From Nitrosococcus halophilus Nc 4 (GTDB lineage: Bacteria > Pseudomonadota > Gammaproteobacteria > Nitrosococcales > Nitrosococcaceae), in the NCBI RefSeq assembly GCF_000024725.1, contig NC_013960.1, positions 496,001 to 560,000 of the forward strand: DNA of 64,000 nt. Reading direction: 5' to 3'. The number at the start of each line of letters is the position of its first letter. Position 1 is the first letter of the stretch. The translations under genes and the position numbers were made by a program. The notes beneath the pieces were generated by a model, which was not told where the DNA came from, searched no databases, and saw only the letters and a program-made list of their open reading frames with translations. Of this stretch, positions 1-64,000 are shown in pieces.

Positions 1-13
1 ACAGGGGACGATA

Positions 14-1540
14 ATGGCGGAGTCTGGCGATCGGAGTTGCTGGTTAAGCGATTTGCTGGCGGGGCTGGTGTCTGTCGGAACAGCCCAGGACCGGCGGATT
101 AATCGCTTGTCTCTAGATAGCCGCCGAGTCGGTCCAGGGACGCTATTTTTTGCTTGCCGAGGAACGCGGCAGTCGGGCCACGACTATATCGGCGCCGCTG
201 TGGGTAAGGGGGCTGTGGCGGTCGCCTATGATCCGATCATTCCCCTTTCCTCCGTTGTTCACGCGGGGCTACAAGCCCAAGATGTCCCTCTAATTGCCCT
301 GCCTGATTTGGGCGCTAGGCTGGGGGTGATTGCTGATCGGTTTTACCTTCGGCCGTCGCAACAGCTCTGTGTCATGGGGGTGACGGGCACCAACGGTAAG
401 ACTTCCGTCAGCCATTTTTTAGCCCAAGCCCTTCACCAGCAGGAGGCTCCTTGCGGGCTAATAGGGACCCTCGGTGTGGGCTTGATGGGTGCCCTTAAAC
501 CTAGCCAACTGACCACTCCAGATGCCGTGACCGTGCAGGAACAATTGGCGGTAACGAGGGCTGCCGGGGGCCGTTATGCGGTGATGGAGGTTACCTCCCA
601 CGCCCTGGAGCAAGGGCGGGTCAATGGGGTGATTTTTAATACCGCTATCTTTACCAACTTAAGCCGTGAGCATCTTGATTATCATGGCGATATGACCCGC
701 TATGGGGCTGCCAAGTTTCGACTCTTTGGGCAGCCTGGATTACGCCATGCCGTCATCAATGTGGATGATACCGCAGGGGAGGCGTTTTTAGCCCACCTTC
801 CTGCCGAGGTCACCGTTATCAGCTATGGATTGACCAATCCCCAGGCCAGCCTTCGGGTCAATGAACTCCATTGTGATCGCCGCGGCATCGTTATGAACAT
901 TCAAGGACCCTGGGGGGAAGGCGAGTTGATTTGTCCCTTACTGGGCCGCTTCAACGCTTATAACCTCCTTGCTGCCCTGGGTGGTTTATTGACTACGGGG
1001 ATGCCGTTTACCGAGGCGTTGCAGCGCCTTTCCCAAGTCCAGGCAGTTGCGGGACGCATGGAGCCCATGGGGGGGGCGGCAGGGGAGCCTTTATTGGTTG
1101 TGGACTATGCCCATACCCCGGATGCCCTAGAGCAGGCTTTGTGCTCTTTGCGGGCACACTTAGAGCCGGGGGCACGGTTATGGTGTGTCTTCGGTTGCGG
1201 GGGGAATCGGGATCGGGGTAAACGTCCCTTGATGGGGGCAGTGGCTGAACGTTGGGCTGATTTTGTGATGCTGACCGACGACAATCCCCGGGATGAGGAC
1301 CCCCGCCAAATTATTATTGAGATTCTTTCGGGCATGGAGGCGCCGGATAGGGTGTACCAGCTCAGGGACCGGGCTGAGGCGATCAGTCGCGCCGTGGAAT
1401 TGGCAGGGTCTAAGGATATCGTGCTTATTGCGGGAAAAGGGCACGAGGAATATCAGCAAGTCGGTACCGAGCAGCGCCCCTTTAGCGACCGGGAGCAAGC
1501 GCAGCAGGCGTTGCAGCAGCGGAGGAGAGGGCTGTGCTGA
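14..1540 (+). CDS. murE: UDP-MurNAc-L-Ala-D-Glu:meso-diaminopimelate ligase MurE
   Basis: Cytoplasmic Mur ligase adding the third stem-peptide residue to UDP-MurNAc-L-Ala-D-Glu with ATP. The 508-aa length is normal for the family. The ATP-binding loop GTNGKT lies at residues 125-130, and DNPR at 423-426 is the motif that selects meso-diaminopimelate rather than lysine, as expected for a Gram-negative. AGGGGA at 3-8 precedes the ATG. TAA at 12-14 overlaps the start and may be the stop of an upstream gene, probably ftsI, which cannot be verified here. It opens a same-strand dcw run and its TGA overlaps the murF ATG. Confidence 0.97.
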   Translation: MAESGDRSCWLSDLLAGLVSVGTAQDRRINRLSLDSRRVGPGTLFFACRGTRQSGHDYIGAAVGKGAVAVAYDPIIPLSSVVHAGLQAQDVPLIALPDLGARLGVIADRFYLRPSQQLCVMGVTGTNGKTSVSHFLAQALHQQEAPCGLIGTLGVGLMGALKPSQLTTPDAVTVQEQLAVTRAAGGRYAVMEVTSHALEQGRVNGVIFNTAIFTNLSREHLDYHGDMTRYGAAKFRLFGQPGLRHAVINVDDTAGEAFLAHLPAEVTVISYGLTNPQASLRVNELHCDRRGIVMNIQGPWGEGELICPLLGRFNAYNLLAALGGLLTTGMPFTEALQRLSQVQAVAGRMEPMGGAAGEPLLVVDYAHTPDALEQALCSLRAHLEPGARLWCVFGCGGNRDRGKRPLMGAVAERWADFVMLTDDNPRDEDPRQIIIEILSGMEAPDRVYQLRDRAEAISRAVELAGSKDIVLIAGKGHEEYQQVGTEQRPFSDREQAQQALQQRRRGLC

Positions 1541-2904
1541 TGGGGCGAGGGTTTGCCATGGGCCTAGCGGAGCTTACCCCGGTAGTCCAGGGACGGTTGC
1601 AGGGGGAGGATGTGGTGGCCCAGGGGGTCAGTACCGATACGCGTTCCATGACACCAGGGGCCTTGTTTGTGGCGTTAAAGGGGCAGAATTTTGACGGCCA
1701 TGCTTTTGTTGCCCAAGCGCGAGAGAAGGGCGCTAGTGCTGCTTTGTTGGAACAAACCATAGAAGATTCCCTACCCCAGGTTGAGGTTGCGGATGCTCGG
1801 ACCGCCCTAGGCCAGTTGGCTACCTATTGGCGCCAACGTTTTGAGCATCCCGTCGTTGCGGTGACCGGCAGTAACGGCAAGACGACGGTAAAGGAAATGA
1901 TAGCCTCGGTCTTGGGTGGGGCGGGCTCTGTACTGGCAACCCAAGGCAATTTGAACAATGACATCGGTGTTCCCCTGACTTTATTAGGACTCGATCCAAG
2001 CCATCGTTTTGCCGTCATCGAAATGGGCGCTAACCAGCCTAGCGAGATTGGCTATCTGAGTTGTTTGGTGCGCCCCCAGGTGGCCCTGATTACTAATGCT
2101 GGGCCGGCCCATTTAGATGGGTTTGGCGATCTCAAGGGGGTGGCTCGAGCTAAGGGGGAGATTTTCCAGGGGGTGAATCCGGGGGGCGTGGCGGTACTTA
2201 ACGCCGATGATCCTCATTTTAGCTATTGGCGGGACTTGGCGGGTGAGTTGCCAGTGATAGGGTTTGGATTGACCCAGTCAGCGGAGGTGACGGCCCATCA
2301 TTTAGCAGCCCATTCTGAGGGCAGTCGCTTCACTCTAGTGACCCCGGTAGGTAAGACCCCAGTGCAGTTATCCCTGCCCGGACGGCACAACGTCCTCAAT
2401 GCCCTCGCGGCCAGCGCCGTGGCGATTGCCTTGGGATTGGATCGGGATCAGATTAGCGCGGCTTTGGCGGCTTTGCCCTCGATTCCAGGGCGGTTGCAGA
2501 TCCGTCGCGGAGCCGGGGGGATGCGCCTACTGGATGATACTTACAACGCCAATCCAGCCTCTCTTAAAGCAGCGCTGGAGCTGTTGGCTGAATTTCCAGG
2601 GGAGCGCTTCCTGGTGCTTGGAGATTTTGCCGAGCTAGGGGAGGAAGCTGCTCCATTGCATCGAATGATGGGAAAACAAGCCCGAGCAGCGGGTGTGAAT
2701 CGACTTTATACCCTGGGCCATTTGAGTGCTTTGGCAGCGGAAGCTTTTGGCCAGGAGGCGCTGCATTTTTTCGAGCAGCAGTCATTACTCGCGGCTTTGC
2801 GAGAGGAGCAACGCCCGAATGTGACTATGCTGGTAAAGGGATCTCGATGTATGCGCATGGAACAAATAGTCGCGGCCTTGGGTAGCGACAGGGATAACGA
2901 TTAG
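1540..2904 (+). CDS. murF: UDP-MurNAc-tripeptide:D-Ala-D-Ala ligase MurF
   Basis: Adds D-Ala-D-Ala to the UDP-MurNAc tripeptide, the last cytoplasmic ligase step of peptidoglycan precursor synthesis. The P-loop TGSNGKTT is at residues 109-116, followed by the central Mur-ligase domain and a C-terminal domain with the DDTYNANP segment. I chose the ATG at 1540, which forms a TGATG overlap with the murE stop and has GGAGGAGAGG at 1521-1530. A GTG at 1534 and an ATG at 1558 are in-frame alternatives. At 454 aa it has normal family length. It is translationally coupled to murE and followed closely by mraY. Confidence 0.96.
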
Positions 2905-2908
2905 AGCG

Positions 2909-3985
2909 ATGTTGTTGTATTTGACTGACTATCTCGCCCGCTTTGATAGCGGTTTCTACGTGTTTCAATATTTGACCCTGCGGGCCATCTTGGGGGTATT
3001 AACGGCGCTGATCATCTCTTTTGTTGTCGGCCCGGCCATGATCCGTCGCCTGAAATTTGTGGGCCAGCCCGTGCGCGCCAATGGACCGGTTACCCATCTT
3101 TGTAAGGCGGGGACGCCCACCATGGGGGGGGCTCTTATCCTGGTCGCTATTGCTGCGACCACGCTGCTGTGGGCAGACCTGAGTAACCGCTACGTGTGGG
3201 TGGTGTTAGTCGTGACCCTCCTGTTTGGGGGGGTGGGCTTTATAGATGACTATAAGAAGCTGGTTTCCCAGAACCCGCGGGGATTGTCGGGCTGGCGCAA
3301 GTATTTTTGGCAGTCTGTGATCGCCTTGGGAGTCGCCCTGTTTTTGTATTTTACTGCCCAGGTATCGGCCGAGACCGAATTGATTGTTCCCTTCTTTAAG
3401 AACGTTGCGGTGGATTTGGGTGGCTATTATGTCTTGCTGACCTACTTGGTGGTGGTCGGCAGTAGCAATGCAGTCAACCTCACTGATGGTTTAGATGGAT
3501 TGGCGGTGTTGCCTACCGTTTTGGTGGGGGGAGCCTTGGGAATTTTTGCTTACGCGACGGGGCATAGTGGGTTTGCCCACTATTTGGCCATTCCCTATAT
3601 CCCCGGGGTAGGGGAATTAGTCGTGTTTTGCGGTGCCCTGGTGGGCGCAGGATTGGGGTTTCTCTGGTTCAATGCCTACCCAGCTCAGGTCTTTATGGGG
3701 GATATGGGGGCATTAGCTTTAGGCGCTGCCTTGGGCATATTGGCAGTGCTGGTACGGCAGGAACTCGTGCTTTTTATCATGGGAGGCGTGTTTGTGGTGG
3801 AGACGGTGTCCGTCATCTTGCAGGTGGTTTCTTACAAGCTGACGGGGCGGCGTATTTTCCGCATGGCGCCTTTGCATCATCATTTTGAAATTAAGGGCTG
3901 GCCAGAGCCTCGGGTCATTGTTCGGTTCTGGATTATTACCGTCATTTTAGTGTTGATTGGTTTAGCCACCCTGAAGATTCGTTAG
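2909..3985 (+). CDS. mraY: Phospho-MurNAc-pentapeptide transferase MraY
   Basis: Integral inner-membrane enzyme that transfers phospho-MurNAc-pentapeptide to undecaprenyl phosphate, producing lipid I. The 358-aa polytopic protein contains the family motifs DDYKK at 113-117, [10 protein letters not shown] from residue 190 and [10 protein letters not shown] further on, plus the HHHFE segment near the C-terminus. These carry the catalytic and Mg-binding acidic residues known in the family. It starts 4 nt after the murF stop, in the standard dcw order. Confidence 0.97.
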
Positions 3986-4065
3986 TCCGATTGAGTGATT
4001 GGAGTAGTGCTGAGTAATTAGAAGAGGATCTATCCCAAAACTTTATCCGTTTGTATGACGATGAA

Positions 4066-5424
4066 ATGCTGAATGAGCCCATACCACCCTGGACGGTAGC
4101 AAGCGCAGTGATCGTCGGCCTCGGTAAAACGGGGTTATCTTGCGCTCGGTTCTTAGCGAACCGCGGCCTTTCTGTGACTGTGGTGGACAGTCGCGAGGCG
4201 CCGCCAGGGCTTGCTGCGTTGCAGGAGCAGGTTCCGGGAGTAGCGGTTCGGTTAGGTGATTTTGAGGTTGCCCTGATGCAGCAGGCCGAACGGTTGGTGA
4301 TAAGCCCAGGGGTAGCCCTCAGTGAGCCCGCCATTCAAGTTGCCCAAGCGAGAGGAATACCGGTGCTGGGGGATATTGAATTGTTTGCCTACTGGGCGCA
4401 GGCACCGGTGATCGCGATTACAGGCTCCAATGGTAAAAGTACGGTAACCGTGCTCGTTGAGGCGATGGCACGCCAGGCTGGGAAAAAGGTTCTCTCAGGC
4501 GGCAATCTGGGCCTCCCTGCCTTGGAATTATTGGAAAAGCCGGTGCCAGACCTCTATGTGTTGGAATTGTCCAGTTTTCAATTGGAGACAACCTCTACGC
4601 TAAATGCCGTCGCCGCCTGCATACTCAATATCAGCCCTGATCATATGGATCGGTATCCTAATCTTGAGGCCTATGTCCAGGCTAAAGGGCGGGTCTATCA
4701 CGGTACCGGAGCCATGGTAATTAATGCCGATGATGTCCAGGTAGCAGGTCTTGCCCAGCCGGAGCGACACTGCCTTCGGTTTACCTTGGGGGCGCCTGCT
4801 GCTGATGAATATGGTCTGCGGGAGCGGGCGGGTGAAACCTGGCTGGCCCGGGGGCATGAATTATTACTGCCCGCTCGGCAGTTCCCCTTAGTGGGACGCC
4901 ATAATTTAGCGAATGCCCTGGCGGCGTTGGCCCTGGGGGAGGCAGCAGGGTTGCCCCAGCTTGCGATGCTATCCGCTTTGCGGGAGTTCCGGGGTTTGCC
5001 CCATCGTTGTGAATGGGTTGCCCAGGCAAACGGAGTGGATTGGTACAACGATTCCAAGGGGACTAACGTGGGGGCCACGGTGGCCGCAATTGAGGGACTT
5101 CACTGCCAAGGTAAATTAGTGCTCATTGCGGGGGGGGTCGGCAAGGGCGCGGATTTTTCTCCTTTATGCGCACCTTTATCTAGGCGGGCAAGGGCCGTCG
5201 TCTTAATGGGCCAAGATGCTCCCCGGTTGGAGGCAGCGCTTGCAAATAGCGTCCCCCTCTATCAGGTGAATGATATGGGGGAAGCGGTAAATAAAGCGAG
5301 TGCCCTAGCCGAGCCGGGTGATAGCGTGCTGTTGTCCCCTGCGTGTGCCAGTTTTGACATGTATTCCGGTTTTGAGGCCCGTGGTCAGGCCTTTATACAA
5401 GCCGTTCAGGAGCACTTGTCATGA
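4066..5424 (+). CDS. murD: UDP-MurNAc-L-alanine:D-glutamate ligase MurD
   Basis: Cytoplasmic Mur ligase adding D-glutamate to UDP-MurNAc-L-Ala. An N-terminal UDP-binding Rossmann segment (IVGLGKTGLSCARFL) precedes the ATP loop GSNGKST at residues 120-126 and a C-terminal domain ending in the LLSPACASFDMY segment typical of MurD. Start choice is uncertain: TTG at 4051 is also in frame and neither has a convincing ribosome site; I prefer the ATG. There is a 65-nt gap after mraY. The stop overlaps the ftsW start as ATGA. Confidence 0.95.
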   Translation: MLNEPIPPWTVASAVIVGLGKTGLSCARFLANRGLSVTVVDSREAPPGLAALQEQVPGVAVRLGDFEVALMQQAERLVISPGVALSEPAIQVAQARGIPVLGDIELFAYWAQAPVIAITGSNGKSTVTVLVEAMARQAGKKVLSGGNLGLPALELLEKPVPDLYVLELSSFQLETTSTLNAVAACILNISPDHMDRYPNLEAYVQAKGRVYHGTGAMVINADDVQVAGLAQPERHCLRFTLGAPAADEYGLRERAGETWLARGHELLLPARQFPLVGRHNLANALAALALGEAAGLPQLAMLSALREFRGLPHRCEWVAQANGVDWYNDSKGTNVGATVAAIEGLHCQGKLVLIAGGVGKGADFSPLCAPLSRRARAVVLMGQDAPRLEAALANSVPLYQVNDMGEAVNKASALAEPGDSVLLSPACASFDMYSGFEARGQAFIQAVQEHLS

Positions 5425-6584
5425 GCCGCTTCTTCTCTACTCGGCAAGCCGTTGGGGGTAGCACGCCACAACCCGATCTCTACCTGCTAGGGGCCGCAGT
5501 GGCTTTGATGGGGCTCGGTTGGGTGATGGTGGGATCGGCTTCCGTGGCCATCGCCGATAGCCGCTTTGGACAACCGACCTATTATCTTTGGCGCCAGGGG
5601 TTGTTTCTATTGTTGGGATTAGTGACGGCTTTTGGAGTCTGGCGGATACGGTTGGCATTTTGGGAGAAGTTAGGCCCGGTAATGCTGTTGCTGGGGTTGG
5701 GATTGTTGTTGTTGACATTAATTCCGGGCATTGGGGTAGAGGTCAATGGCAGTCGCCGGTGGCTGGCTCTCGGGCCTATCAGGTTGCAGCCTTCGGAGTT
5801 GGCCAAATTGTTTATGGTGATTTACCTCTCCGGGTACTTAGTGCGCCGTAGTGCCGAGGTGCGTACCATCAGGGGTTTTCTTTTCCCGGTTGGGGTATTT
5901 GCCATGGCCGGGCTGTTGTTGCTGCTAGAGCCAGATTTTGGTGCCGTAGTGGTGTTGTTTGCCACCCTGTTAGGGATGTTATTCCTGGGAGGCGCCCGCC
6001 TTTGGCATTTTTTACTGCTCGCCGCCTTAGGGGGGGCGAGTCTTGCTGCCTTGGCTTGGTATTCTCCCTATCGGATGCAGCGACTCACCTCCTTCCTCGA
6101 TCCCTGGGCCGATCCTCTCAACAGTGGCTACCAGTTGACCCAGGCCTTAATTGCCTTTGGTCGGGGCGAATGGTTAGGCGTGGGGTTAGGCAACAGTATT
6201 CAGAAGTTGTTCTATTTACCCGAGGCCCATACTGATTTCCTCTATGCGGTTTTGGCTGAGGAATTGGGGTTGATGGGCAGTTTGGCCGTAATTGCTTTGT
6301 TTGTGGTATTCATCTATCGAGTTCTGCTCATTGGTCGTGCCGCAGAACGAGCCGGCCGGACTTTTGGTGCCCATCTGGCTTATGGCCTGGGGATTTGGAT
6401 AGGGCTACAGGCTTTTATCAATTTGGGGGTCAATATGGGAGTCCTGCCCACCAAAGGGTTGACTCTGCCCCTTATGAGTGCCGGCGGCAGTAGCAGCATT
6501 GTCACCTGTGTTGCAGTGGCCCTTATCCTGCGGGTGGATTTGGAGACTCGGTTCCCTAAAGTTGCCCGGAGGAGCGTTAAGTGA
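5421..6584 (+). CDS. ftsW: SEDS glycosyltransferase FtsW
   Basis: Polytopic membrane protein of the SEDS family that polymerises lipid II at the septum with its cognate class B PBP. The 387-aa protein has about ten hydrophobic segments and the conserved EPDFGA motif from residue 170, where the acidic residue is known to be required in the family. The SGYQLTQALIA segment and a C-terminal NMGVLPTKGLTLP loop are also diagnostic. Its position between murD and murG separates it from the elongation paralogue RodA. It overlaps murD by 4 nt and murG by 4 nt. Confidence 0.96.
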   Translation: MSRFFSTRQAVGGSTPQPDLYLLGAAVALMGLGWVMVGSASVAIADSRFGQPTYYLWRQGLFLLLGLVTAFGVWRIRLAFWEKLGPVMLLLGLGLLLLTLIPGIGVEVNGSRRWLALGPIRLQPSELAKLFMVIYLSGYLVRRSAEVRTIRGFLFPVGVFAMAGLLLLLEPDFGAVVVLFATLLGMLFLGGARLWHFLLLAALGGASLAALAWYSPYRMQRLTSFLDPWADPLNSGYQLTQALIAFGRGEWLGVGLGNSIQKLFYLPEAHTDFLYAVLAEELGLMGSLAVIALFVVFIYRVLLIGRAAERAGRTFGAHLAYGLGIWIGLQAFINLGVNMGVLPTKGLTLPLMSAGGSSSIVTCVAVALILRVDLETRFPKVARRSVK

Positions 6585-7663
6585 GGGCGACGCGGGTACT
6601 TATCATGGCTGGCGGCACGGGGGGGCATGTGTTTCCCGCCTTGGCAGTGGCGGATACCCTCCGGGCCTGGGGGGTAGAGGTGGTCTGGATGGGGACACAC
6701 CAGGGGTTAGAAGCCGAGCTGGTGCCCAAAGCAGGCTATCCCATGGAATGGATTTCAATCGGTGGTTTGCGTGGCAAGGGCTGGGCTAATTGGTTAAGGG
6801 CACCGTTCAAGTTATTGCTTGCCTTATTTCAAGCTTTGAATGCCCTGCGCCGCCAGCAGCCCACAGTGGTGTTGGGGCTAGGGGGGTTTGCTTCTGGGCC
6901 AGGGGGTTTGGGGGCCTGGTTACTGGGGCGGCCCTTACTGATTCATGAGCAAAATGCCATTGCAGGGACGACCAACCGGTTGTTGTCTCATTTAGCCTGC
7001 CGGGTGATGGAAGCATTTCCCGGGACCTTCCCCGCTGCTATGGAAGCCGAGTGCACCGGCAATCCAGTCCGGGAAGGGATTGAGGCACTTCCCGAACCCC
7101 AAACCCGTTTCCAGGATCGAAGGGATCGTTTTCGCCTACTGGTCCTGGGAGGGTCCCAAGGCGCACGGGTATTAAATGAAATGCTTCCCCAGGCTCTGGC
7201 CTTGCTCCCCCCCGAGGCCCGTCCCCAGGTTTGGCATCAGTGTGGTCCCCGGCAGTGGGAAAAGGCGGTTGCTGCCTATCGAGCGGCAGGAGTGGAGTCC
7301 CGACTGGTGCCTTTTATTGATGAAATGGCGGAGGCCTATGCCTGGGCTGATCTGGTCCTGTGCCGCGCCGGGGCTCTGACCATAGCGGAGCTAATGGCAG
7401 CGGGGATTGGCTCCCTATTGGTGCCGTTCCCTTTGGCGATTGATGACCATCAGCGCGCCAATGCGGACTATCTGGTTGATGCGGGGGCCGCCTTGTTATT
7501 GCCGGAAAAAGAAGTGACCCCGCAACGATTGGCGGGGGAAATTGAACGCCTAGGGGGGGATCGTTTTACCCTCATGACCATGGCTCAAATCGCCCGTCAG
7601 CTTCATCGGGTGGGCGCGGCCCGGCGGGTCGCCGAGCGTTGCTTGGAGGTGGCTCGTGGTTGA
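6581..7663 (+). CDS. murG: UDP-GlcNAc:lipid I N-acetylglucosaminyltransferase MurG
   Basis: Peripheral inner-membrane GT28 glycosyltransferase that converts lipid I to lipid II. The N-terminal glycine-rich [10 protein letters not shown] motif is at about residues 11-20, GGSQGA starts the C-terminal donor domain, and the sugar-nucleotide signature contains [11 protein letters not shown] and the DDHQ segment. The start is GTG, in a GTGA overlap with the ftsW stop, with GGAGG about 8 nt upstream. The 360-aa length is normal. Confidence 0.97.
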
Positions 7664-9086
7664 ACCTCAGATGACTCCCATCCCCCCGATGATGCGCCGG
7701 ATCCGGCGGATTCATTTTGTCGGTATCGGCGGAGTGGGTATGGGAGGGATTGCTGAGGTTCTGCTCAACTTGGGTTATCAGGTTTCCGGCTCGGATTTGC
7801 GTCAGAATCAGCTGACTCAACGGCTGATCAGTTTGGGGGGGGAAGTCAGGATTGGCCATGATCCCCAACATATTGAAGGGTGCGATGTGGTCGTGGTTTC
7901 AAGCGCCGTCAGTGAAGACAACCCAGAGGTCAGTGCTGCTCGTCGTCGGCTCATTCCCGTGGTGCCGAGGGCAGAAATGCTGGCAGAGCTGATGCGTTTC
8001 CGCTATGGCATCGCGGTGGCGGGGACTCATGGCAAAACCACCACTACCAGCTTGATTGCTGGAATCCTTGGAGAAGGGGGCTTCGATCCCACCTTTGTCA
8101 TCGGCGGTCGGGTCAATAGCATCGGTGCCAATGGCCGCTTGGGCAGTGGTGAGTATTTAGTGGCGGAAGCAGATGAAAGTGATGCCTCCTTTTTGCATTT
8201 ACAGCCCTTGTTGGCGGTCGTCACCAACGTGGATGCCGATCATATGGGCACCTACGGGGGAGACTTTACTGCGCTGAAAGCCGCTTTCCTGGAGTTTTTG
8301 CATCACTTGCCTTTCTATGGCTTGGCGGTGGTTTGCCTGAATGACCCCGTATTACGGGAGTTGTTACCGGACATCGGGCGCCCTGTATTGACTTACGGGA
8401 CTTGTGAAGACGCTGATTACCGGCTACGGGAACTGAAACATGTCCAAGGTCGGACTCAATTTCGGGTGGCTCGCCCCGGCAATGATAACTGGTTGACGGT
8501 GGTGTTGAATTTGCCTGGCGCCCACAATGCCCTCAATGCCTTAGCGGCTATGGTGGTAGCTCATGAACTCGGGGCCGAGGATGCTGCCATCCAAAGAGCC
8601 CTGGAAGGTTTTTCTGGCATCGGGCGTCGGTTCCAATGTTATGGGGAGATCGCTACTCCAAGGGGAAGAGTTCTTTTAGTGGATGATTATGGGCACCATC
8701 CCCGGGAACTCACCGCTACGCTGGAAGCCCTCCATGCGGGTTGGCCTGGCCGGCGGGTAGTGGTGGTGTTTCAGCCCCATCGCTATACCCGCACTCGAGA
8801 CTTATTCGAAGATTTTATTGAAGCCCTTTCCCTGGCGGATGTGTTGCTTTTGCTTGAAGTTTATCCTGCCGGAGAAGAGCCCATTGCGGGGGCTGACAGC
8901 CGCACCCTAGGGCAAGCAATTCGAGCCAATGGGCACGTGGACCCTATTGGGGTGGAGGATATGGAAACCATTGAGGAAGTGTTGTTAGGGGTTTTGCAGG
9001 AAGGAGATGTGCTATTGACCTTAGGCGCTGGTGATATCGGTGCCCTAGCCAGGCGCTTATCCGCCTCCCTGGGAGGATGCCGCTAA
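7656..9086 (+). CDS. murC: UDP-MurNAc:L-alanine ligase MurC
   Basis: First Mur ligase of the pathway, adding L-alanine to UDP-MurNAc. The Rossmann segment [16 protein letters not shown] opens the protein, the ATP loop GTHGKT is at residues 123-128, and DDYGHHP lies in the C-terminal half. The GTG start at 7656 is supported by GGAGGT at 7645-7650; an ATG at 7671 is the alternative. It overlaps the end of murG by 8 nt, consistent with coupled translation. Confidence 0.96.
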
Positions 9087-9982
9087 TGGTAGTGGTCAAT
9101 GGGGCTTCTTTTCGAGGCCAATTGCAGCAACAAGTGTCCATGGGGGGGTATACCTCTTGGCGCGTAGGTGGACCCGCGCGATGCCTGTATCGCCCTGCGG
9201 ATGTGGATGATCTGATGGCCTTTCTGGGCTCCCTGCCGGAGGATGAGCCGTTATCCTGGCTCGGCCTGGGGAGTAATTTACTGGTTCGGGATGGCGGGAT
9301 TGAGGGTACGGTCATTGCCATCGCCGGCGCTTTGAATAGGATTGAGCGGCGCAGCGCCACGACAGTATGGGTTGAGGCGGGAGTGCCCTGTGCCAAACTG
9401 GCCAAGTTCTGTGCCCGTGAAGGGTTGCGAGGGGCGGAGTTCATGGCGGGCATTCCGGGAACGGTAGGGGGGGCATTAGCCATGAACGCAGGCGCCTTTG
9501 GCCGCGAAACTTGGGAATTGGTGACGGCGGTAGAGACCGTAGGGGTAGGTGGCAGGCGCCACCGGCGACGGCCACAGGAATATCAGGTTGGATACCGGGA
9601 AGTTCATCGGCCAAAGGGAGAATGGTTTATTGCTGCTGAGTTGCGCCTGGCGCAAGGGGATAGTCAGGCCGCGCAGCAGCAGATTCGGCACCTGTTGCGG
9701 CATCGCAACAGTTGTCAGCCCACTCAGCAGCCCTGTGCGGGATCGGTTTTCCGTAATCCCCCCAATGATAAGGCGGGGCGATTGATTGAATCCTGTGGGC
9801 TCAAAGGCGTTTCTATTGGTGGGGCTCAGGTCTCGGAAAAGCACGCCAACTTTATCGTGAACACCGGCGATGCTGCCGCTGCTGATATTGAGCATTTAAT
9901 CCAACTAGTGGCTGAAACCGTGGCCCGGCGAAGGGGAGTGACCCTAGTGCCGGAAGTTCACGTGGTGGGAGATCTGGCGTGA
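9086..9982 (+). CDS. murB: UDP-N-acetylenolpyruvoylglucosamine reductase MurB
   Basis: FAD flavoenzyme that reduces UDP-GlcNAc-enolpyruvate to UDP-MurNAc using NADPH. Motifs include TSWRVGGPA, LGLGSNLLV, AGIPGTVGGALAMNAGAFG (FAD binding), GSVFRNP (active-site serine region) and a terminal PEVHVVG. I chose the ATG at 9086 because GGGAGG at 9071-9076 is 9 nt away and it forms a TAATG overlap with the murC stop; the ATG at 9077 sits against the Shine-Dalgarno. About 298 aa, normal for the family. Confidence 0.96.
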   Translation: MVVVNGASFRGQLQQQVSMGGYTSWRVGGPARCLYRPADVDDLMAFLGSLPEDEPLSWLGLGSNLLVRDGGIEGTVIAIAGALNRIERRSATTVWVEAGVPCAKLAKFCAREGLRGAEFMAGIPGTVGGALAMNAGAFGRETWELVTAVETVGVGGRRHRRRPQEYQVGYREVHRPKGEWFIAAELRLAQGDSQAAQQQIRHLLRHRNSCQPTQQPCAGSVFRNPPNDKAGRLIESCGLKGVSIGGAQVSEKHANFIVNTGDAAAADIEHLIQLVAETVARRRGVTLVPEVHVVGDLA

Positions 9983-10929
9983 CCAGGAGAATGGCCACTG
10001 AAAATTGGGGCAAGGTTGCGGTGCTGATGGGGGGGCGTTCCGCGGAGCGGGAGATTTCTCTCAAGAGTGGGACGGCCGTCCTGGAAGCTCTCCTGAGGCA
10101 GGGAGTTGACGCCCAGGGAATCGATGTAGGTGAGAGGGTGTTAGAACAGCTGTCAAGAGGACAGTTTGAGCGGGCCTTTATTGCGCTTCACGGTCGCGGC
10201 GGGGAAGACGGGGTTATTCAAGGGGCTTTGGAGACTTTAGGTTTGCCCTATACCGGTAGTGGAGTGCTTGGCTCTGCGCTTGCTATGGATAAGCTTCGCA
10301 GTAAGCAACTTTGGCGGGGGATGGGGTTGCCTACTGCGGATTTTTCCGTGCTAAACGAGGGAACCGATCTAGCGTTGGTGGTGGCCAACTTAGGATTGCC
10401 GCTGATGGTTAAACCGGCCCGGGAAGGTTCAAGTCTAGGTATGAGGAAGGTGGATAGCATCGAAGCGCTGAGAGCGGCTTATAGGGAGGCGATGGCCTTC
10501 GATGGGACCGTGATTGCTGAGCAGTGGCTCCCAGGGGCAGAGTACACGGCCGCTATCCTAACAGGACGGGCTTTGCCCCTTATTGGTTTGGAAACACCCC
10601 GCATCTTTTATGATTTTGAAGCGAAATACCTCACGGATACTACCCGTTATTTGTGTCCGTGCGGATTGTCCGAGGAGCAGGCGCAGCACCTCCAGGCATT
10701 GGCCCTACAAGCCTTTCAGGCCCTGGGAGCTAGTGGTTGGGGGCGAGTGGATTTCAGGTGCGATGCACAGGCTCGTCCCTGTTTACTTGAGGTTAATACG
10801 GTACCCGGGATGACTGCCCATAGTTTAGTGCCCATGGCGGCTCAAGCGGCAGGTATTGAGTTTGACCAACTGGTCCTGCAGATATTGGAGAGCAGCCTGG
10901 AACGGAGTGCGCCTCAAGATGGCCGTTAG
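9979..10929 (+). CDS. ddlB: D-alanine-D-alanine ligase DdlB
   Basis: ATP-grasp ligase that makes the D-Ala-D-Ala dipeptide used by MurF. HGRGGEDGVIQG near residue 70, VKPAREGSSLG in the ATP-grasp fold and EVNTVPGMT near the C-terminus match the family's ATP and substrate-binding motifs. The start is GTG in a GTGA overlap with the murB stop, with GGGAGA upstream; ATG at 9991 is an alternative. At 316 aa it has normal length. The ddlB label follows its place between murB and ftsQ. Confidence 0.96.
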   Translation: MTRRMATENWGKVAVLMGGRSAEREISLKSGTAVLEALLRQGVDAQGIDVGERVLEQLSRGQFERAFIALHGRGGEDGVIQGALETLGLPYTGSGVLGSALAMDKLRSKQLWRGMGLPTADFSVLNEGTDLALVVANLGLPLMVKPAREGSSLGMRKVDSIEALRAAYREAMAFDGTVIAEQWLPGAEYTAAILTGRALPLIGLETPRIFYDFEAKYLTDTTRYLCPCGLSEEQAQHLQALALQAFQALGASGWGRVDFRCDAQARPCLLEVNTVPGMTAHSLVPMAAQAAGIEFDQLVLQILESSLERSAPQDGR

Positions 10930-11719
10930 AAGAAGAAAGCCTCGCCGGATACGGCAGGGGGCGAGCCGTCCTCAGCCGGCCCCGGCGTTACCTTTGCGGG
11001 CAATGGGCCAAGGCTTATTGGTGTTGTTCCTTGTCGGGGCGGCCGCCTGGGGGATTAGTCGTCTTGCTGATCCCCAGACTTTGCCCCTGCGCAAGGTCAG
11101 TATCGAGGGGCAGTTTAAGCAGGTGACCCAAGAAAAATTACATGAGGCGGTGGCTCCTCATGTGAGCGGCGGTTTTTTTAGTGTGAATCTGGAGACCATA
11201 CGGGCGGCAGTGGAGGCGTTGCCCTGGGTAGCCCAGGCCGGTGTGCGGCGGGTTTGGCCCGATAGTTTGAGGATTGAAGTTAAGGAGCAAGTGCCGTTGG
11301 CGTACTGGGGCGAGGAGGCCTTGGTGAGTGTTGAGGGTGAGATCTTTGCCCCGCCGCGGGAAAGTTTTCCTAAGGGTTTACCAAAATTACAAGGGCCTTT
11401 GGGGAGTGAACGGTTACTGGTCAGTCGTTTGGGAGAGATAGAGGCACAACTGAGCGCCCTCGAGTTGCAGGTGGCCCAGCTCACCATGGGAGAACGGCGA
11501 GACTGGCATATCGTTTTCGAGGACGGGGTGGAGCTAATCTTGGGACGGGCGCATAGCAAGCAACGCCTGACCCGATTTCAGCAGATCTATGCCCGCCTAT
11601 TGCAGTTACATCGAGAGGATATAAGGCGAGTGGATATGCGCTATACGAATGGTTTTGCAGTGACCTGGCGCGGTGATACGGCGCCAGCATGGGTTCGTGA
11701 GGCAGCATTCGATGTCTAA
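10919..11719 (+). CDS. ftsQ: Cell division protein FtsQ
   Basis: Bitopic divisome protein linking early and late division proteins. A basic cytoplasmic tail (AVRRRKPRR) is followed by one membrane span (GLLVLFLVGAAAWGI) and a periplasmic POTRA domain beginning LRKVSIEGQF, then a beta domain. I took the ATG at 10919, which overlaps the ddlB stop by 11 nt and gives 266 aa. An ATG 63 nt upstream would add a Trp/Arg-rich segment lying inside ddlB, which I regard as not translated. Confidence 0.93.
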   Translation: MAVRRRKPRRIRQGASRPQPAPALPLRAMGQGLLVLFLVGAAAWGISRLADPQTLPLRKVSIEGQFKQVTQEKLHEAVAPHVSGGFFSVNLETIRAAVEALPWVAQAGVRRVWPDSLRIEVKEQVPLAYWGEEALVSVEGEIFAPPRESFPKGLPKLQGPLGSERLLVSRLGEIEAQLSALELQVAQLTMGERRDWHIVFEDGVELILGRAHSKQRLTRFQQIYARLLQLHREDIRRVDMRYTNGFAVTWRGDTAPAWVREAAFDV

Positions 11720-12947
11720 GCGTGGAGATAAAAACTTAATTGTTGGCCTGGATGTCGGCACCTCTAAGGTGGCCGCTATCGTGGCCGAGGCTCACCCTGA
11801 AGGTGAGATTGAGGTGATAGGGATTGGCTCTCACCCCTCCCGAGGATTGAAAAAAGGGGTGGTGGTGAATATTGATTCTACAGTCCACTCTATTCAGCGA
11901 GCGGTGGAGGAAGCGGAGTTGATGGCGGGTTGCCAGATTCACTCCGTCTTTACCGGTATTGCCGGTAGCCACATCCGCAGTCTCAACTCCCATGGAATCG
12001 TGGCCATCCGTGATAAGGAGGTGACCACGGAAGATGTGGAACGGGTGATTGATGCGGCTAGGGCGGTGGCTATTCCTGCTGACCAGAAGATCCTCCATGT
12101 GTTGCCCCAAGAATTCATTATCGATAGCCAAGAAGGGATCCGGGACCCGGTCGGCATGTCCGGCGTTCGTTTGGAGGCCAAGGTGCATTTGGTGGCCGGC
12201 GCGGTGAGTGCCGCCCAGAATATTATTAAGTGTGTACGCCGGTGTGGCCTGGAGGCGGATGACATTATTTTGCAACAGTTAGCTTCTAGTTATTCGGTAC
12301 TTACCGATGATGAGAAGGAACTAGGCGTGTGTTTAGTGGATATTGGGGGAGGGACCACGGATATCGCGGTTTTCGTCGGTGGGGCTATTCGCCACACGGC
12401 GGTGATCCCGATTGCGGGCGATCAAGTCACGAATGATATTGCCGTGGCTTTGCGGACGCCGACCCAGCATGCCGATGATATCAAGCTGAGATATGCCTGT
12501 GCCCTCACTCAATTGACCCATTCCGATGAGAGCATCGAGGTTCCCAGCGTCGGTGACCGGCCCCCACGGCGATTATCACGCCAGACGCTAGCCGGAGTGG
12601 TTGAGCCCCGTTATAGGGAGCTGTTGGAACTCGTTTTGGAAGAGCTACAGCGTAGTGGGTATGAGGAGTTGTTGGGCGCCGGAGTCGTGTTGACGGGAGG
12701 GAGCGCCAAAATGGAAGGGGTAACGGAGTTAGCGGAGGAGGTTTTTCACACCCCGGTACGACTCGGCATGCCCCAGCATGTGACTGGATTAGCGGATGTG
12801 GTGAGGAACCCCGTTCATGCCACTGGCGTGGGGCTTTTACTTTTTGGGCATCACCATCGCTACACGCCGGGCCTAGGGAATCGACCGCTGGGAAGCATTC
12901 GGGGGGTATGGGACCGGATGCGGGGCTGGTTTCAGGGGAATTTTTAA
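11712..12947 (+). CDS. ftsA: Cell division actin homologue FtsA
   Basis: Actin-like ATPase that tethers FtsZ to the membrane. The phosphate-binding segment GLDVGTSKVAAIVAE opens the protein, VDIGGGTTDIAVF is the second phosphate loop and VLTGGSAKMEGV the adenosine motif; between them lies the 1C subdomain typical of FtsA. The C-terminus (IRGVWDRMRGWFQGNF) looks like the amphipathic membrane-targeting helix. The ATG at 11712 overlaps the ftsQ stop by 8 nt and gives 411 aa; a GTG at 11673 is in frame but less likely. Confidence 0.95.
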   Translation: MSKRGDKNLIVGLDVGTSKVAAIVAEAHPEGEIEVIGIGSHPSRGLKKGVVVNIDSTVHSIQRAVEEAELMAGCQIHSVFTGIAGSHIRSLNSHGIVAIRDKEVTTEDVERVIDAARAVAIPADQKILHVLPQEFIIDSQEGIRDPVGMSGVRLEAKVHLVAGAVSAAQNIIKCVRRCGLEADDIILQQLASSYSVLTDDEKELGVCLVDIGGGTTDIAVFVGGAIRHTAVIPIAGDQVTNDIAVALRTPTQHADDIKLRYACALTQLTHSDESIEVPSVGDRPPRRLSRQTLAGVVEPRYRELLELVLEELQRSGYEELLGAGVVLTGGSAKMEGVTELAEEVFHTPVRLGMPQHVTGLADVVRNPVHATGVGLLLFGHHHRYTPGLGNRPLGSIRGVWDRMRGWFQGNF

Positions 12948-13011
12948 AAAAACAATGGAATTTAGAGCAGCTTACCAATCGCAGAAACCCAAATAATGAG
13001 GAGAATAGACC

Positions 13012-14169
13012 ATGTTTGAATTGATGGACTCATATACCCAGAGTGCGGTGATCAAGGTCATTGGTGTTGGCGGAGGTGGTGGCAACGCTATTCGCCATAT
13101 GGTGGATACCAAGATTGAAGGGGTTGATTTCATTGTTGCCAATACGGACGCTCAAGCTCTAAAGGATTGCGCCGCCCACACCGTGTTGCAACTGGGTAAC
13201 AATATTACTAAGGGTCTAGGAGCGGGAGCGGATCCAGAAATTGGTCGCCAAGCTGCCCTAGAGGATCGGGAGCGGATCATGGAAGTGGTCAGTGGCGCGG
13301 ATATGGTTTTTATCACCGCTGGTATGGGCGGCGGTACCGGGACCGGCGGGGTCCCCGTGGTGGCCCAGGTGACTAAAGAGTTAGGAGTCCTGACGGTTGC
13401 TGTGGTGACTCGGCCTTTTTCCTTTGAGGGGCGTAAGCGCGCAGCTATCGCGGATCAAGGAATCAAGGAATTAACCGAGTATGTTGATTCCTTGATCACT
13501 ATCCCCAATGAGAAGCTGATGCCGGTGCTGGGCAAGAGTATTAGCCTGTTAAATGCGTTTAAGGCGGCTAATGATGTTTTGCTAGGTGCCGTGCAGGGGA
13601 TTGCCGAGCTCATTACCCGGCCTGGACTTATTAACGTCGATTTTGCTGACGTTCGCACAGTCATGTCTGAAATGGGAATGGCCATGATGGGATCGGGTAA
13701 TGCCACCGGAGAGGAACGGGCGCGCTTGGCGGCTGAAGCAGCGGTTGCCAGCCCTTTGCTGGAAGATATTAGCCTGAAGGGGGCCCGTGGGGTATTGGTC
13801 AATATTACGGGTGGACCGAGTATGTCCATTGGCGAGTTTGAGGAGGTGGGTAGCACGGTTAAGGAATATGCTGCTGAAAATGCTACTGTTGTGGTAGGGA
13901 CTGTGATTGATCCGGATCTGGAAAATGAATTGCGGGTGACTGTCGTGGCCACAGGATTAGGGCAGCCAGAGACCCAAGCGAAGGCGCCGGTAAGCCTGGT
14001 GCAGAGTTCCTCCCAGCAACCTGAGTCAGAAGAACCTATTGATTATCATATGTTGGATAAGCCTACGGTGATCCGCCATGGTTCGTCGCGGGATCGCATG
14101 GTGGCAGGCAGTGACACCAGTATGGATTATTTGGATGTTCCGGCGTTTTTGCGCCGACAGGCTGATTGA
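13012..14169 (+). CDS. ftsZ: Cell division GTPase FtsZ
   Basis: Tubulin homologue forming the Z ring. GVGGGGGNAIRHM opens the nucleotide domain, the tubulin signature GGGTGTGG is near residue 106, and the catalytic T7-loop region contains NVDFADV. After a variable linker the conserved C-terminal peptide DYLDVPAFLRRQAD is intact; this is the part that binds FtsA and ZipA in the family. GAGGAGA lies 8 nt before the ATG. A 64-nt gap separates it from ftsA. Confidence 0.98.
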   Translation: MFELMDSYTQSAVIKVIGVGGGGGNAIRHMVDTKIEGVDFIVANTDAQALKDCAAHTVLQLGNNITKGLGAGADPEIGRQAALEDRERIMEVVSGADMVFITAGMGGGTGTGGVPVVAQVTKELGVLTVAVVTRPFSFEGRKRAAIADQGIKELTEYVDSLITIPNEKLMPVLGKSISLLNAFKAANDVLLGAVQGIAELITRPGLINVDFADVRTVMSEMGMAMMGSGNATGEERARLAAEAAVASPLLEDISLKGARGVLVNITGGPSMSIGEFEEVGSTVKEYAAENATVVVGTVIDPDLENELRVTVVATGLGQPETQAKAPVSLVQSSSQQPESEEPIDYHMLDKPTVIRHGSSRDRMVAGSDTSMDYLDVPAFLRRQAD

Positions 14170-14303
14170 TGGAGCAACCAAGTTTAAGTCTGATAGGGGA
14201 CACCGCCACGAGTAGGCCCGCGTGGGTATGGGGCCTCCGCTACCTCCCCGGCAAGTGCTTGACCCTAGAATAACGGGTTATCGGCTAAAGGAAATAATCT
14301 ACC

Positions 14304-15215
14304 ATGATAAGACAACGCACGCTCAAAAATGTCATTCGCGCTACCGGGGTAGGGTTACATACTGGCGATACTGTTTATCTCTCGCTAAGGCCGGCTGCAG
14401 TGGACACCGGTATTGTCTTCCGTCGAGTTGATTTAGATCCTCCCATTGAAATAGAGGCTCGGGCGGAGAATGTCGGGGATACTACCCTCTCTTCTACCCT
14501 CCTCAAGGGAGGGGTGCGGATTGCGACCGTGGAGCACTTGCTATCGGCCTTTGCGGGCCTTGGTATCGATAATGCTTACGTGGATCTTAATGCCTCTGAA
14601 GTGCCTATCATGGATGGAAGCGCAGGCCCTTTTGTGTTTTTGATACAGTCCGCAGGAATCGCCACCCAAGAGGCGCCCAAGCGCTTTATCCGGATCAAAA
14701 AAACACTCATTATGAAAGAAGAAGATAAGTGGGCCCGCTTTGATCCTTTTGATGGTTTTAAAGTTTCTTTTGTGATTGATTTCGACCACCCAGCATTTAA
14801 GGACCGTCCCCAGGGAGTTGAGGTGGACTTTTCTTCGACTTCTTTTGTGAAAGAAGTGAGTCGTGCCCGGACCTTTGGCTTTATGAAAGACCTCGAGCGT
14901 TTACGAGAGGCTAATCTGGCGTTAGGGGGCAGCCTGAATAATGCTGTGGTGGTGGATGATTATCGAGTGATTAACGAAGATGGTTTGCGTTATGAGGATG
15001 AATTTGCTCGCCATAAAATTTTAGATGCCATCGGTGATCTATATCTTCTCGGCCATACGCTGATCGGAGCTTTTAGTGGTTATAAATCTGGCCATGCCTT
15101 AAATAACAAATTACTTTGTGCTCTGATGGCGGACCAATCCGCCTGGGAGGTGGTTACCTTTGAAGATGAGGCCGCTGTGCCGATACTTTTTACAAGTCCT
15201 TTAACAGCAGTCTAA
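14304..15215 (+). CDS. lpxC: UDP-3-O-acyl-N-acetylglucosamine deacetylase LpxC
   Basis: Zinc amidase catalysing the committed step of lipid A synthesis. The zinc ligands are visible: a histidine in EHLLSAFAG near residue 77 and the HxxxD pair in HKILDAIGD near residue 237. The 303-aa length is normal. AAAGGAA lies about 10 nt before the ATG. It closes the dcw cluster as in other gammaproteobacteria. The roughly 130-nt gap after ftsZ could hold its promoter, but I could not define one. Confidence 0.97.
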
Positions 15216-15252
15216 AACTGGGCTGCCTCGGCGTATGACTCCCGGGAAGTTC

Positions 15253-15696
15253 TCAAGGATTGGCGCGACGGGACAAGCGCAAAAAAGCTGATTTGAGGTG
15301 AGGATCCTTCATCCCGCTGGCTATATTGCGGAGTAAGGTTCCATTCCCAGGGGAGAGGAATGGGCGTTGTGCCTGGGAGGCAGGGGCGAGACAGTAGAGA
15401 GGACGCACCTTTATTGTGACTTTGCGAAGGTTGCGAAACTCTGGGTATTGTTGTAGATATTTAATAATACTCGGCGTGTAATAACGTAGGAGGTTGGCCC
15501 GGGCTGCGGTATCGGTATGGACAATGAGGCGGTGATCTCGAATATTTGCGACGAGGCAATGGGGGGAGAGGGTTTCTGGGAGGCATTGGCGAATCTTAGA
15601 AGTGAGCTGTTGTAAAGCTTTGGCTCGGGCAAGTAAGCGTTGCAAGTTCCCTTCAGTGGTGTCAAGTAACTTGCCAATTGGTTGGGCAACTTGCAT
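15253..15696 (-). CDS. dciA: DUF721/DciA-family protein, probable DnaB helicase loader
   Basis: DciA (DUF721) is known as the ancestral loader or operator of the replicative helicase DnaB in bacteria lacking DnaC. Seen here: an N-terminal leucine-rich helix (PIGKLLDTTEGNLQRLLARA), then the compact CLVANIRDHRLIVHTDTAARANLLRY segment characteristic of DUF721. I place the start at the ATG at 15696, giving 147 aa. A longer frame to 15783 would overlap the divergent M23 peptidase gene. The position between lpxC and the M23 peptidase is the usual gammaproteobacterial one. Family assignment is by eye. Confidence 0.78.
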   Translation of the reverse strand: MQVAQPIGKLLDTTEGNLQRLLARAKALQQLTSKIRQCLPETLSPHCLVANIRDHRLIVHTDTAARANLLRYYTPSIIKYLQQYPEFRNLRKVTIKVRPLYCLAPASQAQRPFLSPGNGTLLRNIASGMKDPHLKSAFLRLSRRANP

Positions 15697-15732
15697 AGTG
15701 GGGATTCCTAGATTGATACCAAAGATAAGATC

Positions 15733-16683
15733 ATGGAGATTATCATCCTTCCCAAGGCCTCGAAAAGCCGCAATTGTATTCATCTGGGGGGGGGCGCCCT
15801 CTCTGCATATCTATGTTTGATGTTGGTATGCATATTATTGGTAGTCTACGGGGCCTACTGCCTAGGTATAAAGACACAATTTGTCGCACAGCAACAATCC
15901 CTGGCCCAGATGAAGACCTTGGCCGAGAATTGGCAGGCGACACTGGAGCAGCAACAAGTAGTGTTATCGACCACCATGCACCAGGCTGAAGAGGGTCTTG
16001 GTACGCTGGCTCAACGGGTTGGACACCTTCAAGCAGATTTAGTCCGTCTGAATGCGTTGGGACAGCGTCTTATCGTGCATGCGGACTTGGAGGAAGGTGA
16101 ATTTGATTTTACCAATCCACCCGCTATGGGGGGGCCGGAATTACCCCGGACAGAAGAAAGGTTGAAATTAAACGATTTTCTAGCGAGGCTGGGGCAATTA
16201 GAGCAAGCGGTGGCGGATCGTCGGCAGCAATTGAGCCTATTAGAGACGGTATTGGTGGAACGGGGTATGCGACAAGCGGCGTTGCCGGCGGGTCGCCCCT
16301 TACGCCAGGGTTGGCTCTCTTCTAAATATGGTTATCGTACCGATCCTTTTAATGGTCGGAGAGAATTCCATAATGGCGTTGATTTTGCCAGTAAGGCCGG
16401 TACGGAGATTCTGGCGGTAGCAGCGGGCATTGTGACCTGGGTGGGGGAACGCTCCGGGTACGGAAAGATGGTCGAAATCGATCACGGTAACGGCTATGTG
16501 ACTCGCTATGCCCACAATCAGAAGAATCTGGTGCAGGTGGGGGAAAGTATCGTCAAAGGGCAACCTATTGCAGCTATGGGCTCTAGCGGCCGTTCAACAG
16601 GCCCTCATGTCCATCTTGAAGTTTTACATGAGGGGCGCACCGTCGATCCCCTCCGATTTGTCGGGACAGCCGAAGAGAGTTAA
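15733..16683 (+). CDS. M23-family murein endopeptidase
   Basis: Membrane-anchored metallopeptidase of the LytM/M23 type, predicted to cut peptidoglycan cross-links or to regulate amidases in the periplasm. One N-terminal membrane span (about residues 25-45) is followed by a glutamine-rich coiled coil (about 50-180) and a C-terminal M23 domain. The zinc motifs are complete: HNGVD (first His and Asp) and HVH in GPHVHLEV, so it should be catalytically active rather than an inactive EnvC-type homologue. It is divergent from dciA and precedes secA, as in Pseudomonas-type genomes. Confidence 0.9.
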   Translation: MEIIILPKASKSRNCIHLGGGALSAYLCLMLVCILLVVYGAYCLGIKTQFVAQQQSLAQMKTLAENWQATLEQQQVVLSTTMHQAEEGLGTLAQRVGHLQADLVRLNALGQRLIVHADLEEGEFDFTNPPAMGGPELPRTEERLKLNDFLARLGQLEQAVADRRQQLSLLETVLVERGMRQAALPAGRPLRQGWLSSKYGYRTDPFNGRREFHNGVDFASKAGTEILAVAAGIVTWVGERSGYGKMVEIDHGNGYVTRYAHNQKNLVQVGESIVKGQPIAAMGSSGRSTGPHVHLEVLHEGRTVDPLRFVGTAEES

Positions 16684-16720
16684 GGTTTTAGCATTGACCA
16701 CCAGCCCTCCTTCTTTCGTC

Positions 16721-16729
16721 TGTTATAAT
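16721..16729 (+). promoter_or_regulatory. Possible extended -10 promoter upstream of secA
   Basis: TGTTATAAT gives a perfect TATAAT hexamer (16724-16729) preceded by TG one base upstream, an extended -10 arrangement. The nearest -35-like TTGACC at 16694-16699 is 24 nt away, too far for normal spacing. The 184-nt leader before secA contains no small ORF resembling secM that I could see. Confidence 0.4.
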
Positions 16730-16867
16730 TAAATACTTTTACGATGGGGGTAACAGGGCGGTTTCTCGGCCACTCTTTTGCCCGGTGTTAGTGTTAAGCC
16801 CCATTGCCACTTAATATCGAAGTTCAATACCCATCTTCAATCCTAGGATCAACTCCACTCAATAGTT

Positions 16868-19594
16868 ATGGTAACGAATTTACTCAGCAAGGTATTTGGC
16901 AGCCGCAATGATCGTTTGTTGCGGAGCATGAACAAAGTTGTGGCGCAGATTAATGTCTTAGAGCAGGATATCGCTGCTCTTAGCGATGAACAATTGCAGG
17001 CTAAAACCAACGAGTTCCGGAACCGGCTTGCGGAAGGTGAAGATCTGGATGACCTCCTTCCTGAGGCTTTTGCCGTAGTCCGAGAAGCAGGCAAGCGAGT
17101 CCTCAACATGCGTCACTTTGATGTCCAGCTTTTGGGAGGCATGGTACTCCACGAGGGCAAAATTGCTGAGATGCGTACCGGTGAAGGTAAGACCCTCGTT
17201 GCCACCCTAGCTGCCTACCTTAATGCCCTGCCTGGTAAAGGCGTTCATGTGGTGACCGTGAACGACTACCTGGCCCAGCGTGATGCCCAATGGATGGGAC
17301 CGCTATACCAGTTTCTAGGGCTTTCCACGGGGGCTATCGTTGCCAACATGGATCCCGTCGCCCGAAGAGCCGCCTACGCCGCAGACATCACTTATGGGAC
17401 CAATAACGAATTTGGCTTTGATTACCTGCGCGACAATATGGCCTTTAGTTTGGAAGATAAGGTGCAGCGGGAGATGCACTATGCCATTGTGGATGAGGTG
17501 GACTCTATTCTAATTGATGAGGCGCGCACACCGCTGATTATCTCCGGCGCTGCTGAGCAAAGTTCCGAGCTTTATCGGCGCATCAATGCTTTTATCCCTC
17601 AACTTAGCAAGCAAGAAGGGGAAGAGGGGCCGGGGGATTACACGGTGGATGAAAAGGTGCGCCAAGTGTATCTCACTGAGGCGGGGCACGAGCATGTGGA
17701 GCGGATCATGTTCGAATCGGGCTTAATGCAAGAAGGAGAAAGCCTCTACGATGCCGCTAATATTGGTTTGATGCATCACCTAAATGCTGCCTTACGGGCC
17801 CATGTGCTCTTTCACAGGGATGTCGATTATATTATTAAGGATAATCAGGTCGTGATTGTGGATGAGTTTACAGGCCGCACCATGCCTGGTCGACGGTGGT
17901 CGGAAGGTCTCCATCAAGCGGTAGAGGCCAAAGAAGGCGTGCCGATCCAAAGCGAGAACCAGACCCTGGCCTCGATTACCTTCCAAAATTATTTTCGCCT
18001 CTATGACAAATTGGCTGGGATGACGGGGACGGCGGATACCGAGGCTTACGAATTTCAGCAGATTTATGGCCTAGAAGTGGTGGTCGTCCCTACCCACCTT
18101 CCCATGGTGCGGGTTGACCATGGGGATAAGGTCTATTTGACCACAGAAGAAAAATTTCAAGCGATTTCTGAAGATATTAAGGACTGCCGCTCCCGTGGTC
18201 AGCCGGTCCTGGTCGGGACCACTTCCATTGAGGCTTCCGAGCATCTTTCAAAATTACTCAAAAAAGAGAAAATTGAGCACCAAGTGCTCAATGCTAAATT
18301 TCATGAAAAAGAGGCGCAAATTATTTCTCAGGCCGGTCGGCCTGGTACGGTTACCATTGCCACGAACATGGCGGGTCGCGGTACCGATATAGTGCTTGGC
18401 GGTAGCTTGGAAGCGGAATTAGCGGCGCTAGATGAGAATGCAGATAAAGCAAAGAGAGAAGAGCTGCGGCGGATTTGGCAGGAGCGTCACGAAGAGGTTG
18501 TCGCGGCTGGGGGACTGCATATCATTGGTACTGAACGCCATGAATCCCGCCGTATTGATAATCAGCTTCGAGGACGCTCCGGGCGCCAAGGAGACCCGGG
18601 TTCTACCCGCTTTTACCTGTCACTAGAAGATAACTTGATGCGTATTTTCGCCTCAGAACGGATCTCCGGCTTGATGCAAAAGCTAGGCATGGAAGAAGGC
18701 GAGGCTATTGAGCATCCTTGGGTCACCCGTGCTATCGAAAATGCGCAACGTAAAGTTGAGGGCCATAACTTCGATATTCGTAAGCAATTGCTAGAGTTCG
18801 ATGATGTGGCCAATGACCAACGTAAAGTGGTCTATGAGCAACGCAACGAGTTGATGGCGACGGACGATATTTCGGAGATGGTCCAGGGTATTCGCGAGAG
18901 CGTGATCGGCTCGGTGTTCAGCCAGTATATTCCCCCGGGAAGCATCGACGAGCAGTGGGATATTTCTGGATTGCAGGAAGCATTGGCAAGCGAATTTGGC
19001 CTTCAGCTTGATATTGCAGCCTGGTTGAAAACTGATGAAGACCTTCATGAGGAGACCTTGCGTGAGCGTATCCTTGAAGCGATGGAAAGTGCCTATAAGG
19101 AAAAGGAGAGTTTAGTCAGCCCCGAAGTGCTGCGTCACTTTGAAAAGGCCGCCATGCTGCAGGTACTGGATTCCCAGTGGAAGGAGCATCTGGCCATGAT
19201 GGATCATCTGCGCCAGGGCATTCATTTGCGCGGTTATGCCCAAAAGAACCCTAAGCAGGAGTTCAAGCGCGAAGCCTTTGAATTGTTTCAAGAGATGTTG
19301 GAGCGGATCAAATATGATGTGATTACGCTCCTATCCAAAGTACAGGTGCGTACCGAGTCTGATGTGGAAGCGGTAGAACATCAGCGCCGTGCTACCAGCG
19401 CGGTAGAATACCAGCATGCGGCTGCCAGTGCGATGGCAGGTGGCGCTGGCGAAGCGGAGGCCCCAAGGGCGGAATCCGAAGCATCCGAGTCCAAAGCTCC
19501 CTATGTTAGAGAAGGTCGGAAAGTTGGTCGTAACGAGCCTTGCCCTTGCGGCTCAGGAAAGAAATACAAGCATTGCCACGGCAAACTGAATTAA
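16868..19594 (+). CDS. secA: Preprotein translocase ATPase SecA
   Basis: Motor ATPase that drives unfolded preproteins through SecYEG. The DEAD-type motor has Walker A in [12 protein letters not shown] near residue 104, the DEVD Walker B near 209 and the second RecA domain with [10 protein letters not shown]. The preprotein cross-linking and helical scaffold domains follow. The C-terminal tail ends in [15 protein letters not shown], an intact zinc-binding site for SecB and phospholipid contact. The 908-aa length is normal. An imperfect hairpin follows the stop. Confidence 0.98.
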
Positions 19595-19612
19595 AGCGAA
19601 AACTGGATGCTT

Positions 19613-19645
19613 GCCCTCGCAGGTATGGCGACTGCGGGCCTTTTG
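19613..19645 (+). terminator. Imperfect terminator hairpin after secA
   Basis: GCCC and GCAG on the left arm pair with CTGC and GGGC on the right, with a two-base bulge and a nine-base loop, followed by CTTTTGT. It lies 19 nt after the secA stop. The stem is modest, so termination is likely partial. Confidence 0.45.
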
Positions 19646-19709
19646 TATAAGCCCTGATATTAATTTTGCCAGGCAATCTATCTTGGTCTCTGGAGGTGAT
19701 CACTCATGG

Positions 19710-20060
19710 GTGAAGCTACCACTGACGTTCGGTAAGATAATCTTCTTTATTATTCAGCATCCCCTGGCGGCAATTTTGGTTGCCGGGCTAGTGGGGGTTT
19801 TTGCGTTCTTTTTTCCTCTGCTGGCCTACGTGAGTGGGGCTATTGTAGGGCTGGTTGCTCTGGAACGGGAATTTAAAGTGGCCCTTGTGGTTGCCCTTGG
19901 TGCCGCTTTACCTGCAGCCATAATGGCATTTTCTGGTGCGAATAAAGCAGGTATTGTCTTTCCGTTGTTGCTGGTGCTGGGGTTGCCCCATTGTATTTGT
20001 GCTGCGCTGCTGCGTGCGACCCGATCCCAGAGTGTTGCCCTCAATTCCCCTCGAGCTTAA
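19710..20060 (+). CDS. Small hydrophobic membrane protein, possibly a short DUF2232-like protein
   Basis: I do not recognise this protein with confidence. It is about 116 aa with three or four hydrophobic segments and almost no soluble part. The GTG at 19710 was chosen because TGGAGGTGA at 19691-19699 is well placed; the longer frame from 19611 runs through the secA terminator and a non-hydrophobic segment. The FFFPLLAYVSGAIVGLVAL segment reminds me of the N-terminal half of DUF2232 membrane proteins, which would make this a shortened version, but this is a guess. It sits between secA and argJ on the same strand. Confidence 0.5.
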   Translation: MKLPLTFGKIIFFIIQHPLAAILVAGLVGVFAFFFPLLAYVSGAIVGLVALEREFKVALVVALGAALPAAIMAFSGANKAGIVFPLLLVLGLPHCICAALLRATRSQSVALNSPRA

Positions 20061-20116
20061 TACTATAGCGGGAAGGGGGACTCTCTCCTTTAAAAGCTTC
20101 AAAAGGAAGAAAACTG

Positions 20117-21334
20117 ATGGCTGTTGGTCTTGAGCATTTGCCAGAATTGCTGCCGGTAGCGGGCGTTAAGCTGGGAACCGTGGCTGCTGGCATTCGCTAT
20201 CGGGATCGTCTCGACTTGGCGGTGATCGAGGCCATTGAGGGCAGTACCTGTGCCGCTGTTTTTACCCGCAATGCTTTTTGCGCCGCACCTGTAGTTGTGG
20301 CCCGTCGCCATTTGGCCGAGAATTCTCCACGCCTGCTGCTGATTAATGCGGGCAATGCCAATGCAGGTACCGGTGCTCAAGGCCTCAGGGACGCTGAGGC
20401 TTGCTGCACCACCCTGGCTGAGTTGGCTGGAGTGGCGCCAAGGGCCGTCCTTCCCTTTTCTACCGGGGTGATTGGTGAACCGCTGCCGGTGTCTCTTGTT
20501 CGAACCGCGTTACCCCAAGCTTGGGAAGCGCGCTCGCCGACCGGGTGGGAGGGGGCGGCTCGGGCCATAATGACTACGGATACCGTGCCTAAAGGTCTCT
20601 CTGTGAGCTTTACTTGCCAGGGGCGCCCAGTCACGGTCACGGGAATTGCCAAGGGGTCGGGTATGATCCGGCCAGATATGGCCACCATGCTAGCGTTCCT
20701 GGCGACCGATGCCCAGGTTCCCAAGGAGGTCTTGCAGCTTTGCTTGACCAAGGCGGTGGCGGAGAGTTTTAACCGCATTACGGTCGATGGTGATACCTCT
20801 ACCAATGATGCTTGCGTCCTTATGGCCACCGGGCAAAGTGGGGTTTCCATAAGGGCAGCCGAGGGTCCAGATTTTGCCGCCTTGCAGCAGGCGGTAAGCG
20901 AGGTTTGCTTGCACCTGGCCCAGGCCATTATTCGGGATGGGGAAGGCGCTACCAAGTTGATTGCCGTTAAGGTGGCCGGTGGAGGTAATGTCCAAGAATG
21001 TGAGCAAGTGGCGTATGCCATTGCCCAGTCTCCTTTGGTTAAAACGGCCTGCTTTGCCAGTGATCCCAATTGGGGCCGGATTCTAGCCGCCATCGGGCGT
21101 AGTGGGGTGCCTGATCTTGAAATAACGGGAGTGTCTCTTTATTTAAGCGAAGTTTGTGTGATTGATAAGGGAGTTCCCCATCCCGATTACACCGAGGAAC
21201 AAGGCCAAGCCGTCATGGAGCGGGATGAAATCACCATAGGGGTGGAGTTGGGGCGGGGGAATTTCTGCGCTCAAATCTGGACCTGCGATCTGTCCTTTGA
21301 TTATGTGAAGATTAACGCCGAATATCGCAGTTGA
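20117..21334 (+). CDS. argJ: Bifunctional glutamate N-acetyltransferase/amino-acid acetyltransferase ArgJ
   Basis: Recycles the acetyl group between N-acetylornithine and glutamate in arginine synthesis. The 405-aa precursor is expected to cut itself before Thr190 in the [14 protein letters not shown] motif, giving alpha and beta chains with Thr190 as nucleophile. [10 protein letters not shown] and the C-terminal DPNWGRI segment are also family hallmarks. Whether it also uses acetyl-CoA (bifunctional) cannot be decided from sequence by eye. GGAAG lies upstream of the ATG. Confidence 0.96.
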
Positions 21335-21349
21335 TGAGGGAAAATATAC

Positions 21350-21700
21350 CTAGGACCGTATTTTTCCTGGGTTGGTGAGATAGATTTCACCGCCTATCAG
21401 GCTAAGGGGCACCGGTTCTAAGTGAGTTCCAGGGCAGGGACCGGCAAGACAGAGGCCATCCTCAAATCGGAATAAAGCTCCATGGGTGGCGCATTGGACG
21501 TATCGGCCTTCCCAATCGAGAAATTGATCGGGCACCCAATTGAGGGTTACTCCAGTATGGGGGCAGCGGTTCATGTAGGCCCAGATTTGGGTGGCTTGGC
21601 GGATGACGAATATTTCCTGCTGGCCGATAGCAAAGCCGCGGGTGCCGTATTCTGGCAGTTCTTCCAGATGGCATAAAAACATAGCGGAAGTCCTGGTCAT
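21350..21700 (-). CDS. Rieske [2Fe-2S] ferredoxin-like protein
   Basis: Small soluble Rieske protein of 116 aa. The cluster ligands are complete: C46-x-H48 in CPHTG and C70-x-x-H73 in CATHGALF, spaced by 21 residues. Such stand-alone proteins carry electrons for oxygenases or act in nitrite-reductase small-subunit-like roles; the partner here is unknown. It overlaps the upstream sugar kinase by 4 nt (ATGA), so the two are probably cotranscribed and coupled. An internal ATG at 21682 is another possible start. Confidence 0.88.
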   Translation of the reverse strand: MTRTSAMFLCHLEELPEYGTRGFAIGQQEIFVIRQATQIWAYMNRCPHTGVTLNWVPDQFLDWEGRYVQCATHGALFRFEDGLCLAGPCPGTHLEPVPLSLIGGEIYLTNPGKIRS

Positions 21701-22578
21701 GGTTTCAAGTCACTTGAGCCTAGGCCATCGAACCCCTGCTGGCCACATTTGCGGCCGGCCAGTTGGCAGCCGAAGGTCAGGCTCTCAGAGAGGGAACGGT
21801 GGCGAAGACGGGCGTCAAGGAAGCCAGCGTTAAAAGTATCTCCCGCCCCCAGAGTATCCACCACTTGTGGGGGAAAAAAAGCCGGTGCGTGATGCATTTT
21901 CCCCTCCTCGTCGATGGCATAGGCCCCTTCTTCCCCCCAAGCACAAATTTTTTCGGTGTCAGGTAAGGTGGCGTGCCATTTCTGAAGAAAAGTTTGAGCC
22001 TCCGAGTAGCCATGGTAAGTCACATAGTGGCGGGAAAACAATAAAACAGCGGCTCCCTCAAAAAGGCTTTCAATCCCGGGTCTTGGCTTTTCAATCTCTA
22101 CCGACCAGGGGAGGGAGGGAAATCGTTCCCGGACAAGGGCGAGCATCCGGGCGGTTTCTGCCACATTACGGCCCTCAAAGTGGAGCCAGTCGAAGGGAGA
22201 GAGATCTATGTTGGCAAAATCAGCAAAGCTAAATTCTGGGAGATCCCGATAGTGGACGATAGTGCGGCTGCCGGTAGCACGGCTCAAGGTGACATAGGAG
22301 GTGGGAGTCTTTCCTTTTACGATACGGCAATTATCCGTATTTATGCCCTGTTGCTTTAACTCCTGGGTAATGAATTGTCCGTCCGGTTCCTCTGCCAAGA
22401 TTCCCGCAAACATACACTCATGGCCTAAGTGTTGGAGGACGGTGAGGGTATTGGCGCAATTTCCACCCCGGCAGCGGCGTTGTGATAAAGCCCTGATTTC
22501 ATCATTTTCCGCCGGATAACCCTCAACGGTATTAATGATGTCCACAGTGGCGATCCCAATGCCTAGCATTTTGGCCAT
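21697..22578 (-). CDS. PfkB-family carbohydrate kinase
   Basis: Ribokinase-fold sugar kinase of 293 aa. The N-terminal GIATVDIINTVEGYP and GGNCANTLTVLQHLG segments match PfkB signature 1, and DTLGAGDTFNAGF near residue 245 is signature 2 with the catalytic Asp and anion hole. Overall style is closest to ketohexokinase-like members, but the substrate cannot be set by eye. It lies 10 nt after adk and overlaps the Rieske gene, forming an adk-kinase-Rieske string on the minus strand. Confidence 0.87.
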   Translation of the reverse strand: MAKMLGIGIATVDIINTVEGYPAENDEIRALSQRRCRGGNCANTLTVLQHLGHECMFAGILAEEPDGQFITQELKQQGINTDNCRIVKGKTPTSYVTLSRATGSRTIVHYRDLPEFSFADFANIDLSPFDWLHFEGRNVAETARMLALVRERFPSLPWSVEIEKPRPGIESLFEGAAVLLFSRHYVTYHGYSEAQTFLQKWHATLPDTEKICAWGEEGAYAIDEEGKMHHAPAFFPPQVVDTLGAGDTFNAGFLDARLRHRSLSESLTFGCQLAGRKCGQQGFDGLGSSDLKP

Positions 22579-22588
22579 AGGGCAGTGA

Positions 22589-23242
22589 TTACATAGCGGT
22601 TTCTAGGATTTGGCCAATGTGCTTGGCAACTTCTGTGACTTCGTCTGTTCCATTGACCTTATGGAGTTTGCCTTGAGCCTCATAATAGTCCACCAACGGC
22701 GCGGTTTGGGACTGGTAAACTTGTAAGCGATTGGCAATGGTCTCTTCGTTATCATCGGAGCGTTGAATAAGTTGGTCGCTGCCACATTTATCGCAACGCT
22801 GGTCCTCCTGGGGTGGTGAAAAATAAATATTATAGATGGCCCCACAAACCTGGCAGGTGCGGCGTCCTGTCAGCCGTTTCATGAGTACCTCGAAGTCCAC
22901 ATCAAGGAGGATTACCGCCTGTAAGGGTTGCTCGAGCGCAGCGAGCATTTCATCAAGGGCTTGGGCCTGGGCCAAATTTCGGGGGAACCCGTCGAGAATA
23001 TAGCCCTTAGCAGCGTCAGGCTGAGTGAGCCGTTCACGGATAATGCCGATAACGATTTCATCAGAGACTAATTTTCCCGCATCCATGGCCGCCTTGGCTT
23101 GTTTCCCTAACTCGCTACCGGCAGCCACAGCAGCACGCAATAAATCTCCGGTAGAGATTTGAGGAATCCCATATTTTTGGGATAGGAGTTCGCCTTGGGT
23201 GCCTTTTCCAGAACCTGGGGCGCCAAGTAACACTGTTCTCAT
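22589..23242 (-). CDS. adk: Adenylate kinase with zinc-binding lid
   Basis: Interconverts ATP+AMP and 2 ADP. The P-loop GAPGSGKGTQ is at residues 7-16, and DGFPRNLAQA is the AMP/nucleotide signature. The long lid contains four cysteines (RTCQVCG and RCDKCG), the zinc-finger arrangement common in Gram-positive enzymes and absent from E. coli Adk. At 217 aa it is a long-form kinase. Transcription probably starts in the 265-nt gap shared with the divergent pfp gene. Confidence 0.97.
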   Translation of the reverse strand: MRTVLLGAPGSGKGTQGELLSQKYGIPQISTGDLLRAAVAAGSELGKQAKAAMDAGKLVSDEIVIGIIRERLTQPDAAKGYILDGFPRNLAQAQALDEMLAALEQPLQAVILLDVDFEVLMKRLTGRRTCQVCGAIYNIYFSPPQEDQRCDKCGSDQLIQRSDDNEETIANRLQVYQSQTAPLVDYYEAQGKLHKVNGTDEVTEVAKHIGQILETAM

Positions 23243-23508
23243 AATGAATTTGCCTCAAAATAACCTATATCGAGTGTATACCGAAGTGATCCGTTGCTAT
23301 TCTATCCCGGTGCTGTACTCGGGCTAGGGCTCGAAAGGCTGTTACGCTACCTTGCTAAGCTAAGGGAGTCAATTAGCCCTGGTATTACGGCAGCCCGATG
23401 GGGGTCAAGGGCTCATTGGGTCTAATAGGGGTGCCCTGGGTAGTGAGTGTTTGCCACCCCCTTAACCTTGTAAAAATTTTCTTTCCTTAAGCAATAATGG
23501 AGAATAGT

Positions 23509-24774
23509 ATGGCCAAAAAAAATGCATTTTATGCCCAATCGGGTGGAGTTACCGCTGTTATCAACGCTTCTGCCTGCGGTGTCATTGAGACCGCGCGACA
23601 GCATTCGGAGGTTATTGGAAAGGTCTATGCGGGGCGTAATGGCATTATTGGCGCTTTAACCGAAGACCTTATCGACACCAGCCAGGAAAGTGATAGCGCC
23701 ATTGCTGCTTTACGGCATACTCCAGGGGGCGCTTTTGGGTCTTGCCGCTATAAGCTTAAAGGGCTTGAAGAGAACAAGGCCGAATATGAGCGTTTGATTG
23801 AAGTGTTCAAAGCCCACGATATCGGTTATTTCTTCTACAATGGCGGCGGCGACTCTCAGGATACTGCCCATAAGGTATCGCAACTTGGCGATCAGCTGGG
23901 ATATCCCATCACCTGTATTGGGGTTCCCAAGACCGTAGATAATGACTTGCCTATCACTGATAATTGTCCGGGGTTTGGGTCCGTGGCGAAATACGTGGCG
24001 GTCTCGGTACGGGAAGCGGCCTTGGATGTGGCGTCCATGGCGCGGACTTCGACCAAAGTTTTCATCCTCGAGGTCATGGGGCGCCATGCGGGCTGGATCG
24101 CCGCTGCGGGAGGTGTGGCGGCAGAGCAGGAAGGAGATGCGCCCCATATCATTCTGTTTCCCGAGATCCCCTTTGAGCAGGAGCAATTCCTTCAAAAGGT
24201 AGATGCCAGTGTCAAAGATTATGGCTACTGTGTGATTGTGGCCTCGGAAGGAGTACGCAATAAGGAAGGCCAATTTCTGTCTGAAACAGGGACTCGGGAT
24301 GCCTTTGGCCATGCTCAACTTGGTGGTTTAGCCCCCTTGGTTGCCCAGATAGTGCGGGAAAAATTGGGTTATAAGTATCACTGGGCTGTCGCCGACTATC
24401 TCCAGCGGGCAGCGCGGCATATTGCTTCCCAGGTGGATGTGGAACAGGCCTATGCCGTGGGTAAGGCGGCGGTAGAATTTGCGGTCAGGGGTGAAAATGC
24501 GGTGATGCCGACTATCATCCGAAAGTCCTCTGATCCCTATCGGTGGGAGATTGGTTCAGCGCCCCTTAAGGACGTGGCTAATGTGGAGAAAGATCTCCCC
24601 CGAAGCTTTATTACCCCAGAAGGCTTCGGGATTACAGAAGAGGCCCGGAGCTATCTTACCCCCTTGATCCAGGGTGAAGATTATCCCCCCTACAAGAATG
24701 GGTTGCCCGTCTACGTCCAACTCAAAAATGCTCCCGTTGAGAAAAAACTCAAGGAGTCCTTCACCTTACGCTGA
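23509..24774 (+). CDS. pfp: Diphosphate-type 6-phosphofructokinase
   Basis: Phosphofructokinase-fold enzyme of 421 aa. PKTVDNDLP carries the catalytic Asp and MGRHAGWIAA the sugar-phosphate site. The phosphoryl-donor loop reads NGGGDSQDTA; aligned by eye to ATP enzymes (GGDG) the discriminating position holds Asp, which in the family favours pyrophosphate over ATP. The reaction would then be reversible and serve glycolysis and gluconeogenesis. The ATG at 23509 has TGGAGA at 23498-23503; an upstream ATG at 23497 overlaps that site. Confidence 0.88.
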   Translation: MAKKNAFYAQSGGVTAVINASACGVIETARQHSEVIGKVYAGRNGIIGALTEDLIDTSQESDSAIAALRHTPGGAFGSCRYKLKGLEENKAEYERLIEVFKAHDIGYFFYNGGGDSQDTAHKVSQLGDQLGYPITCIGVPKTVDNDLPITDNCPGFGSVAKYVAVSVREAALDVASMARTSTKVFILEVMGRHAGWIAAAGGVAAEQEGDAPHIILFPEIPFEQEQFLQKVDASVKDYGYCVIVASEGVRNKEGQFLSETGTRDAFGHAQLGGLAPLVAQIVREKLGYKYHWAVADYLQRAARHIASQVDVEQAYAVGKAAVEFAVRGENAVMPTIIRKSSDPYRWEIGSAPLKDVANVEKDLPRSFITPEGFGITEEARSYLTPLIQGEDYPPYKNGLPVYVQLKNAPVEKKLKESFTLR

Positions 24775-24788
24775 GGGGTTAGGGTTAC

Positions 24789-24832
24789 CCCAGTCTACAC
24801 CGGGGCTTGGAATAGCTTCCGGGTAGACTGGG
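24789..24832. terminator. Perfect inverted repeat after pfp, probable terminator region
   Basis: CCCAGTCTAC at 24789-24798 pairs exactly with GTAGACTGGG at 24823-24832 around a 24-nt loop that can itself partly pair (CCGGGGC with GCTTCCGG). It lies 15 nt after the pfp stop, between convergent pfp and sppA. There is no adjacent T-run; a T-rich stretch follows about 25 nt later. Confidence 0.5.
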
Positions 24833-24924
24833 ACCGCCTCGATGGGAAAACTCTTTTTGGGGTATTTTCCCTGAGGTTAGAGTGGCTCTGGGTATTCTTT
24901 TCTTTTACCCCCTGTTCCTGCGGG

Positions 24925-25902
24925 CTATCTCATATTAGCAGCGAGGCTGAAGTCGGAGAGCATCTCAATGAGGGTGGCTCCGATCTGGGCTGAGAAGCGT
25001 TCCAAAAATCCAGGCTTGGGAGTGTAGTTAACGATTTTTTCTGCGCCTACGATCTCGCGGGCCACATAGTCGCTGCTTCCTAAGCCATCGATCAGGCCGA
25101 GAGTAAGGGCCTGTTCGCCCGTCCAGACTAGACCGCTGAATAGGGAGGGATCCTCCTTGAGACGCTCTCCGCGACCATCCTTTACGATCTGAATGAATTG
25201 TTTATGGATGTTTTCCAGCATTTTTTGGATATGCTGGGCTTCGGATTCTTTGATGGGGGAGAAGGGATCAAGAAAGCCTTTATAGTCACCCGCCGCGAAT
25301 AGGCGCCGCTCCACTCCCAGTTTCTCCATGGCGTCAACGAAGCCGAAGCCATTGATCAGGGCGCCGATGGAACCCACGATACTTGCTTTGTCAGCGTAAA
25401 TTTGATCGGCGGCGACGGCAATGTAATATCCTCCAGAGGCACAGACATCGCTGATGACAGCGTAGAGAGGAATATTGGGGTGCTCTTGACGCAAGCGGTG
25501 AATTTCATCATTGATACGGCCTGTTTGTACCGGGCTGCCGCCAGGACTATTGATGTGTAGGATTACCCCCCTGCTATGTTCGCTCTCGAAGGCGGTTTGC
25601 AATCCTTTTTTAATGTTTTCGGCGCTAGCGAAGGAATCGGCGCTAATGAGTCCATCAACCTCTACTAAGGCAGTGTGGGGTGTGGTGATTCCGGGGGCGC
25701 TGAGCCCATTGGGGAGATAGAGTAGTAGGAATACCAATAAATAACCGGCAAACAGTATCTTAAAAAAGATATTCCAGCGACGTGCCCGCCGCTGCTCTTT
25801 GAGGGCGCTAAAAGCCAGACGTTCTAGGACTTCTCGTTCCCAACTGAGCTGCGTTTCCTGTTTTTTGTCGAGATCGGTAGTAGAAGGATCTTGTTCTGAC
25901 AT
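24925..25902 (-). CDS. sppA: Signal peptide peptidase SppA, S49 family, short form
   Basis: Membrane-bound serine-lysine peptidase degrading residual signal peptides in the inner membrane. A cytoplasmic N-tail precedes one membrane span (about residues 47-66), then a single S49 domain. The nucleophile serine is in SDVCASGGYYIA and the general-base lysine in GDYKGFLDPFS. At 325 aa it is the short single-domain form, not the duplicated E. coli SppA; SohB is a related alternative. GGAGG lies 5 nt before the ATG. Confidence 0.9.
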   Translation of the reverse strand: MSEQDPSTTDLDKKQETQLSWEREVLERLAFSALKEQRRARRWNIFFKILFAGYLLVFLLLYLPNGLSAPGITTPHTALVEVDGLISADSFASAENIKKGLQTAFESEHSRGVILHINSPGGSPVQTGRINDEIHRLRQEHPNIPLYAVISDVCASGGYYIAVAADQIYADKASIVGSIGALINGFGFVDAMEKLGVERRLFAAGDYKGFLDPFSPIKESEAQHIQKMLENIHKQFIQIVKDGRGERLKEDPSLFSGLVWTGEQALTLGLIDGLGSSDYVAREIVGAEKIVNYTPKPGFLERFSAQIGATLIEMLSDFSLAANMR

Positions 25903-25986
25903 TGGGCCTCCATAAACAAAGGTCTGGCTAATAATAACGGATCAGCGCTACTAAAGGGCAGGTTGTGGGGCCTACTACCTTTTAGT

Positions 25987-26964
25987 TTAAGGCTGTTGGG
26001 TTAAAATTTTGTTGGCATATGCTTTTAGTACAGCGCTTAATTCCTCGGGCAGTGGCGCGGTTATCTTGAGTAATTTTTTTCCTTCGGGCGGTGTAAAGCT
26101 TAGCTGGTCAGCATGGAGAAACAACCGGCGCAGTCCCAAATTTCGTAGCCGCTTGTTGAATGCGGGATCACCATATTTTTCATCGCCCCCAAGGGGATGA
26201 CCGAGATGGGCGGCATGCACCCGGATCTGATGGGTGCGACCGGTTTCCAAAGTGATCTCCATCAGCGTCGCTTCCTTATAGAGCTGTTTGGGGTGGAAAT
26301 GACTGGCAGCCGGTTTCCCGGTGGCGCTCACCTTAACGACTCGTTCTCCAGACTGTAAGATATTTTTTAACAGGGGCAAGTTTACTTGTCCGATATTTCT
26401 TGGCCAGCGTCCCTTGACAAGGGCAAGGTAGCGCTTATGGATGAGTTGTTCCCGTTGCATCGACTGGAGTGCCAGCAAGGTGCTTCGGGTTTTGGCGACC
26501 ATCAGGCAACCTGAGGTTTCCCGGTCTAAACGATGGACGAGCTCCAGAAAAGGGGCTTCTGGGCGCAGGTGCCGTAATGTCTCGATAACCCCATAGCTGA
26601 TACTGCTACCACTGTGGACCGCGATTCCAGCCGGTTTGTTGAGAATGAGCAAATGCTTATCCTCATATAACAAGCTGCTCTCGATGAGGTGCAAGAGGGA
26701 AGGGGCTACGGGTTCCTTAACGCTGGGATGAGACACCCGCAGTGGAGGAATTCTGACTTGGTCCCCCTGCTCTAGGCGGTAACTACTAGCGACACGGGAT
26801 TTATTGACCCGAACTTCTCCTCGGCGCAGGCAACGGTAGATTCGGCTCTTGGGAACGCCCTTGAGTTGGGAAAGTAAAAAGTTGTCGATTCGTTGGCCCG
26901 CCTGTTCCAGTTGTATTTCCACGAGGCGAACGCGGGGCGTCGATGATTGTTCCTTGCTGTTCAT
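25987..26964 (-). CDS. rluC: 23S rRNA pseudouridine synthase RluC
   Basis: RluA-family pseudouridine synthase. An N-terminal S4 RNA-binding domain (QRIDNFLLSQLKGVPKSRIYRCLRRGEVRVN) is followed by the catalytic domain with HRLDRETSG, whose Asp is the nucleophile, and GRTHQIRVHAAHLGHPL. The 325-aa length and the S4 start favour RluC (sites 955/2504/2580 in E. coli) over RluD. ATG at 26964 was preferred over an in-frame TTG at 26970. Confidence 0.9.
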   Translation of the reverse strand: MNSKEQSSTPRVRLVEIQLEQAGQRIDNFLLSQLKGVPKSRIYRCLRRGEVRVNKSRVASSYRLEQGDQVRIPPLRVSHPSVKEPVAPSLLHLIESSLLYEDKHLLILNKPAGIAVHSGSSISYGVIETLRHLRPEAPFLELVHRLDRETSGCLMVAKTRSTLLALQSMQREQLIHKRYLALVKGRWPRNIGQVNLPLLKNILQSGERVVKVSATGKPAASHFHPKQLYKEATLMEITLETGRTHQIRVHAAHLGHPLGGDEKYGDPAFNKRLRNLGLRRLFLHADQLSFTPPEGKKLLKITAPLPEELSAVLKAYANKILTQQP

Positions 26965-27037
26965 ATCCAAGTTTATCGCAGATTTGCTAAGTTGCCCCTA
27001 AGTGTTGATAAGTGAGAGGGGGCGTTCCAAACCCAAT

Positions 27038-27865
27038 TCAGCTATTCGCATTCGTGTTAGGAAAGAAGAGCTGCTTGCCGCCGATCTGGTACGCGCCGAT
27101 GGCCTTCTGACCTTCGGGTGATACCAGCCAATCGATGAACGCTTGTCCCAGGTCCTTTTTTACATTGGGGCATTTCGTAGGGTTCACCAGGATGACGCTG
27201 TAGGGATTGAATAGGCGCGTATCCCCCTCCACCAGAATTGCCAGCTCCACAGGGTTTTTGAACGAAAGCCAAGTTCCCCGATCGGTAAGGAGGTAGGCGT
27301 TCATCTGTGCTGCGGTGTTGAGTGTCGCGCCCATTCCGGAGCCCATCTCCCGGTACCAGGGACCCTTGGCTTTTTCGAGATCTATTCCGGCCGCCTGCCA
27401 CAGGCGCCGCTCCGCCTTGTGGGTGCCGCTGTTGTCGCCGCGGGAGGCGAACGGCGTTTTAGTATTGGCGATTTTCTTCAGCGCTATGGTGATGTCCTTG
27501 CCGCCGGCAACACCGGCCGGATCGGATTTCGGCCCCACCAAGACGAAATCATTGTACATTACCCCGTGGCGTTTGACGCCATGGCCTTCGGCGACGAATT
27601 TCTCTTCCGAAGCCGGGTCGTGGACGAACACCACGTCGGCGTCACAGCGCCGGCCGGTGTCCAGTGCCTGTCCCGTCCCTTGGGCCACCACCCGCACAGC
27701 GATGCCGGTCTTCTGCTTGAATTGAGGAAGAATTTCCCTAAACAGCCCTGAATTCTCAGCGGAGGTGGTCGAGGCCACCGTGATGAACTTGTCCGCAGCC
27801 GCTGCGTTGGTCGTTAGGGAGAGAAGCAACGTCGCTGCGATGAGAAGTTTTCCAGTCAGTGCCAT
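27038..27865 (-). CDS. tupA: Tungstate ABC transporter substrate-binding protein TupA
   Basis: Periplasmic oxyanion-binding protein of the TupA type. A signal peptide (MALTGKLLIAATLLLSLTTN, cleavage near AAA-AD) is followed by VASTTSAENSGL, then VVAQGTGQALDTGR, VMYNDFVLVGP and SRGDNSGTHKAE, which are the family's oxyanion-binding segments. I start at the ATG at 27865, with GGAGAA upstream and 10 nt overlap with tupC. The open frame extends 91 codons further into tupC but that part is low-complexity Arg/Gly sequence. The usual GRNGDADV stretch reads GRRCDADV here. Confidence 0.88.
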   Translation of the reverse strand: MALTGKLLIAATLLLSLTTNAAAADKFITVASTTSAENSGLFREILPQFKQKTGIAVRVVAQGTGQALDTGRRCDADVVFVHDPASEEKFVAEGHGVKRHGVMYNDFVLVGPKSDPAGVAGGKDITIALKKIANTKTPFASRGDNSGTHKAERRLWQAAGIDLEKAKGPWYREMGSGMGATLNTAAQMNAYLLTDRGTWLSFKNPVELAILVEGDTRLFNPYSVILVNPTKCPNVKKDLGQAFIDWLVSPEGQKAIGAYQIGGKQLFFPNTNANS

Positions 27866-28581
27866 AGTAGTTCTCCGCAAAGGAAGGCATGGGCTTTGGC
27901 CGAAGCCGGTTGGGTGAAAAAGCGTTCGGCCGGCGTCTGCTCCAGCAGCCGGCCTTCGTTCAGAAACAATATCTCGTCGGCGCAATATTTTGCCAGACCC
28001 AGGTTGTGGGTTGTCATAACGATCTTGGTGCCGGCATCGTGAATCGCCTGGATGATCCGATGCACTTCGCCCGTCGCCGTCGGATCGAGGCCCGCCGTCG
28101 GCTCGTCTAGAAACAGCACTTCCGGTCGCATTGCCCACGCCCGGGCTAGCGCCAGCCGTTGCTGCTCGCCGACGGAAAGCACCCGCGCTTGGCTCTGGGC
28201 CAGACGGCTCAGTCCGACCTGCTCCAGCGCTGCTTGAGCGCGCCGGTCCCGGTCCTTTCTCGCTACCCCCGCGAGTTTCAGTGCATAGGTGATATTATCC
28301 CAGGCGGAACGCCGTAGCATCACTGGACGCTGGAACACCATCGCCTGACGGCGCCTGCCCGGTCGGTCGGGAACGTTCCATTTTACCGTACCTGCCGTGG
28401 GCGCCAGTAGCCCGTGGCACACGCGCATGAGCACGCTTTTTCCCGCGCCATTGGGGCCCAAGATGACAGTTCGCGGCCCAGCTTCAATGCGTGCGGTGAT
28501 GCCTTCGAGGATGGTTCGGCCGCCGGCAGTGAAGGTCACGCCGTCGAGCTGCAAGGGCAGTAGCGTTCCTGGATACCCCAT
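27856..28581 (-). CDS. tupC: Tungstate ABC transporter ATP-binding protein TupC
   Basis: ATPase subunit of the TupABC importer, 241 aa. Walker A GPNGAGKS is near residue 41, the signature reads LSVGEQQRLALARA (Val replaces the usual second Gly of LSGGE), and Walker B is VLFLDEPTAGLD. The second gene of a minus-strand operon: 3 nt after tupB and overlapping tupA by 10 nt. The sequence is noticeably richer in G+C than the flanking core genes. Confidence 0.88.
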   Translation of the reverse strand: MGYPGTLLPLQLDGVTFTAGGRTILEGITARIEAGPRTVILGPNGAGKSVLMRVCHGLLAPTAGTVKWNVPDRPGRRRQAMVFQRPVMLRRSAWDNITYALKLAGVARKDRDRRAQAALEQVGLSRLAQSQARVLSVGEQQRLALARAWAMRPEVLFLDEPTAGLDPTATGEVHRIIQAIHDAGTKIVMTTHNLGLAKYCADEILFLNEGRLLEQTPAERFFTQPASAKAHAFLCGELLWH

Positions 28582-28584
28582 GGC

Positions 28585-29289
28585 CTATCCGTACCGCCGC
28601 TGGGCGATTCGCTTGACACCGTAGGCGACGGCGTTGAGCAGCAGCACCAGGGAAATCAGTACGATGCCTAAACCTAGTGCCAGGGGCAGATCGCCCTTGC
28701 TGGTTTCCAGCGCGATGGCGGTGGTCATGACCCGGGTCACGCCGGCGATGTTTCCGCCGACAATCATCACCGCGCCCACTTCGGCCGCTGCACGCCCAAA
28801 GCCTGCTAGCACGACGGTCACCAGTGAGAAGCGGGTGTCCCACAGCAGGGTGAGCGCGGACTGGGTGAGACCTGCGCCGAGGGAACGGAGTTGCTCCGAG
28901 TATTCGCTCCAGGCGTCCTCGATCACTTGGCGCGACAGGGCCGCGACGATGGGCACGATAAGAATGGTCTGGGCAATGATCATCGCTGTAGGCGTAAACA
29001 ACAGGCCGTAGTCGCCAAGTGGCCCGGCGCGTGACAGCAGCAAGTACACCAGCAATCCGATGACCACCGGCGGCAATCCCATCAAGGCATTGAATATTAC
29101 GATCAGTACCTGCCGACCGGGGAACTTGGCCACCCCAGTGGCGGCGCCGATGGGAAGCGCGATCCCGCTGGCGATCAAGGTGGCCGTTAGGCTTACCCGC
29201 AGGCTCAGCAGAACGATTTCCACCAGTTCCGGGTCGCCGCGACTAATCATGTCGATCGCCTGCTGGAAGGCGAGACCGAGGGTGTTCAT
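28585..29289 (-). CDS. tupB: Tungstate ABC transporter permease TupB
   Basis: Inner-membrane permease of the TupABC importer with about five or six membrane spans and the EAA-type cytoplasmic loop (SLGAGLTQSALTLLWDTRF...AAAEVGAVMIVGG). The ISRGDPELVEIVLLSLRVSLTATLIA segment is typical of TupB. I prefer the ATG at 29289 (234 aa); a TTG at 29319 would add ten residues. It heads the tupBCA operon. Specificity for tungstate over molybdate is inferred from family resemblance only. Confidence 0.86.
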   Translation of the reverse strand: MNTLGLAFQQAIDMISRGDPELVEIVLLSLRVSLTATLIASGIALPIGAATGVAKFPGRQVLIVIFNALMGLPPVVIGLLVYLLLSRAGPLGDYGLLFTPTAMIIAQTILIVPIVAALSRQVIEDAWSEYSEQLRSLGAGLTQSALTLLWDTRFSLVTVVLAGFGRAAAEVGAVMIVGGNIAGVTRVMTTAIALETSKGDLPLALGLGIVLISLVLLLNAVAYGVKRIAQRRYG

Positions 29290-29341
29290 CACTGAATGGG
29301 CGAGCGCGGTTATACCCAATGATCCGCTAAGTAAACGACCG

Positions 29342-29589
29342 ACCTGCTAAAGCAGGTGGCTTTTTCAGACCCAACCCCAAAAGGAGCGGTCATTTATGGT
29401 AGTCAAGAGACCCCACATACGGACGGCTTACCCCACAGGGGCGCCCGTTGCTAAGCTGATAAGCAAAGCAATCCCTCGTTATTTATTTACGCCTGTCTGG
29501 CAGGCTGGACATCGACGTGGGATACGCGCGCCAAGCCAACAGTATACACCGCTTAGTCTCGTAGTTAAAACTGACCGTCTAAAGACGGT
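29342..29589 (+). mobile_element. Short hairpin-bounded element, IS200/IS605-like, no transposase gene
   Basis: The two ends carry matching hairpins: ACCTGC-TAAA-GCAGGT (29342-29357) and ACCGTC-TAAA-GACGGT (29574-29589), each a six-base stem with the same TAAA loop and each followed by GG. Subterminal hairpins of this kind mark IS200/IS605-type elements. The 248-nt interval holds no transposase or nuclease ORF, only a structured RNA-like stretch. The right hairpin is where homology to the neighbouring Uma2 gene ends, suggesting insertion into that gene. The exact cleavage sites are unknown. Confidence 0.55.
29395..29580 (+). ncRNA. HEARO/IscB omegaRNA-like structured RNA
   Basis: From memory the stretch ACATACGGACGGCTTACCCC followed by an ACA loop, GGGG, the CCCGT arm and a GCTAAGCTGATAAGC hairpin, then AATCCCTCG, closely resembles the conserved core of HEARO RNAs, now known as the guide-scaffold (omegaRNA) of IscB nucleases. 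Visible stems: CCCC/GGGG at about 29430-29441, TTGCT/AGCAA around 29449-29466, GCCTG/CAGGC at 29491-29505 and GGATAC with GTATAC near 29520-29546. No iscB gene lies within the window. Identity is by pattern memory, not by a covariance search. Confidence 0.5.
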
Positions 29590-29943
29590 GGTATCAACCT
29601 TTGGAAGAGTACGATCATGAATATCAATGGCATCGAACGGTTTTACGGAGATAATATCATCGTTGCGGAAAAGACCTAAGGGCTGCCATTGGCTGTTGAC
29701 AAGTTCATAGGCCTCCAGCGTCTTGGTTTTCGGGTCGACCAGCCAAGCAAGTTGGATCCCATAATGGGCGTACAAGGGCATCTTCTCCTCACGATCGGTG
29801 CTCTTCGTGGATGGCGAGAAAATTTCACACACCCAGTCCGGTACGACCTGGATCTTGTGTCCCACCGGGGGCGATGGCATCCGTTCTTTTCGCCAGCCTG
29901 CGATATCTGGGACTGTGAGTTCGCTGTCTAGAACAATGACCCC
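29479..29943 (-). pseudogene. Truncated Uma2-family (DUF820) gene
   Basis: The open frame matches the C-terminal half of Uma2 proteins: LTVPDIAGWRKERMP, VVPDWVCEIFSPST, MPLYAHYGIQLAWLVDP, EAYEL and PFDAIDI. Homology begins without a start codon just after an in-frame TAA at 29944-29946, so about 100 N-terminal residues are missing; the first ATG is at 29880. After about residue PFDAIDIHDRTLP the frame runs into the hairpin-bounded element (VDTTVFRRS onward is element sequence). Both ends are therefore lost. Uma2 proteins have a PD-(D/E)XK-like fold of uncertain role. Confidence 0.75.
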
Positions 29944-29966
29944 TTATTAACCGCAGGATCATTTTC

Positions 29967-30209
29967 ATGGCGCTTAATCTGGCAAAAACGGTGGTTAATT
30001 TTCTGGCGCAGGAGTGCGAGAAATTCCGCGATTACCATCAGGCCAAGGGGTCCCTGTTCAGCAATTGGGAGGCGGCGTTTAGGAACTGGATCCGGAAGGC
30101 GGCTAAGTTCAAGGCAGATAAAAACCCGCCAGCAGGTGTGTCACGATCTGATCATGCTGTTGGTGAAAGAGAAGTTTCGGACAAGGAAGGAGAGTGTACA
30201 AGCTATTGA
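29967..30209 (+). pseudogene. Fragment of a phage replication protein (C-terminal piece)
   Basis: The 80-aa frame contains KFRDYHQAKGSLFSNWEAAF followed by RNWIRKAAKF, resembling the C-terminal end of phage replication/DnaT-like proteins (pattern FxxYWxxK...DWxAxWxNWxRxA). The beginning of that protein is absent and the tail after about residue 50 is unrelated-looking. No ribosome site is obvious. It ends 16 nt from tRNA-Arg, a common phage integration site. Probably a relic, not a working gene. Confidence 0.45.
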
Positions 30210-30225
30210 TTTAAAGGGTTAAAAT

Positions 30226-30302
30226 TGGCGCCCCGGATACGATTCGAACGTATGACCTTCCCCTTAGGAGGGGGATGCTCTATCCAGCTGAGCTACCGGG
30301 GC
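30226..30302 (-). tRNA. tRNA-Arg (anticodon CCT)
   Basis: Read on the minus strand, a complete cloverleaf: acceptor GCCCCGG pairs with CCGGGGC, D-arm GCTCAGCTGGATAGAGC, anticodon stem TCCCC/GGGGA with loop CTCCTAA (anticodon CCT, reading AGG), T-arm ATACG-TTCGAAT-CGTAT, and an encoded CCA end. Length 77 nt. Confidence 0.97.
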
Positions 30303-30468
30303 AGTAATGGTATTTTTGGATACTTAGTCAGGGGGAGTTTGATGCGCTTCTCTTTGCAAACCAACCTCAGCCCAATGCGTTCCATTTCAAAAAACTCGCT
30401 TTCATGTTACCCCATGAGGCTTAGGGAGTGAAGGGGTAATCAGTGAGCCTGCCTTATTTTAAGACCGA

Positions 30469-30780
30469 TTAGTCCTGGGTTTCATCAATCCTGAAATACT
30501 GATCCAGGCCTAGCTCGCATAATTCTTTATGAAGGCAGGGAGTGCAGTGAATTATACTGATATCAGCTTGTTCTCTATCGGCGCATTCCTTGAGCATCCA
30601 TAGCAAGTCATAACCGGAATCTTTGATTGATTCCATGTTTGCTAAATCAACCACAAAGTTTATTTTCTGGCCCTGGGTAGAGACCTCCCAGGAATCTTGG
30701 CTCATGGTAAAGTCTAGCGTGTCCCGGATGGTCAGAACGATGGTATGAGTTTTGGTGGGGGTTGTGGCAGCTACTGACAT
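30469..30780 (-). CDS. STAS-domain protein (anti-sigma factor antagonist-like)
   Basis: Single-domain protein of 103 aa. Short beta strands (IVLTIRDTLDF, KINFVVDLANMESI) precede the DSGYDLLWMLKECAD helix, the position where SpoIIAA-type proteins carry the phosphorylatable serine (usual DSSG; here DSG). A cysteine-containing IIHCTPCLHKELCELGLDQYF segment ends the fold. The ATG at 30780 has GGGAGGAG five nt upstream; the apparent longer start lies inside that ribosome site. No anti-sigma or kinase partner is adjacent, so the pathway is unknown. Confidence 0.75.
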   Translation of the reverse strand: MSVAATTPTKTHTIVLTIRDTLDFTMSQDSWEVSTQGQKINFVVDLANMESIKDSGYDLLWMLKECADREQADISIIHCTPCLHKELCELGLDQYFRIDETQD

Positions 30781-31330
30781 TTCAACTCCTCCCATTCTAA
30801 AGACAAGTCCTTTAATTTATTTCTGTGATTCAGTCGGTGGAATACTTGTGTTTTTCCTGCTAATGGAATTTTTTAGACAGACATAAATTGTGCCAATATT
30901 TGTTTAGGGAGGTTGTCTTTTGCTTAAGTTTATGATTTTTAGATATTTAGTGGTTAAAAGAAGTTTTATGTGTTATGTCTGTTCCCCCTGAAAGTGGGTT
31001 TTAAACCAACCTCATTTAGGCTCTGTTTGTCGGAGTAGCGAGACACCTCTAGGGGTCATGGACGGTGGTTGCTGTGGTCCGGGCTTGGGTCAGTGAGGTC
31101 CGGGTTTGTGGGATAGGGAAAAACGTTCATCAAAGGGAGCGAGAAAAGACTTCTCAGAGGGGTGGAAGCGGTAGGTGGGGATATTGTTGCCACTCTCTAG
31201 GAAACCTGGACTGAGCTAAGGCGGGATATGCAGCTAGACTTTCAAGTAGCGGTGCTAAAAGCGGTGTGGAGACTATGGGAATGTCCCTCTATCGGCCCAC
31301 CGTTGCAGAGAAGATTGCCATCAGCAATAT
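30781..31330. other. Intergenic stretch without a recognisable gene
   Basis: About 550 nt upstream of the STAS gene with no frame giving a convincing protein. The part next to the gene is AT-rich and may hold its promoter; the part from about 31040 is G-rich with scattered GGA triplets and no clear hairpin series. I see nothing I can name. Confidence 0.5.
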
Positions 31331-31337
31331 TTATGAA

Positions 31338-31451
31338 CTAAATACCTTGACATTCATGGGTATTTAGGTGCTTACTATAACCCCTAGGCGCTCATGATGG
31401 CGCAGAAAAAAACGGAAAGCCACATTAGTAGGTTGTGGAACTGTGGCTTCC
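31338..31451. repeat. Two strong inverted repeats in intergenic DNA
   Basis: CTAAATACC (31338-31346) pairs exactly with GGTATTTAG (31359-31367), 12-nt loop. GGAA-A-GCCACA (31414-31424) pairs with TGTGGC-TTCC (31442-31451) with one bulged A and a 17-nt loop. Both lie just upstream of the candidate structured RNA at 31497. Confidence 0.6.
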
Positions 31452-31496
31452 CGCGTCTGCGTCGCAAAATAATGAATATAACAAAAACAATAAAGA

Positions 31497-31600
31497 AAAG
31501 GCACCGCTTGCCGGGGCTTTTAAAGCAACTTTGAGTGCCTTATTACCCTATGGGTAGGCAAAACCGGCAGGCGAGGGCCTTTGTGCTCCGATATCATAGA
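31497..31600 (+). ncRNA. Candidate structured RNA of unknown class
   Basis: Long-range pairing closes a branched fold: AAAGGC (31497-31502) with GCCTTT (31577-31582) and GCTTGCCGG (31506-31514) with CCGGCAGGC (31564-31572, one G-T pair). Inside are a hairpin GCTT/AAGC (31516-31526) and a stacked hairpin TGCCT...ACCC (31536-31548) with GGGT-AGGCA (31552-31560). An intrinsic terminator follows directly. It does not match a riboswitch or sRNA family I know and has no downstream gene on the same strand, so a stand-alone sRNA or a mobile-element RNA relic are both possible. Confidence 0.5.
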
Positions 31601-31630
31601 CCACGCTCTAAGGGCGTGGTTCCTTTTTTT
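31600..31630 (+). terminator. Intrinsic terminator
   Basis: ACCACGCTC (31600-31608) pairs over nine bases with GGGCGTGGT (31612-31620), one G-T pair, loop TAA, followed by TCC and seven Ts (31624-31630). The loop resembles the hairpin ends of the element at 29342-29589, so an IS200/IS605-type end is an alternative reading. Confidence 0.75.
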
Positions 31631-31776
31631 ATGGGATAAATAAAAAATTTTTTACAAGGGGCTGGCCTCTAGATGCCAACATTGTCGGCTGCAGTAGGCT
31701 TGCTAGAGCCATTCTGGATGAGAATAAGGCGTTAGCCTTGGTGATATCAGTTTTTTCGGATTTTGTTGGGATAAGA

Positions 31777-31852
<76 letters not shown>

Positions 31853-32319
31853 AGGACTTAAAACTGAATTCTACCCTGAAAAGTTTGAAGTGTCATCTCT
31901 CGGAGTTTGCTGCTTATGAGTGACAATTATCGGCTTATCTGCTTTTGCCGACTGGGCTCCTGCCCTGCCCGGTTGCCCTCTGCGCGTTTCCTGCTTCATC
32001 GAAGCCCCTATTGTCCCAGCTCTTGCGCGGTATCGTTGGGAGGCTGTGCCCCTCGACAGGCCTAACTTCCCGCGCTCCTTGCGGTAGCCAAAATGGATGT
32101 GCCGGTCGGATTTTACATCATGGCCGGTCTTCTGATAACAACTCCAAGGTCTCCTTATTGAGACCACACTCTAGCCTGGGGTCGATGTTACCGAAACGCA
32201 CCGCAGCGAGCAACGGGTTATTTAGCCCTCGCGCTCGGCGCGCCGTTTCACTTCGCGACCTCGCTGGGGGGTCGCCTAACATCCATGTAAGGCTTCAAAG
32301 TTATTTATTGTTTTTAAGT
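31853..32319. other. Intergenic stretch without a recognisable gene
   Basis: About 470 nt between tRNA-Ala and flgN. Frames here (such as 31945-32352 on + and 31871-32167 on -) give Arg/Ser/Pro-rich translations without domain features or ribosome sites. Two small hairpins are visible: GGTCTC/GAGACC (32148-32165) and GCGACC/GGTCGC (32255-32275). Confidence 0.5.
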
Positions 32320-32802
32320 TTAAACCCGCCCCAGGAGGGAGCGGGGTGCTGAGGCAGAGGGGAGTAGATCACCTCCAGGGCCATAAGCCGCAGACTTTAG
32401 CTCCTGTCCACTCAGTATTGTTAGAGCCCGCAGAACTTGGTGACGGTTACGGTTTATCAGGCTGCCATTGAGTTGATTTTGGTCACGGCATTGCTGTAGC
32501 CGCTCTTGCCGTTGCTCCCAAAGTGTTGAGAGTTGCCCCTGCTCCTGGGAGGTGCTGGCCTGGACATAAGCGCTAATGCCCTCGGGGGTGGAGGGCAGCC
32601 CGGACATTCTAAGTCGCTCTTCATGATCTTGAAAGACAGCCTCCAGGCGTATCATGGCGTCTTGTTTCTTGTTGACTGCGGCCTCCATGTCGGTCACCTC
32701 CCTCTGGCGTAGGGCAAGGTGTTCATCTTGCAATGTTTGCCACAGGCATTCAAGGCAGCTTAGCTCCTCTTGGAGAAGGTTGATTAGAACTTGCGCCGAC
32801 AT
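32320..32802 (-). CDS. flgN: Flagellar export chaperone FlgN
   Basis: Cytoplasmic chaperone for hook-associated proteins FlgK and FlgL. The 160-aa protein is almost entirely helical and Gln/Glu/Leu-rich, as in the family, with the C-terminal pattern NGSLINRNRHQVLRALTILSG followed by YGPGG that recurs in FlgN homologues. It follows flgM by 10 nt in the same operon, which is the usual order and the strongest support for the call. Confidence 0.85.
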   Translation of the reverse strand: MSAQVLINLLQEELSCLECLWQTLQDEHLALRQREVTDMEAAVNKKQDAMIRLEAVFQDHEERLRMSGLPSTPEGISAYVQASTSQEQGQLSTLWEQRQERLQQCRDQNQLNGSLINRNRHQVLRALTILSGQELKSAAYGPGGDLLPSASAPRSLLGRV

Positions 32803-32812
32803 GCTTGGATGA

Positions 32813-33127
32813 CTATTTATTCAAGGCCTGTTCCAGGGCAATCAGTTTGTCCGCAATACGCTCGGAATCGATTTGATAGCTGCCATCTTGGATTGATTGT
32901 TTGATTTGCTCAACCTTTTGATTATCTACGACGGATACACTGGCTAGAGATGCCTCCGTCTCCCTAAGTTGTTCAGCCGTGTTAGTCAAGGTGATAGTTT
33001 CCGCGGTCTGATGACTTAAGGCGCTAGAATCCTCCGCTGACTTGGAGCGGTCAGCAGTAGCCGTTTCTAGCGATTTTTGCACGGGGGCATGACTATAGCC
33101 TGATAGTCCATTGATTTCTGTGGACAT
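32813..33127 (-). CDS. flgM: Anti-sigma-28 factor FlgM
   Basis: Binds and holds sigma-28 (FliA) until it is exported through the completed hook-basal body. The 104-aa protein has a disordered Ser/Thr/Ala-rich N-terminal half and the conserved C-terminal region VDNQKVEQIKQSIQDGSYQIDSERIADKLIALEQ. The ATG at 33127 has GAGGAGA eight nt upstream; the longer frame to 33157 was rejected for that reason. A sigma-28-type promoter lies in its 71-nt leader. Confidence 0.92.
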   Translation of the reverse strand: MSTEINGLSGYSHAPVQKSLETATADRSKSAEDSSALSHQTAETITLTNTAEQLRETEASLASVSVVDNQKVEQIKQSIQDGSYQIDSERIADKLIALEQALNK

Positions 33128-33159
33128 TTCGGCTTTCTCCTCAAATATTTTGCCCATTG

Positions 33160-33186
33160 TTATCGGCGTTTAAGGTTTCAGCTTTA
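33160..33186 (-). promoter_or_regulatory. Sigma-28 (FliA) promoter for flgM-flgN
   Basis: On the minus strand TAAA (33183-33186) is followed after exactly 15 nt by GCCGATAA (33160-33167), the full consensus of FliA-dependent promoters. It lies between flgA and flgM, pointing into flgM. Autoregulated late expression of flgM from such a promoter is known in enterics. Confidence 0.85.
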
Positions 33187-33198
33187 AGGTTGCGGGTA

Positions 33199-33900
33199 TT
33201 ACATTTGCACTTGTACTATACCGTCAGCCGTTACCGTCCCTTCGACAATACGCTGGGAGGAATTGTTCCTGACACGAATGTGCTCTCCCGCGCCGGCATC
33301 TTCGAGAGCTTGGCCTTTCATGTGGACCTGTAGCCCGGGGACTTTGGCTATTAAAATGACCTGTTGCCCACGCCGAACGAGTTTGGGAATTTCCAATACC
33401 TCGGGAGTAATGACTGCCCCCAAGCCCAAGGGTCGCTTGAGGCGTTTACCCGCCACCTGCGCTGGGTCCCTTAGATAACCTTGTCTTAGTTGCTCTAGAT
33501 TGCGGCGCTCCAGATGGATATCAGCAAGGCTTAGGGGGGAACCAGGCACTAGTGGGTGGGTTGCAACCACTACTTTACCATAGACGGCTACTTTGACAGA
33601 GAGATACACCGTCCAGGGTGTGCCCCCAGTACAGCGGACACCCACTGTGGTGTTGCCTGTGGGGCGGCTGCCACTAGGGAAGAAAGCTTTTAAGGGATGA
33701 GAACATTTCGGGAGGCGCAAGCGCCGATCTAATGCTCCTGGGGTGACTTCGATATTCCCCGGTAACGCTTTCGCCTGCTTGAGGACAAATTTGCGAGCTA
33801 TCTCCTGGATTTCAGCCAAGGATTGCTTATCCTTGGCCATGCTATGACTAGGGGAGAGCAGCATTAAGAAAAGCCAAAATAAGCAATAGAGAAGGCGCAT
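33199..33900 (-). CDS. flgA: Flagellar basal-body P-ring assembly protein FlgA
   Basis: Periplasmic chaperone for P-ring (FlgI) assembly. A signal peptide (MRLLYCLFWLFLMLLSPSHS) precedes the mature protein, which has two Cys-flanked N-terminal segments (LRLPKCSHPL and VGVRCTGG) and a C-terminal SAF-like domain (VATHPLVPGSPLSLADI...RRGQQVILIAKVPGLQV). I start at the ATG at 33900, giving 233 aa; a TTG at 33930 is in frame. It is followed by flgM and flgN on the same strand, while flgB and the rest of the rod genes are not in the window. Confidence 0.9.
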   Translation of the reverse strand: MRLLYCLFWLFLMLLSPSHSMAKDKQSLAEIQEIARKFVLKQAKALPGNIEVTPGALDRRLRLPKCSHPLKAFFPSGSRPTGNTTVGVRCTGGTPWTVYLSVKVAVYGKVVVATHPLVPGSPLSLADIHLERRNLEQLRQGYLRDPAQVAGKRLKRPLGLGAVITPEVLEIPKLVRRGQQVILIAKVPGLQVHMKGQALEDAGAGEHIRVRNNSSQRIVEGTVTADGIVQVQM

Positions 33901-34012
33901 AAAAGGGTTACGGGCAAGTTCTGACTTCAATGGATTGATTGATTATAGAGGAGCATGGTACACCCTGCCCCTACAATAGCGTATCGGCACCCGTGGGGTA
34001 TCTTTTAATCGG

Positions 34013-34528
34013 TTATTTCGGTTTTTCGTGGGTGGGGGTACGGCGTGCCGTGCCTCTACTCTTCCAATCTCCCGATTTTCCGCCAGTTTTCTCCACTAGG
34101 CGGATATCCGTCATGGTCATCCCCCGATCCACAGACTTACACATGTCATAGAGGGTAAGAAGGGTGATCTGGACGGCGGTTAAGGCTTCTATTTCCACAC
34201 CGGTTTGCCCCTTAGTCTCTACCGTAGCCCGACAGTCAATGGCGGAGATTTCGGGATGGGGGAATAACTCAATGGCGACCCGGGTGAGTGCAAGGGGATG
34301 GCATAGGGGGATCAGGTCGGCTGTTTTTTTTGCCGCCATAATCCCAGCTATTCGTGCAATGCCTAAAACATCGCCTTTCTTATGATGGCCCTCATTAATC
34401 ATATTCAGGGTTTGAGGCTGCATTAGGATCCGGCCCTCAGCGATGGCAACTCGCTGAGTAATGGCTTTATTCCCCACATCAACCATATGTGCCTCACCGG
34501 ACTCATTCAAATGTGATAGTTTTTTCAT
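34013..34528 (-). CDS. moaC: Cyclic pyranopterin monophosphate synthase MoaC
   Basis: Second step of molybdopterin synthesis, converting the GTP-derived MoaA product to cyclic pyranopterin monophosphate. Motifs [42 protein letters not shown] and the catalytic stretch [20 protein letters not shown] with [10 protein letters not shown] are all present. At 171 aa it carries a short basic tail. It is divergent from moaD-moaE with a 134-nt gap between them. No moaA or moaB is in the window. Confidence 0.96.
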
Positions 34529-34662
34529 TAAATAGATCCAATCGTTGAGGGATTGATAACCTAGTTTGTACCGATTAGCACTTATTTCAGTATCTCATTA
34601 GGGTGTGATTCTTGGGACAAAATATATTACCTACTCTTAATAAAGGTGTGGAGTGATGAGTC

Positions 34663-34905
34663 ATGGCAATCACAGTCAAGTTTTTTGCTAGCTTGCGCGA
34701 ACGTTTGGGTTGTACGGAACGTCAGATTGACTTCAGTGAGCCAATAACGGTGGCAGAGGTTTGGACTCTTGTGGGTGATGGTCAACCGATTTCAGAAAAT
34801 GTATTAATAGCCGTAAACATGGAATATGCTGGCGCTGAGACGGTAGTAAGGGACGGGGACGAAGTTGCTTTCTTTCCCCCGGTGACGGGTGGGGGTGGGC
34901 CGTGA
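34663..34905 (+). CDS. moaD: Molybdopterin synthase small subunit MoaD with extended C-terminus
   Basis: Ubiquitin-fold sulfur carrier of molybdopterin synthase, 80 aa. ITVKFFASLRERLG and the VAVNMEYAG and DGDEVAFFPPVTGG segments are typical. MoaD normally ends in free Gly-Gly, which becomes the thiocarboxylate; here the protein reads VTGGGGP, so Gly-Gly is followed by Gly-Gly-Pro. The reading frame is clear (TGA at 34903-34905) and single-base shifts in the G-run would remove the stop. It overlaps the moaE GTG by 4 nt. Confidence 0.9.
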   Translation: MAITVKFFASLRERLGCTERQIDFSEPITVAEVWTLVGDGQPISENVLIAVNMEYAGAETVVRDGDEVAFFPPVTGGGGP

Positions 34906-35339
34906 CTGTTCACATTATTAATGCTCCATTTGATCCTTGGCAAGAAGTTGCTAACTACCAGCAAGCCTATTTAAAGCGGGCGGGGCGGTTTGGCGCGACT
35001 GCCTGCTTTATTGGCACCATGAGGGACTTCAATGAAGGGGAGAATGTTCAAGCTATGGAGCTAGAACATTACCCCGGCATGACTGAAAAATACCTCGGTA
35101 AGCTCACCGAGGAGGCAAGACGTCAATGGCCTATTCTCGACTCTCTTATTATTCATCGCTATGGCCATTTACAGCCCAACGAGCCCATCGTGCTTGTGGT
35201 GGTTTGGTCTGCCCATCGGGCGGCTGCCTTCAAGGCCTGTTATTATCTGGTGGAGGAGTTAAAAGCCAACGCTCCTTTTTGGAAAAAGGAAACGCTTGCA
35301 ACGGGTACCCGCTGGGTCGAGAGCAATACCTCCTCCTAG
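34902..35339 (+). CDS. moaE: Molybdopterin synthase large subunit MoaE
   Basis: Catalytic subunit that uses MoaD thiocarboxylate to put the dithiolene sulfurs into molybdopterin. GRFGATACFIGTMRDFNEG opens the fold, ELEHYPGMTEK follows, HRYGHLQPNEPIVLV and the AHRAAAF helix are conserved, and the active-site lysine lies in PFWKKE. Start GTG in a GTGA overlap with moaD. 145 aa, normal. Confidence 0.95.
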   Translation: MTVHIINAPFDPWQEVANYQQAYLKRAGRFGATACFIGTMRDFNEGENVQAMELEHYPGMTEKYLGKLTEEARRQWPILDSLIIHRYGHLQPNEPIVLVVVWSAHRAAAFKACYYLVEELKANAPFWKKETLATGTRWVESNTSS

Positions 35340-35391
35340 CATGGGTTTGCATATTCTTTGATAGGGGCGGGGCGCTATTGGGCACTAAGCG

Positions 35392-38118
35392 ATGAAACAG
35401 GGAAGTGATGTTAAGGCCAAGAGGCCAACTATTCTCCAAGCTTTACGCCCTATAGCCCAGGCCGCGAGTGATCACGCCGATATAGACAGACTACTTGCTG
35501 TTGCTGTGGATTCTGTCTTTTCCCTCTTTAACTGCGACCAGGTGTGGCTGCTTTATCCTTGTAGTTCCATTGCTACGAGTTATCGTATTTGTTGCCAACG
35601 CTCAAAGCCAGGGTTGCCTCAAGTTCAAACCTTGAATCGGAATCTCCCTGTGGATGAGTTTACAGGAAGGTTATTCCGTTTAGCTTTAGCGAGCCGGTCG
35701 CCGGTCGTTTTTAATGTTGATTCTCCCCTTCCCGCCCAGTTCCTAGAGCAGGAGCCCTTATCTTCTCAAGCCCTCATGGCGATGGCCCTTTACCCTAACC
35801 AGGGGGAGCCCTGGTTGCTTGGGATGCAGCGGAGCCAGCAAAATTGCCTTTGGAGTGAGCAGGAGGAGACCTTATTCTTGTCGGTTACGGAATTTTTGAC
35901 GGAAATTCTCAATACATCGACGCGACACAGCAATCTCTACGAGGTCTCGCAGAGATTATTGGATTTATTAGCTCACGCGACCGATGAGGAGTATTTGTTG
36001 CGAGGCGGAATGGATATCCTCCAGGCATTAATTCAGCCTGAATATGCTGTGGCGACTACACTGAATGCTGAGGGTCAGTTAGAGGCCTTTGTTTTCTCTG
36101 GTGTTTCTGAGGAGAAAGCAGAACTTATCACTCAACTCTCAGGGGGTAAAGAGTTCTTGGGAGCCCGGCTAGAGCAAGCGCTACGTATTGATGATCTGAA
36201 TTCACATCCAGATTTAGTGGATTTTCTGCCTCCTGATTTTCCTCTGAAGTCATTGCTTATGGCGCCTATCATCAATGAAGGGAAGATCATCGGTCGGATT
36301 TATCTCTGTGATAAACGCAATCACCGCACCTTTACTCTCGATGATGAAGTGCTATCAATGAGTTTTGCGGATGCCTTTGCCCAGACTCTCATCCGCTTTC
36401 GGAAAACCCTGGTGAGTCAGGGGGCGCAAGAAGCTTTGTTTTTAGACCATCAACGGGCTCAGGTGACTCTGGAGTCGATTGCTGATGCGGTGATTACTAT
36501 TGATTCTCAAGGCCGGATTGATTATCTCAATCCATTAGCAGAAGAACTTATTGGCACTACCCAAAGTCAGGCCCAAGGCAAGTCCCTGGAGAAGGTCACC
36601 TGTCTTCTTGATGAAGAGAGTCGCTCTCATGTGATCCGTGATATTGCGGCTTGGCTGGCGCAGGAGCCTGTTGAGAGTCGCTCTTGCACCGCCTTATTGC
36701 AGGACGCGCGGGATCAGGAATTAATTGTTCAAACCTCTATTGCGCCTCTCCGTGACTCCCAAGATCGTATTTTTGGTGCCGTCCTGGTACTACGGGATAT
36801 CACCCCCCTGCGAGCGCTTGCAAGCCAGCTCAGCTATCAAGCGACTCATGATGTTTTAACTGGTCTTATCAACCGGCGTGAATTTGAAGTTCGGTTGCGG
36901 CAGGCATTGGATGATGTTTGCCAGAACAATACCCACCATGTCCTATGTTATTTGGATTTGGACCAATTTAAGGTCGTCAATGATACTTGTGGGCATTTAG
37001 CCGGCGATAAATTACTTCGTCAACTGGCCACCCTGTTACAGGAGCGAATCCGCGAGGCAGACTGCCTGGGCCGGCTAGGGGGGGATGAGTTTGGTGTACT
37101 CCTGCTGGGATGCCATTTAGACCAGGCCCAAGGGATTGCAGAGAGTCTGCGGATTCTGATCCGTGATTTTCGCTTTAACTGGAAAGGAAAGACCTTTCAG
37201 CTAGGTGTCAGCATCGGTTTGGTGCCCCTTGCTCGAGGCAGTGGAGGACTGGAAGAAGTGCTGAGTGCTGCAGACACAGCCTGTTACGTGGCCAAGGACC
37301 AAGGACGTGATCGTATTCACACCTATCGCCTCGATGACTGCATCGTTGAGCGCCACCATGGCGAAATGCAGTGGGTGGCCCGTATCCAACAGGCCTTTGA
37401 GGAAAGCCGCTTTCTGATTTATTACCAGCCGATACGTGCCTTAAATAAGGAAGAGCATCTCTGCCACGGTGAGGTGTTATTGCGAATGAAAGGCGAAGAC
37501 GAAAGCCTTATTCCGCCTATGGCTTTTATCCCGGCTGCGGAGCGGTACCGCTTAATGTCTGCCCTGGATCGGTGGGTAATCAGCAACACTTTCATTGCCT
37601 TGGAGGAGCACTCCATAGGGCAAGCGCTGATAGGCATTAATCTTTCCGGTCAGTCGGTCTGCGATGAATTGTTTCTGAAGTTTGTGATTGAGCAACTGCA
37701 ACGGAGCCCCGTTAACCCTCGGATGATTTGCTTTGAGATCACGGAAACGGCGGCGGTGGCCAATTTTGATAGTGCTATTCGGTTTATTCGAGCACTGAAG
37801 GAGATCGGATGTCGTTTCGCATTAGATGACTTCGGCAGCGGCCTATCGTCATTCAATTATTTAAAGAACCTACCGGTCGATTACCTAAAGATTGATGGTA
37901 GTTTCGTCAAAGACATGGTGGATGATCCCGTGGATTATGCCATGGTGGAGGCCATTCATAAGGTAGGTAAAGTGATGGGTTTGAAGACTATTGCTGAATT
38001 TGTCGAAAATGAGGCTATCCTCGAGAAGCTACGAGGCATTGGCGTTGATTATGTCCAAGGCCTTATTATTGGAGGCCCTCGGCCATTCCATAAAACGCCT
38101 TGGGCTGATAAAGAGTAG
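35392..38118 (+). CDS. GAF-GAF-PAS-GGDEF-EAL cyclic-di-GMP turnover protein
   Basis: Multidomain signalling protein of 908 aa without membrane spans. By eye: two GAF-like domains (about 20-180 and 190-345), a PAS domain (about 355-470, ADAVITIDSQGRIDYLNPLAEELIG), GGDEF (about 480-640) with intact GGDEF and an RxxD inhibitory site (READ) five residues before it, then an EAL domain (about 660-900). The EAL motif reads EVL, but the other catalytic residues are present: NLSGQ, ITETA, DDFGSG, DYLKIDGSF, AEFVE and YVQGL. Both cyclase and phosphodiesterase activity are possible. The sensed ligand is unknown. Confidence 0.93.
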   Translation: MKQGSDVKAKRPTILQALRPIAQAASDHADIDRLLAVAVDSVFSLFNCDQVWLLYPCSSIATSYRICCQRSKPGLPQVQTLNRNLPVDEFTGRLFRLALASRSPVVFNVDSPLPAQFLEQEPLSSQALMAMALYPNQGEPWLLGMQRSQQNCLWSEQEETLFLSVTEFLTEILNTSTRHSNLYEVSQRLLDLLAHATDEEYLLRGGMDILQALIQPEYAVATTLNAEGQLEAFVFSGVSEEKAELITQLSGGKEFLGARLEQALRIDDLNSHPDLVDFLPPDFPLKSLLMAPIINEGKIIGRIYLCDKRNHRTFTLDDEVLSMSFADAFAQTLIRFRKTLVSQGAQEALFLDHQRAQVTLESIADAVITIDSQGRIDYLNPLAEELIGTTQSQAQGKSLEKVTCLLDEESRSHVIRDIAAWLAQEPVESRSCTALLQDARDQELIVQTSIAPLRDSQDRIFGAVLVLRDITPLRALASQLSYQATHDVLTGLINRREFEVRLRQALDDVCQNNTHHVLCYLDLDQFKVVNDTCGHLAGDKLLRQLATLLQERIREADCLGRLGGDEFGVLLLGCHLDQAQGIAESLRILIRDFRFNWKGKTFQLGVSIGLVPLARGSGGLEEVLSAADTACYVAKDQGRDRIHTYRLDDCIVERHHGEMQWVARIQQAFEESRFLIYYQPIRALNKEEHLCHGEVLLRMKGEDESLIPPMAFIPAAERYRLMSALDRWVISNTFIALEEHSIGQALIGINLSGQSVCDELFLKFVIEQLQRSPVNPRMICFEITETAAVANFDSAIRFIRALKEIGCRFALDDFGSGLSSFNYLKNLPVDYLKIDGSFVKDMVDDPVDYAMVEAIHKVGKVMGLKTIAEFVENEAILEKLRGIGVDYVQGLIIGGPRPFHKTPWADKE

Positions 38119-38138
38119 AAAGAATGCCCGCGGGAGAT

Positions 38139-39032
38139 CTATGTCTTGGCAGCAGTAGGTAGATCAGCAGGCTTAGCTTCCAACCCTAAGTTATCCCAGA
38201 TGGCAAGGGTAGGGCCTGCCCGGTTTAAAGTATAGAAATGCAACCCTGGAGCACCCGCCTCTAGCAAGCGATGACAGAGATCACTGACGACATCAAGAGC
38301 AAAGGCGCTCATGGCCGCCGGATCATGAAACTCCTCCAATCGTTTCCGTAGCCAGCGCGGAATTTCTGCGCCGCAGGCGTCGGAGAAGCGGGCTAACTGC
38401 ACGTAATTGTTAATCGGCATGATCCCAGGAACAATGGGGAGGTCGATGCCTACGCTTTCACAGCGATCCACAAAGCGGAGATAAGCGTCGATATTGTAGA
38501 AATACTGGGTAATCGCGCTATTAGCCCCTGCCTCGACCTTGCGTTTGAAATTCATAAGATCAGCCTGGGCAGAGCGCGCTTGGGGGTGGACCTCGGGATA
38601 AGCAGCCACCTCAATGTAGAAATAATCATCCGTTTCAGCGCGAATGAACTCCACCAATTGGTTGGCGTAATGAAAATCTCCGGGATCAACCATTCCAGAA
38701 GGTAGATCGCCCCGGAGAGTGACCAGCCGTTTGACACCATGTTGTTGGTAAGCCTTTAGAATTTCTCGAATATTCCCACGGGTAGAGCCCACACAAGAGA
38801 GATGGGGGGCAGCGTCAATGCCGCTTTTCTTGGCCTCTGCCTGGATTTCTAAAATCGTCTCGAAGGTTCGGTCACGGGTAGAGCCACCTGCCCCAAAAGT
38901 CACCGAGTAGTAACGAGGATGGAGTAGGGCAAGTTTCTTTCGAGTCCGACGCAGTTTAGAGGCGCCTTCATTACCCTTAGGGGGGAAGAATTCACAGCTA
39001 AAAGTTAAAGGATATTTCCGTTGAGAGTGCAT
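38139..39032 (-). CDS. metF: 5,10-methylenetetrahydrofolate reductase MetF
   Basis: FAD enzyme reducing methylene-THF to methyl-THF, the methyl donor for methionine synthesis. CEFFPPKG holds the catalytic Glu, YSVTFGAGGSTRDRT the folate/FAD site, LRGDLP and QYFYNIDAYLRFVDRCE the central barrel, and PGIMPI a strand near the C-terminal half. 297 aa, normal. It is third on a minus-strand string metK-ahcY-metF; a strong palindrome lies between ahcY and metF. No clear ribosome site at the ATG. Confidence 0.95.
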   Translation of the reverse strand: MHSQRKYPLTFSCEFFPPKGNEGASKLRRTRKKLALLHPRYYSVTFGAGGSTRDRTFETILEIQAEAKKSGIDAAPHLSCVGSTRGNIREILKAYQQHGVKRLVTLRGDLPSGMVDPGDFHYANQLVEFIRAETDDYFYIEVAAYPEVHPQARSAQADLMNFKRKVEAGANSAITQYFYNIDAYLRFVDRCESVGIDLPIVPGIMPINNYVQLARFSDACGAEIPRWLRKRLEEFHDPAAMSAFALDVVSDLCHRLLEAGAPGLHFYTLNRAGPTLAIWDNLGLEAKPADLPTAAKT

Positions 39033-39061
39033 AATGTCATGGTGAAAGTGGGAGTAAATAA

Positions 39062-39099
39062 CCGTCGGCGACGCAACGGCTTGAGCTAATCGCCGACGG
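39062..39099. repeat. Perfect 10-bp palindrome between ahcY and metF
   Basis: CCGTCGGCGA (39062-39071) pairs exactly with TCGCCGACGG (39090-39099) around an 18-nt loop. On the minus strand it lies about 75 nt after the ahcY stop and 30 nt before the metF start, followed by TTATTTA. It could be an attenuator or an mRNA-stability hairpin in the operon. Confidence 0.7.
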
Positions 39100-39171
39100 C
39101 TAGCTTGGGTATTGCACCTACTTAGAGAGCGATTCCCTTCCTATATTTTCTTTAGATATCTTTAAAATAGC

Positions 39172-40485
39172 TTAATATCGATAATAGTCCGGCTTATAGG
39201 GTCCATCCACTGGAACGCCAATATATTTGGCCTGTTCTTCGGTAAGCGGGGTTAATTGAGCACCGAGCTTCTTTAGGTGCAGCTGAGCGACCTGTTCGTC
39301 CAGTTTTTTCGGTAGCACATAAACCTGCTTCCCATATTTTTCTGGATTGTTCCATAATTCGATCTGGGCCAAGACTTGGTTGGTAAATGAATTGGACATG
39401 ACAAAGCTTGGATGACCCGTGGCGCAACCCAAATTGACTAATCGGCCCTCAGCGAGGAGGATGATACGCTTCTCATCTGGGAAGATGATGTGGTCCACTT
39501 GGGGTTTAATGTTTTCCCAGGTATATTGCCGCAGGCTGGCCACATCGATCTCGCTATCAAAGTGACCGATATTGCAAACGATGGCCTGATTCTTCATCGC
39601 TTGCATATGTTCGTGGGTGATCACGTGATAATTGCCGGTGGCTGTGATGAAAATATCCCCCTTGCTTGCCGCCTCTTCCATGGTGACAACGCGAAAACCT
39701 TCCATGGCTGCTTGGAGGGCACAAATAGGATCAATCTCGGTAACCCACACCGTGGCTCCTTGACCACGGAGGGATTGGGCGCATCCCTTGCCCACATCGC
39801 CATATCCCAATATCACCGTGGTTTTACCCGCAATCATGACGTCGGTTGCTCGCTTGATACCGTCAAGGAGAGATTCCCGACAACCATAAAGGTTATCAAA
39901 TTTAGACTTGGTGACCGAATCGTTGACGTTAAAGGCGGGGACTTTCAGGGTTCCCTGCTCCATCATTTCGTACAATCGGTGTACGCCAGTGGTGGTTTCC
40001 TCAGAAAGGCCACGGACTCCTTCTAAAATCTCGGGGTATCGCTCATGCATGACGGCGGTGAGGTCCCCCCCATCATCGAGCAGCATATTGGGTTGCCAGC
40101 CATTGGGCCCGTGGATGGTTTGATCAACGCACCACCAGTATTCCTCTTCGGTTTCTCCTTTCCATGCGAAGACCGGAATCCCTTTGGCAGCGATGGCTGC
40201 GGCGGCGTGGTCTTGGGTGGAAAAAATATTACATGAGGACCAACGCACTTCAGCGCCGAGGGCCACTAGCGTGTCGATAAGAACAGCCGTTTGAATGGTC
40301 ATGTGGAGGCAGCCAGCAATACGGGCGCCAGCCAGGGGTTTCTGCCCTTGGTATTCTTCCCGCAGGGCCATGAGGCCAGGCATTTCGGTTTCAGCAATGG
40401 CAATCTCTTTATGGCCCCAGTCAGCAAGACTGATATCTGCAACCTTATAATCAGAGGTCAGATTTTCTGCGGTCTGTGTGCTCAT
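39172..40485 (-). CDS. ahcY: S-adenosyl-L-homocysteine hydrolase
   Basis: NAD-dependent enzyme splitting S-adenosylhomocysteine to homocysteine and adenosine, reversing product inhibition of methyltransferases. [13 protein letters not shown] carries active-site Lys and Asp, [11 protein letters not shown] at about 226-236 is the NAD Rossmann motif, and the C-terminal KPDYYRY is the conserved end. 437 aa. It indicates the SahH route for SAH rather than the Pfs/LuxS route. It follows metK by about 80 nt and precedes metF. Confidence 0.97.
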
Positions 40486-40565
40486 AGATTCTCCCAGATT
40501 TGTTTTGTTCAGGTATGGCCCGATAGTTAAAATTTACCGCCTAAATTTCCCTTGAATTTCCAGGA

Positions 40566-41783
40566 TTAGTGGCTTTCAGAGCGAACATTGACAACTTCAG
40601 CGGTAGCAGGGCCCAAGCCCGCTGCATCGCGCAGTGCCTCGGCTTTATCGGTTTGCTCCCAGGTAAATTCGGGCTCTTCCCGGCCAAAGTGGCCGTACGC
40701 CGCGGTCTTTCGATAAATGGGCTGGAGCAGATCTAGCATCCGTAGCAGACCTGCGGGTCGCAGATCAAAATGTGCTCGGATCAACTGGACGAGACGAGAT
40801 TCTGCAACTCTGCCAGTACCGAAGGTATTGACGCTCACGGAGGTGGGTTCGGCGACGCCGATGGCGTATGAGATTTGAACCTCGCAACGCTCCGCCAAGC
40901 CCGCAGCCACGAGATTTTTAGCGACATAGCGGCCGGCATAGGCAGCAGAGCGGTCTACTTTGGAGGGATCTTTGCCTGAAAAAGCGCCTCCCCCATGGCG
41001 GGCCATTCCACCATAAGTATCGACAATGATTTTACGTCCAGTCAGTCCGCAATCGCCCATGGGTCCCCCGATAGCGAAACTGCCGGTCGGGTTCACATGG
41101 ATGTTTTCAGACTTACAGCGGGCCAGCCATTCGGCGGGTAGTACGGGTTTGATAATGGTCTCGATAACCGCCTCACGCAAGGTGGTTTGCTTTATTTCGG
41201 GGCTATGCTGGGTAGATAAGACAATGGCATCGATTCCCACCGGGATGTCATCTTCATAAAGCAAGGTGACTTGGCTTTTAGCGTCTGGACGCAACCAAGG
41301 CAATTCGCCGCTACGCCGTACCTCGGCCTGGCGCTGCACCAAGCGATGGGAATAGGTAATGGGCGCGGGCATCAAAACATCGGTTTCATCGCTCGCATAG
41401 CCAAACATCATCCCTTGGTCGCCTGCACCTTGCTCTTCTTCCAGTTCTCGGTCAACGCCCTGGGCAATATCAGGTGATTGCTTGCCGATGGCATTCAACA
41501 CGGCACAGGTCGCCCCATCAAACCCCATTTCTGAGCTGTCGTAGCCAATTTTGATGATAAGTTCGCGGATGATTTTCTCATAGTCCACTTGGGCTTGGGT
41601 GGTGATTTCTCCTGCTACCAGCACCATGCCGGTTTTCACTAAAGTCTCACAGGCCACCCGTGCTTTCCTATCCTCGGCCAAGATGGCATCTAGGATCGCA
41701 TCCGAGATTTGGTCCGCGATTTTATCCGGGTGACCCTCGGAGACCGATTCTGAAGTAAATTGTCTAGTTTCCTTCATGGACAT
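40566..41783 (-). CDS. metK: S-adenosylmethionine synthetase MetK
   Basis: Makes SAM from methionine and [34 protein letters not shown] and [19 protein letters not shown] are the signature stretches for ATP, Mg and K binding. The ATG at 41783 was chosen for AAGGGG about 7 nt upstream, giving 405 aa; a longer frame to 41840 has an unconserved 19-residue lead. First gene of metK-ahcY-metF. I saw no known SAM or SAH riboswitch in its leader. Confidence 0.96.
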
Positions 41784-42087
41784 CTTTATCCCCTTCTTTG
41801 GATTTTGGCAAACTTTAGCGGTACTAAGGTAAGAGTACAAGGGAGGGTTAGGTGGCGCTGCTGTCTAATTAAGCCTTTTTCGGTGCTGTAATGAATTAAT
41901 TTGATTAGTTAGCAGTATAAGCATGATCTTAAATCTAGCAACCGTTTTGTTGGGTTCTAGCAGGCTATTGTTGCGCCTTTGTCTTCAGGCGGGAGGACGC
42001 CCCTCCCCTGGAATATTTGAGTATGGCACCTCTTTAAGGGAGCGCTAGTTCTGAGTTGCCAATGCTACTTGAGTTCTTCTGCAGAGG

Positions 42088-42267
42088 CTAGACTTCCTCC
42101 TCAGGATCAAGTTGTCGTGCTTCCTCTTCAAGCATGACCGGAATGTCATCCCGGATAGGGTAGGCCAAACGGCATGCCTTACAGATGAGCTCCTGGTTTG
42201 CTTTCTGATAGACCAAGGAGCTTTTGCATACTGGGCAAGCAAGTATCTCAAGTAATTTTTTATCCAT
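42088..42267 (-). CDS. ycaR: Trm112/YcaR-like small zinc-ribbon protein
   Basis: A 59-aa protein beginning [14 protein letters not shown] with four cysteines as two CxxC pairs (CPVC at 11-14 and CKAC at 29-32), then the conserved [19 protein letters not shown]. This is the Trm112-like family, called YcaR in E. coli, where it sits between lpxK and kdsB. Here it follows lpxK by three nt on the same strand, supporting the call. Its function is not established. Confidence 0.92.
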
Positions 42268-42270
42268 GGA

Positions 42271-43287
42271 TCATCCTGTGGTTTCTATGTTTAGCTTTTT
42301 TCTAGAAGCCTGCTGCAGTAAGTCAAGCACCTGATCGCCAAAGGAGGTTGGCAGAGAAACATCCAAGGGAACAGACCAATGGTTGTCGCGGGCAAAATAG
42401 GTACATTTTACCGCATCTTTCTCTGTCATGAGTACCGGTTGCTGATCCTCAAAGGTGAGGTCATCAGGCTGGAAACGGTGGTGGTCCGGAAAAGGATGTG
42501 GCTGAACGGTGAGACCCTGGGTTTGTAACTGAATAAAAAAGCGTTCTGGATTTCCGATTCCGGCGACTCCATGTACCTTGGAGTGACGAAAATTTTTTAG
42601 GGGACAGGGGGTGCCGTCAGTGAGGCGGCGAGCGGCTTGAAGCTGTAAGTGCATGGCAAATTCACCCGCTTGAGGAAAACCGTTGGTGACCACTAAATCC
42701 ACGGTTTGCAGGCGATCTAGGGGTTCTCTTAAGGGGCCAGCGGGTAGACAATGACCGTTACCAAAACGGCGTGCTCCGTCCACCACCAGGATCTCGATAT
42801 CTCGGCCCAAGGCATAATGCTGCAACCCGTCGTCTGAAAGCAAGACATCACAGCCAGCGTGGGCTAAAAGGGTCCGGGCAGCGGCGGCCCGATCGGGCCC
42901 CACCACGAGAGGACAGGCAGTGCGCCGGGCCAGGAGAATGGCTTCATCACCGACAAGACGCGGGTCGCTGTCAGGATAGACGCGCTGGGGATAATTTCGG
43001 GCTTGGCCCCCATAGCCGCGGCTGATAAGTCCCGGCCGGTAACCGTGGCGCCGGAGAAATTGTGCTAACCAAATGATGAGCGGCGTTTTTCCTGTCCCTC
43101 CTAAGGTTAGATTGCCAATGACCAGGACGGGTACGGGGAGCATTTGGATAGCCCTCAGGCCTTGACTATAGGCCCATTGACGCCCTTTTACCGCCATTTG
43201 GAAAAGAGCGCTGAGGGGGGTGAGCAACCAGCGTGTAGGGTGAGTGCTATACCAATAGTTGAGAATAAGAGATCTATAATCCAACAT
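42271..43287 (-). CDS. lpxK: Tetraacyldisaccharide 4'-kinase LpxK
   Basis: Inner-membrane-associated P-loop kinase phosphorylating the 4' position of the lipid A precursor. WYSTHPTRWLLTPLSALF opens the membrane-binding N-terminal part, GNLTLGGTGKTP is Walker A, SDDGLQHYALGRDIEI holds the catalytic acidic residues, and MTEKDAVKC is near the C-terminus. I start at ATG 43287 (338 aa), which overlaps the msbA stop by 14 nt; the frame stays open to 43434 inside msbA. Confidence 0.93.
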   Translation of the reverse strand: MLDYRSLILNYWYSTHPTRWLLTPLSALFQMAVKGRQWAYSQGLRAIQMLPVPVLVIGNLTLGGTGKTPLIIWLAQFLRRHGYRPGLISRGYGGQARNYPQRVYPDSDPRLVGDEAILLARRTACPLVVGPDRAAAARTLLAHAGCDVLLSDDGLQHYALGRDIEILVVDGARRFGNGHCLPAGPLREPLDRLQTVDLVVTNGFPQAGEFAMHLQLQAARRLTDGTPCPLKNFRHSKVHGVAGIGNPERFFIQLQTQGLTVQPHPFPDHHRFQPDDLTFEDQQPVLMTEKDAVKCTYFARDNHWSVPLDVSLPTSFGDQVLDLLQQASRKKLNIETTG

Positions 43288-45067
43288 TTGCGGCGAGGGG
43301 CAGGGTGGGTTCGTTGCCATTGTGGAATTGCAGGCGGTAGAGTTCGGCATAGTGACCCTCTTGGGCGAGAAGCTGGCGATGGGTCCCCCGTTCGAGAATC
43401 CGGCCTTGATGCAACACAATGATCTGATCGGCATTTTCCACCGTGGACAGTCGATGGGCGATGACCAGTGTGGTCCGGCGGCGCATCAGGGTCTCTAAAG
43501 CCGCTTGGATATGCCGTTCGGCCTCGGTGTCTAGGGAGGCGGTGGCTTCGTCTAAGATGAGGATGGGGGCATCCTTAAGCAAGGCCCGGGCAATGGCGAG
43601 TCGTTGCCGTTGGCCTCCGGAAAGGAGGACTCCATTCTCGCCAATGATGGTTTCCAAACCCTTAGGCAAGCGGTTGATGAATTCCATGGCATGGGCAGCT
43701 TCAGCAGCGCGGATAATGTCTTGTTTGCTGACTTGCCGGTGGCTTCCATAGGCGATATTATGAGCGATGGTGTCGTTAAACAAGACGATCTGTTGGTTGA
43801 CCAAGGCAATCTGTCTACGTAGCTCCGTGAGGGGGAGTTCTTGGATATCAATCCCGTCTAAAAAGATACGCCCAGAATCAATCTCGTAGAAACGGGCGAG
43901 CAGGTTCACCAAAGTGGATTTGCCACTGCCTGAATGGCCTACCAAAGCGACGGTTTGGCAGGGCATGATCTCCAAGCTGATATTTTCGAGCACTGGGCCT
44001 TTGGTGGCGTCATAGCAGAAAGACAACTGCTCAAAGCGGACTGCCCCTTGGGCGCGCCCCAGTGCGTGCTGTCCACCATTTGTTTCAGGGGGCTCTCCCA
44101 ATAGGCTGAAGATACTTTGGGCTGCGGCAATGCCTCGCTGCAAAGTCCCATTGATCTTGGTGAGGCGTTTAACGGGGCCAAGCAGCATCATCATGGCGGT
44201 GACAAAGGAAATAAAGGTGCCGATGCTGATTTGGGCGAGCATGGATTCGCGCGTGGCGAGATGAATGACTCCAGCCAATCCTAGCACGGCAATGAACTGA
44301 ACTACCGGCTGGCTGATGGCATCAGTGGCCACCATTTTCATGGCTTGTTGACGGTTTTGCTCATTAACTTGCTCGAAACGTTCGGCTTCATAGGTTTGCC
44401 CGCCAAAAATCTTGACTTCCCGATGACCTTCAAGCGCTTCTTGGGCCACCTGGCTGACATTACCCATGGAATTTTGAATCTTTCGGCTAATCCGGCGGAA
44501 ACGGTGACTGATCCACCAAACAATGAGGGCAATAATAGGCACGGTCACCAGAATGATGAGGGTGAGCAGACCATTCAAATAGACCATCCAGGCGAGGAGT
44601 CCCAGAATGGTCAAGGAATCCCGGACGATGGTGAGGATGGCGTCGGTGGCTGCATTGGAAACCTGCTCGACATCATAAATGAGCTTTGCTAGGAGTTGAC
44701 CAGAAGAATTTTGGTCATAGTAACGGGCCGGCAGGGTAAGAAGATGGCAGAACATGTCTTTCCGCAGGTCCTTTACGACCCGGCGAGCGACCCACTTGAG
44801 GCCATAATTGGTAATAAAATTGGCGATACCACGGATGACAAATAGGCCAATTAAGAGAAGGGGAATAAGTTTGATGGTGGCCGGATCACGTTCCACAAAG
44901 CTTCCGTCCATCAAGGGCTTCATGAGTGCTGCCAGGCCGGTCTCGGTGGCTGCGTAGACGGCCATGGTGATGACTGAGACCGCGAAGATCCAGCGGTAAG
45001 GTCGGACATAACTGAGCAGACGGCGATAAGCTGTAAGCCCGGATTCCAAGGAGGGGGTCAGCGTCAT
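43274..45067 (-). CDS. msbA: Lipid A export ABC transporter MsbA
   Basis: Homodimeric ABC exporter that flips lipid A-core across the inner membrane. Six membrane spans occupy the N-terminal 320 residues; the nucleotide-binding domain has Walker A GHSGSGKST near 375, signature LSGGQRQRLAIARA and Walker B ILILDEATASLD. The 597-aa size and place immediately before lpxK are the standard msbA setting and distinguish it from other half-transporters. Confidence 0.95.
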   Translation of the reverse strand: MTLTPSLESGLTAYRRLLSYVRPYRWIFAVSVITMAVYAATETGLAALMKPLMDGSFVERDPATIKLIPLLLIGLFVIRGIANFITNYGLKWVARRVVKDLRKDMFCHLLTLPARYYDQNSSGQLLAKLIYDVEQVSNAATDAILTIVRDSLTILGLLAWMVYLNGLLTLIILVTVPIIALIVWWISHRFRRISRKIQNSMGNVSQVAQEALEGHREVKIFGGQTYEAERFEQVNEQNRQQAMKMVATDAISQPVVQFIAVLGLAGVIHLATRESMLAQISIGTFISFVTAMMMLLGPVKRLTKINGTLQRGIAAAQSIFSLLGEPPETNGGQHALGRAQGAVRFEQLSFCYDATKGPVLENISLEIMPCQTVALVGHSGSGKSTLVNLLARFYEIDSGRIFLDGIDIQELPLTELRRQIALVNQQIVLFNDTIAHNIAYGSHRQVSKQDIIRAAEAAHAMEFINRLPKGLETIIGENGVLLSGGQRQRLAIARALLKDAPILILDEATASLDTEAERHIQAALETLMRRRTTLVIAHRLSTVENADQIIVLHQGRILERGTHRQLLAQEGHYAELYRLQFHNGNEPTLPLAANVGL

Positions 45068-45083
45068 GGGGATGTAGAGGAAA

Positions 45084-45506
45084 TTAGGGGTCGTTGCGAC
45101 GTTGGGCAGTGGCTAGGCTCAGGCGTTCAAACCCTAGTTGTTGAGCCACGTCCATGACCGTGACCACAGATTGGTAGTCGGTTTTGGCGTCAGCGCTAAT
45201 AATCACGTGGGGATGTTGACGATCCCCTGCTGCCTCTTTTATCGCTGCCGTGAGGGTAGCAGACTGGTTGTTAAGGAGACGCTTTCCATTGATGGCAATC
45301 TTCCCCCCTTTGCCAATAGTCACCTGGATAGGGGGGCCCTGTTGCTCCATGGGGCGGGTGGTGGCTTCAGGCAAATCTACTTTCATCTCCGATTCGTGGA
45401 TAAAGCTGGTTGAGACCATGAAGAAAATAAGGAGTAAGAAAACCACATCAATCAGCGGGGTCAGATTGATTTCTGGTTCATTATGGGAGGTTGGGTGTAT
45501 ATTCAT
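45084..45506 (-). CDS. exbD: ExbD/TolR-family biopolymer transport protein
   Basis: One N-terminal membrane span (TPLIDVVFLLLIFFMVSTSF, with the essential Asp in PLIDV) and a periplasmic domain of about 100 residues. With ExbB it forms a proton-driven stator energising an outer-membrane process. 140 aa. It lies 16 nt before msbA and after exbB, an arrangement found in many gammaproteobacteria where the pair is envelope-associated; the TonB-like partner is not here. Confidence 0.92.
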   Translation of the reverse strand: MNIHPTSHNEPEINLTPLIDVVFLLLIFFMVSTSFIHESEMKVDLPEATTRPMEQQGPPIQVTIGKGGKIAINGKRLLNNQSATLTAAIKEAAGDRQHPHVIISADAKTDYQSVVTVMDVAQQLGFERLSLATAQRRNDP

Positions 45507-45553
45507 GATGTTCCAAGCTAGGTTTCTGCGTCTAAAGAGGATTCAATAGATAT

Positions 45554-46189
45554 TCAGGCGGCTGCATTTTCAACCGGGTCAAGTTCCCGGTCCCCATGCA
45601 TGACCTCCACCAGTTGGATTGCCTGCTCTTCCATGTCTACCACCAAGGCCATGACCTTGCCGCGAAAATAACGGTAAAACATTAAGCTGGGGATGGCCAC
45701 TGCAAGGCCTGCGGCGGTAGTGATGAGTGCCTCAGAGATTCCCCCTGCCAGCACTGCCGGATTGCCAACGCCCTGGGTGTTAATGACGGTGAAAACTTTG
45801 ATCATTCCAATGACGGTACCCAGCAAGCCAAGCAATGGCGTAATCGCCGCAATCGTCCCCAAGGTATTGAGGAAACGTTCTAATTCCAGGGTGACATGAC
45901 GGCCAACATCTTCGATGCTCTCTTTCATAATTTCACGGGAATGATTTCGGTTCACCAGCCCTGCAGCTAATATCCGACCGAGGGGGGAGTTTTCCCGCAC
46001 TCGTTTAATTTGGAGTTCATGGAGTTGATTGCAGCATTGCCATTGCCAGATTTGGCCTACGAGGTGTTTGGGGGCGACCCGCTGCCGGCGCAGGGACCAG
46101 AAACGTTCGATGATAATTCCAATGGCGACGATGGAACAGACAAGGATCGGTAACATTAACCAGCCGCCAGCTTTAATGATTTCAAGCAC
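45554..46189 (-). CDS. exbB: ExbB/TolQ/MotA-family proton channel protein
   Basis: Three membrane spans: one near the N-terminus (GGWLMLPILVCSIVAIGIII) and two in the core MotA/TolQ/ExbB domain (LGTIAAITPLLGLLGTVIGMIKVF and ALITTAAGLAVAIPSLMFY). 211 aa. The start is GTG at 46189. It precedes exbD by 47 nt and probably shares its transcript. Confidence 0.93.
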   Translation of the reverse strand: MLEIIKAGGWLMLPILVCSIVAIGIIIERFWSLRRQRVAPKHLVGQIWQWQCCNQLHELQIKRVRENSPLGRILAAGLVNRNHSREIMKESIEDVGRHVTLELERFLNTLGTIAAITPLLGLLGTVIGMIKVFTVINTQGVGNPAVLAGGISEALITTAAGLAVAIPSLMFYRYFRGKVMALVVDMEEQAIQLVEVMHGDRELDPVENAAA

Positions 46190-46305
46190 GGTTTATGAGT
46201 ATTCCTTTGCTGTGGTTGGGGGTTTTAGTCAGAAGTCTTACTCGGTACCTACATAAGCTCCCTCAATAATACTGCAACCAGCAGGCAGTCCCAAATCCAT
46301 AAATT

Positions 46306-48678
46306 TTAGTTTCCGGTCCAGTAATGGCGGTTGGATTGCCTAAAAGTCTCTGGTTTTCCTAGGGGTTCATTGCCTAAATGAAAGGTAATGGCCCCGTGGC
46401 GGGCAGTGCTCCATGATTTTGCCCCATGGGCGAGATAACGTTGTACAATGGCCGGCTTAGGAAAGCCCCAACGATTACGGTAGCCTACCGCAAACAGGGC
46501 GTGCTCGGGATTGACGGCCGCTACAAATTCGGGGCTTGAAGAAGTCAAGCTGCCGTGATGGGGGACGACTAAAATCGTCGCGGCAAGTTCATCGGCATTC
46601 ATCGCCAATAGGGTTCGTTCTGCAGAGCGCTCAATATCGGCGGCAATGAGGATGCGTTGTTCTCCACTTGTAATGCGTAGTACGCAGGAATGATTATTGC
46701 CGTGACCTTGGGTGGCTGGGGGATGGAGAATTTGGAAGTCAACGCCGTCCCAGCGCCAGTGTTGGCCATGAACGCAGGGCTTGGGGTGAGCCCAGGGTAG
46801 TTGTTCGGGAACGCTGGTCAAGATCTGTTGCGCCGGGATATGGCGTAGCAGGCCTGCTACGCCTCCGAGATGATCATTATCTCCATGGCTGACCACGAGA
46901 GTGTCGATGTCACTGGTATTTTGGCTGCTTAAAAACGGGGCGACGACGGCTTCACCCGTATTAAATCGGCTGCTATAGCGGGGGCCAGCATCGAAGACTA
47001 GGGTATGGTGGCGAGTACGGGCGACTGCTGCGAGCCCCTGTCCCACGTCGAGGAGCGTAAACCACAGGGTTCCATGGGCTGGACGTGGTGGGGGGGTGAG
47101 GAATAAGACAAGGAGTGCCACCAGCCCCAGCCAGCGGCCGGGTAGCCCCCGGGGGGCTAACAGCAATAGGCTGCCGAGGATAGCGGGGGGGAGCACCCAA
47201 AGAGGGGGACGGTATTGTTCCCATTGGGCCATAGGAAGCGTTGCGCACCCGCTGAGCAAGCCCCAAAGCAGAGCCAGCAGAGTGTCGGCAAAGTTGATGA
47301 GGGCTGTCCCCACCAGGGGAAAGGGAATCAATAAGAGGGTGCCCAAAAGCAGGGGTGGGACGATGAGCAACCCCATCCAGGGGACAGCCACCAGGTTGGT
47401 CAGCGGGGCCACCAGGGAAAGACGTTGAAATTGGTAGAGGAGCAGGGGGGCCAGTCCTAAGGCGACCACCCATTGGGCTTTGCCCCACTCTTGCCAAAGG
47501 CGCCCCAGGCGGTGAGAGACAGGGTTAAAACTCGCGCTTTGGGGGGAAGGTAAAGGGCGAAATTCGGTCATCCCCATCATCAGTGCCGCCACCGCGCCAA
47601 AGGAGAGCCAAAAACCGGGGGCAAGAGCAGAGAGGGGGTCCCAGATTAATACCAATATCAGGGCCAGTGCAAGGGTACGGGAGGCACGGACAGGGCGTTT
47701 TACTAATACCGCCAACATGACCACGCTGACCATGATCAGGGCCCGTTGGGTAGGAATGGAGAAGCCGGCCAGAGCAGCGTAGAATAGGGCGCTGATAATA
47801 GCCCCCAGAGCCGCCGCCTGATGGGCCGGCAAGGCTAGGGTATTGGCTGCTCGCAGGGACCATAGGCGCCGCCCCAAAAAATAGGCGAATCCTGCGAGTA
47901 AACCGATGTGCAGTCCCGAAATGGCGACGAGATGATTGGTTCCGGTACGCTCTAGGATTTGCCATTGTGGGGGGGTGATGCCGCCACGCTCGCCCAAGGT
48001 GAGTGCTTGAACGAGCCCTTGTTGAGGGCTGTCAGCAAGGACGGTGGTCATACGCTCAAGCAGATGTTGACGGACTCGATCGATGGGAGAATGATACCAG
48101 TGGGACTCGATAAAGCGATTGGCTGTTGCCGAGCGGACGTAACCCGTAGCCCGAAAGCCTTGGCGGAAGAGCCAGCCTTCATAATCGAAGCCGCCCGGAT
48201 TCATGAACCCTCGGGGACGTTTGAGGCGGACCATCAGCTGCCAGCGATCTCCCACTCTAAGTTCTGAAGGAGGATCTTGATACCAACTGAGGCGTACCCG
48301 TTTGGGAGCGTGCCGTGGTTGGCCTTTGAAAATTAAGCGCTCAATAGCAAAGGCAAAGCGTAGGCTGTGATCCTGGGTTTCTGGGATGGAAACTACCCTA
48401 CCCTCAAGCAGAACGTCCTGCCCTTCTAATGCTGGAGGGAGTTCCTGGGAGAGTAATAGGTGGGCCCGGAATAGGGCCCAGAGGAAGCCGGTGGCAATCA
48501 GCAACACCGGTCTCAGGCGTTGGTAGGAGAGAGCTAGTGGAATGAATCCCCATAGGAGTAAGGACCATTTTGAATTCGGCAGCAGAGGCAATTGCTGCAG
48601 AATCACTATCCCTGCAAGAAAGGTGAGCGCATTTAACACTATGGGTTGAGGATCCTGATCGTGGATATTTAACACCAT
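46306..48678 (-). CDS. comEC: DNA internalisation protein ComEC/Rec2
   Basis: Inner-membrane channel for single-stranded DNA uptake. The N-terminal OB-like domain (about 60-190) is followed by the Competence domain with many membrane spans (GTNHLVAISGLHIGLLAGF is diagnostic) and a C-terminal metallo-beta-lactamase-like domain with SHGDNDHLGG. 790 aa, full length. The first 12 codons look like a duplicated copy of the next 12 (see findings), so translation may begin within the repeat. It is divergent from the DUF2062 gene. Confidence 0.93.
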   Translation of the reverse strand: MVLNIHDQDPQPIVLNALTFLAGIVILQQLPLLPNSKWSLLLWGFIPLALSYQRLRPVLLIATGFLWALFRAHLLLSQELPPALEGQDVLLEGRVVSIPETQDHSLRFAFAIERLIFKGQPRHAPKRVRLSWYQDPPSELRVGDRWQLMVRLKRPRGFMNPGGFDYEGWLFRQGFRATGYVRSATANRFIESHWYHSPIDRVRQHLLERMTTVLADSPQQGLVQALTLGERGGITPPQWQILERTGTNHLVAISGLHIGLLAGFAYFLGRRLWSLRAANTLALPAHQAAALGAIISALFYAALAGFSIPTQRALIMVSVVMLAVLVKRPVRASRTLALALILVLIWDPLSALAPGFWLSFGAVAALMMGMTEFRPLPSPQSASFNPVSHRLGRLWQEWGKAQWVVALGLAPLLLYQFQRLSLVAPLTNLVAVPWMGLLIVPPLLLGTLLLIPFPLVGTALINFADTLLALLWGLLSGCATLPMAQWEQYRPPLWVLPPAILGSLLLLAPRGLPGRWLGLVALLVLFLTPPPRPAHGTLWFTLLDVGQGLAAVARTRHHTLVFDAGPRYSSRFNTGEAVVAPFLSSQNTSDIDTLVVSHGDNDHLGGVAGLLRHIPAQQILTSVPEQLPWAHPKPCVHGQHWRWDGVDFQILHPPATQGHGNNHSCVLRITSGEQRILIAADIERSAERTLLAMNADELAATILVVPHHGSLTSSSPEFVAAVNPEHALFAVGYRNRWGFPKPAIVQRYLAHGAKSWSTARHGAITFHLGNEPLGKPETFRQSNRHYWTGN

Positions 48679-48747
48679 GCCTTTAGGATTCAGATCATAA
48701 TCGTAGATTAATGGACGTAATGCGAATTTCGTAGAGTTTATGACGTT

Positions 48748-49293
48748 ATGCCACGCCGATTTCTTAGACGCTATTTACCCCCCCCTCACCGACTCAAAGA
48801 GCATAAGCAGTTGCAATATCTTGGGGAGTGGCTCTCTGTGCCCAACCTTTGGCACCTCAACCGCCGTTCAGTGGCTGGGGCGGTAAGCATCGGGCTATTT
48901 ATTGCCTTTCTCCCCTTACCTGGCCAGATGTTGGTGGCTGCCATCGCAGCGGTATGGACGCGGGTGAATCTACCCGTTTCTGTGTTGATGGTCTGGGTCA
49001 CCAATCCCTTGACAATGGGACCCATATTTTTCTTTGCCTACAAGGTCGGGACCTGGTTGTTAGGCATTTCAGTCCAAGAGGTGACGTTTGAATTGACTTG
49101 GCATTGGTTGCAGACTCGGTTGGTGACTATTTGGGAGCCGTTTTTACTGGGTTGTTTAGTCGTAGGCCTGGTTGTGGGCCTGACAGGGGGGATGCTAACC
49201 CTTGGTTTATGGCGAATGGAGGTGGGGCGGCGCTGGAAAGAACGCAAACGGCGCAAGATAATACCGAAACCGGGGGATAAGCGTTGTGCTTAA
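48748..49293 (+). CDS. DUF2062 membrane protein
   Basis: 181-aa protein with the DUF2062 core: SVAGAVSIGLFIAFLPLPGQMLVAAIAA, NLPVSVLMVWVTNPLTMGPIFFFAYKVG and a last hydrophobic segment near the C-terminus, followed by a very basic tail (KERKRRKIIPK). Function is unknown. Its place between comEC and lolD is common in gammaproteobacteria. It converges on lolD with 13 nt between stops. Confidence 0.88.
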   Translation: MPRRFLRRYLPPPHRLKEHKQLQYLGEWLSVPNLWHLNRRSVAGAVSIGLFIAFLPLPGQMLVAAIAAVWTRVNLPVSVLMVWVTNPLTMGPIFFFAYKVGTWLLGISVQEVTFELTWHWLQTRLVTIWEPFLLGCLVVGLVVGLTGGMLTLGLWRMEVGRRWKERKRRKIIPKPGDKRCA

Positions 49294-49306
49294 CGTAACA
49301 CCCCGC

Positions 49307-50008
49307 TTAGAGTAATAATCCTGACATTAAGCGTCCGTCTACTAGGGTGAGCGCCCGATCCATCTGCACCGCTAAATGCGGATCATGGGTCACCACTACT
49401 AGCGCGGTATTGAAATCGCTGTTGAGCTTTAGCATGAGATTGAAGACCTGTTCAGCATTTTTCCGGTCTAGGTTGCCCGTGGGTTCGTCGGCCAGCACAC
49501 AGCGAGGATCGGTCACTAGTGCCCGGGCTACGGCGGCCCGCTGGCGCTCACCCCCTGAAAGTTCCCCCGGCTTGTGATGAAGTCGTGCCTCTAGGCCAAC
49601 CCGTTGTAGCAGTGTTGTGGCTTTCTCTTGGGCATGGGTTGTTTTAGCGCCGGCAATAAGCAGGGGTAGAGCGACATTTTCCAGAGCGGTAAATTCAGGT
49701 AGTAAGTGATGGAGTTGATAGACAAAACCAAGGGCGTGGTTACGTAATTGGCCGCACGCCGTATCACTGAGTTGAGCTAGATTTTGACCAGCAACCCAAA
49801 CTTGGCCGTGGGTCGGGCGATCTAGACCTCCTAGCAGGTGGAGCAAGGTGCTTTTGCCTGAGCCCGAAGCGCCGACAATAGCCACGCATTCCCCTGGGGC
49901 AATGGATAAACTGACCTCCCGCAGCACCTCTACAGAAAGGTAGCCGTCAGTGAAACTCCGGGCTAAATCACGGCAGCAAAGTACCGCTGCTTTCTCGGTG
50001 TCATTCAT
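49307..50008 (-). CDS. lolD: Lipoprotein-releasing ABC transporter ATPase LolD
   Basis: ATPase that drives release of outer-membrane lipoproteins from the inner membrane to LolA. Walker [13 protein letters not shown] near residue 40, signature [15 protein letters not shown] and Walker [13 protein letters not shown] are complete; [21 protein letters not shown] is the LolD-type Q-loop region. 233 aa. It overlaps the permease gene upstream by 8 nt. Confidence 0.95.
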
Positions 50009-51248
50009 AGCGCAGGGCCTCAGCAGGCTGAGTACGAGCAGCTCGCCACGCGGGATAGAGAGTCACTAGGACACAAAGTAGGAAGGCGGTACTGCAGACG
50101 GTAATCACATCATGCCAGCTCAATTCTGAGGGAAGATCGCTAATATAATAGACATCCGCAGGGAGGAATTGCACGCCAAACAAGGCTTCTATTTGGGGCA
50201 CTACGGTTTCTACATTAAAGGCCAGGGCAATTCCCCCTATCATCCCCAGGAGTGTGCCGATAAAGCCGATGGCAGTGCCCTGAACCATAAAGATTCCCAT
50301 AATACTTGCGGGTGTGGCCCCCAAAGTGCGGAGGATGGCGATGTCCGCCTGCTTATCCGTGACTACCATTACTAAGGTCGAGACGATGTTAAAGGCGGCA
50401 ACGGCCACAATAAGAAACAAAATGACAAACATGACCGTCTTTTCTGTTTTCAAGGCACGAAAAAAATTGGCATGTTGGTAAGTCCAGTCCGCTGTCCGGT
50501 AGCTGCCCGGTAAAGTTTCCCGCAGCTCACGGGCAACGTAGGGGGCCTTGAATAAATTATCGAGCTTAAGACGAAGCCCGCTGATTTTCCCCGGAATGCG
50601 AAAGAGTAAGGCGGCATCCTCCAGGTTCATAACGGCAAGGGCGCTGTCATACTCATACATTCCAACTTGGAAGACTCCCGCTACCGTAAGCCGCTTAAGG
50701 CGAGGGATGACTCCTGCCGGAGTAGTGGTCGCATGGGGCGTGACCAAGGTAATCTTGTCGCCGACAAAGACCCCAAGGGCACGGGCCAAATCCATGCCCA
50801 ACACGATTTGGAAGCTCCCAGGGTGCAAGACATCGAGGCTGCCTACCACCATCTTGCTGCGGATATCGGCAACCTGATCTTCCTGCTGAGGCAGAATTCC
50901 ACGTACTAATGTTCCTCGCACTTGGCTGCGATGAGTCAGCATACCCTGCCCCTCTACAAAAGGGGCTATGCCGACAAGCCTGGAGTCTTTTTCTAGTTGG
51001 GCCTTGAGTGCCTGCCAATTCCCAAGGGTTCCGTCGGGGCCGGTGACGATAACATGGGAGACCATTCCCAAGATGCGGGTGCGTAGTTCCTTCTCAAAGC
51101 CATTCATTACCGAGAGCACGGTAATTAAAGCCGCTACCCCTAGGGAGACGCCCAGCATAGAGGTCAGGGAAATAAATGAGATGAAATGGCTACGGCGTTT
51201 AGCCCGCGTATAGCGCAGGCCGATATAAAAGGGTAGGGGTTTAAACAT
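50001..51248 (-). CDS. lolC: Lipoprotein-releasing system permease, LolC/LolE family
   Basis: Integral subunit with the MacB-type plan: an N-terminal span ([27 protein letters not shown]), a large periplasmic domain (about 45-265) and three C-terminal spans. [20 protein letters not shown] and the [23 protein letters not shown] segment are typical. ATG at 51248 gives 415 aa; a TTG at 51254 is also in frame. Only one permease gene accompanies lolD here, so it might act as a homodimer (LolF-like); this is inference. Confidence 0.92.
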
Positions 51249-51395
51249 GCGCAATGATGATGCCAGTTCTGAGCGCTAATTCTTTTCGCTAAGCACAAGC
51301 GCCTCAGCACTCTTGTCGTTTATGCCGTCAGAAAATAGCCGATATAGTAATCTGAAGTTCAAAAAGTTGCTCCGCCTCTATTTGAAGGAGTGTTT

Positions 51396-51671
51396 ATGGT
51401 CGAAAGGCGAAAATCAGAACGCCTGCCGGTTACAGTAGAGGTTCAGGTTGAATGGACGCCCGCCACGGCAGGTCCGCTCGTATTTAAAACTCGCGATCTG
51501 AGCGATAGTGGCATCCTGCTCCGCGTTGATGGTCAGGCTATCCCACCGGTAGGGCAAGTGGTGACTGTACGACTTAAAGATCCTCTTGCCGATGGTGAAA
51601 CTCCGCCACTACTCAAGGCGGAAGTCGTTCGTCAAGATAACCGAGGACTTGGCCTCAAGTTTCTTAATTAG
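51396..51671 (+). CDS. PilZ-domain protein
   Basis: Single PilZ domain of 91 aa. The cyclic-di-GMP binding motifs are both present: RRKSER at the N-terminus (RxxxR) and DLSDSG (D/NxSxxG). It therefore probably binds the second messenger made or degraded by proteins such as the GGDEF/EAL protein at 35.4 kb. The ATG at 51396 has AAGGAG five nt upstream. Convergent with rpiA and divergent from lolC; target unknown. Confidence 0.87.
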   Translation: MVERRKSERLPVTVEVQVEWTPATAGPLVFKTRDLSDSGILLRVDGQAIPPVGQVVTVRLKDPLADGETPPLLKAEVVRQDNRGLGLKFLN

Positions 51672-51699
51672 CTCCAAAAAGGGCGACACTTTACTGATT

Positions 51700-52362
51700 T
51701 CATTTGGAGTAAACGGTGTTAGCGCCCTCTGGGGTGCCCAGGATGAGCACGTCCGCCGGATCTATGGCGAAAAGGCCATTGGTGACAACGCCTGGAATAT
51801 TATTGAGTTGCCCTTCCAGCTTTGCGGGCTCCATGATCGAAAGCCCGTGGATATCCAGAATCTGGTTGCCATTATCAGTGACAAAGCCTTCCCGGTAAAC
51901 GGGTTCTCCACCAAGCTTGACAATTTGCCGTGCGATATGGCTTCGCGCCATAGGGATAACTTCCACCGGGAGAGGGAAATCGCCCAATATATCAACCAAC
52001 TTTGACTGGTCTGCGATGCAGACAAATTTTCTACTGGCAGAGGCAATGATTTTCTCCCGGGTGAGGGCGCCCCCGCCTCCTTTGATCAGTTGCAGGTAAT
52101 GATTGGATTCATCGGCGCCATCGACATAAAGTGGGATTTCTCCTACTGCATTCAAGTCATAAACGGGAATGTTTAAGGCTTTAAGCCGCTCAGTGGAAGC
52201 TTCAGAACTGGAGACAGCGCCATCAATCTTGCTTTTGACCGTCCCCAGCAGTTCAATAAAGTGATTGACTGTAGAACCGGTGCCAATACCGATAACAGCG
52301 CCAGGTTCTACATACTCAAGGGCGGCTTTAGCCGCTAGCTTTTTCATTTCATCGGGACTCAT
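51700..52362 (-). CDS. rpiA: Ribose-5-phosphate isomerase A
   Basis: Interconverts ribose 5-phosphate and ribulose 5-phosphate in the pentose phosphate and Calvin pathways. [27 protein letters not shown] and [11 protein letters not shown] carry the phosphate-binding and catalytic residues. ATG at 52362 (220 aa) has AAGGAG seven nt upstream; the frame is open to 52389. It is divergent from ilvA. Confidence 0.96.
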
Positions 52363-52462
52363 CGTCCTGCTCCTTATTGTATAGTCCATCGCCCGCGTGT
52401 GTTAATTATATGTGAAACGGGAAGTCGCTGACACTGTTGCTCATTGTTGTTAATGTATAGTA

Positions 52463-53992
52463 ATGCTGTACAGTTACCTAGAACGTATTCTCAAGGCCCG
52501 TGTTTATGAGGTCGCAAGGGAGACACCGCTGGAGCCCATGCGGCGCCTTTCCCTGCGATTAAAAAATGCTGTGTTGTTGAAGCGGGAAGATCTCCAGCCG
52601 GTTTTTTCCTTTAAACTACGGGGTGCCCATAATAAGCTTACTCACCTGTCAGAAGAGGCGCGCCTTCGAGGGGTCATTGCCGCTTCGGCGGGGAATCACG
52701 CCCAGGGGGTTGCCCTTTCCGCCCGCAAACTGGGGGTTAGCGCTCGAATTGTGATGCCTCGGACGACGCCGCCCATTAAGATTGAAGCCGTGCGTGATCT
52801 GGGGGCCGAGATCGACCTGGTGGGGGATACTTATGATGAAGCCTGCCAACATGCATTGGCTTTGGCCGAAGGCGAGGGGCGTGCCTTTATCCATCCCTAT
52901 GACGATCCTGAGGTCATCGCGGGACAGGGAACCATCGCGATGGAGATTTTGCGTCAACACCCGGATCCATTGCAGGCCTTATTCGTGCCCGTCGGTGGCG
53001 GGGGGCTTATTGCCGGGGTGGCCGCTTATGTCAAAGCCCTCTCACCTGAAATCCGTATTATCGGCGTGGAACCTGACGATGCTCCGAGCCTTTATCAGGC
53101 CCTGCAAGCAAAAGAGCGGGTTGTGCTTGACCATGTGGGCATTTTTGCCGATGGGGCCGCTGTCCGCCAGGTAGGAAAGGAGCCTTTTCGTATCGCCCGG
53201 GAGACGGTGGATGAGGTGATTTTGGTGGATAGTGATGCCATTTGTGCCGCTATTATGGATATTTTCGAGGATACCCGCTCTATCGCGGAACCGGCGGGTG
53301 CCCTTGCGGTGGCGGGATTAAAGCGGTATGTGGAGCGAGAAGGGCTACAGGGTCAGCGTTTGGTGGCGATTGACAGTGGGGCCAATATCAATTTCGATCG
53401 TCTGCGCCATGTGGCCGAACGGGCCGAATTAGGGGAACGGCGGGAAGCTTTATTTTGCGTCACCATTCCCGAGCAGCGGGGCAGTTTCCTTGAATTTTGT
53501 AAGGCGATTGGTCAACGGGGAATCACCGAGTTTAATTATCGTTATGCTGATTCCAACGAGGCCCATGTGTTTGTAGGGGTCCAGATGTGTGACAGCGGCC
53601 ATGCCAAGGATCGGTTACTTCAGGAACTTCGCGCTAAGCACTATGCTGTGGTCGATATGACCGACAATGAGATGGCTAAGCTCCACATCCGTTATATGGT
53701 CGGTGGGCGGGCGCCAAAGCTGGAGAATGAGGTATTGTACCGGTTCGAGTTTCCCGAGCGCCCGGGCGCCCTGTTGCGTTTTTTAACCTGCATGGGGAGT
53801 CGTTGGAATATCAGCTTGTTCCATTACCGCAATCATGGCGCGGCTTATGGCCGAATATTGGTCGGCATTCAAGTGCCTGCGGCTGAGAAAGTGGAGTTTC
53901 AGACTTTTTTAGATGAACTTGCTTACGATTACCAAGAGGAAAGCGATAATCCGGCTTACCGATTGTTTCTTGGTCCGTCGACCACCGGGTGA
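52463..53992 (+). CDS. ilvA: Threonine ammonia-lyase, biosynthetic
   Basis: PLP enzyme deaminating threonine to 2-oxobutanoate, the entry to isoleucine synthesis. The PLP lysine is Lys51 in VFSFKLRGAHNK, and the glycine loop GGGGLIAG is near 180. The C-terminal 170 residues hold two ACT-like regulatory domains (ALFCVTIPEQRGSFLEF and VLYRFEFPERPGALLRF), the arrangement that allows inhibition by isoleucine. 509 aa, full length. Confidence 0.96.
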   Translation: MLYSYLERILKARVYEVARETPLEPMRRLSLRLKNAVLLKREDLQPVFSFKLRGAHNKLTHLSEEARLRGVIAASAGNHAQGVALSARKLGVSARIVMPRTTPPIKIEAVRDLGAEIDLVGDTYDEACQHALALAEGEGRAFIHPYDDPEVIAGQGTIAMEILRQHPDPLQALFVPVGGGGLIAGVAAYVKALSPEIRIIGVEPDDAPSLYQALQAKERVVLDHVGIFADGAAVRQVGKEPFRIARETVDEVILVDSDAICAAIMDIFEDTRSIAEPAGALAVAGLKRYVEREGLQGQRLVAIDSGANINFDRLRHVAERAELGERREALFCVTIPEQRGSFLEFCKAIGQRGITEFNYRYADSNEAHVFVGVQMCDSGHAKDRLLQELRAKHYAVVDMTDNEMAKLHIRYMVGGRAPKLENEVLYRFEFPERPGALLRFLTCMGSRWNISLFHYRNHGAAYGRILVGIQVPAAEKVEFQTFLDELAYDYQEESDNPAYRLFLGPSTTG

Positions 53993-54058
53993 GTGGCTGG
54001 AGCTTGATATTCTCGGTTTTCTCTTTGATTTAAGTCATTTTGTCAGTGAACTCATTAA

Positions 54059-56524
<2,466 letters not shown>

Positions 56525-56543
56525 GCCATTGAGTTTTTCTGCT

Positions 56544-57053
56544 ATGGTTAGGCAATGGCTAGGGAGAGCCGCTTTATTCTCGCTATTGCTGCTGGCAGGC
56601 TGTGGTTTTCATCTGCGTGGCGATACTCAACTTTCGCCCTTATTGGAACGCACCTACCTGCAAGGAGTGGTGCCTTACAGTGATTTGGGAGTCGGCCTTA
56701 AGCGTAGCCTTGAGGCCTATGGGGTTACCGTCACCTCAGTGCCTGCAGAAGCCAGCGCCATATTAAGCGTGACCTACAACCAGTTGCAGCGGCAAGTGCT
56801 TTCTGTGGGAGCAACGGGTAAGGTGCAAGAATATGCGCTTAAATATGTATTGCAGTTTCAAGTCACCAATCCTAAGGGGGAAATATTGCTACCATCCCAG
56901 CAGCTGGAGTTAATGAGGGAGTATCAGTTTGACGAGCGCAGTGTGCTTTCAGCCGGAGAGCAAGAAGCTCTGTTGCGGGAGGTCTTGCAGGAAGAAATGG
57001 TACAGCAGATTCTCTGGCGTTTAGAGGCGTTACCGCCCACCCTGAATGGATGA
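56544..57053 (+). CDS. lptE: LPS-assembly lipoprotein LptE
   Basis: Outer-membrane lipoprotein that plugs the LptD barrel during LPS insertion. The signal peptide ends in a lipobox, LLLAGC, with the acylated Cys at residue 20, followed by GFHLRG, the family hallmark. The remaining roughly 150 residues fit the LptE fold. The ATG at 56544 gives a normal signal peptide; a GTG at 56502 would place a non-hydrophobic segment in front. It lies between leuS and holA as usual and overlaps holA by 4 nt. Confidence 0.9.
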   Translation: MVRQWLGRAALFSLLLLAGCGFHLRGDTQLSPLLERTYLQGVVPYSDLGVGLKRSLEAYGVTVTSVPAEASAILSVTYNQLQRQVLSVGATGKVQEYALKYVLQFQVTNPKGEILLPSQQLELMREYQFDERSVLSAGEQEALLREVLQEEMVQQILWRLEALPPTLNG

Positions 57054-58105
57054 GAGTTAAGCTAGAACAGCTCGCCGCCCATCTGGAGCGTAAAATTGCT
57101 CCCATTTACTTGCTCTTCGGCGATGAACCGCTGCTAATAGAAGAAGCGGCTGATCTGATTCGTGCCCAAGCCCGCTCTCAAGGCTTTAATGAGCGGGAGG
57201 TGATGCATGTTGACCGTGGGTTTGACTGGGGGCAATTGCAACTGGCCACCGAAAGTCTCTCTTTGTTCGCCTCCCGTCGCCTTCTTGAGTTACGCTTGTC
57301 GGGCGGGGGCGTTGGGGAGCCTGGAGCTAAAGCGTTGCAAGCTTATGGGAAAGACCCAAGCCGGGACACCCTTTTGCTGATCATTAGTAATAAATTGGAG
57401 CGCCGGCACCAGGGGAGTTCATGGTTTTCCCTGCTTGAGCAAGCGGGGGTTGTGGTCCAGGTGTTTAAAGTCGATCCCTCTTTGCTGCCCCGGTGGATTG
57501 AGCGCCGGATGCAGAGCAAAAACCTGCATCCTACGCCGGAGGCCGTAACCGCGTTGGCGGAGCGCTTGGAAGGCAATCTGCTCGCTTGTGCCCAAGAGAT
57601 TGATAAGTTGGCCTTGTTGTGTCCGGAAGGGACCATCGATATCCATGGGGTAGAGGAGGTCGTTGCCGACAGTGCCCGTTATGATGCATTTCGCCTTGTA
57701 GAGAGTGCGTTAGCAGGCGATGTGGTTCGGATATCACGGATCTGGCGTGGGCTGCGTGCCGAAGGTGTGGATCCCTCTGTGGTTTTGGGGGCCTTGGCTT
57801 GGGAACTGCGGCGATTGGTTCGTGTCGCCACTGCTTGCGCCCAGGGAACCCCGGTAGATCAGGCCTTGAGAGAGGAGCGAGTATGGGAGCGACGCAAGGC
57901 CCTGAGCAAGCAGGCCCTGTCCCGCCATGCAGCGTACCGTTGGCGGATTTTCCTACAGCGATTGAGCGACATCGACCGGATGATTAAGGGCGCGGCGAAG
58001 GGCCGTCCGTGGGAGGCAATTCTGCAATTATGTATCGCTATTGCAGGAGTTGAGCTCTTCCCTCCGTGCCGGGGAAACTTGGGCTATGAGCTAGACAGGG
58101 CATAA
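57050..58105 (+). CDS. holA: DNA polymerase III delta subunit HolA
   Basis: Clamp-loader subunit that opens the beta clamp. IYLLFGDEPLLIEEAADLIRAQA near residue 20 is the N-terminal motif that contacts the clamp and reads like the family; the middle and C-terminal helical domains (LIISNKLERRHQGSSWF, VVADSARYDAFRLVESALAGD) also match. 351 aa. ATG overlaps the lptE stop as ATGA. Confidence 0.93.
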   Translation: MRVKLEQLAAHLERKIAPIYLLFGDEPLLIEEAADLIRAQARSQGFNEREVMHVDRGFDWGQLQLATESLSLFASRRLLELRLSGGGVGEPGAKALQAYGKDPSRDTLLLIISNKLERRHQGSSWFSLLEQAGVVVQVFKVDPSLLPRWIERRMQSKNLHPTPEAVTALAERLEGNLLACAQEIDKLALLCPEGTIDIHGVEEVVADSARYDAFRLVESALAGDVVRISRIWRGLRAEGVDPSVVLGALAWELRRLVRVATACAQGTPVDQALREERVWERRKALSKQALSRHAAYRWRIFLQRLSDIDRMIKGAAKGRPWEAILQLCIAIAGVELFPPCRGNLGYELDRA

Positions 58106-58175
58106 TTTCCCCTTTGGTCAAGGGGCATCTTCAACGCATAGAGACGTGACTAGTCTAAGAAGTAGTTAGATCAAT

Positions 58176-59432
58176 ATGGACATCAAAGATTACATGCAGA
58201 ACCTAGGTCGCCGCGCCCGTGACGTCAGCCGAATATTGACCCGGGCCAGCACCGCAGACAAAAACCGAGCCCTGGAAAAAGCGGCTTCTATTCTCGAGGC
58301 GGAAGGGCAGGCCTTGGATGAGGCCAATCGTAAGGATTTAGCCGTAGGCCGGAATAAAGGATTAGATGAGGCTTTGCTGGATCGACTGACGCTGACAGAG
58401 GCAAGAATTAAGGCGATGGCCGAGGGATTGCGCCAGATTGCATCCCTGCCTGATCCAGTGGGCGCGATTAGCGACCTCAACTACCGGCCTTCGGGTATCC
58501 AGGTAGGGCGGATGCGGGTTCCTCTTGGAGTGATTGGGATCATTTATGAGTCCCGCCCCAATGTCACCGCTGATGCCGCTGGTCTATGTTTAAAGTCAGG
58601 GAATGCAGTTATCCTTCGGGGGGGGTCCGAGGCACTCCATTCTAATCAAGCTATTGCCCGTTGTATCCACCAGGGGCTGGAGCAGGCGGGATTACCACGG
58701 GAGGCGGTGCAAGTGGTCGAAACCACCGACCGCTCGGCCGTCAGTGAGCTGATTACTCAGGAAGCCTATGTGGACGTGATTGTTCCGCGGGGAGGCAAGG
58801 GCCTGATTGAGCGTATTAGCCGGGAAGCAAAGCTACCCGTCATTAAGCACTTGGATGGGATCTGCCATGTCTATATTGATGAACGGGCCGATCTGGACAA
58901 GGCGGTGGCTATTGCGGTGAACGCAAAATGCCAGCGCTATGGGGTTTGCAATGCCATGGAAACTTTATTGGTGGCCCGCGGGATTGCCGCCAAGGTGTTG
59001 CCGGTTTTAGGGGAACATTACCGAACCGCCGAGGTGGAACTGCGGGGCTGCTCGGAAACCCAAGGCCTATTGCCACAGGTCAAGCCTGCCACAGAGGAAG
59101 ACTGGTACACTGAGTATTTGGCCCCTATTCTTGCTATCCGGGTGGTGGCTGGGCTGGATGAGGCGATTGAGCATATTACCCATTATGGGTCCCATCATAC
59201 TGAAACGATTGTCACTGAGGACTTTACCCAGGCCCGGCGTTTTCTCACGGAAGTGGATTCCAGCTCGGTGATGGTAAATGCATCGACCCGCTTTGCTGAT
59301 GGCTTCGAATATGGTCTGGGTGCTGAAATTGGGATTTCCACCGATAAACTTCATGCCCGCGGGCCGGTAGGTCTGGAAGGGCTGACTTCGCAGAAGTGGA
59401 TCGTATTAGGGAACGGCCATATCAGGGAATAA
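58176..59432 (+). CDS. proA: Gamma-glutamyl phosphate reductase ProA
   Basis: NADPH-dependent reductase making glutamate semialdehyde for proline synthesis. Aldehyde-dehydrogenase fold; [20 protein letters not shown] is the nucleotide-binding signature, [13 protein letters not shown] follows, and the catalytic cysteine is in [12 protein letters not shown]. 418 aa. It is on the same strand as holA and nadD; proB is not in the window. Confidence 0.96.
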
Positions 59433-59438
59433 GATGTT

Positions 59439-60140
59439 GTGACACTGCATTCCAAAACATTTGCCACTAACTCTCCTCACCCTACGGCCCCCATAGGCAT
59501 CTTCGGCGGTACCTTTGACCCTGTCCATTTTGGCCACCTGCGTCCTGCTTTGGAACTGCTTGAGCAGCTTCCCCTGGCCGAGATACGGTTTATTCCTTGC
59601 CGCCAACCCCCCCACCGCCAAGTGCCGGCGGCCAGTCCTGGGCAACGTTTAGCGATGCTTGAGCTTGCGATTGCCGGAGAGCCGAGATTTTTCGCGGATG
59701 ATCGGGAGCTTCTCCGGCCCGGTCCCTCTTATATGGTGGATACCCTGGCCTCATTACGGGCGGAGCAGGGGAGTGTGCCTTTATGTTTGATCTTGGGGAC
59801 GGACGCTTTCCGGGGACTGCCTAAATGGCACCGGTGGGCGGAGCTTACGGAACTGGCCCATCTTCTGGTGATGAAACGCCCGGGTGAGCCCCTTCCTCAA
59901 GAGGGTGAATTGAAGCACTTTCTAGAATCGCGCTGTATCTGTGATCCAGCCCAATTGGCGCAACAACCTAGGGGATTAATCTTACCTCTGGAAGTCACTC
60001 AGTTGGAGATATCTGCCACCCGCATTCGGACTTTGATTGGGGCTGGACGGAGCGCCCGCTACCTTCTTCCTGACGCTGTTTGGGATGATATTCAACAAAA
60101 ACGCTTGTATTCTGCCCCCCTTTTTATGCCGGAGAAATAA
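59439..60140 (+). CDS. nadD: Nicotinate-nucleotide adenylyltransferase NadD
   Basis: Adenylates nicotinate mononucleotide in NAD synthesis. GGTFDPVHFGHL holds the HxGH motif and ISATRIR matches the ISxTxxR motif. The start is GTG at 59439, just after the proA stop. 233 aa. Its stop overlaps the first base of the rsfS start. Confidence 0.95.
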   Translation: MTLHSKTFATNSPHPTAPIGIFGGTFDPVHFGHLRPALELLEQLPLAEIRFIPCRQPPHRQVPAASPGQRLAMLELAIAGEPRFFADDRELLRPGPSYMVDTLASLRAEQGSVPLCLILGTDAFRGLPKWHRWAELTELAHLLVMKRPGEPLPQEGELKHFLESRCICDPAQLAQQPRGLILPLEVTQLEISATRIRTLIGAGRSARYLLPDAVWDDIQQKRLYSAPLFMPEK

Positions 60141-60490
60141 TGTCAGCAGTGGAGCTCAAAGAATTAGTGGTCACCGCCCTAGAAGCCTTAAAGGGCCGCG
60201 ATATCCAGGTCTTAGACGTGCGAGAGCTTACCGATGTGGTCGATTATATGGTAGTGGCTAGTGGGGCCTCCAATCGTCAAGTCAAGGCATTAGCCAATGA
60301 AGTCGTTGAAAGGTGTAAGGCGGCAGGGTACCGCCCCTTGGGTGTGGAGGGCGAGCTGCATGGAGAATGGGTGTTAGTGGATATGGGCGATGTCGTCGCC
60401 CATATTATGCTCCCCCAGGTGCGTGCTTTTTATAACCTGGAAAAACTCTGGAATGTCTCCCCTTCTCCGGGGGTTAAAGAACAACAATAA
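60140..60490 (+). CDS. rsfS: Ribosome silencing factor RsfS
   Basis: Binds ribosomal protein L14 and blocks subunit joining when nutrients are low. 116 aa; DVRELTDVVDYMVVASGASNRQVKALA and EGELHGEWVLVDMGDVVAHIMLPQVRAFYNLEKLW are the conserved halves of the DUF143 domain. Coupled to nadD by a TAATG overlap and followed by rlmH, the typical trio. Confidence 0.96.
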   Translation: MSAVELKELVVTALEALKGRDIQVLDVRELTDVVDYMVVASGASNRQVKALANEVVERCKAAGYRPLGVEGELHGEWVLVDMGDVVAHIMLPQVRAFYNLEKLWNVSPSPGVKEQQ

Positions 60491-60496
60491 ACGGGA

Positions 60497-60970
60497 ATGA
60501 ATATCCATGTGATTACCGTGGGGCAACGTCTGCCGAGCTGGATTGGAGAAGGTTATCGGGATTATGCTCGGCGCCTGCCGCAACAATGTTCCCTTCATTT
60601 AGTGGAAGTGGCCACTGCCCGGCGTGGTAAGAGTGGGAATCCCACTCAGTGGCAGCAAGATGAATGTCGCCGCTTGCTAGCCGCCATCCCTGCTAACAGT
60701 CAGGTGATTGCTTGTGATGAGCACGGAGAATCCTGGACTACCGAAGAGGTGGCCAAACACTTACAGACATGGATGAATGAAGGCCGGGACGTAGCCCTAT
60801 TAGTGGGCGGGCCAGATGGCTTAGCCCCCTTGTGCTTAGAGCGGGCTACACGCAAGTGGGCCCTGTCTGCGCTTACCCTTCCCCATGGCTTAGTGCGTGT
60901 GATCTTGGCAGAGCAGATTTATCGCGCTTTCAGTCTTCTTAATCACCATCCCTACCATCGAGCTAGCTGA
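60497..60970 (+). CDS. rlmH: 23S rRNA pseudouridine-1915 N3-methyltransferase RlmH
   Basis: SPOUT methyltransferase acting on pseudouridine 1915 in helix 69. LLVGGPDGL is the SAM-binding glycine loop in the trefoil knot, LPHGLVRVILAEQIYRAFSLLNHHPYH is the conserved C-terminal end with the catalytic Tyr. 157 aa, normal. Starts 6 nt after rsfS. Confidence 0.95.
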   Translation: MNIHVITVGQRLPSWIGEGYRDYARRLPQQCSLHLVEVATARRGKSGNPTQWQQDECRRLLAAIPANSQVIACDEHGESWTTEEVAKHLQTWMNEGRDVALLVGGPDGLAPLCLERATRKWALSALTLPHGLVRVILAEQIYRAFSLLNHHPYHRAS

Positions 60971-61066
60971 TCCTGAAAATTTTTCCAGTATGAATTTTCT
61001 CCCGGGTGAAGGGACTAATACAATTTTCAACGTTTAAGGCCTATTGGCATTTTGGGATAGAGATAT

Positions 61067-61687
61067 TTGAGAGGACCCTTGGAGATCTTATATTGCCCAT
61101 TTCCTCCTATTGCGCTTGCCTCAGCTTCACCGCGACGCCAAGCCCTATTAACTCAGATTGGGGTTGAATTTAAACGCCTCAATGTCAGGGTGGATGAAAG
61201 CCCTCAACCGGGGGAGATGCCTGCGAGTTATGTTCGTCGTCTGGCGGTGGCCAAAGCCCAAGCAGGCTGGAAACAGCAATTGCCCCCAGACCAGTTGCCT
61301 GTCTTGGGAGCTGATACGGCGGTGGTCATCGATGATAACATTCTGGGCAAACCTACCGATCAAGCTCATGCCGAGGCTATGCTAGCGCGTCTCTCGGGTC
61401 GCAGCCATCAGGTTTTGACAGCCGTAGCCCTAATCGATGGCGGCATACAATGTCAATTAAGCGTCAGTACCGTGACTTTCAAACCGCTTACCAAAGCGGA
61501 ACGCCAGGCCTATCTTGCCTCGGGTGAAGGGCTGGATAAGGCTGGGGCCTATGCCATCCAAGGCCAGGCGGCGCTGTTTATCTCTTATCTTGAAGGGAGT
61601 TATTCTGGAGTTATGGGATTGCCTTTGTACGAGACGGGAGAATTACTTAGAAGTTTGCTACCAAGGAAAGAAATCGCTGGTGAGTGA
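61067..61687 (+). CDS. maf: Maf-family nucleotide pyrophosphatase
   Basis: Hydrolyses non-canonical or pyrimidine nucleoside triphosphates. [16 protein letters not shown] at the N-terminus, [16 protein letters not shown] with the catalytic Asp, and [10 protein letters not shown]-type segment ([15 protein letters not shown]) are diagnostic. The adjacency to rng suggests the YhdE (dTTP/UTP) type. No ATG is available: TTG at 61067 or TTG at 61079 are candidate starts, so the N-terminus is uncertain. Confidence 0.9.
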
Positions 61688-63152
61688 GGAGATTCTCATT
61701 AATGTGACGCCCAGTGAGACCCGGGTCGCTGTGGTTGAAAATGGCGTGGTGCAGGAATTATATATTGAACGAAGTAGTCGCCGGGGTTGGGTAGGCAGCA
61801 TCTATAAGGGACGAGTGAGCCGCATTTTACCTGGTATGCAAGCCGCCTTCGTGGATATTGGTTTGGAGCGAGCGGCCTTCCTCCATGCTTCTGATATTCG
61901 ATTACCATCAGGCCAGATGGGAGATTTGGAGAGTGAGGTGGGGGTCCCCTCCATTACCTCTTTGCTCTCAGAAGGGCAAGAGGTATTGGTGCAAGTGATT
62001 AAAGATCCCATTGGGACCAAAGGGGCCCGCCTGACGACTCAGATCTCTGTGGCTTCCCGGTATTTGGTCTATATGCCGGAGATGTCTGGCATTGGGGTTT
62101 CGTTGAAAATTGAGGATGAAGAAGAACGCCAGCGGCTTAAGAATTTATTGGCTTCCATATTGCTCGAAGACGACCAGGGGGGGTATATCATTCGCACGGT
62201 AGCAGAGGGAGCCATTGCAGACGAACTCCAGACGGACATGGAATTTTTGCATCGACTCTGGCGCACTATTAAAGAGCGCAGCCAAACCGTTAAAGCCGGC
62301 CGCGTCGTTCATGAAGATTTGTCTTTGGTGATGCGGACGATGCGTGATCTTGTCCACGAGAGAGTCGAGCGGGTTCGTGTTGATTCCCGCGAAACTTATC
62401 ATAAACTGGTTGATTTTGCTGAGCATTTCGTCCCTGAGCTGCTTGCTACCCTGGAATATTATCAGGGAGAGCGCCCGATCTTTGATCTTTATGGTATTGA
62501 GGATGAAATCCAAAAATCCTTAGGCCGCAAAGTGCAACTTAAGTCGGGTGGCTATCTTATTATCGACCAGACCGAGGCCATGACGACCATTGATGTGAAT
62601 ACGGGCGCCTTTGTGGGTCACCGTAATTTAGAGGAGACCATTTTTAAGACAAATCTGGAGGCGGCCCAAGCCATCTGTAGGCAGCTGAGATTGCGCAACC
62701 TGGGTGGGATTATCATTATTGATTTTATTGACATGGAGGAAGAGGATCACAAGCGGCAGGTATTGCGGGCTCTAGAAAAGGGATTGGAAAAGGACCATGC
62801 CAAGACTCATATCAGCGAGGTTTCTTCCCTGGGATTAGTGGAAATGACCCGCAAGCGCACCCGGGAGAGCCTGGAGCAAATCCTCTGTGAGACCTGTCCT
62901 ACCTGTGGCGGTCGGGGGACCGTCAAAACAGTAGAGACTGTCTGTTACGAAATCCTGCGCGAGATTTTACGAGAGGCCCGGCAATTCGAGGCAAGCCAGT
63001 ACTTGGTCATTGCTGCCCAAGAAGTTGTGGATCGCTTAATGGATGAGGAATCCGCCAGTGTGGCCGAACTGGAGGCCTTTATCGGCAAGCCTATCAAATT
63101 CCAGGCAGAATTGCTCTATATGCGCGAGCAATTCGATGTTGTGATGATGTAA
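61680..63152 (+). CDS. rng: Ribonuclease G
   Basis: Endoribonuclease that matures 16S rRNA 5' ends and decays some mRNAs. An S1 domain ([23 protein letters not shown]) opens it, the RNase H-like catalytic core has [14 protein letters not shown] and IIIDFIDME with the metal-binding Asp residues, and CPTCGGRG is the zinc link. The GTG at 61680 has AAGGAAAG upstream and overlaps maf by 8 nt, giving 490 aa, the standard RNase G size and too short for RNase E. The frame is open upstream to 61515 within maf. Confidence 0.94.
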
Positions 63153-63175
63153 CCGCTCACCTAAAACTGGCATTT

Positions 63176-64000
63176 ATGGCTGTTATCCGTTTTTCCCTTC
63201 GTTGGTTTTATTTCTCCCTTGGGATACTCGCATTCTGTACTGTGTCCATTGTGGGGATGTTGTGGGTACTATGGGCAACGGTGGGAGAGGAGCCGGCCAC
63301 AGCCTCCCGTTGGCTCAGCACTTTCCTCGGGCGAGAGGTTCAGATTGGGCACATCGATCTGAGTTGGCGGGGGCTTGAGCCTAAATTACGGCTCACCGAA
63401 GTGCGGGTTCTGGACCCCAAAACCGAGGAGCAGTTGCTGAGTTTCAGGGAAGCCTATCTGGGAACCGCGCCCTATCGCTCCCTTATCGAAGGGGAATGGT
63501 TGCCGCGGCACCTGACCATTATGGGAGGGCAGCTTACCGTTGAGCGGAAACCAGAAGGGTGTGTTCGTGTCCATGGCTTGCAAAGCCTTGAGGCCCCTTG
63601 TCCCGATCCTCCCCGTTTGCCAGCGTGGTTGCTTGAGCTCACCCAGTTGACGCTGGTGGATGTGGATATCCGCTGGCTCGATCCCGCTTTGGAAAGAAAA
63701 CCCTTAAGCCTGAAAGTGGAGGAGTTGTGGCTAAAGAATAAGGGAGACCTTCATCAGGTTGAGGGGAAAGCAACCTTGCCGGAGGAATTTGGTAGAGAAA
63801 TTGCCATTAAGGCGAAATTTACCGGCAGAAGCATCCGGGGTTTCGAAAGTAAAGGGACCCTTCACCTTAAGGGGGAAAGCCTACAATTGGCTCCCTGGTA
63901 CCCTCATGACTTCCTTTATGGGCTGTATTTCACCCAGGGCAGGGGTAATCTAGAATTGGGTTTGCGTTGGAGCAAGGCGGCTTTGCGTCAGGCAGTGGTT
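63176..64000 (+). CDS. yhdP: YhdP-family AsmA-like envelope protein (5' part)
   Basis: The first 275 codons of a large protein that runs off the window. An N-terminal membrane anchor (about residues 10-38) is followed by LGREVQIGHIDLSWRGLEPKLRLTEVRVLD, the start of the AsmA-like repeating beta-groove region. Family members are known to move phospholipids to the outer membrane. The position after rng is the standard one (maf-rng-yhdP). The start ATG is 24 nt after the rng stop. Confidence 0.88.
   Translation, partial: MAVIRFSLRWFYFSLGILAFCTVSIVGMLWVLWATVGEEPATASRWLSTFLGREVQIGHIDLSWRGLEPKLRLTEVRVLDPKTEEQLLSFREAYLGTAPYRSLIEGEWLPRHLTIMGGQLTVERKPEGCVRVHGLQSLEAPCPDPPRLPAWLLELTQLTLVDVDIRWLDPALERKPLSLKVEELWLKNKGDLHQVEGKATLPEEFGREIAIKAKFTGRSIRGFESKGTLHLKGESLQLAPWYPHDFLYGLYFTQGRGNLELGLRWSKAALRQAVV

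Follow-up and report, generated by a model that had tools for sequence, protein, structure and literature searches.

A predicted small RNA gene with its own terminator beside tRNA-Arg(CCT) in Nitrosococcus

What is encoded in the gap between two tRNA genes of Nitrosococcus halophilus Nc 4, where an earlier note, made from the sequence alone, had picked out a structured RNA at 31497–31630? The window analyzed here is a stretch of 64,000 nucleotides (positions 496,001 to 560,000 of contig NC_013960.1, itself 4,079,427 bases long) from a genome of 4,145,260 bases in two contigs, and all coordinates are those of the window unless stated. The gap is bounded by tRNA-Arg(CCT) at 30226–30302 and tRNA-Ala(CGC) at 31777–31852, both on the minus strand, and a minus-strand frame of 108 codons (30469–30795), with no Pfam match at E ≤ 0.001, lies between tRNA-Arg and the structured segment. 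The claim that no gene follows on the plus strand was borne out, as none is present before tRNA-Ala(CGC). We consider it very probable that a free-standing small RNA gene is located here. From sequence comparison, it is probably a lineage-restricted, trans-acting small RNA (sRNA) bound by Hfq; for an sRNA gene combined with an Hfq-type mechanism, we would put the chance at about even.

The extent of the element was defined by comparison with relatives. BLAST of 30950–31660 against the genomes of 95 relatives gave matches in four, all from one genus, those in G001 and G002 being short. We take G001, G002, and G003 to be N. watsonii, N. oceani, and N. wardiae, respectively. tRNA-Arg(CCT/CCU) is the neighbor of the unit in all four Nitrosococcus genomes. 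Identity between the window and its nearest relative, G003, is approximately 96% in the unit compared with approximately 73% in the flanking intergenic DNA: 38 of 40 columns are identical at 31341–31380 and 228 of 238 at 31381–31630 (12 gap columns). The left flank agrees at 370 of 507 columns, with 64 gap columns, and the right flank at 107 of 145, with 13 gap columns; comparing promoter plus RNA with the two flanks gives a Fisher p of 5.6e-18. When 30000–33200 was compared with G001 and G002 by blastn, the alignment was confined to the tRNA, a short element at 30403–30436, the promoter/first stem-loop region, and the terminator. Because the identity block with G003 and the blastn blocks in G001 and G002 together delimit a conserved unit at 31347–31630, running from a promoter-like block to the T7 tail, the segment first described is the 3′ half of that unit. 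The element is thus present where it had been placed, but the unit starts approximately 110–150 bases further left, and the promoter-like block (31347–31378) and a stem-loop (31398–31464) had both been left outside. Between G001 and G002, the RNA is better conserved than the right flank (172/210 versus 167/251, p = 2e-4) but not better than the left (103/128, p = 0.77). A longer RNA spanning 30976–31640 (z = −4.48, 20 shuffles) was also considered and rejected; up to approximately 31335, its conservation with G003 does not exceed that of the other flanks, and blastn finds no match to this part in G001 or G002.

The promoter-like block (31347–31378, plus strand) consists of TTGACA at 31347–31352 and TACTAT at 31373–31378, separated by an unusually long spacer of 20 nt, and 26 of its 32 columns are invariant across the four species. 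Because a consensus promoter scan, limited to spacers of 16–18 nt, found no plus-strand promoter at 31347–31378, promoter activity at this site is something that we infer. Around the −35-like site there is an imperfect inverted repeat (75%), and the long spacer would fit a hypothetical activator of the MerR type. Judged from the −10-like hexamer, the predicted transcript would occupy 31385–31630 on the plus strand, a length of approximately 245 nt. The four genomes each contain a single copy of the 20-nt core of the block. A wider regulon sharing the block was rejected, since there are no further exact sites in these genomes. In G004 and G005, which belong to the same family, the core gave single hits with three mismatches, each within a long open frame.

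The predicted RNA comprises, in order, a 5′ stem-loop (SL1), an A-rich linker, a second stem-loop (SL2), and the terminator hairpin. SL1 (31398–31464, plus strand) was identified from folds and alignment of the four species. It carries a tract of seven A residues (A7, 31406–31412) on one side of an internal loop, and 17 of the 19 columns of its 3′ strand (31443–31461) are invariant; the two species pairs form the lower helix in different registers. The linker (31465–31496, plus strand) contains five consecutive ARN triplets in the window. Runs of 5, 5, 6, and 6 are found in the four species despite the differing length and sequence of the linker, and they were reached in 77, 84, 8, and 24 of 2000 shuffles, that is, 0.4–4% each for four runs that are not independent. 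The linker is unpaired in most folds. The exception is G002, where the minimum-energy fold pairs part of the linker with the U tail but the centroid does not.

Folding of 31480–31640 gave −61.1 kcal/mol compared with a shuffled mean of −43.7 kcal/mol (z = −4.33; none of 200 shuffles was as good), and the predicted transcript as a whole was also stable in the window (z = −3.85), G001 (−4.29), G002 (−3.83), and G003 (−4.65). SL2 (31497–31582, plus strand) retains its basal stem in all species, whereas the apical part is rebuilt in each, and 28 of 55 ungapped columns are invariant. Of the nested stems that had been described from the sequence, the two basal ones, AAAGGC (31497–31502) with GCCTTT (31577–31582) and GCTTGCCGG with CCGGCAGGC, are present, with pairing probabilities of 0.86–1.0 when SL2 is folded alone, and the ACCC/GGGT stem is equally firm (0.98–1.0 under the same conditions). 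The TGCCT/AGGCA stem reached only 0.09–0.15 in the window (SL2 alone; 0.21–0.33 in G003) and GCTT/AAGC only 0.06–0.09 (SL2 alone); because of these low probabilities, we regard both as minority alternatives. The proposed three-way junction does appear in the lowest-energy fold of the window, via partly different apical stems, but it is not the conserved fold: G003, G001, and G002 each fold SL2 as a single extended hairpin, and the junction is found in the window sequence only. The predicted gene is a clear case of an sRNA with a top hairpin that is remodeled between species and a 5′ stem, ARN linker, and terminator that are retained.

Covariation in relatives had been suggested as a check on the fold. 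Both sides change in 2 of 34 pairs, a count reached by 102 of 500 shuffles of the four sequences. The 34 named pairs are paired in 94.1% of cells compared with 35–50% when partners are slid by one to three columns, in a structure that was itself derived from the same four sequences. The observed paired percentage was reached by 39 of 500 shuffles, the covariation score by 32, and the count of additional pair types by 477. Covariation support is thus weak because only four sequences are available.

The unit is closed by an intrinsic terminator (31599–31630, plus strand). The claim that the RNA has its own terminator with seven Ts could be read directly from the sequence: a 10-pair hairpin (31599–31621) is followed by CC and then T7 (31624–31630). 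Thirty of the 32 columns are invariant, and T7 is kept in 4/4 species. A terminator scan of 30796–31776 found one terminator-like site versus a shuffle average of 1.2, so the site taken alone is no more than expected by chance.

Two other explanations were considered for a transcript at this position. If the unit were the 5′ leader or a riboswitch of a downstream gene, a candidate would be a peroxiredoxin gene on the same strand, approximately 300 bases downstream in G001 and approximately 360 in G002. However, the next feature in the window is a minus-strand tRNA, that in G003 is a tRNA-Ala remnant followed by an integrase gene, and a complete terminator closes the unit in 4/4 species. Because no downstream gene is conserved, we do not regard the unit as a leader and give that reading almost no credence. 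The same applies to an mRNA for a small protein, for which we see only the faintest chance. The window does contain an ATG frame of approximately 46 codons at 31395, but the start codon is replaced by ACG in G003, where the frame also differs further along, the frames of G001 and G002 are others and shorter, and the indels are not multiples of three.

The suggestion of an undescribed sRNA held up in several respects: the same tRNA-Arg locus is occupied in 4/4 genomes, the block is conserved with G003, and the predicted folds are stable in all four. The proposed Rfam scan gave no match over the unit at gathering score. At this threshold, Rfam 15 identified just two tRNAs in the window, and at E ≤ 5 there was nothing credible over the unit in 30300–32400 or the three orthologous loci. 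The weak matches at the unit, among them BsrG (19.9 bits, opposite strand) and drum (19.7 bits), were far below their gathering scores. A covariance model of 201 positions, R1, was built from the four species, in which it scores 193–212 bits. It matched 5 of 63 genomes of the order, namely the four source genomes and G059 at 25.9 bits. From a sample of the class it picked out 1 of 369 genomes and from a sample of the phylum 1 of 398, and both times the match was the window itself. Weak relatives may be missed in the large scans because few candidates per genome were retained under strict filters. No credible R1 match was found in G004 or G005. In G004, the 255 bases that separate tRNA-Arg(CCT) from tRNA-Ala(CGC) contain no credible sRNA, and G005 has no sRNA match near its tRNA-Arg. 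Exact-pattern scans of genome_contigs gave no match; they carry little weight because even the genus itself was not found there, and near relatives have probably been left out of that collection. The terminator pattern had no match in viral_contigs, and a looser pattern had three, none of which was accepted by R1 at E ≤ 1. As far as these searches reach, the sRNA appears restricted to one genus, and this looks like either a gain in Nitrosococcus or a loss in the smaller G004 and G005 genomes.

The G059 match is a hairpin that, read by eye, adjoins the end of a putative IS200-type transposase, and the earlier note had itself allowed that the element might be the end of an insertion element. The terminator hairpin does resemble hairpins of G059, one of which is that beside the transposase end, and this would suit a remnant or end of an IS200/IS605-type element. 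The unit is, however, present in a single copy in its own genome and has no match among plasmids or phages. In each of the four genomes, the terminator hairpin has no exact match away from this locus; the other hits carry two mismatches. The tRNA-Arg neighbor is common to all four, and the promoter-like block and SL1 are conserved alongside. An insertion-element origin is therefore extremely unlikely.

Another question is whether the unit has been reported before. Table 1 of PMC2864571 (Weinberg et al. 2010) lists an uncharacterized candidate, Nitrosococcus-1, with the distribution “Nitrosococcus, Clostridia” and rates its status as an RNA ambiguous and a cis-regulatory role improbable. The shared genus and the judgment in that table against cis-regulation both fit the unit described here, but the same table places Nitrosococcus-1 in Clostridia too, whereas we found no convincing match outside the genus in model scans of the order and of samples of the class and phylum to which Nitrosococcus belongs. 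We consider identity with Nitrosococcus-1 quite unlikely; it would affect the novelty of the gene and not its mechanism. Among the matches listed for a literature search on Nitrosococcus with sRNA or RNA-seq terms, no title was devoted to the small RNAs of the genus. The gene is ordinary in kind and, unless it is Nitrosococcus-1, seems undescribed as a member.

How might such an RNA act? We propose that transcription would begin near 31385 from the promoter at 31347–31378 and end in a U7 tail near 31630, and that the RNA would fold with SL1, SL2, and the terminator hairpin formed and the A-rich linker open. The 3′ U tail would bind the proximal face of Hfq and the (ARN)n linker the distal face, which is the class II mode, and the Hfq-bound RNA would then pair with mRNAs and alter their translation or stability. 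In PMC9037510, class II sRNAs are described as binding Hfq through U-rich and (ARN)n stretches. The class II reading is favored here because the U7 terminator and five to six ARN triplets are present in 4/4 species and Hfq is encoded in 6/6 genomes, where its gene scores above cut-off. The likeness to class II sRNAs of the ChiX kind consists of an intrinsic terminator with a U-rich tail, an (ARN)n stretch, and an encoded Hfq; the RNA, which is predicted to bind Hfq, differs in that its sequence resembles none of the known members in Rfam. Approximately 245 nt is long for this class. The layout of GcvB, with a stem-loop, an open linker, further stem-loops, and a terminator, resembles that of the predicted RNA and is offered as a lead only; the GcvB linker is CA-rich compared with the A-rich linker here, and there is no Rfam match to GcvB at the unit. 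Nitrosococcus are ammonia-oxidizing gammaproteobacteria, and the gene, if transcribed, would provide a lineage-specific regulatory RNA in this group.

The distribution of conserved positions speaks against this proposal. The invariant parts, the SL1 3′ strand and the terminator, are mostly paired, and there is no conserved exposed seed. A search of the four genomes for complements of the invariant SL1 strand gave 79 matches, four of which are the locus itself, compared with 73 for a reversed control, and targets chosen by complementarity to this strand were rejected for lack of any excess. Conserved structure of this kind, with the A7 loop and fixed 3′ strand of SL1 and the terminator as the most conserved parts, no exposed seed, and complementary sites without excess, would suit an RNA that binds a protein other than Hfq, as a titrating or scaffold RNA, and does not act by pairing with mRNA. 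This is the main rival to the Hfq reading, and we regard it as possible but unlikely. No known protein-binding RNA family was matched in Rfam searches of the window and the three orthologous loci, and by eye we saw no CsrB-like set of recurring GGA loops in exposed positions. 6S RNA (RF00013) resembles the predicted RNA in size range only; it has no match at the sRNA locus at E ≤ 5 and is accounted for by a single match elsewhere in each of the 6/6 genomes searched (73–90 bits).

The A7 tract and U7 tail could also meet each other. On this reading, the RNA would gate its own 3′ end, with a pseudoknot formed between the A7 of SL1 and the U7 tail of the terminator. Such a clasp would shield U7 from both Hfq and exonucleases until the opening of SL1 by a target or protein that binds the invariant SL1 3′ strand. 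Both tracts are kept in 4/4 species. RNAalifold, run on a MAFFT alignment, omitted SL1 and paired A7 with the U tail across the whole alignment, as this reading predicts; we ascribe the omission to misaligned SL1 arms because every single-sequence fold has SL1. The duplex of AAAAAAACGGAAAG with GGUUCCUUUUUUU was calculated at −6.0 kcal/mol but uses bases that SL1 needs, and A7 with U7 alone gives just −0.4 kcal/mol. No covariation test applies to the A7/U7 pairing because neither side varies. We therefore see only a slight chance that the tail is gated in this way. If it were, it would represent a tail-sequestering switch within a bacterial sRNA, a little like the A–U clasp of nuclear-RNA stability elements.

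Several minor observations were made around the locus. The intergenic element at 30403–30436 (TTACCCCATGAGGCTTAGGGAGTGAAG...), upstream of tRNA-Arg, is kept in 4/4 species and occurs once in the window; it may be part of the tRNA-Arg promoter region or a regulatory site. Directly before the promoter-like block of G001 there is a stretch of approximately 100 bases (L008 3000–3100) that is approximately 90% identical to the matching stretch of G002 (L009) and has no blastn match with the window; it could be an upstream regulatory region specific to this clade. G002 also carries two overlapping minus-strand frames between tRNA-Arg and the sRNA (L009 1911–2745), read by eye as a putative IS630-type transposase, which leave the sRNA unit untouched. 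On the other side of tRNA-Arg, a short minus-strand frame in the window (29479–29880) covers only positions 91–162 of the 172 in the Uma2 domain (putative nuclease), its C-terminal part, and appears to be a gene fragment. The alignment of G003 with the window (31777–31825) stops inside tRNA-Ala(CGC), of which just the 3′ part remains in G003, and no complete tRNA-Ala was found within the 7.5-kb stretch. A phage-type integrase gene (Pfam Phage_integrase; L007 1813–3265) adjoins the remnant, as in a tRNA-targeted island. A second match to the 3′ part of tRNA-Arg(CCT) and its flank, at 91%, lies approximately 21 kb from the intact tRNA-Arg of G003 (L036, C1:381613–381704) and appears to be the distal end of a further island integrated at a tRNA.
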